Source of the DNA: Tillus elongatus
Lineage: Eukaryota > Arthropoda > Insecta > Coleoptera > Cleridae
Direction of reading: 5' to 3'
Assembly (NCBI GenBank): GCA_964006375.1
Contig: OZ023265.1
Coordinates: 156,776,547-156,840,546, forward strand
DNA: 64,000 nucleotides
A model generated the notes under the pieces. It made no database searches, was not told where the DNA came from, and was given only the letters and a program-made list of their open reading frames with translations. Of the stretch, positions 1-64,000 are shown one piece after another (the first letter of the stretch is position 1; the number at the start of each line of letters is the position of its first letter). Position numbers and translations under genes: made by a program.

Positions 1-190
1 CGCTCTTTTGTCCCGAGGACTTCCAAGTTGTGGAATTCCTTGCCGGCACATGTTTTTCCTTCTCCTCCGAACCTCCAAACCTTCAAGTCCAGAATTAACA
101 GGCTGCCTCTTTCCTCCTTGTCAACACCCACAGTACGATTGTATTTAGGCTGTAAGCCCTCGTGGTGTGTTGTTGAAATTAAAAAAAAAA
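1..190 (+). mobile_element. LINE family 1, copy A: 3' end only
   Basis: This is the 3' terminal part of a non-LTR retrotransposon that recurs five times here (copy C at 29213-30575 is the best). It encodes the last RT-protein residues (PRTSKLWNSLPAHVF, FKSRIN, LPLSSLSTPTVR) and then the family 3' UTR, GGCTGTAAGCCCTCGTGG, and an A-rich tail. The stop that ends copy C is changed here, so the frame runs on into the microsatellite. The left side is cut by the window edge. EEP endonuclease plus RT and a poly(A)-like tail suggest the Jockey/CR1 group; the exact clade is not settled by eye. Confidence 0.85.
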
Positions 191-237
<47 letters not shown>

Positions 238-238
238 G
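191..238. repeat. (TTA)n microsatellite
   Basis: A pure ATT/TTA trinucleotide tract follows the A-rich LINE tail directly. It probably grew from the retroposon tail, which is a common origin of such tracts. Confidence 0.9.
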
Positions 239-312
239 AGCCAAATCTGGTAGAATTATTTTTATCACGATGAAAAACCCATCTGTACGAATTTCCAAGA
301 TGGATGAATAAA

Positions 313-445
313 CTAGTTTGATGACGTTAACGTTGTTAGCGAAATGATCGTCAGGTCTAAAAAATGTGTTGTGGTCAATTGGGATTTCAAATGTATAATT
401 GACAGTGCTCATCACAGGTTCCAATCTTCACTCAGTGACTTAAGT
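313..445 (+). mobile_element. PLE-type hammerhead repeat (degenerate copy 1)
   Basis: About 130 bp shared with 2145-2265. The left part (318-352) has hammerhead layout: TTGATGA (consensus CTGATGA, first base lost), one extra C, a 6-bp stem II GTTAAC/GTTAGC, GAAA, then ATGATCGT and C. The right part ends in GCTCATCACAGGTTC, as in the other copy. The core C to T change and weak stem I predict no activity. Assignment to a Penelope-like element is inferred from known PLE hammerheads and from PLE fragments nearby. Confidence 0.6.
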
Positions 446-1030
446 ATTGTTTTTATAAAAATAAATTATATTAAAATTCGCTACTTTCTGCGTTACATAG
501 TTTTTAAATTATCAAAATTGTTCTCAGTTAGCATATTTTCTCAACACTTTACAAATTACAGACATAAAAACTTCTCCAGTGTGTTTATGTGGTTACAGTA
601 AGTCCAGCCTTGTCTTAATAACACGCACATTTATAAAAAGAATGTAGGTATGCCAAGAAACGCAGAGTTGCATTAAATTTCTTCAACGTCACTGGTCGAA
701 GTAAATTGCATAAGCAATTTTACTTTTAACCTTGCCTTACTTAGCTAATTTATTTGTGTGAATCCTATAATGCAACAACAAGAATAACGATTTTGAATTA
801 AAAATTTTAAAAGAGAACCTGGTTAAATCTTATGCTTTTAACATTTGTTCGGCGCCGATGCAAATCAGCATTTAAAATGCTAATGAACTTAATATTTTTT
901 ACTCTCACTTACGCTTGTGGTTTCTTTAAAAGTTTGTTGAACTGAGAATCAATAGTTTCTCAGCTCATAAAGTATTGTTTAATCATTCATTGACAGTCAG
1001 CTGATCAATAAGTTACACCAGTGCTTTATA
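446..1030. other. Unassigned AT-rich stretch
   Basis: I see no coding frame, repeat boundary or RNA motif that I can support here. Confidence 0.5.
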
Positions 1031-1039
1031 CAAGACCTC

Positions 1040-2020
1040 ACTTTTATCTTTTGGCAGAAGAAGAAAACTCCACTACTAGTGGATGTTTACTCAAATATAC
1101 TTAACACTAGTAATAATATCAGGCACGACAATATCGATCCATTTTTTAATATTAATTTTCAAGAGTTCCAAGGTTTTGATATACACTACTTGCAGGATTA
1201 CTCTACGCTTCCAAGCGTTGCTCGAAGCCAAATGTTTCTATCCGACGTAAAGGACAAGTTTGCACAATCACATCACATTTTTACCGACACGTCCAGGAAA
1301 TATTTAAAAGTTGGATGCGCTTACTGGGTACCTTATCTTGGAATTGAAAAGAAACTCAAGCTCGGTAAGAACATCTCAACATTCAGAGCTGAACTAATTG
1401 CCATCTTGGAATCCTTACAGTTCATTAGTCAACAACCAATACAACGTGCAACAATCTTTACGGACAGCAAAAGTAGCCTGGATAAAATAAAAAATATATC
1501 TCCCCGTTCAACCTGTCATTATATCATCGCAACATAATTAACACAATTACAAGCCTACAAAATGAAGGGAGATGTGTGGATTTAGTATGGGTAAAAGCGC
1601 ACGCAGGGATAGTTCCCAATGAAAGAGCTGACATGTTGGCCAAGGAGGCTATACACTCTGGCGATGAGAAGGAATATCTATGTCGAATTACTGATATTTT
1701 ATCTACATTCTTACAAAATATAATGCTCAAGTGGCATAACGAACGTATCCACAACAATAACGGCAGATATTATAAGAGCTTTTAACCTCTTCCACCCGCA
1801 GTTGCGTGGTTTTCTTATGTAAACGTAAGTAGGTCTACTACAGTTAAAATTTGCAGATTAGGGTTGGACACTTGGTTCCTTCCCATCTAAAAAAAAGAAA
1901 ATCTGAAGGATGATCATAACCGTGAATGTGGCGAGTTTGGGGATACTGAACATATGATTTTAAATTGTCAAGAGAAAAGAAGCACTATTGATTCCTTCAT
2001 TAACTTAATTAATTAAACTT
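1040..2020 (+). pseudogene. I-type LINE: RNase H and C-terminal zinc region, frameshifted
   Basis: Carboxy-terminal part of an I-superfamily non-LTR retrotransposon polyprotein. An RNase H fold is visible in two frames. The first (1079-1537) has the first Asp in FTDTS, the Glu in FRAELIAI and the second Asp in TDSKSSL. After a frameshift near 1530 the second (1576-1785) has VWVKAHAG and NERADMLAKEA with the last Asp. So all four catalytic acidic residues survive although the frame is broken. Further on, 1925-2010 encodes CGEFGDTEHMILNCQ, the usual C..H..C cluster of such elements. No RT domain is visible upstream, so the copy is 5'-truncated. It abuts a PLE repeat at 2013. Confidence 0.75.
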
Positions 2021-2034
2021 GACGAACAAGTACA

Positions 2035-2265
2035 ATTAGGAGAACCAAATTCACCACAATAAAGTTTTTAGACCTAACGATCCTTTCGCTAACAATGTTA
2101 GCGTTGTCACAGGCATGAAACAACTGAAAAATCAGTTTATTTATCCATCTGATGACGCTAACATTGTTAGAGAAACGATCGTCAAGGCTAAAAACTGTAT
2201 TGTGATGAATTGGGTTCTCTAAATTGTATTTATCAGTGCTCATCACAGGTTCAAATCTTCACTCA
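2035..2265. mobile_element. Inverted pair of PLE-type hammerhead repeats
   Basis: Two copies of the 313-445 repeat lie head to head. The minus-strand copy (about 2035-2113) keeps the stem II hairpin and GAAA but its CTGATGA is scrambled. The plus-strand copy (2145-2265) keeps CTGATGA (2149-2155), an extra C, stem II with one G.A mismatch at its base, GAAA (2172-2175), the palindrome ACGATCGT (2175-2182) and the cleavage-site C (2183). Inverted plus direct terminal copies are a known feature of Penelope-like elements. No PLE coding sequence is seen between them. Confidence 0.6.
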
Positions 2266-2452
2266 TTGAAAGTTGATTGTTAGTATCATTATAATCATAT
2301 GTTTATTTCATACTGTATGATCTATTAGTGAATTCACTAATGGGGAGATCGCGTCTTTTGAATTATAAAAAAGTTTTTTAAATGAGCACGAACTAGGACC
2401 CCTAGAACCCATATCCGGGGTCAGTTTAAATTTTTATATGTTTATATCTATA

Positions 2453-2541
<89 letters not shown>

Positions 2542-2543
<2 letters not shown>

Positions 2544-3345
2544 CTCATGAAGGGTTCTGTCTCCGTGAATCTCCAAAAAATATTAGACTGGGGAAGTAGA
2601 AATCTTGTACAATTCAACCCCACCAAATCTAAGTCTTGCTTTCTTTCTCATAAAAGATACACCAGCCCTAGACCCATCACAATGAACAACCAAGTTATTC
2701 AAAGTAATGAGTCGTTTTCACTTGTTGGCATTTCTGTGGATCGAAATCTCAATTGACACCAACATGTCACATCAATTGTAGAAGCGGCTGCTAATGAATT
2801 AGGTTTCCTCTTTCGTGCTCGTAAATACATTTCACCAGCTAATCTCTATACCTTATATAGTTTACAAATAAGGCCAAACCTCGAATAGTGCTCCCACATC
2901 TGGGGTGCTGCTGGCGCTTCTACACTCTCTGTCCTTGACTCCATTCAGAAGAGAGATATACGTCTCATTGGTGACCCTACCCTCACCCAAAGGCTGCCAT
3001 CCCTTGCCCACCGACGTGCCGTTGGTGACCTCTTCCTCTCTCTCTTTTATAGATATCTGCACGGGAACTGCTCAGAGGATCTTTCTTCCATAGTCCCTCC
3101 ACCTGCTGCCCCCAACAGATCTACCAGGGGAGCAAAGCAAATGCACACATTTACTCTCCAGGTCACCAGACATGGAACATCTTGTTATGCCCGCTCTTTT
3201 GCCCCGAGGACTTCCAAGTTGTGGAATTCCTTGCCGGCGCATGTTTTTCCTTATCCTCCGAACCTCCAACCCAGAACTAACAAGTTGCCTCTTTCCTCCT
3301 TGTCGACACCCACGGTACGATAGTATTTAGGCTGTAAGCCCTCGT

Positions 3346-3347
<2 letters not shown>
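2542..3347 (+). mobile_element. LINE family 1, copy B: RT C-terminal fragment
   Basis: This copy matches copy C from about RT residue 178 to the 3' [19 protein letters not shown], then SFSLVGISVDRNLN, then a stop, then fragments in several frames up to LWNSLPAHVFPYPPN and GGCTGTAAGCCCTCGTGG. Stops and frameshifts make it a pseudogene. It has no poly(A) left: the UTR passes straight into (TA)n. Both ends sit in TA repeats. Confidence 0.8.
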
Positions 3348-3425
<78 letters not shown>

Positions 3426-3428
<3 letters not shown>

Positions 3429-5454
3429 TGAGGACCTAAAGTCCGTCCGCCCTCCCCTCTAATTTCTGAGCCGACCGGTATATTGTGATAAAATTTGGAG
3501 CGATGATATATGAGAAAGGTCTGCATTTTTTGACATATCAATGACAGCTTTAAATGTCAAGGTGACACGAAAAAGTTTTTTAAATATAAACGGGGGTTGC
3601 GTGATACCTCATTTTGAAGGTCTTTTTATGCTCAGAACATTATCCAGTTTTAAAAACGTTTGGTTCAGTATTTTCCAAATGAGGATGAATAATATCGGTT
3701 TCTGCATTATGACTACCCTTGTTTATAACACAATTTTTTTACCTATTAGATGTCATTATTGATTGTTCCTGTCGTACTGTTTCCACAATAAAGTACACAT
3801 AGATAATTTTAAATTATTTATGTTTCAAAAAGCAACTAATTAACCCTGACTAAGAAAATTGAAACACAATTCAAATAAAATGTAAAGGCACAAACTGTTG
3901 AAGTCGTTACTACAACCAGTGTTGAAAATGACCACCATATGGACCTCCTGACAAATAAATATTCTACCGGTAAATTCTTCTCTGAAATTATGAAGCATCT
4001 GTGGCGTTATTCTTGAACAATCATCTGTAATTCGTTGTCTAAGTTCATCTAAGGAGCCGGGAGCCGTTTTATAAACCTCAGATTTAACCTACCCCTTAAA
4101 GAAAATCTAGAGGCTTGAGGTCTGGGTATGGAGCTGGCCATTCCGTAGGACCTCGACGACCAATCCACCTATTTTCATAACCCTCATCTAGGTCATTTCT
4201 GACTTGTCTAAAATAGTGAAGTGGGGCTCCGTCTTGGTGAAATATAACCACTTAAAACTCATGTGGGTTTTGGGCAACAACATCATCAATAAGTGGAGTG
4301 ATTGTATTTTTCAACGTATCCAGATATCTGGGGCCATTAAGATTTTCTTTCTGAAAAATGGGACCTATGATGTGATTACACAAATTGCCAGTCCAACATT
4401 TATTTTCTGGGGGAACTGTGTGTGTCCCTCCCGAAAAACATGTGTGTTTTCCTCACTCCAGTACCTACAATTTTGGGTATTAAATTTTTCATGTAAAAAA
4501 AATACTCTCGTCACTGAAACAGATATACTGCAAGTAGTGCTGATTCCCTACGATTTTTCTTGACATAATTTCGCAAAATTCTAGTCGTCTATCAGCATCG
4601 TCTTCTGTTATTTCGTGTGTAATTTTCATTTTATATGGGTGAAACTTATGGCTTTTCAAAATTGTTTTGACAGAAGTACGCGAAATATTACATGCCTCAG
4701 CCACGTGCTTCGTTGGCTGTTGGGGATTAACAATCATTTCAGCTAAGACCTGGACTTTTACATCTTCCACAATTTTAGGCCTCCCAGACCTTGGAGCGTT
4801 TTTCACCGTACCCATTTCTTGAAATTTTGAAATTAGTTTTCGTAAAAATGTTTTGCATATTTGACGTTCCGGATAGCGTACATTGAACATACGAACAGCA
4901 TCATGGTAATTTCTCTTAGCTTCGCCAAAAATAATAACCGCTTCAAATTTATCTTGTAAAGAACGAGCCATTTTAAACAATTTCGAACTAATACTTTCTG
5001 TCAATAGTAAATCGGGATATTAAAAAACAGTATGACAGGAACAATCAATAATGGCATGTAATAGGTAAAAAAGTGCAGAAAATGGAGAAACCACAGATGA
5101 TCTAAATAGCTTCTGTGGTTCTCCAAACAACATGTAAATGTGTGCATAATTTGCTACTGATGAATAGTGGTAATCTTTTTTAGAAAAAGTGTGTTATAAG
5201 GGTAGTCATAACGTAGAAACCGATATTATTTATTCTTATTTAGAAAATACTGAACCAAATGTTTTCAAAACTCGACCCCCGTTTCCATTTAAAAAAAATA
5301 TTCCGAAAGCGCGCGCAGCTGTCACCTTGACATTCAAAGCTGTCATTGATATGCCAAAAAATGCAGACCTTTCTCATACATCATCGTTCCAAATTTCATC
5401 ACAACATACCGGATGATTCAGAAATTAGAGGGGGGGGGGGCGTTCTGTAGGTCC

Positions 5455-5459
<5 letters not shown>
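3426..5459 (-). mobile_element. Complete mariner-like element with long terminal inverted repeats
   Basis: A Tc1/mariner-type DNA transposon of about 2.03 kb. Its ends form inverted repeats of about 140 bp: left 3426-3570 begins with AGTGAGGACCT, and right 5315-5459 is its inverse with some mismatches. Both ends abut TA, the target dinucleotide of this superfamily. The transposase lies on the minus strand between them. The element sits inside the TA tract of a HINE-like repeat. Confidence 0.8.
3905..5004 (-). pseudogene. Mariner-like transposase, frameshifted
   Basis: The longest frame (4489-5004, 171 aa) carries an N-terminal helix-turn-helix region (FEAVIIFGEAKRNYHDAV, LRKLISKFQEMGTV, APRSGRPK), a second HTH (NISRTSVKTILKSHKFHPYK) and the first catalytic Asp in ICFSDES. 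Downstream on the minus strand, in another frame, HQDGAPLHYF gives the second Asp and RWIGRRGPTEW..PYPDLKPLDFL the third, with 36 residues between them by my count. The C-terminal helix region EVYKTAPGSLDELRQRI follows. All three acidic residues remain, but at least one frameshift and a stop prevent a full product. The domain layout matches the DUF4817/SETMAR-like group seen throughout insects. Confidence 0.75.
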
Positions 5460-5517
<58 letters not shown>

Positions 5518-5624
5518 TTAGATTTCCACGTTGCAGGAAAAAAAGTTATAAAAAATATTTTGTGCCAGATCATTTCTATGAAAACTCACTACCATAACGC
5601 ACTTGCTGCGTACAGGCTTTTATA

Positions 5625-6600
5625 GATGCGGCTTAGTTTTTTTCAGTTTAAGATCAGTCAAGTTCTTTATGTCTTAAAAACACATAAGCTTTAAACAGTT
5701 TCATTAAAAAATATCATATGATTTATTGTCAGGTAAAAAAAAAATGAGTACGCCAAAAATGATATAAATAAAAATAAAATGTTACATGTTTGCAATATTA
5801 TACGATCTTTATGTAATTTTATAACAGTAATATAACAAAAATGTGGCGACAAAATAATTTTGCAACGAAATACCGTGAGAGGATTTTTTCAGATGATGAT
5901 GAGTGTTACCAAACAACTCATCCCAAATAATCTCACTAACAAACAATATCACAATTACTAACACATGAACTAGAGCTGGTTGGTCGGGAGCAATTTTCAG
6001 ACTTGATTATCTGTTTTTACAGCGAAAATTGCGCTCTGATGAAAAGGAACACCAAGAACCAACAAACGCAAAAACGTTTCTCTATTTCTTATTTTTGTAA
6101 TGAAACTCTTTATGGTACTAGTGCTTAATTTTGTTAATCCGCGATTTCGAGGAATTTGGGAAACACTGGCTTAGAACATTAGTGCATTTCCTTTGTTATG
6201 TCAGTTTCTAAATAGCTAATGGTTGCAAATTTCATACTTGGGAATACTAATGAAGGACCTATTAGTCATAATTCAAAAGTCGAGGTGCGTGTGTTGAACT
6301 GTCATTTACCACAAAAATTTGTAATGCTTATTGTCTGTCACCTTCGGAAATAACAATTATAAACATTTAGATGTTTTAACGACTTTTTTTGGTCATTTAC
6401 ACAACAAGGTTATTTTGTGGCGAACAAAAGAATTCGAACTTTGGCTGTGAGAGTGAAGATAAGATAATCATTTTGGCAATTGTTATTGATGCCGTAGAAA
6501 AACAGTCCGAAGTGTTTATGATATATTTTTAGAATTGCTGCCGCTTCCGCTAAAATCATTCTGCTTCGCATCTAGTGATCTCTTATTTATTTTATTTCTA
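5625..6600. other. Unassigned AT-rich stretch
   Basis: No coding frame or repeat family that I recognise. Only short A/T runs are visible. Confidence 0.5.
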
Positions 6601-6608
6601 TTTCGTTC

Positions 6609-6726
6609 TTTTAGTGAATTTTCTTTAAAAAAATCACTAATTAGGAGATCTCGACTTTTGAATTTTGAAAAAATTTCTTCAAATGAGCGCGAGCTAGGCC
6701 CCCTAAAACCCATATCCAGGGTCAGT

Positions 6727-6814
<88 letters not shown>

Positions 6815-8110
6815 TACCGATAACTCAAAAAATAATAAACGATTTTGATCAAATTTGGTACATACCTTCCTTTTGCAAGTGGTTTGGATAAGTTCGTTAG
6901 TCAGGAAAATTGGCCCAGATTTTCCAGGAAAATTTTGTGTTTTCTTTAGAAAAAAAAGTGTGTTTCTGGAATTAACAAAGTAAGGGCAACTAAATTTGGT
7001 ATGCTGGTTTCTGTCATAAAGAGTATTTTATGTACCAAAATCTAGATCTTCATGTTAAAAGTCAAAATTAAAACGTCTGGACGCAGCAAGTGCGTTATGG
7101 TAGTGAATTTTCATAAAAATGTTTATAATAGCACATATGTATGTTTTTTTTAAGAAAGGAGGCATCAAATTTGGTTACCAGTATAACCTATATAGTAAAA
7201 ACAATGTGCCATGTCGCATAAAAATAACTTTATTTTTTGAAAATGTACACAAATTTCCGAAAGTAAACTTAAAGTAATCCAGAAAAACTCGTTTCTTGGT
7301 CAACCTTATTGGTTAATAGCAAATTGAGCTATTAAAATATGACTACCATAACGCACTTGCTGCGTCCAGAATTTTTTTCTGACAAACATGCATTATATTT
7401 AGATGTAAAATGCAAAAATGCAATAACATAAGGCGTGTTTGATAAAAAAAAAAGAAAATTTGTATCACCAACGACTTATGGGCCATCCTGTGATTGTAGA
7501 AATATTTTTTATATCTTGTATAATAACGGACATATTGGGCTTTATTGATTTTTTACGAAAATTCGACAAAAATTATATATTATTAAACGATAAACTCTAT
7601 AGCTGAGGCTACTACCAAGCATCGGAGAAAGGGTCTATTTGAAATCAATTTTCTGAAAACATTTTTGCAAAATGAAGGACAATGACGGTTGAAACTAAGA
7701 CTTCAGGGTTTGTAAAACATTCTTCTTGAGACATCTTATTTCCATATCCGGTATTAGATTCAAGTTCTTTGCCTAAATATTGCCAATTTTGACGTTTTAA
7801 GTCACAACTTTGACGTTTTGAGGAACACCCCAATTTATTTTTCTTTAAATTGCTATAACTTTTTCTTTTTTGACCCGCATAGCTAAATTTTTGTAGGCAA
7901 CTTACCTATAAGGATATACACCCGCATACCAAATTTGGTTGCCCTTACTTTGTTAATTCCAGAGATATAAATTTTTTCGAAAGAAAACACAAAATTTTCC
8001 GGGAAAACCTAGGCCAATTTTCCTGGATAACTAACCTATCCAAGCCATTTGCAAAAGAAATGTATTTACCAAATTTAATAAAAATTGGCCCATTATTTTT
8101 TGAGTTATCG
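6609..8110. mobile_element. HINE-like copies in opposite orientation, meeting at 7083-7370
   Basis: A plus-strand head starts at 6609 (TTAGTGAATTTTC and its near palindrome), passes through the block with CCCATATCCAGGGTCAGTT into (TA)n (6731-6812), and continues into the body (GATAACTCAAAAAAT, AGTTCGTTAGTCAGGAAAAT). From 7083 to 7370 lies a 290-bp piece whose two ends are inverted copies of the family 3' terminus (CTGGACGCAGCAAGTGCGTT at the left, its inverse at the right). From 7380 to 8110 the body runs in minus orientation and matches 20640-21430. So at least two copies are joined tail to tail. Confidence 0.6.
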
Positions 8111-8396
8111 GTGTGATACATATATTTCTAAGAAAATTCACTAAAAAGTTAGCGGTAAATTTATTTTTAAATAATTAAATCTGATTAAAGAAAGTTAAAA
8201 CGTCAAAATTGAGAATTATGAAAGAAAAATACGGCAAGAAATGACCAGCAAGGTCCTAGATATGTGTCTAAGTTTATTTCGTTAAAATATGAGCAAATAA
8301 TCCATTGTAAATCAAAATTGTTTTATGTAAATTGTAACGTTAGACGCTTAACCTGTATTACGAGATATACCTGGTAGCTGCTTGTACATATATGTG

Positions 8397-8480
8397 CGGC
8401 GTAGCCCAGTTGGGTGAGCCATGTACATCTGATAGTCGACTCGGACATTACGAGTTCTAATCCTAGTTAGTGAGTTTACT
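8397..8480 (+). mobile_element. tRNA-like SINE head (possible)
   Basis: The sequence GCGGCGTAGCCCAGTTGG resembles a tRNA 5' half with box A (TAGCCCAGTTGG). About 55 bp later GAGTTCTAATCC resembles box B. The spacing suits a tRNA-derived RNA polymerase III promoter. There is no well-formed acceptor stem, so it is not a functional tRNA gene. I could not find target duplications, and the 3' limit is unknown. Confidence 0.4.
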
Positions 8481-8721
8481 TTTTTCAATTTTTATTTAAA
8501 TCTCATTTCACTTTACCATTATCTAATCAGATTCTTGTTATTCCAATGAATTCTTTAGCGAGTTTTTGTATAAAAAATAATCTGATAAAGAGGAGATGAA
8601 AGTTATAAGTCTTAATTCAATTTGAATAGCATATCTGGTTGTTTGTTCTTGCCCTAACTTAGTAAAACCGTCCCATATTTAATACAGTCGTAGACTTTTC
8701 CCGTGGCTTCATAAGTGCCTG

Positions 8722-9290
<569 letters not shown>

Positions 9291-9298
9291 GGTCTAGA

Positions 9299-9440
9299 AT
9301 TTTAAACTAATTTTCGTAAAAAAATTCATCAATGAGGAGACCGCGGCTTTTCAATTCTACAAATATTTTTCTAAATGAGCGCAAACTAGGCCCCCTAGAA
9401 TCTAGAATCCATAGCCGGTTTACTTTCTGTTTACATATAT
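9299..9440 (+). mobile_element. HINE-like 5' head fragment
   Basis: A diverged head (AATTTTCGTAAAAAAATTCAT, GAGACCGCGGCTTTTCAA, AATGAGCGCAAACTAGGCCC) lacks a TA tract and stops near 9440, before the minisatellite. Confidence 0.6.
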
Positions 9441-9513
9441 GCAGGGTGGCGTATTGCTACGGAAAAGCTCAATATAATTTTTATTATGCAAGATACGAGA
9501 AAAAAATTGTATA

Positions 9514-10150
9514 CTGAATGTGCAAGCGAAATCTTGCTTAATAATAAATCTAGGTCAAGGATTTCTTCAGGTAGCGGATGAGTTTTTTCAGGTAGCACTT
9601 AATTTTTTCAGGTGGTGCATGCAACTGAATGTGCGGGCGAATACCTTGCTTAATAATAAAGCAAGGCTAAGGAGTTTTTCAGTTGACGCATGGGTTTTTT
9701 CAGGTGGCGCATGGGTTTCTTCAGGTGGTGCATGAGTTTTTTCAGGTGGCGATTGCCACTAAATGTGCAAGATAACATCTTGCTTAATAATAAAACAAAG
9801 TAAGGAGTCTTTTCGGTGCACGCAAGAGTTTTTTCAGGTGGTAAAATGAATTTTTTCAGGTGGTGAATGAGTTTTTTTCTGGTGGCGTTTGCAACTGAAT
9901 GTGCGAGCAAACATCTTGCTTAATAATATAGCTATGTCAAGAAGTTTTTTAAGGTGACGCATGAGTTTTTTCAGGTGGCGCATGAGTTTTTTCAGGTGGT
10001 GCGTGCAACTGGATGTGCAAGCGCACACCTTGCTAAATAATAGAGCTAGGTTAAGGTTTTTTCAGGTGGCGCATGAGTTTTTTCAGTGGAAGCATGAGTC
10101 TTTTCAGGTGGCGCAAGAGTGTTTTCAGTTGGTGCATGAGCTTTTTTAGT
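9514..10150. repeat. Nested minisatellite: 21-bp units inside 111-136-bp higher-order units
   Basis: A 21-bp unit close to GTTTTTTCAGGTGGCGCATGA is repeated two to four times, then a spacer starting CTGAATGTGC and holding CTTGCTTAATAATA follows, and the whole block recurs. Spacer starts are at 9514, 9625, 9759, 9895 and 10009, giving higher-order periods of 111, 134, 136 and 114 bp. On the minus strand the 21-bp unit reads as a 7-residue repeat like HLKKLMR, with open frames of 64-88 codons. I think these frames are a by-product of the period (a multiple of 3), not a gene. Confidence 0.8.
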
Positions 10151-10239
10151 TGACGTTACATTTCCATCCCAATCCGGTAACTTTTTTTGCATGCGGGCAT
10201 AAGGAATCTGACGGACACGCTCAATCACACACCGTAGCC

Positions 10240-11150
10240 TGTGGTAATTTGAGGTAGTGGGGGTTTCGCATCCACTAAACTTCTCCTCCTGGAGTATTGG
10301 ACATTGATCCATACCCCCCTCTAAATGATTTCACGCATGATATTGAGTTTTGATGTTTCCATTATGCTTGCCGCGGGGGCGTTACCGGGTCAGGATAGGC
10401 TTTGGAAGCTTATGCCTTAGTGGAAGTTGATCATCGTAGTCGGTTGTACTGTGAAGAAGAGCATTTGGATGAGAAGCGGCTTTGGCGAACTGAGTGATGG
10501 ATAGTTGAGTTATGAACTCAAGTTTTGAGGGCATTTTCAGATCACAGCGAATCTGGTGTTTGACAAACAATGGCAGTCCGGTTATCATTATCTGAATTTT
10601 ATTCTAGACGATTTAAAGGGTCTTGATGTATGTATCGGCCGCTGTGGTTCACCCGGGAGACGCAGAGATCAAGTGACCAAATAGTGACTTTGTACATGAC
10701 CAATTTATTGTTCATGGACAATTTGGAATTTATATGAAGAAGTGGAAAGAACCTCGAGATGAACATTAAACTTTCCGTCGGACATGTTGGACATGGGGGC
10801 GCCATGTTAAGCGGTTGTCGACGAAAACCCTGTGGTATTTGGCGGAGCCTTGCCAGGAAATTAGACTGTTGTCTAATGATGTTATCGTGAGATGTGTGTC
10901 TCCTCTTAGAGAATAAGACTGCTGAGAATTTGTCGCGGTTCTAAAATTGGTAACCCATAACGAAATTATGTTTCGAGTAGGTAGAGAATTAGGTCCGCCA
11001 AGACTGAGGGGCACGAGAAACACTTTTTGTGTTGAAAATACTATTTTGGGGTTTTTGATAAATGTTTCCACTATGAAAGTACAACGCAATAATCTTGGCA
11101 ACTGAAAACGACATAATTGACCTTCTCCAACGTAATCCTCTCCATAAGAT
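10240..11150 (-). pseudogene. Jockey-like LINE RT C-terminal relic
   Basis: On the minus strand, pieces of the region after the RT active site are readable across several frames: WQGSAKYHRVFVDNRLTW, PHVQHVRRKV, then NRNSKLSMNNKLVMYK and NHSGRYIHQD. This matches the order in Jockey-like elements (a 'KYLGV.LD.RLTW..H' motif, then 'NR.S.LS..NKL..YK'). No catalytic YxDD is left and there are many stops. It is a decayed fragment. Confidence 0.6.
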
Positions 11151-11179
11151 AAGTATATTTTGCAAAACCCCAAAAATGT

Positions 11180-12225
11180 TGTGATTTCATTTCGTAATTT
11201 TTATTCTCTTCGAAAATAGCAAAGCTTTGGCAACCAAATTCGGTACGCATGTTTATGTTATGGAATGTATATTATATATCAAAATTTCGATCTCTAAGTT
11301 AAAAAAAGGTTATAAGCATTTCACAAAAACCTTTTAGTTGCCGCCGCAGGTCAGAGCACCGCACAAGACTAAAATATTGTGTGTGGTAAACAAAATCTAT
11401 TAAGACATTGTGAGATGTACCACAGGGTCGCCATCTCATTGTGGAATCAGGTAGTATGTTGTCACGACAGCTCCAAATAACACAAAATATTATAAAATAG
11501 AGACTGTCTACAACCAACTAACAGTTTTGTAAATTGTCAGCCCTGGCCCATTTATTCCCTAATAAAGTTACAACGTCTGTAAGGCTGGATGTAATCTTAC
11601 CATAATTAGAACCGCAGACCGGTTTCGCTCTAATTAGAGTTCCTCAGTACGATATACTGATTACAGCGAGAACACACCTATAAAGTAATACGGCTATGGT
11701 AGCCAGCCTACTAGGACATTGTGAGACAGTAGACACTGACGAGCTCTAATGAGAGCAAAACCGGTCTGCGGTTGTAACTGCGGTGAGAATACATCTAATA
11801 TTACATATATTGTCCCTATATTAGAGCAGAAATGGCTCAGGACTGCAATTTACAAAATTGTTAGTTAGTTGTAAAAAGTCTCAATTTTCTAACATTTTGT
11901 GTTATTTGGAGCTGGCGTGACAACATACTACCTGGTTCGGCACCGAAATGGCGACCCTGTCGTACATCTCACAATGTCCTAGGAAGCTGGCTACCATAGC
12001 CGTATTACTTTATAGGTGTGTTCTGGCTGTAATTAGTATACCGTACTAACGAGCTCTAATTAGAGCGAAACCGGTCTGCGGTTCTAATTATGGTGAGAAT
12101 ACACCTAGCGTTACAAAATAAATTGAATTATTTTTTTGGTGCATATATAATTTTCGTAAAAAGAGATTGCGTAGATCATATCTATGAAAAATCATTACAA
12201 ACACACACTTCATGCGTCCAGACTT
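11180..12225 (+). mobile_element. HINE-like body and 3' end, split by a hammerhead repeat
   Basis: The body (CAACCAAATTCGGTACGCAT, AATTTCGATCTCTAAGTT) lies at 11190-11320. A degenerate 3' end (ACACACTTCATGCGTCCAGAC followed by a T run) lies at 12200-12225. The 790 bp between them is the inverted hammerhead repeat described separately, inserted into this copy. Confidence 0.5.
11330..12118. repeat. Diverged inverted copies of the hammerhead-bearing 306-bp repeat
   Basis: About 790 bp related to the 35.6-36.9 kb array (shared GTTATTTGGAGC.GGCGTGACAAC, GCCCTGGCCCATTT and ribozyme segments). The left part is in minus and the right part in plus orientation. Three hammerhead cores are seen. The one at 11611-11653 (minus) has CTGAGGA, a stem II with one A.C mismatch, GAAA, ACCGGT and C. 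The one at 11730-11772 (plus) has CTGACGA but GAAA changed to AAAA. The one at 12040-12082 (plus) has CTAACGA in place of CTGACGA. The last two should be inactive. Confidence 0.75.
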
Positions 12226-12590
12226 TTTTTATTTTATAATTTTTTGTATTACCCAGCACCAGAGACAACAAATGCCTGTGAGTTATCTTAGAAAAGTTTT
12301 ATATACGACATTAATTACCCAAATATTCAATTGGCACGTACATGGTCTTAATTCTATGTTTAATCGATGGTATTAGTCTTTGACTATCTATCTACGAATA
12401 GACTAGGCATCACCCAATGCGATGCGTTGTAATGTTTGAAACCAACATTGAATAAAATGTTTGTTTACATGGTCCTCGACACCACAGGCGTCTCGAGAAA
12501 TAGGATTGAAATTTTCTAAATACGATTAAAATAATAAAATAAAATTTAAAAGATGTTTAACTACCCATACATTATTTAAGTATACTATTA
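12226..12590. other. Unassigned stretch
   Basis: No recognisable coding frame, repeat or RNA motif. Confidence 0.45.
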
Positions 12591-12597
12591 ACTAAAA

Positions 12598-12645
12598 AGT
12601 CTGGACGCAGCAAGTGCGTTATGGTAGTGAATTTTTATAGAAATG
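12598..12645 (-). mobile_element. HINE-like 3' terminus, minus orientation
   Basis: AGTCTGGACGCAGCAAGTGC then GTTATGGTAGTGAATTTT is the exact inverse of the family 3' end, including the GCAGCAAGTGC hairpin region. It directly borders the 3' side of the P-element-like pseudogene. Confidence 0.7.
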
Positions 12646-12739
12646 ATTTCTCGAATAAAATGTTCGAAAGTGTTAATGTTGCAATGTTGTGATCTCGTCA
12701 CAAGCGATTTTTTTCTATGCAAATTCAGTAAAAAGTGTT

Positions 12740-14420
12740 TTCAACAAAAATTTAAGAAAAAACCTTGCAGCTCTACCAGTTTTTCTAGAAATGACCACCT
12801 GATTTGTCTGCTGCCATGTTTTATAGATCTACAACTTACCGGATAATTTCTTATTAATTACATCATGTGGCAAGCATCTAGGAAAATATATACATTTTTA
12901 TTGGTTACAGGATGCGGAAAATAAGCCTTTAAACCTTCTTGAATAAATGTATCTAAATTTGCTCACAAACATTTAATCATGCTTATATTTGCAGCTGCTC
13001 AATCAAAACTTACGGAAGTAACGACTATTCTTGCTTGATAGATGAAACTTAAAGCCCGATTAAATAATAGGCTTGCTTTTTCTTCACGAGAAATGACAGC
13101 TAGGAAGAAATAATCCACTGGAAAGTTAAAGCAACTAATAAGAAAAGCAAAACTTCTTTAGCCACTGGAAGCTCGTTTGAATTATTCATATCCACGCCAA
13201 TATTTACGTTACCACAAAACTTATTCCTGTGCACTCAACTTGACGTCTTATGAACATCTCGTCGATGATTAGGTATTCAACAAAGTATTTTGCGACATTT
13301 TTCAGCTGCTTCTCGACTTTGAATTCAAAACCGCGAATGCTTCTTTGCAGAATCCAGGAACAATTTAGAAATTGTTCGAGGATGTGGCAAAGATTTCATC
13401 AATTTTTCTCGAACGTGATTATAAGCTTTGTTTGAATAAAAATTTAGGGTAATAGCAAACGACCTTACGTCTCATGAATAGTTCCGTTGTGGACATTTTA
13501 AAAGCTGTTTAATCAGATCTATTTGTGTGGGTAAAGAGGCCTAAAATATTACAAGCAATCATATCAATTCAATAACACTGAAAAGTGAGGCGTTCAGGGA
13601 TGTTTCTGTATTTTCCGTAAAAGCAATACGACTTTTAAAATGCTCAATCAGCGATTTTTGGTGACAAACTCTTAAGACGTCTTTTCTGTTGGCGCAATAT
13701 ATTTATTTTCCTCTTTTGTTTTTTTATTACTCGTTTAGCAATATATCATTTTTTAAAGATATTTTCTGGAGTTCCTGATAAACTGGAAATATCTACAAAA
13801 TAAGGAAGTTTTTTCCTAAAAAATGGACGATATTTGATAAGTTTTCAGTGAACGGAATATAATTTTATAAAAATGGTTTCTAGTATTTCCCCTCAATTCT
13901 AAGTCCAGGCACATTAACTTACTTTTGACCTGGAGTAATGTTAGCTTTTGGTGTTAATTCAGGAGGACTGCCAAGTGCCTCACCTGTTGAAAATGATGAT
14001 AGTTCCAAAGCAGTGAGAGTTGGTGATAACGATGATTTATCACTATTTTCTTGAAAACTATGACTGCAATTTTTATCGGGTAATTTATTAATTTTACCAA
14101 TAATAATGGTTTACAAAATAGGAAGCTAAGAAGAATTCTTCACCTTCTTTCTGCGTGAGCAAGAGCTTATTCATGCCAAAAGTAGAAGGCACTGGAGAAC
14201 TTAAAACTGATGGAGACGCTGCGTTTTTAAGACCCTTCTTCCACTTGGGTAAATAATAAAAGTCTTTATTAAAATGCTGTGAACATAAATAAGAATATTT
14301 CGGCAGCGTATCCGATTTTCTATTTAAGGCCGCACACCATGTTAGTAGATGGAAACCTTAAAATAGTGCCAAACTGACGTGCCGCCACTGAGAATCGCAA
14401 ACAGCAACATGCAGAGACAT
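12740..14420 (-). pseudogene. P-element/THAP9-like transposase pseudogene
   Basis: On the minus strand, domains appear in the order of a P-superfamily transposase, spread over frames. A THAP zinc-finger half at about 14180-14400 has GTILRFPSTNM, WCAALNRKSDTLPKYS and LCSQHF, ending in an AVPS-like turn. A basic coiled-coil stretch near 13700 has IKKQKRKINILRQQKRRLKS. The RNase H-like region at about 12950-13440 has KAYNHVREKLMKSLPHPRTI, LIIDEMFIRRQVE, ELPVAKEVLLF and ISMIKCL. Then PHPVTNKNVYIFLDACHM (about 12855-12930) and LEKLVELQ (about 12770) follow. Frameshifts and stops are frequent, so it is a dead copy. The HINE 3' end at 12598 abuts it. I did not find its terminal repeats. Confidence 0.75.
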
Positions 14421-15400
14421 CGTTGCCACATCCTCAGGTAATCTTCTACAAGCAATATACTTTTTCATCATTTTGCATAAACAAAACTCAAAACCTTTAT
14501 TGCAAATCAAGGTAACACAAAAATAAATTTTCAGTATACTTGCATACTATTCACAGACAAATACAAGCCACAACTGTCGATTAATACAAATCTAGATACT
14601 TCACATGCAGCAAGATAAAGATTTTAAAATGAGTTTTCTGGTCATATTTACATAAAGAAGGGAGAAACCAAGGAATATAACGTTAGTAAATCTTAACATT
14701 CATAAATAATCCCTAATGTAAGTGTGATGTCTTAAGTAACAGAAGAGTAATACATTTATCATTCTCGACTTGTTAGCATATTCGGCGATTTAAGGATGAA
14801 TTATCACATAGCGGCAACGCTTGAGCCACCACCCAATCAGAGCAGAGGACCGATGTAAAAACATAGAGTCCCTTGAATGTTGGCTTCAAACAATTCGGCT
14901 GTGTGCCGGGTCTATTCTCTATATAGTCAAAGGTATTAGTATCCACATCTGCAACAACTGTCCTGGCAGCACACTAGAATACTGGGTTGCCTAAAAAGGT
15001 AGTAGGTTTCAATGTTCACTTATTAGTATACTATAAAATGTAAGACATCATGCCTATCAGGAAAGAACGCCAAGTCTTTGGCTTCCTGGAATACCTTTTT
15101 TTTTTAACTCTTAATGTTTACTTTTCAATTAAGCTAAAACTTAAAATTTTGTGCATTGCATTTAGTCCGTTAAGACAAATAAATTTAATTTAATTTCACC
15201 ATTTTCATAAATACAAAACATATAACAATTAAAACTGACCTAACCATAACGTATTATCAAGCCCACATCTTCACCAGTGAGAACTTTAAAACTTTAAAAG
15301 TTATGACTACAGTAATAATAACAAGGAGTCTACAAGATTAATTCCTGAAACGGAAAAGACTGTTACTCAAAGAAGCGATTATAATCTGGGGCTTTTGCTT
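14421..15400. other. Unassigned stretch
   Basis: No motif recognised. It may hold 5' or flanking parts of the P-like element, but I cannot support that. Confidence 0.4.
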
Positions 15401-15410
15401 TATATTTGTT

Positions 15411-16132
15411 CAAGATTTTACCTACAAAACAAGTGTCTGACTTATAATGTAACTTTTTTATTTTATTGTTTTTCTATTTGCAGTTTAACATATAATAATA
15501 ATAATAAATATAATAATAATAATTAAGTACGGAGACCTCGAGATACAAGTAAAGATACAGTGGAGGTCAGATAGTGTTCGAGTGATTCCCATAGCCATGT
15601 CGTCAACTGGTGTGGTTCCTAAGAATATTCGAGAGAACATTAAGAGACTGGGCCTTGGAGAGCATCTTCATAAAGTTATGCAGAAGGCGGTAATACTTGC
15701 AACTGCCCACGCCGTGCGGATAATCCTGGGAAATGAGGATGTGTCTAGTTATCTCTCTTCTTCTTCTTCTTCAAGATTTTACCTACAAAACAAGTGTCTG
15801 ACTTATAATGTAACTTTTTTATTTTATTGTTTTTCTATTTGCAGTTTAACATATAATAATAATAATAAATATAATAATAATAATTAAGTACGGAGACCTC
15901 GAGATACAAGTAAAGATACAGTGGAGGTCAGATAGTGTTCGAGTGATTCCCATAGCCATGTCGTTAACTGGTGTGGTTCCTAAGAATATTCGAGAGAACA
16001 TTAAGAGACTGGGCCTTGGAGAGCATCTTTATAAGTTTATGCAGAAGGCGGTAATACTTGCAACTGCCCACGCCGTGCGGATAATCCTGGGAAATGAGGA
16101 TGTGTCTAGTTTTCTCTCTTCTTCTTCTTCAA
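15411..16132 (+). repeat. 361-bp tandem duplication containing the end of an R2-like LINE frame
   Basis: Two units (15411-15771 and 15772-16132) have an offset of 361 bp. Each holds an AT-rich lead with (AAT)n, then a frame with VIPIAMSSTGVVPKN, IRENIKRLGLGEHL and VILATAHAVRIILG, and ends with (CTT)n. That frame is the last part of the R2-like protein also seen at 18940-19090. The units differ at only a few sites. The (CTT)n at the unit end is probably the junction that allowed unequal exchange. Confidence 0.8.
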
Positions 16133-17090
16133 GTGCCGTCTCCTCTTAGAAGGTTGGCTATCATCATGGCTATTCTGACTTTTGATGCTGCAGCTCTGAA
16201 CAACTCAACGGAACTACAGTTGTACCATTTTCTCAGATTATTTAGCCAGGAAATGCGTCTTCTTCCTTACAACGCAGTTGTAAGTTAATATCTCTACTGC
16301 ATAACATGCTTCTCATTCTGTTAAATATGGTTCTGGCTTGTCCAATTCTTGATTTAATTTCTTCAGCGTACTCATTATCTTCATTGACAGTTGTTCCCAG
16401 GTACCTGACTTTCTCTACCAGTTCTCCGTTGATCCACAGGTTTTCCTGTTGCTGAACTAATTTTGTAATTGTCATAAATGTTGTCTTTTTGATATTTAAG
16501 GTAATTCCGCTCTCCTCGCTACTCGTCACTACTTGATCTACTAAGCTCTGTAAATCTTCTTTGTTTCGGCAATGAGTATGGTGTCGTCTGCATACCGGAT
16601 ATTGTTAATGGGTATTCCATTGACCTTTACTCCTATTGTTGTATCTTCCAGCGCTCTCTGAATGGTTTCTTCCGAGTAAAGATTAAATAATAGCGGCGAT
16701 AGTACACATCCTTGCCTTACACCACGTTGTATTTTTACTTCTTCTGGGTGTAGTATAAATTATTTATTATTCTAATATCTTTCATGTCTATATTTTTACT
16801 TTTAAGTAACTTAATGAGGTGGTTGTGGCAGACTTTATCAAATGCTTTGTTGTAGTCAAGGAAACAGACATACATCGGCTGATTGATCTCCATGCATCTT
16901 TGAGTCAACACATTGAAGGCAAACAAGGCTTCTCATGTTCCCATTGCATTTCTGAAGCCAAACTGGGTTTCCCTAATATCTTGTTCTAATTTCCTAAAAA
17001 TTCTCTAGTGTATTATCTTTAGGAATATTTTGAGAGCATGACTCATTAGACTGATGGTTCGGTGGTCACTACATTCTTTTGCATTAACCT
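16115..17090 (-). pseudogene. RTE-like LINE RT fragment
   Basis: Minus-strand RT pieces, in order: NQPMYVCFLDYNKAFDKV (palm motif A, first Asp), RQGCVLSPLLFNLYSEE (motif B), NNIRYADDTILIAE (catalytic YADD), SGITLNIKKT, VEKVRYLGTTVNEDNEYA, and the tail ELFRAAASKVRIAMM. The last motif is typical of the C-terminus of RTE-clade elements of insects. The end is a (GAA)n-like tail at 16115-16135. There is an internal deletion near 16250 and a frameshift near 16560, so the copy is dead. No endonuclease domain remains. Confidence 0.8.
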
Positions 17091-17099
17091 TTTTTGGTA

Positions 17100-17240
17100 A
17101 TGTAAACTCCCAGGGCCCGATAAATTAGAAAGAGCTCTACCTGAGCACAGTCTCTTTGGTATCTGAGATACCTCGGATGAGTGAATGTTCCCCTTTGAGG
17201 GAGTGTGAAAGCCCTTCAGGCTAAAGTCGATAATAATAAT
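17100..17240 (+). mobile_element. R2-like LINE 3' UTR fragment
   Basis: A stretch beginning TAAACTCCCAGGGCCCGATA and ending CAGGCTAAAGTCGATAATAA matches the 3' UTR of the copy at 19105-19250. It ends in a short (TAA)n/(GAA)n tail. The next R2-like copy starts directly after it in the same orientation. Confidence 0.7.
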
Positions 17241-19255
17241 AAGAAGAAGAAGAACAGCTAATAATTGATTCACTTGTGTGCCATCAAGGTTACAATGGAC
17301 AAGGAAATTTCTTTTTTGCCTACGTGGACTACAAAAAGGCATTTGGTTCAGTTGAATGATTTATAAGTATTCTAAAGATCTATAAGATAAATACTTATAT
17401 CATCACGTTTCTCGAACACACAATGGCTACCTGGAGAACAAAAATTCAGTTATGGGTACAAACGGGTAACAAGTTGGATACCAATTAGATGAGGTATTTT
17501 TCTAAGCGTCTCGCTAAGCCCATTGTGGTTCTGCATCGCGTCGAATACACTATATAACCGCCTGAACTATATGAGATATGACCTCGATATACAAATCAGC
17601 GTCAAGGAGCAAATGAAGCTAACACGTCTCCAGTATGTGGATGATCTTAAGCTGATGGCCTTCACAAAGAATCACCTAGAACAACTCCTTAAAAACGTGG
17701 AAGGGTTTTTCAGAGATATTGGCGTGCAGTTTGGACTTGACGAATGTCACACCTTATGTATAGCCAAAAGGAAGATACAATCAAATGCATATGAAATGCA
17801 GAATGGCCATCAAGTTGCCTCGATGGATGTAGAAGCGTGTTATACCTGGGAATACAGCAAGCGTGGAAAATAAACCACTCGGTAATGAAGAACAATCTGG
17901 CAAATGAGTTTACAAACGAGCAAAGCAGGTGGTGCGATCACATCTTAACAGCAAGAACCTGACTAAAGCTCTTAATACGTATGCATGTTCTGCATTTAGC
18001 TATTCATTAGCCATTGTGAACTGGAGCAAAACGGATATCGAAAATGTACAACAGAAGGTGCGAACACTTCTAACAAAATCCAAAAAGCATTACCATGTAG
18101 ATGCCATCGAGCCCATAGCCCTACCTAAATAAAAAGGTGGAAGAGGAGTGTTGGATATTGGTAAACAGTTAGATTAGCAGATAATGCACCCACGCTTATA
18201 TTTCCATCAGCAGGAGGTTACTTCTGAACTACACCGTGCCATATGCGAGGCAGATGAATTAACCCCCCTACAATTAAGAGAAAGTGAAATACAAAGTCAC
18301 CATTGGACTGATCAGGACAAGCTGTAATCTTGGATGTAGAAACCTCTCTATGGGCGACATCTGAATGAGACCTCCAGGCACATGTCGACAAATCGGCGTC
18401 GAACTACTGGTTGGTGTCCAGACAGATATTTTCAGACAGGTTTTTTTTTGCTAGTCAAGATCAGGTCATCCCAACAAGAAACTACTTGAAGTATATAGTT
18501 GGAGATCATTCGGTTGAAGATGCAAAATGCAGATTTGGGTGTCAGTCATCAGAGACTATTCAACATGTCACCGGCGGTAGTCAGACGTTTGCTGCAACAG
18601 CGTATAAATAGAGGCATGATGTAGTTGAGAGACTACTTCCAGAACTGGCTCTGAAACTGAGACTTTTGAATCTTGGTAAGGTGCCCTACTATAGATACAC
18701 TCCTGTGTCTGTTCTAAGGAACTCAGGATACAGGTTGTACTAGGATCAGACCGTGCTCACAAACCATTGAGTTACCCACAACAGGTCGGCTATAGTTTTA
18801 GTGGAGAAGTCCTGCAAGCAAGTGACGCTGATTGATGTGGCTATTCGGAATACTAATAATCTAGAGATAAAGTATGAAGAGGAGATCATTAAGTACAGAA
18901 TCCTCAAGATGCAAGTAAAGAGACAGTGGAGGGCAGATAGTGTTGAAGTGATTCCAATAGCCATGTTGTCAACTGGTGTGGTTCCTAAGAATCTTTGAGA
19001 ACATTAAGAGGCTGGATATTAAAGAGCATCTTTATAAGGTTATGTAGGAGGCGGTAATACTTGCAACTGCCCACACCGTGCGGAGATTCCTGGAAAAGAA
19101 GGATGTGTGGCGTTGTCGTTCAGGGTCTGATAACTTGAAAAGGGCTCCGTCTGAGCTCAGTCCCTTCTTTGGTATCTGAGACAGCTGGGATGAGTGAATG
19201 TTCCCCTTTGAGAGAGTGTGAGAGTTTTTCAGGCTAAATTCGATAATAATATACA
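17241..19255 (+). pseudogene. R2-like LINE: RT and restriction-like endonuclease relic
   Basis: A head-to-tail second copy. RT motifs are FFFAYVDYKKAFGSVE near 17310 and LTRLQYVDDLKLMAFTKNHL near 17630, which holds the catalytic YVDD. The thumb region with ALNTYACSAFSYSLAIVNW follows. Near 18530 CRFGCQSSETIQHVTGG gives a C..C..H type zinc knuckle. Then VEKSCKQVTLIDVAI and NTNNLEIKYEEEIIKY (18800-18880) match the restriction-like endonuclease of R2/NeSL-type elements. The usual R-P-D before it reads R-S-A here. The 3' UTR ends near 19255. Stops and frameshifts occur throughout. Confidence 0.75.
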
Positions 19256-19439
19256 TTTATTTTGCTTATTACACAAAAGTGATCTTCCTATACTATCCTA
19301 TATTTAAATCTGCCATACAAAAAGAAAAACCCCTACGCTGCGATCAAGCAAGCAGAATGATTTGCTGGCCTCCGGATTAGTTCGCTGACCTAGGTATACT
19401 ACGTTTAAATTTTATCTGTTTTTAACCTAGCCTAAGCAC

Positions 19440-20400
19440 TCAACTAGACAGAGTTAGTTCGCAAAAATAATAGTGACCCAAAGTATTCCTGAACATAACT
19501 AAAAGAGATTAGATACCAACTATTCAGCACCATACAGGAAGTCAAACAAACGTTGCATAAACTTTTTTCTCTAGCATCTTAAGTTAACTCGGTAAACAGA
19601 GATTGTCCACAAAAATTAATACTGACCCAAAGCGTCTTTGAACTTATTTAAAAAAGGACCAAATACCATCTATTGAGCACTATAGACACAGTCACACAAA
19701 CGTCTCTTAAGCTTTTTAATCTCTAGCATCTTACGTTCATATGGTAAGGCATTATAAAGTTTTGTAACATTGTAGCCAAAAGATCTTTTACAGAGAGGAG
19801 ATTCGTGGTTAGGTAAAGTTATGATACCACGATTACGAACACTTATATTGTGAACGTCAGTCCTGAAACGGACGTTATTATACAAATAGGCAGCCTTTAT
19901 ATTAAAAGTAATTCCATGGTAAAAGCACGGCGTACTCAACTTTAGTCCACTGTACATATTAAGCCATATCAATTCCCTCAATTTCCGCGACATATGATCC
20001 CTACGACGCAAATCAAAAACATACCCAAGACATAAGTTTTTGTCTTATGTATTCTGTTCATGGTGGCCACATCAGGACAGGGATAGTACACTGGTGCAGC
20101 ATATAAAAACTTCGACAAGAGCAATGAGTCACATAGCACACTTTTTTTTAACAGACAAATAATGTCTATGTAGTTTTAAAGGAGCATACGATATTTTCAA
20201 TTATTTTGAAATTTGACTAGTAAACCTAAAAGTATTGTGTAAAATAACCCCCCAAAATTACTAGCGCTCCGAACAGTCTGTATATCGTCAGCATTTATGG
20301 TGAATTTTTTTGTACTAAAATCTATTACTATAAGCACACAAACAAACAATTTATGCTTATGTACTTGTGTAGCGGTTTATTCAGTTTATAGTTAGAGACA
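19440..20400 (-). pseudogene. CR1/Jockey-like LINE RT C-terminal fragment
   Basis: The minus-strand frame 19670-20011 encodes RRRDHMSRKLRELIWLNMYS, NNVRFRTDVHNISVRNRG, and PLCKRSFGYNVTKLYNALP, the C-terminal 'thumb' of Jockey/CR1-like RT proteins. Upstream on the same strand VLCDSLLLSKFLYAAPVYY and KTKTYVLG are readable to about 20170. The start (20300-20400) keeps an ADD-like piece in FTINADDIQTVR. It is a decayed, 5'-truncated copy. Confidence 0.65.
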
Positions 20401-20422
20401 ATCTAATTTGTATTTCTTTCCT

Positions 20423-20546
20423 TTTTAGTGAATTTTCTTTAAAAAAAAATCACTAATGAGGAGATCCCGACTTTTGAATATTAAAAAAATTTCTTCAAAT
20501 GAGTGCTAATTAGGCCCCCTAGAACACATATCCGGGGTCAGTATCG

Positions 20547-20638
<92 letters not shown>

Positions 20639-21748
20639 CACACCGCCGATAACTCAAAAAATAAAACGACGATTTTGACAAAATTTGGTGAATACCTTCC
20701 TTTTGTAAAGTGGCTTGGAGAAGTTTGTTAGCCAGGAAAATCGGCCGAGGTTTTCCCGGAAAATTTTGTATTTTCTGTAGAAAAAAATTCATATCTCTAG
20801 AAATAACAAAGTAAGGACCACCAAATTTGGTACGTCGTTTTATATTGCTATATGTAAATTACCTACCAAAACTTAGCGCTGTAAGTCAAAAGACAAAAAA
20901 GTTATAGGTATTAAAAAAAATAATTGGGGTTTTCCCCAAAACGTCAAAGTGACAATTTAAAACGTCAAAATTGGCAACATTTAGACAAATAACTTGAATA
21001 TAATACGGGCTATGGAAAGAAAATGTCTCAAGAAGAATGTTTTACAAAGCCTGAAGTCTTAGTTTCAACCGTCATTGTCCTTCATTTTACTAAAATATTT
21101 CCAGAAAATTCATTTTAAATAGACTCTTTCTCTGATGCTTGGCAGCAGTCTTAGCTATAGAGTTCATCGTTTAATCGCATATAACTTTTGTCGAATTTTC
21201 CTAAAAAATCAATAAAGCTCAATATATCCGTTATTCTACAAGATATGGAAAATATTGTATACATTATTATAGAGTGTCTTGAGCTACATCTTCAAAAATT
21301 ATTTCTACAGTCACAGGCTGGCCCATAAGTCGTTGGTGATACAAATAATTTTTTTTAGTCGGACACGCCTTATGTTATTCCATTTTTGCATTTTCCATCG
21401 AAATATAATGCATGTTTGTAAGTAAAGAAATTCTGGACGCAGAAAGTGCGTTATGGTAGCGAATTTTTAGTAAATGCTTCATATCTGAAAAGCTTAATTT
21501 GATATTACCCTATAAGGTTGACCAAGGAACGGATTTTTTCGGTTACACTTTAAGTTTACTTTCGGAAATTTTTGTACGTTTTCAAACAATAAAGTTATTT
21601 TGATGAAACATGGCACATTGTTTTTACTATGTATGTTATACTGGTAATCAAATTTGATGCCTGCTTTCTGAAAAAAAAACACACATATTTGCTATTAAAA
21701 ACAATTTTATGAAAATCAACGCACTTGCTGCGTCCAGAACTTTTTTAT
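20423..21748 (+). mobile_element. Full-length HINE-like element (1.3 kb)
   Basis: The longest continuous copy of the family. The head (20423-20545) has TTTTTAGTGAATTTTC with its inverse AAAATCACTAA and the block ACATATCCGGGGTCAG. The (TA)n tract is at 20550-20634. The body (20640-21420) has AACTCAAAAAATA, GTTAGCCAGGAAAATCGGCC and CCATAAGTCGTTGGTGATAC. At 21424-21470 an inverted 3' terminus lies inside, and the true 3' end AACGCACTTGCTGCGTCCAG lies at 21723-21742. No long open frame is present, so it is non-autonomous. The helper is not in the window. Confidence 0.65.
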
Positions 21749-21756
21749 AATTAAAC

Positions 21757-22028
<272 letters not shown>

Positions 22029-22034
22029 AATAAA

Positions 22035-22690
22035 TAATCCTTATTAAACTAATATTAGATTATAGTTTAAGGCGCTCTTCAACGCGCTTATTTGATAAAC
22101 TTTTTTAGCGTTTACAATCGTCATTTGTTTTGAAAAAAATGGCTAAAACTTCAGGTAAGATTTGTAATCTTAAAATCCAGATAACAAAATTTAGACACAT
22201 TCTATTCCAACAAAAATCTTCCTTTGTTTTACAATCTAAAAGTAGACCATTAATCAAACATTAGGTAAATCTGATCGGTGGAAAATAATCTTATACTAAT
22301 ATCTGGTTATCTTATCATTGATTAGCTTCTACTTTTATTGTTTAGACACAAACCTTCAATCGATTGAATAAAGGCATTTGATTGCTCTAGGCATAATCCT
22401 GGATACTGACAAAACATACTTAAAAGTTATCTGTCTATTATTTAATATACATGTAAAGCTATGGATTTGTATAAAATGACACATTGTGTTATTTAGTATC
22501 AGAAATTAATCTCTTATTTGACATGATCAAATCATTTACATTTAGCTTACTGGTGTTATATAACTAATTTTTTAAACAGGCTGAACGTTCTGTACTTTTT
22601 GAAATAAAAATTATGTTTAAATAAAATCAAATTTCGTCTTCAATTTAAAATAGTACTAATAAGTCCGTGGTTTACCTAAGTAATGTGGCA
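22035..22690. other. Unassigned stretch
   Basis: AT-rich, no recognisable frame or repeat. Confidence 0.45.
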
Positions 22691-23340
22691 GTGCTTGTAG
22701 TTTCTAGAGCATTTAATGAATCCCATAGGCCTTTGGCCTTTTAGCGTTGGGACCCCAATGGGTCTTTTTTGTATGACCCTTTTTCCTAATAGTTGCCCAA
22801 AAAGTTCACACTTTATATGTAGTCCACTATCTTCTTAGTGGCTAATTTCCCTATTTCCGGTGGTGTTAGGGCCCCTGCAAAGTATTTGAGCCTTTTGTAG
22901 AACTGTACCATGCAGTCGCGTAGCAAGTGTTTTGTGTTTATGCTGCGTCAGTGGAGTCTCGGCAGTTTTCACTGTCCTCCTTACCATTCATCATAAGGTG
23001 ACACCTTACAGTCCTGTGAAAAGTCCTGTGATTATTCTCAAGTCGCTCCTGTTCAATTCGAGAAACAGTTCAAACTTCTCTGTTGATATGGTGATGAACC
23101 GTTTTGCCGGCCTTAAGCCTGGCGTTTTCCCCAGTATGGCAGCATTTGGTTGTGCTCCATAGTGTCAAGTTCATTTCTTACGTCGCTTTTTGCTAGTCCA
23201 CAATAGGGCTCCGGATCATAGAATGATGTTGTTGCTGCCCTTTTTGTGTGGCAGTGCTTAAAATCCAGTAACCTTATTTCTGAAATGGAAGGGTAATCCG
23301 CGTTAAATATGGCAGTGCCGATTTTCTTTTGTTTATGATG
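22690..23340 (-). pseudogene. I/R1-type LINE C-terminal fragment
   Basis: On the minus strand SFYDPEPYCGLAKSDVRNEL is followed by pieces of the post-RNase H region (GHCTVR, DSENCRDSTDA, KHLLRDCM) and FAGALTPPEIGKLATKKIVD. The order and the Cys/His spacing match the end of I/R1-type polyproteins (helical linker, then a C..C..H..C knuckle). No catalytic residue is left. It is a strongly mutated relic. Confidence 0.5.
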
Positions 23341-23349
23341 TTGGGCCAA

Positions 23350-24440
23350 TGAATAATCCAAGTTTTCGACCTCGAGTGCTGAATGAAACATTATCATACA
23401 TACAAAAATACCTTTAATTTTTCTACCTTGATTCAGTTTTTGACGATATTTACCCCGAAGGACTAGTTTTTGATAAAAAAAATATTCCACAGGTTTTCAA
23501 AGCAGACCATTTTTTTTTACAATTTAAGGCCACAAGCGTCTTCATAGACCCAACAGTTTCCGAAATGCAGATTTCGAAATCGTTAGAAATATTTTCTTTT
23601 GTCACGTTTCTCACTCCGAGTAGACTAACGAAGTTATTTTTCTAGGTTATGGGATATGGCAATGTTTATTTTTTCGCTCGGTTGTTGAGGTCAACTTCAA
23701 GAAATACTACGTTTGATGCAGACACACAGGGTAATTGATTTTATTGCCACATGATTGCTCATTGAAAGAAATTTATCAGTCTGTAGCGAATTACGATTTC
23801 CTGGTTTTCTACTCATTCTAGTAGTTTATTCAGCGAAGAAGGAAAATTACAGATTACCCAGCTACTCTTATAAATTAACTTCGATTGTCGCCGTCAATTA
23901 TAGTAAAACAAGCGAGGAACATTTTTACACGTTAGATTTCATCAGATACTACAGCCTTGTGCGTAAATTCAAATTCATTCGAAAAAGTTAAGTTGGCAGT
24001 TTGAATCGGACCAGGCTTGGGATAGAGGGGGTGTCTGTGTTTTTCTCACATGCTATCTAATTTTATCCTTCTCAAATATAAATGAAAGTTTTAATGTCTA
24101 GTTTTATGATTTTATACATCTGCTGCTTTGTAGTAAATTCCTAGACCTGTTTTTTCCTGATGATGGGTTTGATCTTATCATATAGTTTAAAAAATCTTTA
24201 AAAAGCAAACTGCAAGAGATTATGGTGAAAGCAGAGAAAATCCTTTGAATACGAACCGTTACCACTAACAAATAACAACATCTTTAAAACTTGCTCTTGT
24301 CTCTTGTACCCTTTGATTTTTCTTACATGTAAATATGCCACCTTAACCTGTTAATTCGTATTTCTCTTTAAAACAGATTCCTAGAATAAGAGGTCCCTAT
24401 TTGTCCCTACCACTTCCTTCCTCTCACGGCCACGCCATTC
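23350..24440. other. Unassigned stretch
   Basis: No supported feature. Small frames (for example 23755-23991) have no recognisable motif. Confidence 0.45.
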
Positions 24441-24853
24441 GTACCACATCTCGTTCAAGTTCAAGTTTAAGTTCCTTATTTCATAGGACATCATTACAAT
24501 GTATATGAATAATTACAAATTACATCACCACATCTTATCAAACACTCAACAATACAACATATAGTTCATAAAATATTCAAACAACATTTTTTTAAACCTT
24601 AAATATTCGTCTACTGCATAGAAGCTATTCACTGTCAAAAAGCTTTAATTTATTTTTAAACTATGTAACACACGAAAACTCCTTAATAGCCACTGTTATA
24701 TAAAAAAGAGCCCATATACTTTGGAGACTTCCTAACAATACCAAGCCCAGCAACTGGCGTATCTAAATTATTACAGATTCTTGTGTTAATGCTGTGATAA
24801 TCCTTATTTCTCTTGAAAACGCCCAACCTAAGATACACATACATGCCAATTTC

Positions 24854-24857
<4 letters not shown>

Positions 24858-24922
<65 letters not shown>
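24858..24922. repeat. (TA)n inside the LINE RT frame
   Basis: The tract splits the RT C-terminal frame after LLTLASLYI and before SEIGMYVYLRLGVF. Other repeats here have TA tracts at transposon joints, but this one looks like expansion of an ATATA already in the coding sequence. Confidence 0.85.
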
Positions 24923-24924
<2 letters not shown>

Positions 24925-25219
24925 GATGCCAAAGTAAGAAGTTTATACCTGGAAAACTGCAACCTACAGGAGTGAGTACCGGGCGCCCATGCCAGAACCC
25001 TCAGAATTTTTTTCTGCAAGACAAACACACTACCCTCGTCTACAGAACTTCCCCACGAACAGATCCCATACCTCAACCGACTCTCAACGTGGGCATAATA
25101 AATATTGATCAGATTGGCATCATCCAAGACAGGTCTTAGGGTTCTAAATAAGTAGCACATAGTAGTTAATTTACCACATAGAAATTCGCAATGCAACTTA
25201 AAATTCAATACTTCATTAA

Positions 25220-25651
25220 GATGTAGGCCTTGTTGTTTCCCCACTACAATCAGTTATCACATTACCACGGAACAAAATCTGGAGCCCATCACGCTTATAT
25301 GTGCGAAACAACAAAATATTAGTCTCGCCTTCATTAAAGTAAATATTATTGGAGTGAAAGTAATCTGCAACACACTCCAATTCTTTAGAAACATTAACAT
25401 CGAAATTAGCCAGACTATTGTCTAAGACCGTTTGAGATGTAGGCCTTGTTGTTTCCCCACTACAATCAGTTATCACATTACCACGGAACAAAGTCTAGAG
25501 CCCATCGCACCCCCGCTGATATGTGCGAAACAACAAAATATTAGTTTAGCTTTCACTAAAGTAAAGATTATTGGAGTGAAAGTAATCTGCAACACACTCC
25601 AATTCTTTGAAAACATTAACATCCAAATTACCCAGACTATTCTCTAAGACC
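25220..25651 (-). repeat. 216-bp tandem duplication within the LINE RT
   Basis: Units 25220-25435 and 25436-25651 each encode NSLxNxDVNVxKELECVADY and the following block. The offset is 216 bp (72 codons), so the frame is kept. The units differ at around a dozen sites, so the event is not very recent. Confidence 0.8.
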
Positions 25652-28485
25652 GTTAATGTGAAATCATCCACGTAGGATACATAGCATTTAGTATTTAAAA
25701 ATTCCGTTATATTATTAGTATACAAAATAAAGAGGAGTGGACCCAGTACTGATCCCTGTGGAACCCCCATCTCCAGAGCAAGCGTATCCGATATGGCATC
25801 CTTTACACACTGTTTGTTGGACTGCTTAATGTGAACATACTGCTTCCTTCCCACTAAATACGACATAATCCAATCCTCTACAAGTCCTCTTACTCCATAG
25901 GTATTTAGCTTCCTCATCGAAGTAGTATGCTCGACCAATTAAGGGTCAATATGGCAGACGCTGTAGATTTTCAGGACTTGAAGCCATGCTGCCAAACCGA
26001 CAGGACCCAAAACTTATTCAAGAAACCCAGTAGACTTTCCAAGAAAGCATATTTAAAAATTTTCTGGAAACTATTCGGAACCGTCACTGCTCTATAATTT
26101 GTAAGCATTTGTCGATCCCATCTTCATACGTGGATAAGACTTTGCCCGTTATTAGGCTGTTTGGATGAGCACCAGTACTGAATGACAGGTTGACCAAAAA
26201 TGTAAAAGACAAGATTATATAGTTAATTACTGTTTCCACAAGAAACAACGGTATTTCGTCAGGACCTGACGAGCGCTTATTTTTTCGTTTCTTGAAGAAA
26301 AGCAGTCCCAATTTTTCAGGGGTATACGCCTCCAAAAACAAAGATGAATTGTTATGCTTTCCAACGCTGATATATTTCGGCTTTTGAAGTTAGATAACTT
26401 TTCTGTTAATAATTAGAGTGTATTTATAAAATATTCGTTAAAACTATCAGAAAACTCCCGTGGATCGCCAAAAAAATTATTATCATTCTTAATGTAAATA
26501 ATAAAAATAGCATTTGTTTTCTTTTATCTGATGGCTCGCCTGGAATATTCCAAGTCGCGCGTCCCTGGTCTTCTGAATCATGAATTACTTCATTGTAATA
26601 CTCTTTCTTTGTATTGTTAACCAAATTATTGTGCTCCTTCTTCCTGTTTAATTACACTGGTCCCAATTCTGGAAAGGACTGAGCCAGTATATATAGATCT
26701 TTAAGTTTTTCACTAGAGGCCCTCACATCATTGCTTATCCAATTTCTTTAAACCCCGTTCTATCACCACCTGCGTCCTTTTTACAAAATGTATATTAAAA
26801 TAGTAAACGAAGACAAAATGAAAATAGTCGAAAGCCAAATTCAGATTCTGGAAGCCATACAGCTGAGTCCAACCCTCCTGATTCAAAGATTCCATAAACA
26901 ACGCTGTATCTTCTACACCTTGTAAGAATATGTTGATCATTAACTGCAGATATACATTCATATAAAACCGTTCTGTGATCAGTAAAAGTGTTATCGATAA
27001 CACAGAGTGTTTCCTCCATATCACTAACAAAAATGTGATCGACCGAAGTCAGGACCTGTCTGTGACACGAGTTGGACAACCCACACTACGTGCAACGTTA
27101 AACGACCCTAAAATTGTACAGAAAAAATAAAAATTCGGATTATACTTTAGAGAGTCAAAGCTAAAACCACCAACTGATGCTAAATATGCATTAGGCTTAT
27201 CAATATACTCTAAAACATCAAGTCTTTTTAAAGAACAAAGAAACGCTACCCGAAGGCAGGCGATAAAAATTAACTATAATATAATGATTACTGTTTTTGG
27301 GACTATACCTTGCAGCACACACCCCAAATGCATGTTCCACAAAAAAACTTTTCCAACTAATTTCATTAGTTTCTATATCATTTTTTCTCCAGACGCCAAC
27401 TCCTCCACAACGAAGTGTTAGTCTACTGTAAGAGCTTATACGTTTATAACCGGGTTCACACTTCGGATTTTACTCCTGTCTCTGTCACACAAATAAAAAG
27501 GAGTTTGTCAAAATACTGAATATCTACCACCAATTGATAGATTTTATCGGCGTTTAGAGTATCCATGTTTATCAATAAAAAATTTGGACAGAAACTTACG
27601 TTTTCGCTGCCTGGTTTCTCATTGGTTTCTGAAAAACTTACGTATACATGCTCTATATGACGACAGACTGGGATTCATTGCCTGTGTAAAATTTTCGTTA
27701 TGTGTACTTATTTTGAAAGAGGAATAAATTGGAAACCTATCACATTTTACCTCTCAAAAATTCTGGGATAATAAGGTCTGCAAGTCATCTACTGTACGAG
27801 ATGAATCTAGTCTACTCACATGTAAATGAACTCAGTTTGGAACTCCCTTAGCTTCCGTTTCTCTATTCTTCCCGAATATCGCTTTGGTCGGAGCGGTTGG
27901 AGCGGTTGTGGAGTCGCCGTTTAATCTTCTGAATTATTAGATAAATCGATAATTTCATTGCACTTTTCCAGTGCAGAGATTCGTGGTAGAGCACTTGCTA
28001 TCTGTTGTTCCAATATAACTACTTTCTCAGAGTTTAGCGAAGAAGCGCAATATTACCAATTTTATCTGTATCATTGTCGGGTTTACAAAAGAAGATAACA
28101 TTCCAACAGTCCTATCAGTGCCACCTTTTGATTTTACGAACTGAGCATTTTCTCCCATTGAGAGCGTGACTTGTGTAGAAGTTAACTGCTTCGAATGTTT
28201 CTTTCTTCATTGCCTAAAGGATCCGCTAGATGACAGCGCTTGTGTCTTGTTTTGATCCGCATTATGTACTTCGTTATTAATATTACTTTTTTTATATTAC
28301 CGATATTTTGAAAAGCAATAACTCATTTTCATCAGAGATCTCATTTATTTTAGTCTGTATAGTAACTTATTTTCTTTTACTAACCTCTCGTTATCTTGAA
28401 GCAGGTCTTTTATCGTAATGTCATTTTGAACGTTCGTCTCTATTATTATTTCATTCGACGATATAAACGAATCCATGCTGCAAAT

Positions 28486-29212
28486 CTCGTCTAAATTATA
28501 ATGAACTCTTCTAATTGTTGGTAGGATATCATTTCTCAACAGATTAAGATACCTTTTACCAGTAAAATTATTTTCAAAAAAGAACGGACCAATAATAAAG
28601 TTACCTGATTTTTTAAAATTAACTGTCTAATCTATAAATAAAATTAACAGTTGTTTTTTACCTATTAAGCCGCACCAAACATTAATACCAAATCTGTCTT
28701 GTAATCATCTTTCTTCCTTTAGATGGGGATTTTCATTTGCCAAATAATGCCTTTTATGGTACCACAATTTGTAAATTTGGATTTATGAGTCCATATTATT
28801 TTCAAATGAAAATTTTCATCGTGCTGACATTGCCATCTGCATCTGCATAAATGAAGTCGCGTAGGGTAGTCGTCAACATTTAAGCCTCGTACGCTTGTAG
28901 GTTTGTATGGATGGTAATGACTTTGTTTTAATACACGCTGTACCGTAGTTTTTCGAAAGTCAATTTGTTCACCATAAAACCGAACAGATTGCGGAGGGTT
29001 TTCGTTTGAAATCTGTAAGACGGCATTATTTCTTTCTTCATTTCTAGGCATTGGTAGTTTCTTTGTGTGGAAGCTACCGTCCTTCAATAGATTGGTCACT
29101 ATCCTGCGAAATATTTTGGTGTTTGGTTCTCGTCTTTCTGGGTAGTTGTTTTGATATGGATTTGCAGCTGCCTCAGTATTTCGGTTAGAACGAATGTAAC
29201 ATTCCAACAGTC
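28486..29212 (-). pseudogene. Mariner-like transposase fragment
   Basis: The frame 28719-29207 encodes an N-terminal HTH region (CYIRSNRNTEAAANPYQ, NYPERREPNTKIFRRIVTNL), a second HTH (VRFYGEQIDFRKTTVQRVLK, QSHYHPYKPTSVRGLN) and a damaged first catalytic region (WTHKSKFTNCG where family members have a TDES-type motif). Further on the minus strand FFENNFTGKRYLNLLRNDIL matches the family, near 28510-28590. It is cut near 28485 by the LINE ORF1 relic and at 29212 by LINE family 1 copy C. The first Asp is lost, so it is dead. Confidence 0.7.
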
Positions 29213-30575
29213 ATCTCTAAAGTGATGGAAAAGTATATAAACACCGAACTACTAAAATTCCTTGAAAAACACAGTCTAATCCACGACAGGCAGTATGGAT
29301 TCCGTCAGCGCAGATCGACTGCCGACCTCCTTTCCTTTGTCACCCATTCTTGGAACAAGTCTATGGAACAACACGGTGAATCCCAGATTGTTGCTCTAGA
29401 CATATCCAAAGCATTCGACCAGGTCTGGCACGCAGCGCTGCTTAATAAACTTCCGGCCTATGGCCTACCACCAAAACTTTGTACCTGGACAGCAAATTTC
29501 CTCTCCAACAGGAGCATATCTGTTGTTGTGGATGGCCATTCCTCTAAACTGTATCCAATTAATGCAGGAGTTCCTCAAGGTTCAGCTTTAGCCCCTACTT
29601 TGTTTCTTCTCCACATCAATGACCTCCTCTCTAGCACATCCAACCCAGTTCACAGTTACGCGGACGACAGTACCCTCCACTCAAATATACAATATTCTAA
29701 GCCTGTCTCTTTAGCCCAATTAGATGAGGATCGCAGACTCATGGAGGGTTCTGTCTCCGTGGACCTCCAAAAAATATTAGACTGGGGAAGTAGAAATCTT
29801 GGACAATTCAACCCCACCAAAACTAAGTCTTGCTTTCTTTCTCACAAGAGATACAGCAGCACTAGACCCATCACAATGAACAACCAAGTTATTCAAAGTA
29901 ATGAGTCCTTCTCTCTTGTTGGCATTTCTGTGGATCGAAATCTTAATTGGCACCAACATGTTACATCAATTGCAGAAGCGGCTGCTAAGAAATTGGGTTT
30001 CCTCTTCCGGGCTCGCAAATACTTTTCACCAACTAATCTCTATACCTTATACACTTCACAAATAAGGCCAAACCTCGAATACTGCTCCCACATCTGGGGT
30101 GCAGCTGCCGCTTCTACACTCGCTATCCTGGACTCCATTCAAAAGAGAGCTATACGTCTCATCGGTGACCCTACCCTCACCCAAAGGCTTCCATCCCTTG
30201 CCCACCGACGTGCCGTTGGTGACCTCTCTCTCTTTTATAGATATCTGCACGGGCACTGCTCAGAGGAGCTTTCCTCCATAATTCCCCCACCTGCTGCCCC
30301 CAGCAGATCTACCAGGGGAACAGAGCGAATGCACCCTTTCAATGTCCAGGTCACCAGACATAGAACATCTTGTTATGCCCGCTCTTTTGTCCCGAGGACT
30401 TCCAAGTTGTGGAATTCCTTGCCGGCACATGTTTTTCCTTCTCCTCCGAACCTCCAAACCTTCAAGTCCAGAATTAACAAGCTGCCTCTTTCCTCCTTGT
30501 CAACACCCACGGTACGATAGTATTTAGGCTGTAAGCCCTCGTGGTGTGTTGTTGACATAAAAAAAAAAAAAAAAC
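29213..30575 (+). mobile_element. LINE family 1, copy C (best-preserved copy, 5'-truncated)
   Basis: A 1.36-kb 5'-truncated retrotransposon insertion with an intact RT frame, family 3' UTR (GGCTGTAAGCCCTCGTGG) and a 16-A tail. It interrupts a mariner-like fragment. The 5' junction lies close to 29213, where the matching copy D sequence (minus, about 44290) carries on upstream. I could not identify a convincing target duplication. Confidence 0.9.
29222..30520 (+). CDS. Reverse transcriptase C-terminal two-thirds, LINE family 1 (432 aa, open)
   Basis: This is the RT part of a non-LTR retrotransposon ORF2, which copies the element RNA into DNA at the target nick. The frame opens inside the finger region (MEKYINTELLKFLEKH). 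It has YGFRQRRSTADLL, palm motif A VALDISKAFDQVWH (catalytic Asp), motif B NAGVPQGSALAPTLFLLHIN, motif C VHSYADDSTLHSN (catalytic YADD), then FSLVGISVDRNLNWHQHV, a thumb with RPNLEYCSHIWGAA and the C-terminal LWNSLPAHVF. There are no stops or frameshifts. The endonuclease half is missing, so this copy cannot act alone. The first Met is only where truncation left it. Good preservation implies recent insertion. Confidence 0.9.
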   Translation: MMEKYINTELLKFLEKHSLIHDRQYGFRQRRSTADLLSFVTHSWNKSMEQHGESQIVALDISKAFDQVWHAALLNKLPAYGLPPKLCTWTANFLSNRSISVVVDGHSSKLYPINAGVPQGSALAPTLFLLHINDLLSSTSNPVHSYADDSTLHSNIQYSKPVSLAQLDEDRRLMEGSVSVDLQKILDWGSRNLGQFNPTKTKSCFLSHKRYSSTRPITMNNQVIQSNESFSLVGISVDRNLNWHQHVTSIAEAAAKKLGFLFRARKYFSPTNLYTLYTSQIRPNLEYCSHIWGAAAASTLAILDSIQKRAIRLIGDPTLTQRLPSLAHRRAVGDLSLFYRYLHGHCSEELSSIIPPPAAPSRSTRGTERMHPFNVQVTRHRTSCYARSFVPRTSKLWNSLPAHVFPSPPNLQTFKSRINKLPLSSLSTPTVR

Positions 30576-30579
30576 ATGT

Positions 30580-31549
30580 CAAAATGTTCTTCAGTACTGA
30601 ACATATTGTTGAATAATATTTAATATAAACAGGAAACAAACTATTTAGTACAAAATTTTAAGCAACATGTTAAATACACATCAAATTGCTCAGATAATTA
30701 AGAATGACAGTATTCTTAATTGTCGCGAAAGTGTTATATCCATAGCAACCTTTCTTATATTGTTTTTCAGTTGACTTACGTTTAAAAATCAAACAATTTT
30801 TAAAGGCGTCTCCGTAAATCATTAATATTTTAATTGAGTTCTATTAGTAAATTTAGTTATTTACTAGGTTTACCTATTGAATTGAATTATAACAATTTTT
30901 TGGGATAATGTTGTAATTTAAAATATCATTTGTAATAATGGGCCGATTTGTGTGCTCTAAGTTCCTTTTTTTATCGTGAATCGTTACGGAAAATTATGTT
31001 AAAAGTAAAAGTCTATTGTTGGACTCCATTGCTGACTGCTTTTTGAACACTTTTTTTTGTTATTTGTTTTCTGGTATTGAATTTCATAGCATACTATCCT
31101 CAAAACGGTTTTTCTCAAAATTTTTAGTGCAATTACAATATTTTTTAAGCATGTTGTACATCATTAGAAAGCTCTTTTCACAGGATATCACATGAGCAAA
31201 AAATATAATATGGCTGCCATAATAAAAACAAACGTTGGTATCTGTAGCTCAAAAACAAATGGCAATCCAAAGTTTAAAATAGCACAAAAAGATTACTCTG
31301 TAAAGAGTGCCCTGATAATGTGCAAGTCTTAGACATGTCAGATTAACGCCTACTTAAATATTAAAGAAAAAAGAAATAGACAATTTTTTTTTCAAAATAA
31401 CTAAAAAACGAAAAGAGGAAAAGAGGCAGGGCAAAATACAAGACATATTTGGAAGGAGCATGAAATTCTACAAAACATTGCAATTTTAACTGTCTCCTTA
31501 TCTCCAATAATAACGGAGATAGCAATGCATTCCCATCCAGTTTGGGATA

Positions 31550-31550
<1 letters not shown>
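30580..31550. other. Unassigned stretch
   Basis: AT-rich, with no supported coding frame. Part (31080-31260) has wording loosely like mariner terminal regions (AGAAAGCTCTTTTCACA), but I cannot align ends. Confidence 0.4.

Positions 31551-31554
<4 letters not shown>

Positions 31555-31606
<52 letters not shown>
31555..31606. repeat. (TA)n microsatellite
   Basis: A 52-bp TA tract without an adjacent HINE-like head. Confidence 0.9.
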
Positions 31607-31610
<4 letters not shown>

Positions 31611-31769
31611 ATTGATTATATTGTAAATTAAAAATTTATTCGCAAAATAAACCTGAGACTATATCTTACAATTTTACCAAAGATCGTGTAATCACTCTAA
31701 ATAAATTAGCAGCAAATTATAGTGTGTTTATAAAATAATTTGAGGAGCGGTTCGAAGATATGTTTTCAT

Positions 31770-32700
<931 letters not shown>

Positions 32701-33200
32701 TTTTTAAATACTGCCGATGAATGCTCACAAATTATACTAGCACATTTGTAACTGAGACGAGGCTAGTTTTGGAAAGGGTAAAGTATTATAGTCAATGTCT
32801 GAATTCAGACTGTCACCTGCTCCAGCTGAGAAGCTTACGAAACACCAGAAAGTGAGCAACCTGTATGTTTTATTTGTCCCAGAAATAAAGATATTATTTA
32901 TTCCAGAAATAATATCAACAAACGTTCCATGCTTGTTTGATGTGTGGTGTCCTGATCTGCATTGAACAGTCCAAATGCTCGTGGAACAATTGGTAAAAAT
33001 TTTTGACGAATAATTCTTATAAATTTAAACATTCCTGTACGGTTTTTGTTTTTGACTTTTTCGCAAGAGTCTTATAAAAGACCGAAGTTGCATATTGTGA
33101 TTGGAAACTGAAAGAAAAACCAGAATCGCCAAAAAAATACAATATAATAACATAGACTTATGACTAAATGCGCATTTCGGTAAAAAAGTTTTCTTCATAA
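32701..33200. other. Unassigned stretch before the solo hammerhead
   Basis: No coding frame is recognised. It may belong to a PLE terminal repeat because of the ribozyme that follows, but there is no direct support. Confidence 0.4.
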
Positions 33201-33233
33201 GTAGCTGTCGATAAGGTCTTAAATTTAGCGACA

Positions 33234-33276
33234 GCTGCTGATGAAGACAAGTTTGTTGTTGAAATACGTATCCAGC
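33234..33276 (+). ncRNA. Type I hammerhead ribozyme, solo, intact core
   Basis: All core parts are present. Stem I is GCTG (33234-33237) with CAGC (33273-33276), 4 bp. CTGATGA is at 33238-33244. Stem II (33245-33260) pairs AG.CAA with TTGTT across one bulged A. GAAA is at 33261-33264. Stem III is the loopless palindrome ATACGTAT (33264-33271). The cleavage-site C is at 33272. Palindromic stem III without a loop is known from Penelope-like element hammerheads, which work as dimers. Stem II is the weakest part. Confidence 0.65.
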
Positions 33277-33284
33277 GCATAACT

Positions 33285-33980
33285 CTTTGTTAATATTCTG
33301 TGGCTGTTAGAATGATTCTGTTTTTTTGTTTAGGAGTATCTTGTTTTTTCTTTCTGCAGATTTTTATTATTACCATAGGTTTTCTATTGTGAAAATGTTC
33401 TAGTTTCCTCTATGGAGAATTTTATTGGTTCCATGAGTTTTCTTTTATGTTCTTTCAAATTAGATTTTTTTGCTTAAACAAACTGTGGAACTTCTTAAAA
33501 TAAAACTGTTCACAGTTAACTAGGGTTGTAATTTTTTTACTCCCACCCCAAGAAATCTATATGCAGTAGGGTATGTCGCAACCCATCACACTAGTTATGT
33601 AACATTTTTCTAGCACATTGACAAAGGGTTCATGATGATTGTAACATCATTTAAACATGCTAAAATGTTGAATATCTCTTCTTTAGTTGAAGCATATGAA
33701 AAGGTTGAAAATGCAAATTGTTATATTCCAACTTTCTTTTTATAAAAATCATCCATATCAGTTCAGGTCCGGTCTCCTGAGGTGACTGCACTTTTTCTGA
33801 CAATAACACAATTTTTCGTTTGTGCAAAACAACACGAGTAAAATCTATGAAGGTACATGTTTTAAAAGTAAACATGATAACCAATGTGAGTTTACTTTAT
33901 TTAAGGTTGTTGTCCTCGAAACCTTCATAATTTACAAAACTTCACTTATCGTTGGGTAAAGTAAATGTGTGCAAGAAACA
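33285..33980. other. Unassigned stretch
   Basis: No supported feature. Confidence 0.4.
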
Positions 33981-33988
33981 TTTATAAA

Positions 33989-34036
33989 AAGTCTGGGCGC
34001 AGCAAGTGCGTTACAGTAGGGAATTTTCATAAAAAT
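33989..34036 (-). mobile_element. HINE-like 3' terminus, minus orientation
   Basis: AGTCTGGGCGCAGCAAGTGC then GTTACAGTAGGGAATTTTC is an inverse copy of the family 3' end with three changes. It stands alone next to an (AAT)n tract. Confidence 0.65.
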
Positions 34037-34064
34037 ATTTTTAATAACTACATAATGTTTGTTA

Positions 34065-34119
<55 letters not shown>

Positions 34120-34132
34120 GTAATAATAATAA
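34065..34132. repeat. (AAT)n microsatellite
   Basis: A trinucleotide tract with one AGT break. On the minus strand it follows GAATAAAGATT, so it may be the 3' tail of a LINE or SINE lying at 34133-34250 on the minus strand. Confidence 0.85.
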
Positions 34133-35615
34133 TCTTTATTCACTCAAATATGATACAAATGCCCACTGCATTCCTCTAAGCATGTTTCTGAATTTTTTTT
34201 CCAAAAACGAACAATACGCTAATCTACTAATTTACCTATAAATGTTATTAATATTAAAAAAATGGCAACAACGCTCGTGCCTGAAATAAAGTTATCTTAG
34301 TCATTTTAACTTTAAATGAAATTTCCTTCTCTCGTTTCGCATCCGTTCGACACATTGGGCACAGAAAATATAGGAATTAACTTAAAATTATCATTTATAA
34401 TTGAAGGAAAATACAATTTCTTCTAGGTATGTAACGAAAAAATTCACACAAAATAGAATAATTTCTAGATTCTAAAACCTACTGTGACGCTATAATGAAA
34501 CAACGTCAAATGAAACGAAAACCATTTTAGGTTAAGGGATGGAAAAATGTTTTTACAGTAAAATAAGCTTTCGTACTCCAAAAAACAACAAGGTTCTTAT
34601 AAGGCGTAATAAAATAGTGCACAATGATAGTCCACAGCAACAGTACATGTCATATTCAACTGACAAATTATTTTGATGAATGTCAGATCTACTTTCAAAG
34701 TGACATGTAAATAAATATTTTGTTTTCTGACACACCAAAAATAGAAATCACAAACACATTTCCTTGCTTCCAATATACGATCAAAACACAGCTGAGCACC
34801 ATCACAACAAAAGAGTTCAAACTTAGAAAAGAAGAAAACAACAGAAACCACTTTCATCACATACAAAACGAACACCAGGAATACACATTTATTTTCACGG
34901 ATGGATCTGTGGACCCGATAACATACAAAGCAGGAATTGGCATAACATCAGACATAAAAAGCTACAAATTCTCAGCCAGAATACCGGACTTCACAAACAT
35001 ATGCAACACTGAAATAGTAGCTATTAAAACGGTCTGCGAATACATAAATACAAATAACATAAGGAATGCTATTATTTGCTCGATTAGTGCCATCGAAAAA
35101 ATATCACAGCCAAAATAAAAATAAAAAAATGAAACACTACAGTTGGAAACCAAACGAATAATAATAGAAATGTGGGAAAAGGGAAAAGAAGTATACCTGG
35201 CATAGATACCAGGACACACCAATATAACATAAAATGAAATAGCAGACCAACTAGCTAACATTGGAAGAAACCTCAATATCCCCTTGAAAACTAAAACACG
35301 TCCAACTTAACGTAACCATTACAAAATCAAATAAAAACCGAATGAGAAGAAACATGGAAGGAGAAAAACCAAAGCAGGTGGTATGCTTCCATCCAAAATT
35401 GTCTGCCTTTGGAACCTTGGTTTAATAAATATCCATTCACGAACAGAAGACACATAACAAACATTATCCGCATGAGAACAGGACATTGCTAAACCCCAAA
35501 ACATTTATATAGGATAGGAGTTAAAGAAACACCAAACTGTGATTATGGAGAAGAATGAGATATAACACATATGCTCTTTAACTGTAAGACTAGATGCATT
35601 CTCGCAACAATTAGA

Positions 35616-35658
35616 ACCGTAGACCGGTTTCGCTCTCATTAGAGCTCTTCAGTACGGC
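35616..35658 (-). ncRNA. Hammerhead ribozyme in the inverted monomer
   Basis: The same 43-nt ribozyme as at 36039-36081, in inverse orientation and base-perfect: stem I arms 35653-35658 and 35616-35621, CTGAAGA (35646-35652), stem II (35632-35645), GAAA, ACCGGT (35623-35628) and the cleavage C at 35622. Confidence 0.85.
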
Positions 35659-36038
35659 ATACTAATTGCAGCAAAAAAGCACCAAAAATAACACGGCTAT
35701 CGTATAGCCAGTCTTAAAACACTAAGTGAGTAGCGAACGTGTCGCCACCTAGTTCGGAACCAAGTACTTGTTGTCACGCCCGCTCCAAATAATACAGAGT
35801 ATTAAAAATAGAGACGGTATACAACTAACTAACAATTAAAAAAATTGTTAGCCCTGGCCCATTTCTACCCCAATATAGGGACAAAGTATGTAAGACTAGA
35901 TGCATTATTTGGAGCGGGCGTGACAACAAGTACTTGGTTCCGAACTAGGTGGCGACACGTTCGCTACTCACTTAGTGTTTTAAGACTGGCTATACGATAG
36001 CCGTGTTATTTTTGGTGCATTTTTGCTGCAATTAGTAT

Positions 36039-36081
36039 GCCGTACTGAAGAGCTCTAATGAGAGCGAAACCGGTCTACGGT
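36039..36081 (+). ncRNA. Type I hammerhead ribozyme, monomer 1
   Basis: A self-cleaving RNA motif. Stem I is GCCGTA (36039-36044) with TACGGT (36076-36081): five Watson-Crick pairs plus one G.U. The core is CTGAAGA (36045-36051), which fits CUGANGA. Stem II is GCTCT with AGAGC around loop AATG (36052-36065). GAAA is at 36066-36069. Stem III is ACCGGT (36069-36074), a 3-bp loopless palindrome, then the cleavage-site C (36075) in a GTC triplet. Every invariant position is kept. The loopless stem III predicts action as a dimer, as in other retrozyme and PLE hammerheads. Confidence 0.9.
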
Positions 36082-36344
36082 TCTAATTGTTGCGAGAATG
36101 CATCTAGTCTTACATACTTTGTCCCTATATTGGGGTAGAAATGGGCCAGGGCTAACAATTTTTTTAATTGTTAGTTAGTTGTATACCGTCTCTATTTTTA
36201 ATACTCTGTATTATTTGGAGCGGGCGTGACAACAAGTACTTGGTTCCGAACTAGGTGGCGACACGTTCGCTACTCACTTAGTGTTTTAAGACTGGCTATA
36301 CGATAGCCGTGTTATTTTTGGTGCATTTTTGCTGCAATTAGTAT

Positions 36345-36387
36345 GCCGTACTGAAGAGCTCTAATGAGAGCGAAACCGGTCTACGGT
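36345..36387 (+). ncRNA. Hammerhead ribozyme, monomer 2
   Basis: Identical to 36039-36081, offset by 306 bp. Cleavage in transcripts of the array would release 306-nt monomers. Confidence 0.9.
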
Positions 36388-36650
36388 TCTAATTGTTGCG
36401 AGAATGCATCTAGTCTTACATACTTTGTCCCTATATTGGGGTAGAAATGGGCCAGGGCTAACAATTTTTTTAATTGTTAGTTAGTTGTATACCGTCTCTA
36501 TTTTTAATACTCTGTATTATTTGGAGCGGGCGTGACAACAAGTACTTGGTTCCGAACTAGGTGGCGACACGTTCGCTACTCACTTAGTGTTTTAAGACTG
36601 GCTATACGATAGCCGTGTTATTTTTGGTGCATTTTTGCTGCAATTAGTAT

Positions 36651-36693
36651 GCCGTACTGAAGAGCTCTAATGAGAGCGAAACCGGTCTACGGT
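36651..36693 (+). ncRNA. Hammerhead ribozyme, monomer 3
   Basis: Identical to the two previous copies, again at +306 bp. Confidence 0.9.
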
Positions 36694-37325
36694 TCTAATT
36701 GTTGCGAGAATGCATCTAGTCTTACATACTTTGTCCCTATATTGGGGTAGAAATGGGCCAGGGCTAACAATTTTTTTAATTGTTAGTTAGTTGTATACCG
36801 TCTCTATTTTTAATACTCTGTATTATTTGGAGCGGGCGTGACAACAAGTACTTGGTTCCGAACTAGGTGGCGACACGTTCGCTACTCACTTAGTGCTCTT
36901 TAACTGTAAAAATCGCCCACAACAAACTAAGGACCTATATAAAAAACTTATTGAAAATCACATAACAACACCAATTCAGACCCAACAAATTCTAACCGAA
37001 CTAAACACTAAAACAATTAAGATAATAAATGCATTTTTTAAAGAAAACAACATTAAGATTTAATAAAAACTCTACAACTATTACAATCAGCCGCACCTAC
37101 GCTAAATACGTATCACACTATATAACATAATAGAGAAAATATGGCGATGCCAATATAAAGTCCGACAATCGACAACCGTCACTAGATTAGACTACGTTTA
37201 ATGGCACAATAGACCTTTGTCTTAGGCCAAACAAAATAGACATAGAATAGAATACACATGCTCTTCTTCTTACAATCATATTTATTTTTGGCCATCACAA
37301 TTTCACTCATAGAGTTGGTTACAAT

Positions 37326-37960
37326 TTTAGTGACTTTTGAATTTTGAAAAGATTTCTTTAAATGAGCGCGAAGTAGGCCCCATAGAACCCATATCCGGGT
37401 TAGTTTCAGTTTTTATCTGTTTTCTAGGGTAAAGCTCAAAATATCCATTATTATACAAGATGGGGTAAATTTTTTTTTATGTTAATCATACGATGTCTGG
37501 AGCTGCATCTTATAAAATTATTTTTACACTTACAGGTGGCCCATAAGTCGCTGCTGATGCAATTTTTTTTCCTAATTGAACACGCCTTATAGTATTACAA
37601 CTTTTGCATTTTCCATCGAAAGATAATGCATATTTGTACGAAAATAAATTCGGGACTCGGCAATTGCGATTTTTCATAAAATATTTCTTTCGATAGCTTA
37701 ATTTACTATTAACCTAAGGTTCTTTGGCCAGAAAACCAGTATTTTGGGGACATTTTAGGTTTATTTTCGGAAGATTTTTGTATATTGTCAAACAATAAAG
37801 TTATTTTGATGAAATATGGTACATTGTTTTTCCTATATAGGTTATACTGGTAACCAAATTTGATGCAAGCTTCTTAAAAAAATATATTTCCTATTAAAAA
37901 CATTTTTATAAAAATTTACGACCATAGCGCCCTTGCTGCGTCCAGAGATTTTTTTATATA
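37326..37960 (+). mobile_element. HINE-like copy without TA tract
   Basis: A shortened head (TTTTAGTGACTTTTGAATTT, CCCATATCCGGGTTAG) passes without (TA)n into the body (ACAGGTGGCCCATAAGTCG, GCATTTTCCATCGAAA). A decayed inverted 3' terminus lies at 37645-37670, and the 3' end GCGCCCTTGCTGCGTCCAG is at 37927-37945. Confidence 0.6.
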
Positions 37961-37964
37961 ACAC

Positions 37965-38930
37965 TGTTTAATTTTTGTTTCAACTTATCTGAATTATTTT
38001 GTATTACTTCTAGTAAGTCCAGTGTTTGATAAAAAATATAAATAAACCTATTTAAAGTGAATTAATATTCATCTAAAAAATGCGAGCCATCTATCCTCAA
38101 GTTACCCTATATGGACACTTTGTCGACTGCTTACCTGGAAACACAATCAGTTTCACAATTTTTTGAACAAACAAATTTTTCTTGGGTTTAAATCTATTCT
38201 GCCAATGACCTTTCTTTACAAAATATAAAACCGGATAATCTATGGAGTTAGTTTCAGACATACGATCAGTCACTTAATTTATATCTAAAATGACTGAATA
38301 ACAGAAATATCAATATAAACAATGTAGAATGACATCATAAATATCATCTCCTCTTATTGAAACAATGTAATGTGATAAATCTAATATTGTGCGATTTATT
38401 AAATTCCTTAACAATCAGCAATAATAACATGCAAGTTCAATGTCACTCCGAAGAAATATGGTACTGCACTTTATGTTTGCATATAAATCACAAATATTAT
38501 TATAACTAGGTGACATTAAGGTTGTTGTAACAAAAACATTTATATCATTTATAACTGATGAGTAATTACGTATTCGAAATCGAGTGTGCTGTTTGTTATC
38601 AATTGACAAAAGAAGAAGCGAAAATTTGATCGTCACTATCACAGTTGACTTAGTCAGTGTTTGGCCAAGCAGCCTTCTTCATTGTTCTATTGTAATTGCA
38701 TTTCGTGTCGCTGTGTGTATATGATTTATAACTAAAATTAACTTGCATGTTGTGCATTTGTTGCAATTTGCTTTTAAATTGTTTTTGTGTTTTGTTGACT
38801 ATTGTCTCAAATAAAGGTATTAAGTTGACCGTGTTTTGATAACAGATCATTGTTATTACTGCTTCCTGTTGACACAGTGTGTTAAAAATTTAAAGTAAGC
38901 AAGTGAAAGAGAATCGCTTGGGACTGCAAG
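37965..38930. other. Unassigned stretch
   Basis: No supported coding frame or repeat. It could be 5' flank of the candidate exon at 38939. Confidence 0.4.
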
Positions 38931-38938
38931 AAGCAAAC

Positions 38939-38989
38939 ATGTCAGAGAAAAGGGTAATAATCACATGGCACAAGATTACGCCTGAAGGT
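38939..38989 (+). CDS. Candidate first coding exon with splice donor (copy 1)
   Basis: An ATG opens MSEKRVIITWHKITPEG and meets a strong 5' splice site (CCTGAAG then GTAAGTA), splitting a codon after its first base (phase 1). A related exon, MKEVVIVWHKVTPEG, with the same donor position and phase occurs at 56045-56089. Shared spacing, shared W-H-K-x-T-P-E-G and conserved donors argue for duplicated real exons rather than chance. I do not recognise the protein. No later exon can be assigned within the transposon-filled sequence that follows. A repeat-borne exon is the main alternative. Confidence 0.4.
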
Positions 38990-39007
38990 AAGTACACTTT
39001 TAGTCTG

Positions 39008-39560
<553 letters not shown>

Positions 39561-39564
39561 TATT

Positions 39565-40050
39565 TATGTTTAAATCATAGATCAAGTATGTGGTTGCTGT
39601 TGGTTAGTCAATGACAGCTGCTATTATTGTCATTGACTCATGAAATTCATTTTTAAGTTTCAGAGAAATGTCAATAATACTGAATTCACTGATTGTTAAT
39701 CATTGGCAGCATTTACGATTATATATAACCCTATTGTAATTTATCATCATTTATCACCTCTGTAGTATAATAATTTTTTCCTTACAACTCGCATCGTTTC
39801 TAGTCAATTGTTGTTATTAATAGTCAATAGTTTCTTCCCAAAATTTGCTCTTACCGAACACACACGGCTTCCATTGACTTCTGCTTCTGCCGCTGTTACA
39901 GTCTTTTTAGAGGTCCAGTTGTAACCACTCATGCAGCCAGTGTTGCCAGTTTAAGTATAAATAGTGTAGTACCTTTTAGTTTGTGTACACTCCATTTACT
40001 TTTTATATTTCTTCATTGCTGCACATATCAAGACAAATTATGTTGTTAGT
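39565..40050. other. Unassigned stretch
   Basis: Nothing recognised. Confidence 0.4.
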
Positions 40051-40057
40051 TTGTATA

Positions 40058-40157
40058 CAGTGTGTTCTAGAAGTAATTGTACACAGAGCAGCAGTGGAAA
40101 TTCAACCAAATTTACCTCAGTCCAAAAGTCAACATTAAAAGAGATATGGGATATATC
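40058..40157 (+). mobile_element. Mariner-like terminal fragment
   Basis: CAGTGTGTTCTAGAAGTAAT then TGTACACAGAGCA resembles the terminal repeat at 56181 (CAGGGTGAGTCTTAAGTAGT then GGTACACAGAGCA). It is preceded by TA and cut by a HINE-like head at 40158. Confidence 0.45.
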
Positions 40158-40787
<630 letters not shown>

Positions 40788-40904
40788 CAATACCGCACTT
40801 TTTAGTGAATTTTTATCACATGCACATTCCAAAATCTATGTTTCTATGATAATAGGAAATTTTACTGAAGTTTGAAATCAGTTCGCTACCATAACCCACT
40901 TACT

Positions 40905-41080
40905 GCCTTTGCACTTTTTATAAACAACATGTGTCCTGTTGGAGTATTTTGCGATCTCAGCAAGGCATTCGATTGCGAAGACCATATTTCGCTGAATAAT
41001 ATACTCTATAAGTACGAAGAGAGAGGTACGGCTCTGGACTGGATAATAACTACAATTTGGAAAACCCAATTCATCACAGT
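40905..41080 (+). pseudogene. CR1/Jockey-like RT fragment (palm motif A)
   Basis: The frame 40872-41096 encodes CPVGVFCDLSKAFDCEDH, the RT motif A region with its catalytic Asp, and then LNNILYKYEERGTALDWI. Only about 55 residues of the RT remain. The PLE hammerhead on the minus strand starts right after it. Confidence 0.65.
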
Positions 41081-41087
41081 ACAGTTG

Positions 41088-41138
41088 GAGACCTGACGAT
41101 CGTTTCGCTAACAAAGTTAGCGTCATCAGAGGGATGAG
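41088..41138 (-). ncRNA. PLE-type hammerhead ribozyme (best copy of its family)
   Basis: Read on the minus strand. Stem I is CCT (41130-41132) with AGG (41092-41094), 3 bp. CTGATGA is 41123-41129, with one extra C (41122) before stem II. Stem II is GCTAAC/GTTAGC with loop TTT, six perfect pairs. GAAA is 41103-41106. Stem III is the loopless palindrome ACGATCGT (41096-41103). The cleavage C is the complement of 41095. An extra base at this exact core position is known in one viroid hammerhead, which stays active but slower. PLE coding pieces lie close by (41480-41790, same strand). Confidence 0.65.
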
Positions 41139-41350
41139 CAAACTAAGTGAAAAAAGACTAGAACAACTATTTATATGTAAGTTGCCAGGCAGTTGCAAAC
41201 AGCGTCCTCTACAAAGGTATACATACAGACCGCCACGTAGTAATCAAATATTTCTTCCAAGAAGAACACCCTGGCTATTAAGATAACAGTTTGGGCAAAT
41301 GGACTACATAGAACTGGACTCTATTCATCGATTTTTGGTCAAATTTCTAA

Positions 41351-41352
<2 letters not shown>
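41139..41352. other. Possible PLE flank
   Basis: A short stretch between a PLE ribozyme and a TA tract. No readable frame. Confidence 0.35.

Positions 41353-41433
<81 letters not shown>
41353..41433. repeat. (TA)n microsatellite
   Basis: An 81-bp TA tract lies between the PLE ribozyme side and the PLE GIY-YIG fragment; there is no HINE-like head beside it. Confidence 0.9.
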
Positions 41434-41434
<1 letters not shown>

Positions 41435-41479
41435 TTCCGTAACCATCTAGCTGATGCGACTGTCGGACATTTTCGATTA

Positions 41480-41790
41480 ACTTGGGATTTTATTTCTCTT
41501 CATGGTGATTATTATTCCAAATATTCCGAGCAATAGAGGATTTGTCAATAGTGCCATATCTGAGTTGCGCTAGATGTTCTTTAAATCAAGTTTCAATAGT
41601 TCTTTTAGTTTTCCCAACATATTTAATTTCACAATCCTTACAACCTGTTTCATAGATTCCCGACATTTCTGTGGTTTTATCTTTATACTTTGGGTTCCTA
41701 GCAAATTTTGTAATGTATTTTTATTTGTAGAAAATATTAGCTGCAAATTGGCTCTCTTAAAAATGTTATTAAAACCTCACGTAATCCGCG
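41480..41790 (-). pseudogene. Penelope-like element: GIY-YIG endonuclease fragment 1
   Basis: On the minus strand, a linker (FKRANLQLIFSTNKNTLQNL) is followed by EMSGIYETGCKDC, IKYVGKTKRTIET and, after one stop, FKEHLAQLRYGTIDKSSIA and NNNHHEE. This is the GIY...Y-V-G core of the endonuclease that follows the RT in Penelope-like elements. The C-x2-C between the GIY and YVG strands is typical of PLEs. The catalytic Arg position of the TKRT segment is kept. RT is absent, so this is a relic. Confidence 0.75.
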
Positions 41791-41856
41791 GTTAAAACAG
41801 TAAATAGACAGCGTTTTTGTGTGGTTTATCTTTTCTGAAAGTCCTAGATTTTCTTT

Positions 41857-41972
41857 ATTTTAGTGAATTTTCTTAGAAAAAATTAACTACTGCGGAGATC
41901 TCTACTTTTGAATTTTGAAAAAATTTCTTCAAGTGAGCGCGATCTAGGACTTCTACAACCCATATCCGGAGT
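41857..41972 (+). mobile_element. HINE-like 5' head joined to an R1/I-type LINE fragment
   Basis: The head (TTTAGTGAATTTTCTTAG, GAGATCTCTACTTTTGAATT, CCCATATCCGGA) stops exactly where other copies start their TA tract. The next base belongs to an RNase H frame in the same direction. Confidence 0.65.
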
Positions 41973-42675
41973 ACACTGACGGCTCCAAAACCGATCTGCC
42001 GGCAGGAGCCGGCGTATATGGGAGCAAGACCGATGCAAAAATATCATCTAGCCTCGGAAATTATGCAACCATACACCAGACAGAAGTATATGCCATCGGG
42101 ATGTGTGCAAGGGAAATTATACAAAACCATTTCACACACGAATTGATAAAAATATATTCAAATAGCCAAGCTGTAATAAAGGCACTTGGTTCCCACCGTT
42201 GCAATTCAAAAACGGTATGGAGTTGTAGACCTGCCCTCAACGAACTAGACAGCTGCAATGAGGTTCCGCTCGTCTGGATACCAGGTTACTCGGACTTCGA
42301 TGGCAATGTAGCGGCCAACGCGCCTGCCAGGGTTGGTGCCCAGTAGGATATTATCGGACCAGAACCTGTGCTGGGTATATCATCATGCACAGCAAAATTC
42401 ACCTTATAGACCTGGACAGATAGAAGGACAATCCAGCAATGGCAAAATCTGCCAGGATTAGCACACTCTAAGGCCTTCATAAATGGCCTTTCAGAGTCAA
42501 CGGCTAAAAAACTTATATAGCTTAACAGACAACAACTGAGAACTCTAGTCGGCCTGTATACAGAACACTGCCGCTTGCGTCACCACATGCACCGAATTGG
42601 TCTCGGTAAATAGACTGAATGCCGGCTGTGTATGGAAAGTGAATGCGATAATCTCTGCTTATCTTCAACAACTTA
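41970..42675 (+). pseudogene. R1/I-type LINE RNase H and C-terminal knuckle
   Basis: The frame starts within YTDGSKTDLPAGAGVYGS (first Asp), continues with HQTEVYAIGMCAREI (Glu), YSNSQAVIKAL (second Asp changed to Asn), LVWIPGYSDFDGN and AANAPARVGA (last Asp changed to Asn). After a stop come GLYTEHCRLRHHMHRIGLGK and ECRLCMESECDN, the C-terminal C..C..H region. Two of four catalytic acids are lost, so it is inactive. It begins abruptly at a HINE-like head. Confidence 0.75.
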
Positions 42676-42714
42676 AGATTACCCTCGCCTACCTATGTCC
42701 TGAGTGAATCATAT

Positions 42715-42950
42715 GTTGGGCAATGCTAGCTTTTCTGCTCTATTGAATCTGAAATGAGCTATGTTCTCTTTGAATCTTGTGGTTATTGATCTCCGTGTTT
42801 GCCCAATATAGATCTTCTCGCAATTGTTGCAAGATATTTGACAAATGCGCGATAATTTTCGGAAATCAATAGCATCCTTCAAATTATGAACTTTATAAAC
42901 AGCTCTCATGTCATTCTCTTTGAATATTTTTTCTAACCCGTTTGTAAGAA
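42715..42950 (-). pseudogene. Penelope-like element: GIY-YIG endonuclease fragment 2
   Basis: The minus frame encodes MRAVYKVHNLKDAIDFRKLS, then RICQISCNNCEKIYIGQTRR and SITTRFKENIAHFRFNRAEK. This matches the PLE endonuclease: I-x-Q-I (GIY region, with the Gly-Ile-Tyr worn to R-I-C), C-x2-C, then Y-I-G-Q-T-R. It differs clearly from fragment 1, so it comes from another PLE family. Confidence 0.75.
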
Positions 42951-43002
42951 AAAGATAGAAAAGAAGTACAGCGAACTTTTTTTAGTGGATTTTTTATATT
43001 TC

Positions 43003-46000
43003 AACAACAAACCACGAGGGCTTACAACCTAAATACTATCGTACCATGGGTGTCGACAACGAGGAAAGAGGCAACTTGTTAAATCTGGACTTGAAGGTTT
43101 GGAGGTTCGGAAGGAGAAGAAAAACATGTGCCGGCAAGGAGTTCCACAACTTGGAAGTCCTCGGGACAAAAGAGCAGGCATAACAAGATGTTCTATGTCT
43201 GGTGACCTGGGCAGTAAAAGGGTGCATTCGCTCTGTTCCCCTGGTAGATCTGTTGATGGCAGCAGGTGGAGGAACTATGGAAGAAAGCTCCCCTGAGCAG
43301 TGCCCGTGCATATAACTATAAAAGAGAGAGGGGTCATCAACGGCACGTCGGTGGGCAAGAGATTGCAGCCTTCGGGTGAGGGTAGGGTCACCGATGACAC
43401 GTATAGCTCTCTTATGAATGGACGCCAGGATAGCGAGTGTAGAAGCGGCAGCGGCACCCCAGATGTGGGAGCAGTATTCGAGGTTTGGCCTTATTTGTGA
43501 AGTATGTAAGGTATGGAGATTAGCTGGTGAAAAATATTTGCGAGCCCGGAAGAGGAAACCTAATTTCTTAGCAGCCGCTTCTGCAATTGATGTGACATGT
43601 TGGTGCCAATTGAGATTTAGATCCACAGAAATGCCAACAAGTGAAAAGGACTCATTACTTTGAATAACTTGGTTGTGATGGGTCTAGGACTGGTGTATCT
43701 CTTATGAGATAGAAAGCAAGACTGAGATTTGGTGGAGTTGAATTGTACAAGATTTCTACTTCCCCAGTCTAGTATTATAGGCTAAAGAGACAGGCTTAGA
43801 ATATTGTATATTTGAGTGGAGGGTGCTGTCGTCCGCGTAACTAAAAACTGGGTTGAATATGCTAGAGAGGAGGTCATTGATGTGAAGAAGAAACAAAGTA
43901 AGGGCTAAAGCTTAACCTTAAGGGACTCATGCATTAATTGGATACAGTTTAGAGCAATGGCCATCCACGACAACAGAAATTCTCCGGTTGGAGAGGAAAT
44001 TTGCTGTCCAGGTATAGAGTTTTGGTGGTAGCCCATAGTCCGGAATTTTTTTAAGCAGCGCTGCGTGCCAGTCCTAGTCGAATGCTTTGGATATGTCTAG
44101 AGCGACGATCTGGGATTCACCGTGTAGTTCCATGGATTTGTTCCAAGAACGGGTGACAAAGGAAAGGAGGTCGGCAGTTGATCTGCGGTGATGGAATCCA
44201 TACTGCTTGTCGTGGATTAGACGATGTTTCTCAAGAAATTTGAGTAATTCGGTGTTTATATACTTTTCCATCAATTTAGAGACCACTGAAAGGATACAAA
44301 TAGGCCTGTAGTTTATAGGAAGCGCTTTGTATCCTTTCTTGGGGACGGGTTGTACTCGAGCAGTATTCCAGTTACTAGGAAATATGCCTCTATTGTAAGA
44401 TGTCTGAAACAGACAGGTGCAAGTTCTGGTGCGCATTTTTTGAGAACAATTGCTGAGATCTCGTCAAGGCACAAGGCTTTCCTGGTATTAAGAGAATAGA
44501 GCACCTTTCGTACCATTTTAGTTTTGAAAATGATATCCGTCATTTTATGCGCGGCATTGGGGACTGATGGTAATTGAACATTTGGAGGTGGTTGAGAGTA
44601 TAATTGCCGGCGAACAACGAGGCAAAAAGGTCAGCCTTGCTCAGGGCGGTAGAAACAATTTCATCCCTTGAAACCAGAAGTGGAAAAATGCTCTTGCAGA
44701 AATTATTCCCAATAGATATAGCAAAAGTCTATAAGGGTTTGCTGCCTTTAGAACTTAAGAGGACTTTGCTTTTGATGTGGTTATTAAACGAGTTTTTTTT
44801 TCTCAGAAACAATGTGGACCTAGCGGTTTCTTGCGTCGTTAAATGCTTGACGGTTTTCTTGACTGGGATTGTGTAGAAGCGTTTTGTGAGCTTTGATTTT
44901 CTAAGTCTGGCCTTGTCACAGGAATTAGAGAACCAGAGCTTTTGAGTGGCTGAAGAGGCTTTCTGTGTACGTGGAATAAATAATTACATGCCAGCTTGGA
45001 TAATTTCGGTGACGTTTTGTGAGATATCAGAGGGGTCAAGATTATAGAAGGAGACCGACGCCCATGGAAGTGAGGAAAAGTAATCCCGCATTTCGTCCCA
45101 GTTCGGAGAGTTGTAGTGCCAAACGATACGTGGGTGTGATGACTGGGTGACCTCGGGTTGCATTGCGCAGGAAGCGGTGACCATGCCGTGGTCTGAACGA
45201 CCAAGAGGGGGGGGGGGCTACTGATGTCTTATAGCATTCAGGTTTTGTAGTAAGAAGGAGAGCTAAGGTATTTGAGCTGTGTGTTGGGATGTGAGGAAAG
45301 TAAGTAGGTTGCTAAACCATATTGGCTAAAGAATTGTAACTGCAAAGGCCTTCGCTGCTCTCCCTTGTGGGTCGTTTTTTGAAGATCCTAGCCATTCCTT
45401 ATTATGGACATTGAAGTCACCAAGAATAGTGACCTTGGAGGAAGGATATTCAGAAATAAAACAGATGAATTTAGTTGCAGCCCCGAGAGAGAGTTTCATC
45501 CAAAGTACGTCAAGCTTTTAAATTGGGGAGTCTGGTACGTGGTAGATTGCTACGGACATATGCGCACACGCCTCCATGCAATCTAAAGGAAGTAAGGAGC
45601 TCATACCCTGGGAAATTAAGGTGATTATTGGCTGTCTTGGCACTGATTTGAGTTTTGTTGGGGAAGATGAGTTGGGGCCTATTAGCGTGGAGGAAATAGT
45701 GGATGGATTTCAGGTTAGAATTTCGGCCACATATATTCGAGAAGTATATGTTAAATCTTGACGCCGGCGCCCCCTGCACACCTCAATCCCGGAGAACCAA
45801 ATGGAGGAGTATTTTATCTCCGAAATCTTTTGTGCAAGGAGGAGCCCACATCATTTTCGTTTATAAGGGAAACCGACTCTTACACCAGAACCGGAAACGT
45901 CCGTTGGGACTTCACCGGCCCCTTGATGTAAGGGGTGGTACCTCCTCGGGCGTGAAAAAACCCTTTACTATCACGTAAAGGAAAAGTCCACTACCACCTG

Positions 46001-46030
46001 CTCGTGGGATTCAGGCTTCGATGTCGTAAT
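43003..46030 (-). mobile_element. LINE family 1, copy D (near full-length, about 3 kb, frameshifted)
   Basis: Read on the minus strand, this is the most complete copy. At 45510-45779 is the start of the EEP endonuclease (FNIYFSNICGRNSNLKSI, ANRPQLIFPNKTQIS, LHGGVCAYVRSN). At 44984-45204 is the linker (RIVWHYNSPNWDEMRDYF, LDPSDISQNVTEIIQ). At 44074-44543 are the RT fingers (LNTRKALCLDEISAIVLK, YNRGIFPSNWNTARVQPV, INYRPICILSVVSKLMEKY) and motif A (IVALDISKAFD). The palm is damaged at 43650-44070, and the thumb and C-terminus lie at 43036-43626. The family 3' end is GTAAGCCCTCGTGG. The frame is broken several times. The first 250 bp (45780-46030) are probably 5' UTR or ORF1 end. Confidence 0.85.
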
Positions 46031-46039
46031 GTCACTTAT

Positions 46040-47270
46040 CGACATTTTCCGCCTATGCTTAGTAACTAATCTATACACAATGTCTGCAGAAATCCGTTGA
46101 AAATTGCAACTTCTATAATTTTGTTCATCTCTTAATTGTATCGCTTACTGCTCAAAGGAAAACTGAGTAACCACCGAACAAGAAAGCTCAAACTTGAGAT
46201 TTTGTGACCGAAAGGATGATTCGAATCTGATGATATGAAGCGATTTGTAAAAGTTTCTTCCCTATAAATGTCAAATTCTAACCTACATATATCTTTGATG
46301 ACAAGAATGCCAAGAAAGATTGATCGATCGTTGTTTTCTATATGTATGTATGTATGTATGTGTAAGTTAGTGGGTGTGTATTATACTTTTAAGAAGTAAA
46401 ATTTAAAAATATAGTTTTTAACTGTGCTACTTTAATTGACCTTCAGTATATTTAATACATTTGAAATACCTTACACGTGCTTATGCATAATTCTTTTTAA
46501 GGAAGTTTTAGCAATTAAGACCCGTTTTTTGCCAGTCACAAATGATTATCTAATTTTGTAAAAAAATTTAATCTTTCTATTAACATAATCAATTACTATG
46601 AATTTAATACAAATAATTTTAAAATATTTTAAGCTTAGAACAGCAACCACAAAGTAGACGCAATTAGAAAATCAAAAAAAGATAGTTAATTAAACAATCT
46701 TATACTTATTAAATTAAATTTGCATTTTACCGCCATTAAAAATGCTTATTAGCACTTAACAACATTAAAAATTGGTGAAAACCGTATTGACGATTTAAAT
46801 ATTAGTTGCAAATAACTACGATGTGTTTTGTTGTATAAAAAAAAAAGATTCAATAATTGTTGTTGCCCTTACTTGGTAAAACCGTTCCGAAGTAAATACA
46901 GAGTTAAAGAGTTCTTGCCTGGCTTTAAAATTGCTTGTTTTCTTCCCTGCAACTGTCTTTTACTACGTCGGAAAAAAAAACCGGTTTCAGATATGAAATC
47001 CAGCACTGGTTAGACCAGTGAAGAAGTTTTTAAATTTATATGTAGTAAACATTTTAAAATTATGACAAGAAACTTTATGGTTTGAAACTCAAAGTAAGGT
47101 GAAGTAGCTCAGCTCCAAAATAAAATAAAAAATACAACACCAAAACATAAGCTCCAATTTTAAAATCTACCGATTTTATATTTGCTTTCAAAATTTTAAA
47201 ATGAAACTAATCTAGTAAAAAGGTTTACTGAAAAACAATGCACATTGAAATTTAAAATAACAGAAAAGAT
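46040..47270. other. Unassigned AT-rich stretch
   Basis: Only a (TATG)n tract at 46340-46360 stands out. There is no recognisable gene. Confidence 0.45.
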
Positions 47271-47279
47271 GAAAAAACT

Positions 47280-47505
47280 TACTACATACAGACTTGGAGA
47301 CTATTTATCTGGCTTCACTGTTGATTTTCGTTTTTGTAAATGGAGGACGTAGCCAGAGCGTAAGCCATCTGAAGCAAGTGGCTCTTCTGAACTCTAGATG
47401 TTCTAGGATGTTCTTCAACGTTTCTGTAACTCGTTTCGCTGCTTGGCAGCATCCTCAGACAAAATAAAATTGAATTAATACGAAATCATGACAACAACCA
47501 ATAAA
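47280..47505 (-). mobile_element. Hammerhead repeat of the third family, copy 1
   Basis: About 225 bp nearly colinear with 63395-63610 (shared CTACATACAGACTTGGAGAC, GGATGTTCTTCAACGTTTC, CATCCTCAGACA). The minus strand carries a hammerhead at 47420-47466: CTGAGGA, one extra T, stem II GCTGC/GCAGC with loop CAA, GAAA, then ACGAGT where the sister copy has the palindrome ACCGGT. Stem I TTTGT with ACAGA pairs well. The damaged stem III predicts weak or no activity. Confidence 0.65.
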
Positions 47506-47704
47506 GATCTGTTTCTATGTTATGTTGTTTTAATAAAACAATTCTTAAACAATGGCGGATGACGCCTTCAAAATGTTTACGTGATGTATGTCAATATTTG
47601 ACATAAAGATAGAACTAACATATAACATTAATAACTATAAGAACAATTACAACAATAAAATAACTAAAAACTAACAGTAATAAGTGGGAAGTCAATAATT
47701 GACG

Positions 47705-47822
47705 GACCCAGTTCAAAGAGAGCTGTGGAGCTGCTAAACCTTAGCAGAGGACAGCTCAGAAACACAACAGGTCTCTTGACGGGACACATGGCCGTCAAGA
47801 AACACCTGCATAAAATGGGGCG
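47705..47822 (+). pseudogene. R1-type LINE C-terminal fragment
   Basis: A plus-strand frame with SKRAVELLNLSRGQLRNTTG, LLTGHMAVKKHLHKMGR, the start of the C-terminal knuckle region of R1-like elements. The same peptide occurs on the minus strand at 58945-59060, and both copies break at the same point (HKMGR). Here it runs into an inverted HINE-like head. Confidence 0.65.
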
Positions 47823-47943
47823 GTTTGACCCCGGATATGGGTTCTAGGGGTCCTAGTTCGCGCTCATTTGAAAAAATTTTTGCAAGTCTCTCCATCGATA
47901 CCTCTTTATTAGTGAATTTTTTCAAATAAAAATTCACTAAAAA
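47823..47943 (-). mobile_element. HINE-like 5' head, minus orientation
   Basis: The inverse of the family head: GACCCCGGATATGGGTTCTA, CGCGCTCATTTGAAAAAAT, ATCGATACCTC and the terminal palindrome TTAGTGAATTTTTTC with AAAATTCACTAA. It joins the LINE fragment at the point where the TA tract would start. Confidence 0.7.
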
Positions 47944-47949
47944 TGAAGG

Positions 47950-48780
47950 GCTCGCCCATTTTTTCCTCGAAAATGTATTATAAAGAAACCTACTTACTAA
48001 ACTTAATAATTACTAACTACTTACCAAGTTTTCCTCTAGTTAGTTATACGTTACAGTAATTAAAAAGTCCGTTAAAAGTTAACCATTAAATTTAAAATAT
48101 CCACTGAATTAATCACAGTATCACAATTATTTTGTCCACTTTTTAAGCAACCCAAAGTAGCAACCATAATAATAATAATAATTGTCTTGTTAGAACATGT
48201 AAACAACAACGAAATTATCTAATTAAAAATCAATGCGACGCGAAGACGAAAATTACTAGGTAGTAGTATAGTATAGTAGTATAGTATATTTATTAGTACA
48301 TAATTTTACAATGTGTTTTACAAATAAGCCTAATGCTTGTGCTTGCAATAAACACAATTTTGATTTCTGACTTGCCTAAAGGGAACTGCCAAATCTTGCT
48401 ACTGTCACATTTACAATTTTGTTAAATATTCAATAATTTTGAACTTCCTTTCTGCCACTAACAATTGGACTACCACACTAAATGTTCAGCTCTCATTTAA
48501 CAACAACTCCTTCTCTTAAACCAGAAAATTCTTCCAAAATACTGATATTAATTACAACACAAAAATTTTGACATTTTCATTTGACATATATGCTTAGTAG
48601 TAGGTCACACGCTGTGCCAAAAGTCCACTACAAACTAGAAGTGTGTAATTTTATAGCGCACAACAGATTGCTTATTCGGTCCTTTTTGACGAAGATCATC
48701 AAGATTCGGCGATCATTTAGCACTGAAGTATCGCATTGCCTGAGAACGCCGAAAATACACACCGCCGCCCGCCTGCTTTA
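47950..48780. other. Unassigned stretch
   Basis: A short TAGTA/TATAG-rich tract at 48262-48290 followed by TTTATTAGTACATAATTTT may be the inverse 3' tail of a LINE. Nothing else is supported. Confidence 0.4.
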
Positions 48781-48783
48781 TAT

Positions 48784-48785
<2 letters not shown>

Positions 48786-48862
<77 letters not shown>
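48786..48862. repeat. (TA)n microsatellite
   Basis: A 77-bp TA tract without a recognisable HINE-like head. Confidence 0.9.
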
Positions 48863-48863
<1 letters not shown>

Positions 48864-49039
48864 CGTCTGCAACGATTAAAACTGTACTTATTCTGATTCT
48901 GTAGTCTGTATTAATGGCTGCCGACTCTCTGCGATCCTCGATATACTAATTTTGTTTGTTGAATGCAGGAGGTAAAAAAGTAAATACAAATTTGTTAAAA
49001 TATAGCATAGCAAAAATATTTTTTTTTCACGGCAGGCGG

Positions 49040-49555
49040 CAGTGCGCGCGCACGGGCGCACTTATTGAGGAGCCGCCCCTGGTGTGGTTATTTCTAAATG
49101 CAGACATATGTTCTTTGTATTGGGTTTTAAAATTTCTAGAAGTTTGACCGTTGTAGATTGAGTTACAGTGTATACAACCTAATTAATTAACTCCACCTTT
49201 GTCACGAAAAAATATTTTTCTTTCGCGTTAAATAACAAATCACTCGTCGTGTTATAAGATTTAAAAGCTACCTTTGTATTTGCACAGTTATTTTAAAATT
49301 TTGAAATGTTTCCTGAAATGGTTACAAAATAAGTTATTGTCTCTAATATTTGGGCAAATTGAATTAACCGCTAATTTGTATTCTTTTCTCACCATCATTT
49401 TATCTATTATTTTAACAGAGTAGCAATTATTAAATGATATTTGCTTGCTTATTGAAATTTCTTATTCAAAATTATTTTGGGGCATAGGTATTGAAAATGC
49501 ACGATGTATCATAAAATCATAGACAGTTTTTGTGAAGAAAGAGTAACATAAATCG
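49040..49555 (-). pseudogene. Penelope-like element: RT C-terminus and GIY-YIG fragment
   Basis: On the minus strand the RT end reads KTVYDFMIHRAFSIPMPQNN, then SISKQISFNNCYSVKIIDKM, then the endonuclease with LGCIHCNSIYNGQTSRNF and KTQYKEHMSAFRNNHT. The first motif is the conserved 'HRALSIPM' step of PLE RTs. C-x2-C then Y-N-G-Q-T marks the GIY-YIG core. The upstream RT part lies at 50745-50985, so the element was split by a LINE. Confidence 0.75.
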
Positions 49556-49556
49556 T

Positions 49557-50740
49557 ATGGTATATTTTGGTCAGTTTAAGTTGGTTTCGTATATATGTGG
49601 CATGTGTGGAAAGTTCATCTGGGCTGGAAAAATCAACAGGGTATCCAGAAAAATAATAATACAGCCGAAACAGAAGGGTGGTCTAGGACTGATATATCCT
49701 TTAAGTAAGTGTAATGCATTACTAATAGCTAGTGATAAAATCGGTAAAAGACAGTCCCGACCTGTTCGAATATTTAAAGTGCTCTATAGTGTGCCCTAGA
49801 AACCCACCTTTTCCTGCTCAGGTTCCTCACCAAGCACCACACATTCGCCGAACCTTTGAGGAGATGGCCTATCTAGAGATAACTGATTTTCGGAGCACTA
49901 CAACAAAAATAGTTTATTGGGATATCATGAGAGGGAAAAGAAAAGCAGACACCAGAAATAATCAGCTCTGGAGAAATGTCAATAACCAATACTTGTCACA
50001 TCAAGAAAAAAGCCTTCTGTACGGTATTGCGCATAATTCATTTACCTCGCAGATTTTTTTACATAAAATTGGCCTCAGTAATTCACCAAATTGTAGAAGA
50101 TGCAAATTGTACCCAGATACCTTAGTGCATAGATTAACGTGTGGTAGTGAATGGTTAAAAATAACAGAGTATAGTTTGGAATTTAACAGAGCAGAGACAC
50201 TTATAGATAAACTAGACCTAAGTTTACTGCTAAACTTAGATTTTAAATTTGATACATGGCAAAATAATATTGTTGTTATTGTAATTGCTTCCTTAATTAA
50301 CTATACAATATTTGAATCTGACAACCATGTGAAGTTAAATGTGTTTATTGAGTTACTGAAAGACAGGATAAGACAATATCAACAGATAGCGCCTCCGTGG
50401 CCGTGCGGGAAAGTCGATTCAGACTTTCCAAAACTGACTCGGGGGTCGACGGTTCGAGCCTCACCGGCGGCGGATGATTTTTCAAAATCACTGTCGTCGT
50501 TGAGATCGAGCTCAAGGTGGAGGGTAGGTTAGTTTAGATGACCAAAAAGGGTCAGCAATGGCCTAATTGCCAGTAAGCATCTTACCTTTTATATCAACAG
50601 ATACTGAGATAACAAGAAAAAGGTTAATTTATTAAGTAGGAAAGATTTTTATTTATACGTTTAAAATGAAGGAATTTACTTTTTGATTCATTTTGAGAAA
50701 TATGTACCTTCTTTTATTGTAAATAAAGAATTTTATAAAA
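49557..50740 (+). pseudogene. L1/Tx1-like LINE C-terminal fragment, split by a SINE
   Basis: The first frame (49557-49799) has CGKFIWAGKINRVSRKIIIQ and KQKGGLGLIYPLSKCNALLI, matching the 'F.W..K..RI....L....GG+G+P' post-RT region of L1-type LINEs. After a frameshift the second (49732-50380) has QEKSLLYGIAHNSFTSQIFL, IGLSNSPNCRRCKLYPDTL and HRLTCG, a C-terminal CCHC knuckle. The SINE at 50389-50590 enters near the end of the frame. The fragment lies inside a PLE RT gene. Confidence 0.65.
50376..50603 (+). mobile_element. tRNA-derived SINE with 13-bp target duplication
   Basis: ATATCAACAGATA occurs at 50376-50388 and 50591-50603 and brackets about 202 bp. The head GCCTCCGTGGCCGTGCGG has a box A-like TGGCCGTGCGG. 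Box B-like GGTTCGAGCC follows about 60 bp later. The ends GCCTCCG and CGGCGGC pair at 6 of 7 positions like an acceptor stem, so the head folds as a tRNA. The tail (GGTCAGCAATGGCCTAATTG) is not tRNA-like. There is no poly(A); the tail ends TTACCTTTT. It needs a LINE helper. Confidence 0.85.
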
Positions 50741-50744
50741 AATA

Positions 50745-50985
50745 TATATTGAAAAGTCTAATGAATAATTTTCAAACTTTCTCATCGTTAAGTCTAAAAA
50801 AAATATACAACTATTCGCCTGATTTTCTAAAGTAAACTTAATATTTGTGTGAAGGTTATTAATAAAATTTAAAAGTTTATTTACTTGTGTATGGCTACCT
50901 TGAAAACATGCTAAAATATTATCTACGTATATATACCAAAAGGTACAGTGGTATCAGGAACAAGAAGGCGGGCACTTAGAACATT
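50745..50985 (-). pseudogene. Penelope-like element: RT palm fragment
   Basis: The minus strand reads VYIRR-like then WYIYVDNILACFQGS (RT motif C; usual YVDD, here YVDN), HTQVNKLLNFINNLHTNIKF, TLENQANSCIFFLDLTM and FSIYIF. This is the PLE RT order. It continues at 49555 after the LINE insertion. The right side is cut by the mariner-flank duplication at 50987. Confidence 0.75.
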
Positions 50986-51894
50986 TGATTAGATAAGACT
51001 GAACTATGTAATTCTTTAAGGCTTCACCTGTGTTAGGTGTAAAAATTTTATTACTTATTTTATTTTATTTCTACAAAAAATAATGTTGCTGAATAGGGAA
51101 TTAGATTAGCTTTAAAAATTGCATTACACTACCCACCATCCAGTTTCGAAATTTCGAAAGGGTAGCTACCCATTGAAAAGGTATAACGATATGGGTGATA
51201 TTTTTGTATCATAAAGTTTGTTTTTAAAAATAAAACTGATCTGTTTTGGTTACTGTCAATTTTATTGAATTTATGCGTTACGTTATAGACACAGTGGTTG
51301 TATTACAAGTGCTACTTTATACAGGGTGGCGCATTGAAAACGAAACAGACCGATTTGCGTCCAGAGAATATCTTTTTTAAGAAACGCTGAAACACGTCAA
51401 TTTTAATATTGAGGGGGACATGTTTTGACATAAAAACTCAACTTTGTCACATCAACCCCTTAAGGGTGGTGATGACAACCCTTGTATTTTAAATAGGGAA
51501 CATGGGTCGAGTGTTACATCGTTTGAAAGCTCTTTCTTTTCTGAATTCACCACACTAATTTTTTTGGAAGTCTTTTTAACACGTTTAAAAATTATTCACA
51601 GTTGGTGTTGCAAGAATGTATTTCATTCACTGTGATAAGAATAGCACTGATTAATCGATTTTTTTGTTAAAAATAAATAAAAAGCAAAACCAAACGTTCA
51701 AAAATGCTTATTCAGTTAAGTAAGTGTTCAAATTGTTGACCACCAGCTTCCATACAAAAGTACAAATTTTGTTCAAAACGAACTCTGACATTCTGGAGCA
51801 TTTCTGGAGTTATTAGACGGCATTCTTCAACAATGCGTCGTCGCAATTCTTCCAGAGACTCCGGTTCTGTTGCGTAAATTCTACTCTTTAAATG

Positions 51895-52821
51895 AGCTTA
51901 TATAAAAAATCTAAAGGAGTTAAATCCGGTGATCTAGGGGGCCACTCAATAGCATCTCTACGCCCAATCCATTGTCCTGGAAACTCTCTGTTCAAAAACT
52001 CCCTAACACGTTGTGTAACATGCGGAGGAGCTCCATCTTGTTGAAACACTAATTGATTTTCTTGATAGCGATCATCATTTTCAACAATGTCAATTAGTCG
52101 AGGTAAACGTCATCTTGTAGTAAGTCCAAATACGCCTCGCCACTCAAATTGCCATCAAGAAAAATTGGTCCGATTAAACATTCTCCAAAAATGCCAGTCC
52201 AGACAGACATTCAATTTCTGTGGAGTTTGACTGTGGACTTCGTGAAAATGTCTTGGATTATTATCTGTCCGAGAAGGACAATTATGACGATTGACTGTAG
52301 AGTTTAATAAAAACGTACACTCGTCTGAAAAACAGATATTGAACAGAAAGTTCCCGTTATCAGCTATTCGTGGAGTCATAACTTCACAAAACTCCAGCCG
52401 CCGATTAAAATCATCTTCATTCAGTTGTTGTACAAGATGAATTTTATACGGGTGAAATTTATGGTGCTTCAATATTCGCTGAATAGTTCTTCTTTTGATG
52501 TTTGAAACAGTGGCCAATTTTCTCGTGCTCAAAGTTGGGTCTGCAGCAATTTGTCCTAAAACTTCAATTTCAGTAGTCTCATTTCTAACCGAAAATTTAC
52601 GTTCAGGATCCTATTTTGTTGGCTACTAAACCACTTTGTCGAAACTTTGCAACTAACTCCAAAATGTATTTTCTCTTAACATGTCTGTTCGGATGTCGTT
52701 CATTAAACAAATTTGCGGTACGGTTGGCACAGTCATCGTTTTTGAAAAAACGAGTAATTATTTCAACTCTCTCTTCTACAGAATACACCATTGTGAAATT
52801 AATTTTCGGTAGTACTATCAA
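51895..52821 (-). pseudogene. Mariner-like transposase, copy 1
   Basis: Three frame pieces on the minus strand. The N-terminus (52603-52821) has MVYSVEERVEIITRFFKNDD, NLFNERHPNRHVKRKYI and LVAKFRQSGLV (first HTH). The middle (52155-52532) has SNIKRRTIQRILKHHKFHPY (second HTH), NEDDFNRRLEFCEVM, the first catalytic Asp in ICFSDECTF and VNRHNCPSRTDNNP. The C-part (about 51897-52110) has QLVFQQDGAPPHV (second Asp) and WIGRRDAIEWPPRSPDLTPL (third Asp, 36 residues apart by my count). A stop and a frameshift break it, but all three Asp remain. Confidence 0.8.
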
Positions 52822-53971
52822 GTATCAAACCGACCGATAAACTGAAAAAATATACCGCATTTCTCTCATTCCGATTAGAAATGTTCTCATAGTCAATTTT
52901 TTGTTTACAAACCAACAAAACATTAACTATCAGCATATTTCTTATCGGAATGAGTGAAATGCTTTTCTGCATTTTCAACTGTGAATAATTTTTAAACAAG
53001 TTGATAAAACTTCCAAAAAAAAAAGTGTGCTAAATTCAGAAAAGAAAGAGCTTTCAAATGATGATTAGATAAGACTGAACTATGTAATTCTTTAAGGCTT
53101 CACCTGTGTTAGGTGTAAAAATTTTATTACTTATTTTATTTTATTTCTACAAAAAATAATGTTGCTGAATAGGGAATTAGATTAGCTTTAAAAATTGCAT
53201 TACACTACCCACCATCCAGTTTCGAAATTTCGAAAGGGTAGCTACCCATTGAAAAGGTATAACGATATGGGTGATATTTTTGTATCATAAAGTTTGTTTT
53301 TAAAAATAAAACTGATCTGTTTTGGTTACTGTCAATTTTATTGAATTTATGCGTTACGTTATAGACACAGTGGTTGTATTACAAGTGCTACTTTATACAG
53401 GGTGGCGCATTGAAAACGAAACAGACCGATTTGCGTCCAGAGAATATTTTTTTTAAGAAACGCTGAAACACGTCAATTTTAATATTGAGGGGGACATGTT
53501 TTGACATAAAAACTCAACTTTGTCACATCAACCCCTTAAGGGTGGTGATGACAACCCTTGTATTTTAAATAGGGAACATGGGTCGAGTGTTACATCGTTT
53601 GAAAGCTCTTTCTTTTCTGAATTCACCACACTAATTTTTTTGGAAGTCTTTTTAACACGTTTAAAAATTATTCACAGTTGGTGTTGCAAGAATGTATTTC
53701 ATTCACTGTGATAAGAATAGCACTGATTAATCGATTTTTTTGTTAAAAATAAATAAAAAGCAAAACCAAACGTTCAAAAATGCTTATTCAGTTAAGTAAG
53801 TGTTCAAATTGTTGACCACCAGCTTCCATACAAAAGTACAAATTTTGTTCAAAACGAACTCTGACATTCTGGAGCATTTCTGGAGTTATTAGACGGCATT
53901 CTTCAACAATGCGTCGTCGCAATTCTTCCAGAGACTCCGGTTCTGTTGCGTAAATTCTACTCTTTAAATGA

Positions 53972-54898
53972 GCTTATATAAAGAAGTCTAAAGGAGTTAA
54001 ATCCGGTGATCTAGGGGGCCACTCAATAGCATCTCTACGCCCAATCCATTGTCCTGGAAACTCTCTGTTCAAAAACTCCCTAACACGTTGTGTAACATGC
54101 GGAGGAGCTCCATCTTGTTGAAACACTAATTGATTTTCTTGATAGCGATCATCATTTTCAACAATGTCAATTAGTCGAGGTAAACGTCATCTTGTAGTAA
54201 GTCCAAATACGCCTCGCCACTCAAATTGCCATCAAGAAAAATTGGTCCGATTAAACATTCTCCAAAAATGCCAGTCCAGACAGACATTCAATTTCTGTGG
54301 AGTTTGACTGTGGACTTCGTGAAAATGTCTTGGATTATTATCTGTCCGAGAAGGACAATTATGACGATTGACTGTAGAGTTTAATAAAAACGTACACTCG
54401 TCTGAAAAACAGATATTGAACAGAAAGTTCCCGTTATCAGCTATTCGTGGAGTCATAACTTCACAAAACTCCAGCCGCCGATTAAAATCATCTTCATTCA
54501 GTTGTTGTACAAGATGAATTTTATACGGGTGAAATTTATGGTGCTTCAATATTCGCTGAATAGTTCTTCTTTTGATGTTTGAAACAGTGGCCAATTTTCT
54601 CGTGCTCAAAGTTGGGTCTGCAGCAATTTGTCCTAAAACTTCAATTTCAGTAGTCTCATTTCTAACCGAAAATTTACGTTCAGGATCCTATTTTGTTGGC
54701 TACTAAACCACTTTGTCGAAACTTTGCAACTAACTCCAAAATGTATTTTCTCTTAACATGTCTGTTCGGATGTCGTTCATTAAACAAATTTGCGGTACGG
54801 TTGGCACAGTCATCGTTTTTGAAAAAACGAGTAATTATTTCAACTCTCTCTTCTACAGAATACACCATTGTGAAATTAATTTTCGGTAGTACTATCAA
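53972..54898 (-). pseudogene. Mariner-like transposase, copy 2
   Basis: The same pseudogene 2,077 bp further on. N-terminal piece 54680-54898 and middle piece 54232-54609 translate identically to copy 1, and the same stop and frameshift are present, so the damage came before the duplication. Confidence 0.85.
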
Positions 54899-55326
54899 GT
54901 ATCAAACCGACCGATAAACTGAAAAAATATACCGCATTTCTCTCATTCCGATTAGAAATGTTCTCATAGTCAATTTTTTGTTTACAAACCAACAAAACAT
55001 TAACTATCAGCATATTTCTTATCGGAATGAGTGAAATGCTTTTCTGCATTTTCAACTGTGAATAATTTTTAAACAAGTTGATAAAACTTCCAAAAAAAAA
55101 AGTGTGCTAAATTCAGAAAAGAAAGAGCTTTCAAATGATGTAACACTCGACCCATGTTCCCCATTTAAAATATAAGGGTTTAACAACCCTTAAGGGGTTG
55201 ATGTGACAAAGTTGAGTTTTATGTCCCAACATGTCCCGCTGAATATTAAAATTGACGTGTTTCAGTGTTTCTTAAAAAAAATTATCTGGACCCAAATCGG
55301 TCTGTTTCGTTTTCAATGCGCCACCC

Positions 55327-56040
<714 letters not shown>

Positions 56041-56044
56041 GAAG

Positions 56045-56089
56045 GAAGTGGTTATAGTGTGGCACAAAGTAACTCCAGAAGGTAAGAAT
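56045..56089 (+). CDS. Candidate first coding exon with splice donor (copy 2)
   Basis: Paralogue of 38939-38989. The ATG opens MKEVVIVWHKVTPEG and ends at CCAGAAG then GTAAGAA, a good 5' splice site in phase 1. Function is unknown. The following 100 bp holds no acceptor I can defend, and a mariner-like fragment starts at 56181. Coordinates may be off by a few bases. Confidence 0.4.
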
Positions 56090-56180
56090 TTTGAAATTAG
56101 TTAACTGTCTTCTTTACATATTCTCTGTAATATCGGTCCCACGTTATCATTTGCTAAGTCCGTCAGAAATTCTACGTATA

Positions 56181-56600
56181 CAGGGTGAGTCTTAAGTAGT
56201 GGTACACAGAGCAATGACGGATTCTTGATAAAAAAATTGCGCGATTCAGCTACATTTATGTTATTCCAAAAGTTAATAATAACCGAGATACAGGGTGTCA
56301 AAGTTAGAAAATTACATCCCATTTTCTTTAATATCTCTGGAACACTTCGAAATAAATCCACGAATTTTTGTATTAGGGTTTTTTTTTTTGATGAGAAATT
56401 CAAAGTCGTCAATGATTTTGATGCATTTTGTAGAGGGCGCCACAGGCGGCTATCAGGACACATCTGATTCGTTATAACTTTTTTTGACGACACTGTATGT
56501 GATTGTGGAGTCAAAAATCGTTGTCCCTATGTTTTTTCCATAAAAAAGATATACGAGATTAAAGTCGCTGGAGTAACGATTTCTGAGACAAATCCATTTA
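56181..56600 (+). mobile_element. Mariner-like terminal region fragment
   Basis: It starts after TA with CAGGGTGAGTCTTAAGTAGT and continues with family-like text (GAGATACAGGGTGTCAAAG, GGGCGCCACAGGCGGCTAT). No transposase frame is left, and LINE family 1 copy E cuts it at 56617. Confidence 0.5.
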
Positions 56601-56616
56601 AATCTGATGATTTTTT

Positions 56617-57893
56617 ATTTTTTTATTTCAACAACACACCACGAGGGCTAACAGCCTAAATAATATCGTAGCGTGGGTGTCAACAAGGAGGAAAGAGGCA
56701 ACTTGTTAATTCTGGACTTGAAGGTTTGGCGATTCGGGGGAGAAGGAAAAACATGTGCCGGCAAGGAATTTCACAACTTGGAAGTCTTGGAAGTTCTATG
56801 TTTGGCGACCTGGACAGTAAAAGGGTGCATTCGCTCTGTTCCCTTGGTAGATCTGTTGGGGGCAGCAGGTGGAGGAATTATGGAAGAAAGCTCCGCTGAG
56901 CAGTGCCCGTGCAGATATCTATAAAAGAGAGAAGGGTCACCAACGGCACGTCGGTGGGCAAGGGATGGCAGCCTTTGGGTGAGGGTAAGGTCACCTATGA
57001 GACGTATAGATCTCTTCTGAATTGAGTCCAAGATAGCGGGTGTAGAAGAGGCAGCAGCACCACAGATATGGTAGCAGTATTCGAGGTTTGGTCTTATTTG
57101 TGAAGTATTTAATGTATAGAGATTAGCTGGTGAAAAGTATTTGCGAGCCCGGAAGAGAAATCCTAATTTCTTAGCAGCCGCTTCTGCAATTGATGCGACA
57201 TGTTGGTGCCAATTGAGATTTCGATCCACAGAAATGCCAACAAGTGAAAAGAGCTCATTACTTTGAATAACTTGGTTGTTCATTGTGATGGGTCTAGGGC
57301 TGGTGTATCTTTTATGAGAAAAAAAGCAAGACTGTGATTTGGTGGGGTTGAATTGTACAAGATTTCAACTTCCTAAGTCTAATATTTCTTGGAGATCCAC
57401 AGAGACAGAAACACTCATGAGTCTGCGATCCTCATCTAATTGAGCTAAAGAGACAGGCTTAGAATATTGCATATTTGAGTGGAGGGTGCTGTCGTCCGCG
57501 TAACTGTGAACTGGGTTGGATGTGCTAGAGAGGAGGTCATTGATGTGGAGAAGAAAGAAAGTAGGGGCTACAGCTGAACCTTGAGGAACTCCTGCATTAA
57601 TTGGATACAGTTTGGAGGAATGGCCATCCACGACAACAGAAATGCTGCGGTTGGAGAGGAAATTTGCTGTCCAGGTACACAGTTTTGGTGGTAGGCCATA
57701 GACCGGAAGTTTATTAAGCAGCGCTGCGTGCCAGACCTGGTCGAATGCTTTGGATATGTCTAGAGCGACAATCTGGGATTCACTGTGTAGTTCCATAGAC
57801 TTGTTCCAAGAATGGGTGACAAAGGAAAGGAGGTCAGTAGTTGATCTGCGCTGACGGAATCCATACTACCTGTCGTGGATTAGACTTGTTTTT
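56617..57893 (-). mobile_element. LINE family 1, copy E (RT fragment, frameshifted)
   Basis: On the minus strand the RT runs from RQRRST near 57860 through MELHSESQIVALDISKAFDQ (motif A), NAGVPQGSAVAPTFFLLHIN (motif B), HSYADDSTLHSN (YADD) in frame 57365-57796, and then, in another frame (56771-57283), FSLVGISVDRNLNWHQHV to the thumb. The end near 56790 has lost a few codons. The 3' end is GTTAGCCCTCGTGG and an A-rich tail. Sequence is close to copy C. Confidence 0.85.
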
Positions 57894-57899
57894 TCTGAT

Positions 57900-58945
57900 G
57901 ATGCACGAAAAAATATTTTTTTGAATAATTAGTTACGTTTTTGTATTCCTGCACAAATAACAATAATATCTAAAACAATTATTATAAATGAAACATATTC
58001 ACCACCAATTTTGTCGATACATTTTGCAATCTTTTTGAGAGAAAGACCACTTCATTTTAAACAGAAATCATTCAGAAATAATGCCGCTGCATGTTGAATT
58101 TTTTACAGTAATTCTTCAGTTGTATTTATCGTATTTTGTTAACCTGTCGATTACATATCACCCCATACACAAAAATCCATACGATTGAAATCAGGGCTTT
58201 GTGGGGGCCAGGTTATTGGCAATCCACGTCCTATGCAACGTTTATCAAAGCATGCATTTAAGAAATCCCTTACTGGACGAGAGAAATGCGCAGGTGCCAC
58301 ATTTTGCATAAAAAACATTACTTGCCTTGAACTCAGAGGTACATCATCCAGAATGTTCCCTAGTTCATTTTTGAGGAACTTTTAGTACAGAGGACCATTC
58401 AATTTGGGTGGTAATACATAGGGTCCTAAGAAATAATTGCCAATAACTCCGCAACAAATATTAATTTTAAATTCGTGTTGAAAATGGCGGTCTGTAGTTA
58501 GGTGAGTGTTTTCTGTATCCCACACATGTTTGTTTCGAAAACTGAATATTCCTCGAAAACCAAAGTTTCCTCATCTGTAAACAGAATCTTATGAATAAAA
58601 CGTAAATCTTCATTCTTGCGCATGCGAACGAAGCTACAAAATTGCAGTCGTGCTTGAAGGTTAACTTCAAGCAGGTCTTGCACTGGCGTAAAATGATAAG
58701 GGTGTAGTTTTTCTTCATGAAAAATTCGCCATACAGATTATATATTTCTTTTCGCACGAGCCGCCATAAGTTTTGTACTTATTTCTTGGGTATCGGCAAC
58801 GGCTACTTCAATTCCACAAGCTACAAAATTGCAGTCGTGCTTGAAGGTTAACTTCAAGCAAGTCTTGTACTGGCGTAAACTGATAAGGGTGTAGTTTTTC
58901 TTCATGAAAAATTCGCCATACTGATTTTTTATTTGTTTTCGCCCC
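57900..58945 (-). pseudogene. Mariner-like transposase fragment with internal duplication
   Basis: The minus strand has a second-HTH end (YGEFFMKKNYTLI), then QDLLEVNLQARLQFCSFVRM, FIHKILFTDEETLVFEEYS (first catalytic Asp) and, further on in other frames, a decayed C-part. A segment of about 115 bp (58630-58745) is repeated at 58820-58945 with about ten differences, so the HTH-to-linker piece occurs twice. Frameshifts and stops are frequent. It abuts the R1-type LINE at 58945. Confidence 0.65.
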
Positions 58946-59720
58946 ATTTTATGCAGGTGTTTCTTGACGGCCATGTGTCCCGTCAAGAGTCCTGTTATGT
59001 TACAGAGCTGTCCTCTGCTAAGATTTAGCAACTCCACAGCTCTCTTTGAACTGGGTTCCTCTATTACTGACTTCCCATGTCTGAGCCATGGACAGTTTCG
59101 CCAGTACACGTTGTATTACTTTCTGACCCAGGACTTAATGGCAGTGCTCTTCGTCACGCCCAGGATCGGTTCTGGTACCATAAATGGTTCTGCTGACCCT
59201 CTCTTCGCAGGACTGTCAGATTCTTCATTGCCTTTGACACCCGAGCGACCCGGCACCCAGATGAGGGTGACCTCATTCTGCCCAGCCAGGTCGCTCGTCT
59301 TGTCTCGGCAGTCACTTACCAGCCTGGAATTTACCCGTGGTTTACTTAATGCCTTAAGGGCTGCCTGGCTGACTGTGGCTATGAGGATCCACTTGCTGGT
59401 GTAGCCCCTCCTCTTGTTCTCTTGCACCCATTGCAGTATAGCGTACGTTTCGGGCTGAAAGACCGTTGCATGAGCTCCGAGGGAAATATTGTGACTTACG
59501 CTCGGTCCTTCTGAATAAACTCCTGCTCTTGTCCCACGCACCTTTGTATCTTGCCTAGTTTTTGTTTGGCACTAGATTGTGTCACGTTATGCCACCACAC
59601 CAGCGCCGCGTATGTTAACGGTGGTCTAGTCACCCTTGTATACAACCAGTGGGCCATACTAGGTCCTAGTGCCCACGTTTTTCCATATAGCCGCCTACTG
59701 ACGGCTAGAATCATAACCGA
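58946..59720 (-). pseudogene. R1-type LINE: RT end, RNase H and C-terminal region
   Basis: On the minus strand: the RT C-terminus RRLYGKTWALGPSMAHWLYT and PPLTYAALVWWHNV (59496-59729), then an RNase H relic (59116-59541) with QPETYAILQWVQ (Glu), ALIWVPG-like LIWVPGRSGVKGNEESDSPA (the last Asp region keeps E-S-D), the second Asp worn to IATVSQAALKAL, then SKRAVELLNLSRGQLCNITG and HMAVKKHLHKMGR. Stops and frameshifts are present. It ends at the same residue as the fragment at 47705-47822. Confidence 0.7.
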
Positions 59721-59990
59721 TTTTGACAAAATTTGGCATGTACCTTCCTTTTGTAAATGGATTGGATAATTTCGTTAATCAGGAAAATGGGACGAGGTTT
59801 TTTGTGAAAATTTTGAGTTTCCATTCGAAAAAATATTTTATCTCAAAAAATAAAAAAGCTGTGATAACCAAATTTGGTGGGTAGGTTTACGATATAAAAG
59901 TAAACTATACAACAAAATTTAGATTTCTATGTTAGAAGAAGAAAAAGTTATAAAATATTTTGTGCCAGATCATTTCTATCTAGCCAGCTA
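59705..59990 (+). mobile_element. HINE-like body fragment
   Basis: Body text without head: ACCGATTTTGACAAAATTTG, AATTTCGTTAATCAGGAAAAT, TTTTGTGCCAGATCATTTCT. It is joined directly to the LINE at 59705. Confidence 0.6.
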
Positions 59991-60082
59991 TTACGTGTGG
60001 AAACTATATACATATATCAAGTACTCAAACCAATATATAAACAGGGAAATTATAGAACCTAAATAGATAGTTTTTTTATTGT

Positions 60083-60340
60083 ATTAGTGAATTTTCGTTA
60101 AAAAAAATTCACTAATGGGGAGATCCCGACTTTTGAAATTTGAAAAAATCTTTGGAAATGAGGACCCTAGAACCCATATCCGGGGTCAGTTTCAATTTTT
60201 ATATGTTATATAAAAAGTGAACTATACACCAAAATTTAGATTTCTATGTTACAAGAATAAAAAATTATAATAAAATATTTTGTGCCAGATCATTTTGATG
60301 AAAAGTCACTACCATAACGCACTTGCTGCGTCCAGGCTTT
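60083..60340 (+). mobile_element. HINE-like element, shortest complete copy (no TA tract)
   Basis: A head palindrome (TTAGTGAATTTTCG and AAAAATTCACTAA), CCCATATCCGGGGTCAGTTT, 80 bp of body (TTTTGTGCCAGATCATTTTG) and the 3' hairpin end CACTACCATAACGCACTTGC-TGCGTCCAGG. At 258 bp it shows which parts are kept even in the smallest copy: both ends. Confidence 0.7.
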
Positions 60341-60344
60341 TCAT

Positions 60345-61215
60345 CTATCAGATCGGTTCAGAAAATCCTAACGCTTCAATCAACGTTTCTCGCCACTGAC
60401 TGTTCTGTTTTCATAGGTATTTAAAATATAGTAAATATAATTATAATCAACATGAGACTTTTTTCGTAACAATAGTCACGAAGCAGTTTCGTCTTATCGC
60501 CTGGAAAATTGACCAACACCATGGCATGTGCTACAAGATACAAGCTACTTTACGCTTCGTCCGGAAGGTAGAGCATGGGGTTATTCAACTTTCTCAAACA
60601 AAGAGTCACTGCAAATATAAAAGTTATGATGGAGAGCCACAGCATAGTTTTATGCTATGGGTTAGCATTTAGTTATTTCACTCTTGTTGTTTTAAAATTA
60701 ATAAACGATGATATTAGTATTTTTTCCCAATCATTCATCTAGTAGTGACCCATACGGAAGTAGTTTATCTTGAGAGTTGTTATGATTGGAACGACTTGAT
60801 AACCCTAAGCGGTTCACTGTTTATCTTACATTATTTAACTGTTTCTTTCTTAAATAATCGTATTATGTATTCTTACACACCACAATATAATCTGACTTGC
60901 TTGTCACACTTTTTGAGAAAATTGTTTTTCACAATTTGAGTAATATTAAGCAATCTGATTCTTTCTTATTGTATTTATTTTGTTTGGTCCACGTCGGTCT
61001 ATTTCCGTGACTATCGCCAATTATCGACGCCAGGGAGCAGCTTTACATTTATCATCTGGAAATTTCGACAAACTAATTTTCTCTTGTGAAGAGAGTAGGA
61101 ATCATCACCATGTCTAACATCGTGTGGTACACGGTACTAACGGATCTACGCCCCTATGATTGGCTAAACATGAAGAGATTCAACTTGCTTAAAGACGATG
61201 CCACAACGTTAGTTT
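60345..61215. other. Unassigned stretch
   Basis: No confirmed feature. An ATG frame from 61110 (MSNIVWYTVLTD) continues across the small retroposon below, but I cannot support it as a gene. Confidence 0.4.
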
Positions 61216-61220
61216 ACTTG

Positions 61221-61303
61221 TATAACAGTATGTTTTTTTTTTTTTTTTTTTTTTGTTCCCTCAGGGCTCGTCCGCGGCCTTGCCGCCCCGATATAACAGT
61301 ATG
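61221..61303 (-). mobile_element. 59-bp truncated retroposon with 12-bp target duplication
   Basis: TATAACAGTATG occurs at 61221-61232 and 61292-61303. Between them, read on the minus strand, are 37-38 bp of GC-rich sequence (GGGGCGGCAAGGCCGCGGAC) followed by about 21 A residues. A poly(A) end plus target duplication is the signature of LINE-driven insertion. The parent RNA is not identified. Confidence 0.75.
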
Positions 61304-61578
61304 TACTCTAAATGGTTTGTAGTTTTTACTGTGAATTCTGCTCTACTCTACTACTTCTACTCGTGATTGGGCCGAGGAGGCTTGGTTCTTACTTTTGGAT
61401 AAATTCTCCTTCATTTTAGGTGTGATTTGTAATGAGATATTCTTCTCTCTTGTCAAAATCTCCTGTTCTAGGGTTCATGGTTAATGGATTAATTTTTATT
61501 TGTGGAAGCTTTATTAAAATTTTTATTTCAATATTACAATTTTTTTTAATATGGCAGTAGTCTGATAGCCAGTGTTGG

Positions 61579-61579
<1 letters not shown>

Positions 61580-61655
<76 letters not shown>
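61580..61655. repeat. (TA)n microsatellite
   Basis: A 76-bp TA tract with no HINE-like head beside it. Confidence 0.9.
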
Positions 61656-61658
<3 letters not shown>

Positions 61659-61789
61659 GGTGTGTAATCAAATTTATGTGTAGCAAGGTTGCGCGGAATT
61701 TCAAGAGCAGTTGATGACATGGAAAAACTGCTAATGTATTGCCTACTTTCTAAAAATCGGAAAAAACTTAAAATTACCGATTTTTTCAT

Positions 61790-63390
<1,601 letters not shown>

Positions 63391-63394
63391 CTGG

Positions 63395-63615
63395 TCCATA
63401 CTACATACAGACTTGGAGACTACTTTTCTGGCTTCACTGCTGGGTTTCGTTTTAGTAGGTGAAGGACCTAGCCAGCGTGTAAGCTATCTTGAGCAAGTGG
63501 CCCTTCTGAATTCTAGATATTCAAGAATGTTCTTCAACGTTTCCGTAACCGGTTTCGCTGCTTGACAGCATCCTCAGACAGATAAAAATTGATTTGGTAC
63601 GAAATCACGACAACT
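63395..63615 (-). mobile_element. Hammerhead repeat of the third family, copy 2
   Basis: The sister of 47280-47505. It is followed by a TA tract and then by HINE-like body, whereas copy 1 has unrelated flank after its ribozyme, so the two share only the repeat unit. Confidence 0.7.
63541..63582 (-). ncRNA. Type I hammerhead ribozyme (CTGAGGA family), intact core
   Basis: On the minus strand: stem I CTGT (63578-63581) with ACGG (63543-63546), four pairs with one G.U. CTGAGGA is 63571-63577, which fits CUGANGA. One extra T (63570) precedes stem II GCTGT/GCAGC with loop CAA. GAAA is 63553-63556. Stem III is the loopless palindrome ACCGGT (63548-63553). The cleavage-site base is U (complement of 63547), allowed by the NUH rule. 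The extra base before stem II is the main doubt for activity. Confidence 0.65.
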
Positions 63616-63639
63616 GTAAATAATATATGTATAATATAT

Positions 63640-64000
<361 letters not shown>

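Follow-up and report, generated by a model that had tools for sequence, protein, structure and literature searches.

Metazoan non-LTR retrozymes are tandem multimers of short hammerhead repeats, as described in the relevant parts of Cervera & de la Pena 2020 (PMC7229834), and the route by which animal retrozymes return to DNA is debated. In its passage on helpers, a 2024 review still names both LINEs and Penelope-like elements as possible candidates (PMC11722881), and the case for Penelope, as put in the pertinent passages of PMC7229834, consists of shared hammerheads, tandem copies and co-existence. Animal Penelope inserts are described in passages of Arkhipova et al. 2013 (PMC3846280) as typically bounded by inverted repeats and arranged head-to-head, one of the repeats carrying a tail in some cases, while the anole Penelope protein PAc cuts and extends both strands and initiates reverse transcription internally (PMC11167929). 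Here, we describe hammerhead arrays in the beetle Tillus elongatus that carry a two-sided insertion signature bearing directly on this debate.

The array from which we started, copy 1, lies at 35572–36909 of the window, the whole 64,000-nucleotide stretch of DNA that was analysed. It consists of two arms of a 306-bp hammerhead repeat, one inverted and one direct, with a perfect target duplication bounding both, and is made up of the following parts:

35572–35587, no strand: 16-bp target-site duplication at the left; its final five bases (TGTAA) are shared with the unit
35588–35906, minus strand: A arm, the inverted putative cDNA arm, 1.04 units, from unit position 34 (start) to 22 (end)
35904–36893, plus strand: B arm, the direct putative cDNA arm, 3.24 units, from unit position 206 (outer start) to 135 (inner end)
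36894–36909, no strand: 16-bp target-site duplication at the right, sharing its first two bases (TG) with the unit
36076–36381, plus strand: one 306-nt unit, numbered 1–306 from the expected cleavage point, with A start region 32–39 and B start region 205–213

The exact 306-bp period of the original prediction was reproduced, with identical direct units over 35904–36895 (992 nt, 0 mismatches), and the insertion spans 4.27 units, in agreement with the roughly 4.3 claimed. The inverted unit (35583/35588–35906) is indeed inverted and complementary to the direct units, but it is not fully identical to them, differing at a single position (35678) that lies outside the hammerhead. The duplicated target, TGCTCTTTAACTGTAA, is present at both predicted positions, and an equally good duplication arises in 3% of random placements in the same piece; at the left, where duplication and unit overlap, 35583–35600 recurs at 35889–35906. 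The two arms overlap by 3 nt (ATT) at their junction. As predicted, the repeat is non-coding, four tandem units giving a maximum stop-to-stop frame of 39 aa, and its length of 306 bp and GC content of 40.8% fall within the 150–450 bp and below the 50% GC used to define retrozymes. When the array is removed, the flanks share one frame through ...DITHMLFNCKNRPQQTKDL..., as had been proposed, with one in-frame stop just upstream. A sub-threshold match suggests that this target is a LINE-like relic:

34711–35115, plus strand: RNase H-like frame of the putative LINE-like relic hosting copy 1; RNase H match of 17.8 bits, cut-off 25.8

The covariance model Hammerhead_HH9 of Rfam (RF02275) matched all four copy 1 units with equal scores, the inverted unit included, which bears out the prediction of an identical hammerhead in each. 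The E-value was 3.2e-5 in a 1.5-kb piece and 0.0014 in the whole window. We used a permissive scan; a default Rfam scan is blank for copy 1 because the scores lie below the gathering score of 52.

35600–35670, minus strand: hammerhead in the inverted arm, RF02275, 30.4 bits
36027–36097, plus strand: hammerhead, RF02275, 30.4 bits
36333–36403, plus strand: hammerhead, RF02275, 30.4 bits
36639–36709, plus strand: hammerhead, RF02275, 30.4 bits

In the second of these, cleavage is expected between 36075 (C17) and 36076, which we take to be the cleavage point from the hammerhead consensus. A small internal loop interrupts stem I, and stem II is capped by a tetraloop; the self-complementary, loopless ACCGGU forms stem III, and therefore two hammerheads should work as a pair. 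Sequence and amphibian precedent together suggest that the predicted hammerheads cleave as dimers, a point not made in the original prediction, newt and axolotl retrozyme hammerheads being efficient in this form according to the passages of PMC7229834 that treat them. The core, stem II, ACCGGU and C17 are intact at 135 of 144 hammerhead sites in arms of >90% identity. The monomer RNA is predicted to be highly self-paired (−109.5 kcal/mol, z −6.9), and the circular fold of the unit is conserved in these predictions. Two further hammerhead-like groups from a pattern scan of the window (2149 plus / 41088 minus; 47404 minus / 63518 minus) were not scored as hammerheads by Rfam, and hammerhead patterns gave 0 matches in viral contigs and prokaryote genome contigs.

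The window also contains a second, older retrozyme insertion (copy 2, 11405–12115), missing from the original prediction and built like copy 1, with the same outer ends and a different inner junction:

11405–11726, minus strand: B arm of copy 2; its outer end is the B point of the old subfamily
11735–12115, plus strand: A arm of copy 2; its match to the unit reaches position 39, as in copy 1
12028–12098, plus strand: decayed hammerhead, 28.1 bits, below the gathering score
11734–11768, plus strand: decayed hammerhead, 19.5 bits, below the gathering score
11595–11665, minus strand: decayed hammerhead, 18.6 bits, below the gathering score

Copy 2 has no convincing target-site duplication, 16 of 300 random placements being equally good.

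We then compared both window copies with 32 loci from the host genome, giving 34 loci on ten contigs. Copy 2 apart, these were chosen as most similar to copy 1 and form a non-random sample; first-look candidates in the assembly numbered 328 for the young unit and 3479 for the old one. The arms are head-to-head at 27 of the 34 loci, with RNA 3' ends outward in every case, and the other seven loci are one-armed. Most outer ends fall at two points of the unit: 55 of 61 lie at A (unit positions 28–46, n = 28) or B (200–221, n = 27), as against about 8 expected if they were spread uniformly. The remaining six lie elsewhere, one of them cut by the fetched piece and one on target in the numbering of its own subfamily. 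Target-site duplications of 11–18 bp, mostly 12–13 bp, flank 22 of the 34 loci; a convincing duplication was absent from the other 12, including six of the seven one-armed loci and copy 2. Among two-armed loci with a duplication, 20 of 21 pair an A end with a B end (L010, which is B/B, is the exception), and in these 20 the start positions are tightly grouped (A mean 36.2, sd 1.7; B mean 207.8, sd 2.3). Next to the nick, T is found at +2 in 23 of 42 flanks and at +3 in 26, and A at +4 in 25. The dispersed insertions with target duplications that the original prediction had expected are thus seen in these loci, a large satellite block is rejected for them, and the retrozyme-like identity stands, with a hammerhead in each unit, a non-coding repeat, dispersal and flanking duplications.

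Inner ends behave differently from outer ends. The 50 inner ends at 25 junctions are uniform over the unit (Rayleigh p 0.995) and just three are found 5 nt or less from the cleavage point, which is therefore not where the template ends. The median arm length is 2.3 units, and the longest (L016, cut by the fetched piece) is at least 10.45. Units differ by a mean of 0.8 in 306 positions (median 0) between the arms of one locus versus 4.76 between loci, in a comparison that set aside L029, window copy 2 and arms below 90% identity. Judged by these variants, the units of both arms at a locus seem to have been copied from one template.

A and B lie 172 nt apart in sequence and are predicted to be opposed in the RNA rod. 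In the circular fold of the copy 1 unit, the expected number of base pairs between the A and B windows is 9.4, a value unmatched by any other start at equal spacing and reached by 34 of 3000 random window pairs. Thirteen older units folded alone gave 9.6 A–B pairs (21 of 2000 random pairs as high), and their consensus fold scored −65.4 versus −38.5 ± 3.9 for shuffled columns. Over 57 units, 89.5% of cells in the A/B helix are paired, as against 23–50% in slid versions; compensatory cells are few because most of these units are young and alike. Single-copy folds differ, with three of eight scorable old copies nearly devoid of A–B pairing; among 43 young units, the lowest is predicted to have none. 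In the older subfamily, sampled as 10 loci read among 40 listed, seven loci have two arms, and of the 17 outer ends, 12 lie near A (31–44, n = 8) or B (214–219, n = 4); five lie off both points, and locus L047 is A/A. The duplication counts above rest on the 34-locus set, which does not include these old loci (L041–L050).

Taken together, copy 1 is one insertion of a metazoan non-LTR retrozyme, probably made by the mechanism that we propose here. The original prediction had a ready-made 4.3-unit multimer inserted as one piece, with the inverted unit incidental. This did not hold up: inverted arms are the rule, starts are fixed at two points and one template seems to have served both arms, which makes it likely that two cDNAs arose in place, one from each target end. 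Array transcripts would self-cleave at their type I hammerheads, and the 306-nt monomers would close into rod-like circles. A helper endonuclease, probably that of a Penelope-like element, would make a staggered, roughly symmetric cut of both target strands, the nick being followed by a weak NTTA; judging from the duplications and flank composition, 3' overhangs of about 12–13 nt would be left. Both 3' ends would prime cDNAs on one RNA, at unit position ~36 (A) and ~208 (B); the fixed starts are observed, and A is predicted to face B in the rod. Chance pairing of 0–8 nt may aid priming. We infer one shared RNA per insertion because the units in both arms are near-identical. Each cDNA would run back round the template, in many cases repeatedly, before the free cDNA ends are joined at random positions, mostly with the few nucleotides of overlap that are observed. 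The recurrence of the same two starting points for the outward-facing arms points to simultaneous extension of the two broken DNA ends along one small RNA ring. The more specific version is, in our judgement, as easily wrong as right: a ring with a two-sided start site, each point of which receives one 3' end from one subunit of a Penelope-type dimer, and from which a pair of reverse transcriptases depart in opposite directions, each able to make several circuits (bidirectional rolling-circle target-primed reverse transcription). The template could equally be a long linear multimer made up of identical units.

Ordinary LINE twin priming offers another account, in which a linear multimeric transcript is target-primed and the second DNA end anneals anywhere, inverting part of the copy. 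In LINE-1 twin priming, the second start site is not fixed and inverted copies are a minority. Here the second start is non-random, A and B each being fixed within a few nucleotides, the two-armed loci (27 of 34) exceed such a minority, and one A is paired with one B at 20 of 21 two-armed loci with a duplication. Against this, twin priming would give target-site duplications, an inverted outer part and the microhomology at three copy 1 junctions; the 15-bp duplications of Nematostella repeats have been likened to those of LINEs in a passage of PMC4918200, and the target of copy 1 is itself LINE-like. On balance we consider this origin unlikely. Somewhat more doubtful again is that the fixed ends are RNA ends, left by two linear RNA species ending at A and at B. 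Fixed outer ends by themselves fit an RNA 3' end or an internal start equally well, but multi-unit arms run through A and B again, so the template is continuous at both points, and two RNAs per insertion would need identical variants.

An origin at the DNA level, with a foldback-like DNA transposon or circular-DNA recombination making the inverted tandem blocks, is highly improbable. Foldback elements are similar in having inverted blocks of tandem subunits; however, inner junctions and unit numbers vary among our loci, mostly with small overlaps or gaps, and variable 11–18 bp duplications and one-armed copies suit reverse transcription better. Because A and B ends differ (at 20 of the 21 two-armed, duplication-flanked loci), there are no matching terminal inverted repeats, and we reject a foldback DNA transposon. 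The least credible alternative is self-priming, in which the first cDNA would fold back to serve as its own template and yield a head-to-head palindrome, as favoured for Penelope in passages of PMC3846280: it would explain the head-to-head structure of the retrozyme loci and of two Penelope loci, but it gives no reason for the second arm to end at another fixed point and predicts arms meeting at near-equal unit positions, whereas these lie 21–151 nt apart at the 25 junctions (0 of 25 within 15 nt, 2.5 expected by chance), and it is rejected for this junction set.

As for the helper, the array itself is not a Penelope-like element, since its repeat is non-coding and without reverse transcriptase or GIY-YIG. 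The window does hold fragments of one such family:

42712–42981, minus strand: GIY-YIG-like fragment of a Penelope-like element, 13.5 bits, cut-off 22.6; candidate helper family
33224–33326, plus strand: 3' end of this Penelope-like family (82.7% to L055), containing a hammerhead-like core (33238–33285)

Relatives of the GIY-YIG fragment are present in the genome, and two of three related frames tested pass the cut-off. One Penelope family was sampled at seven loci: both of those chosen as opposed pairs have two arms; a second 3' end was absent from all five picked by 3' end alone (2.9–3.0 kb read). No A- or B-like motif was seen by eye at the Penelope 3' end, and the retrozyme duplications, mostly 12–13 bp, exceed the 8–10 bp given in the Penelope passages of PMC3846280.

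The two-sided fixed signature is a positive mark of the proposed mechanism, predicts priming sites, permits a minimal in vitro substrate and, for the retrozyme family studied here, argues against fold-back priming. If true, the mechanism would provide a natural example in which a small circular RNA is copied several times round into a chromosome.

Compared with the retrozymes described in the relevant parts of PMC7229834, the family shares the type I hammerhead, non-coding repeats of ~170–400 nt, low GC, a self-paired fold, dispersal and target duplications of >4 bp. As in the amphibian (newt, axolotl) retrozymes treated there, helix III is one base pair and a palindromic tetraloop, here A-CCGG-U; for most invertebrate retrozymes, the same paper reports efficient cleavage and a helix III of greater stability. 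Unlike those tandem multimers, most insertions read here have two arms that begin at two fixed points; the main text of PMC7229834 does not use the words 'inverted', 'head-to-head' or 'opposite'. LINE-1 twin priming resembles our loci in its inverted outer segment, duplication and microhomology, and differs from them in that the second start is fixed here. Penelope-like elements encode reverse transcriptase and GIY-YIG, whereas the retrozyme is non-coding, and its arms circle the unit several times, unlike those of endonuclease-bearing Penelope-like elements. For PAc, the start sites on the two strands were not found to differ (PMC11167929), while the retrozyme starts lie apart in sequence and opposed in the predicted fold. 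The retrozyme resembles Penelope-like elements and PAc in the proposed cutting and extension of both strands, the proposed internal initiation and AT-rich (ATT) cut sites (PMC11167929 and passages of PMC3846280), and endonuclease-bearing Penelope-like elements share its head-to-head arrangement and target-site duplications, their optional tail amounting to two possible starts (passages of PMC3846280).

Copy 1 (35572-36909), one of two retrozyme insertions in the window, is an element of the known retrozyme kind and consists of a 1306-bp insertion with 16-bp duplications on either side. It is composed of two arms, cDNA-like tandem blocks of the 306-nt unit, which we number from the expected cleavage point:

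35588-35906, minus strand: inverted arm of copy 1, 306-bp unit
35904-36893, plus strand: direct arm of copy 1, 306-bp unit

The anatomy of the original prediction, with one unit inverted and a 16-bp target-site duplication (TSD), was confirmed, and units of the direct arm are identical over 992 nt; the inverted arm carries a single mismatch (35678). A perfect hammerhead had been proposed for each unit, and Rfam places one in all four, but with scores under the family gathering score. The motif runs from the CTGAAGA core through stem II (GCTCT/AGAGC), GAAA and ACCGGT to the cleavage C, and its stem III has no loop, so that intramolecularly just an A-U pair around CCGG is possible. Amphibian retrozymes, whose helix III is of the same kind, cleave efficiently only as dimers (PMC7229834).

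A blast search of the window with the unit detected an older insertion, copy 2 (11405-12115), which shares ~77-79% identity with copy 1 over the longer aligned pieces and likewise has two head-to-head arms. On the opposite strand, its unit match ends at 39 on one side and at ~207-210 on the other, where the alignment is ambiguous by 2 nt, near the copy 1 endpoints of 39 and 208; its inner junction differs from that of copy 1.

We queried the host assembly (1.72 Gb, 30 contigs) with the unit and obtained at least 162 matches; since the best 40 of 328 first-look candidates were scored, the loci obtained are the copies closest to copy 1. The listed matches were clustered by hand into 33 loci including the window, and the remaining 32 were fetched, giving a set of 34 with the window's two copies. 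Arms were laid out minus-plus in 25 loci, minus-minus-plus in one, minus-plus-plus-plus in one and singly in seven, with RNA 3' ends facing outward in every two-armed locus. Outer ends fell at unit positions 28-46 (28/61) or 200-221 (27/61), around two points termed A (~36) and B (~208), while uniform ends would put ~8/61 in both windows combined. The other six were in L013 (13), L014 (255), L025 (192), L029 (191), L016, whose fetched piece is cut there, and copy 2, whose end at 187 corresponds to 215 when numbered by its own subfamily.

In 20 two-armed loci, an A end on one side and a B end on the other were accompanied by an 11-18 bp duplication (at most one mismatch), with lengths of 11 (one locus), 12 (six), 13 (seven), 14 (one), 15 (one), 16 (two), 17 (one) and 18 bp (one); random placement in the same pieces gave an equally good duplication in 0-10% of trials (at most 40 per piece). 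TSD-trimmed starts span 32 to 39 for A (sd 1.7) and 205 to 213 for B (sd 2.3). Duplication length rose as the A start fell (r -0.67); some duplications are therefore probably extended by fortuitous matches to the unit. One single-armed locus, L032, has an 11-bp duplication, and 12 of the 34 loci, copy 2 included, lack a convincing one. A weak shared motif, NTTA, follows both nicks (42 nicks, 21 loci), indicating a roughly symmetric cut. Of the two-armed loci that carry a TSD, L010 alone departs from A/B pairing: both its ends are B, its duplication is 12 bp, and its minus and plus arms measure 72 and 2299 nt.

For the older subfamily, a copy 2 query (best 40 of 3479 first-look candidates scored) provided ten loci sampled as short pieces, seven of them two-armed. 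Outer ends lay at 31-44 (8/17) and 214-219 (4/17), with five of 17 off both points (23, 50, 93, 271, 288); ends were paired A/B in L043, L048 and L049, and A/A in L047.

Inner ends (50, from 25 junctions) were uniform across the unit (Rayleigh p 0.995), with 3/50 lying at most 5 nt away from the expected cleavage point. Arms overlapped by 1-6 nt at 16/25 junctions and by 17 nt at one, and were separated by gaps of 1-3 nt at six and 16-17 nt at two. Fold-back of a single cDNA is disfavoured, because the arms meet at unequal unit positions, differing by 21-151 nt and never equal. Across 112 whole units from 32 loci, differences per 306 nt averaged 0.8 between arms of the same locus (median 0, 164 pairs) and 1.06 within arms (177 pairs), against 4.76 between loci (496 pairs), so both arms of a locus were copied from one template or from identical templates.

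The unit's predicted circular minimum-energy fold places positions 31-43, around A, in a helix with positions 205-218, around B, with 9.4 expected pairs between the two windows, a value matched by no other start at equal spacing and reached by 34/3000 random window pairs. Young copies, those resembling copy 1, are too similar to be treated as independent fold evidence. The consensus fold of 13 older units alone (-65.4, versus -38.5 ± 3.9 in 40 column shuffles) has the same predicted A/B helix, with the A point inside an internal loop and 9.6 A/B pairs, equalled by 21/2000 random pairs. The pair at position 33, its partner matched via the surrounding motif, is U-A in young units and C-G in 10/13 old ones. 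Almost no A/B pairing was found in 3/8 scorable single old copies and in the lowest of 43 young units.

Further hammerhead-like features occur in the window:

33224-33326, plus strand: 3' end of a Penelope-like family, hammerhead-like core CTGATGA-A-stem-GAAAT
2149-2190, plus strand, and 41088-41129, minus strand: string CTGATGA-C-stem-GAAACGATCGTC, palindromic stem III
47404-47458 and 63518-63577, both minus strand: minimal motif CTGAGGATGCTG.CAAGCAGCGAAAC in a related element pair

Rfam gives no hammerhead score at 2149-2190 or 41088-41129; the string lies in a short inverted repeat spanning 2028-2231, with related sequence at 319-464. The pair at 47404-47458 and 63518-63577 is 86% identical over 216 bp, and its 63.5-kb copy carries ACCGGT, as does the retrozyme. 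Separately, 52155-52532 and 54232-54609 hold identical 125-aa transposase-like frames ~2 kb apart, whose adjoining frames also look identical, probably a recent local duplication.

The anatomy of the insertions says that extension was two-ended, from fixed points on the same or identical RNA. On this reading, a staggered break exposed two 3' ends that were both extended on this RNA, beginning at A and B and often passing round the template more than once, and the resulting ends were then joined. We infer a circular, self-cleaving template and a helper enzyme. The host genome contains a GIY-YIG Penelope-like family with many relatives and a hammerhead-like core close to a fixed 3' end, the same stop base recurring in 30/39 other scored matches (best 40 of 2886 candidates). 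Two of its loci picked for opposed hit pairs (L055, L056) are two-armed, with both arms terminating near one shared position, and a second 3' end was not seen in the five picked by 3' end (L057-L061); together, these loci weakly back the helper link. L055 also contains, near a two-armed Penelope insertion, an inverted repeat (1153-1846) that in translation looks by eye like the retrozyme unit.

The two-armed, two-start architecture does not appear in the portions of the retrozyme literature covered by a narrow search (PMC7229834, PMC7761336, PMC4918200, PMC11722881), so any claim to priority is provisional. A Penelope-like helper is the likeliest, for two reasons: in animals, Penelope inserts mostly lie between head-to-head inverted repeats, one with an optional tail (PMC3846280), and the Penelope enzyme of the anole, which initiates inside its RNA, both cuts and extends the two strands (PMC11167929). 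For the anole enzyme, however, the start site does not differ by strand (PMC11167929), whereas the retrozyme has two fixed points, A and B.
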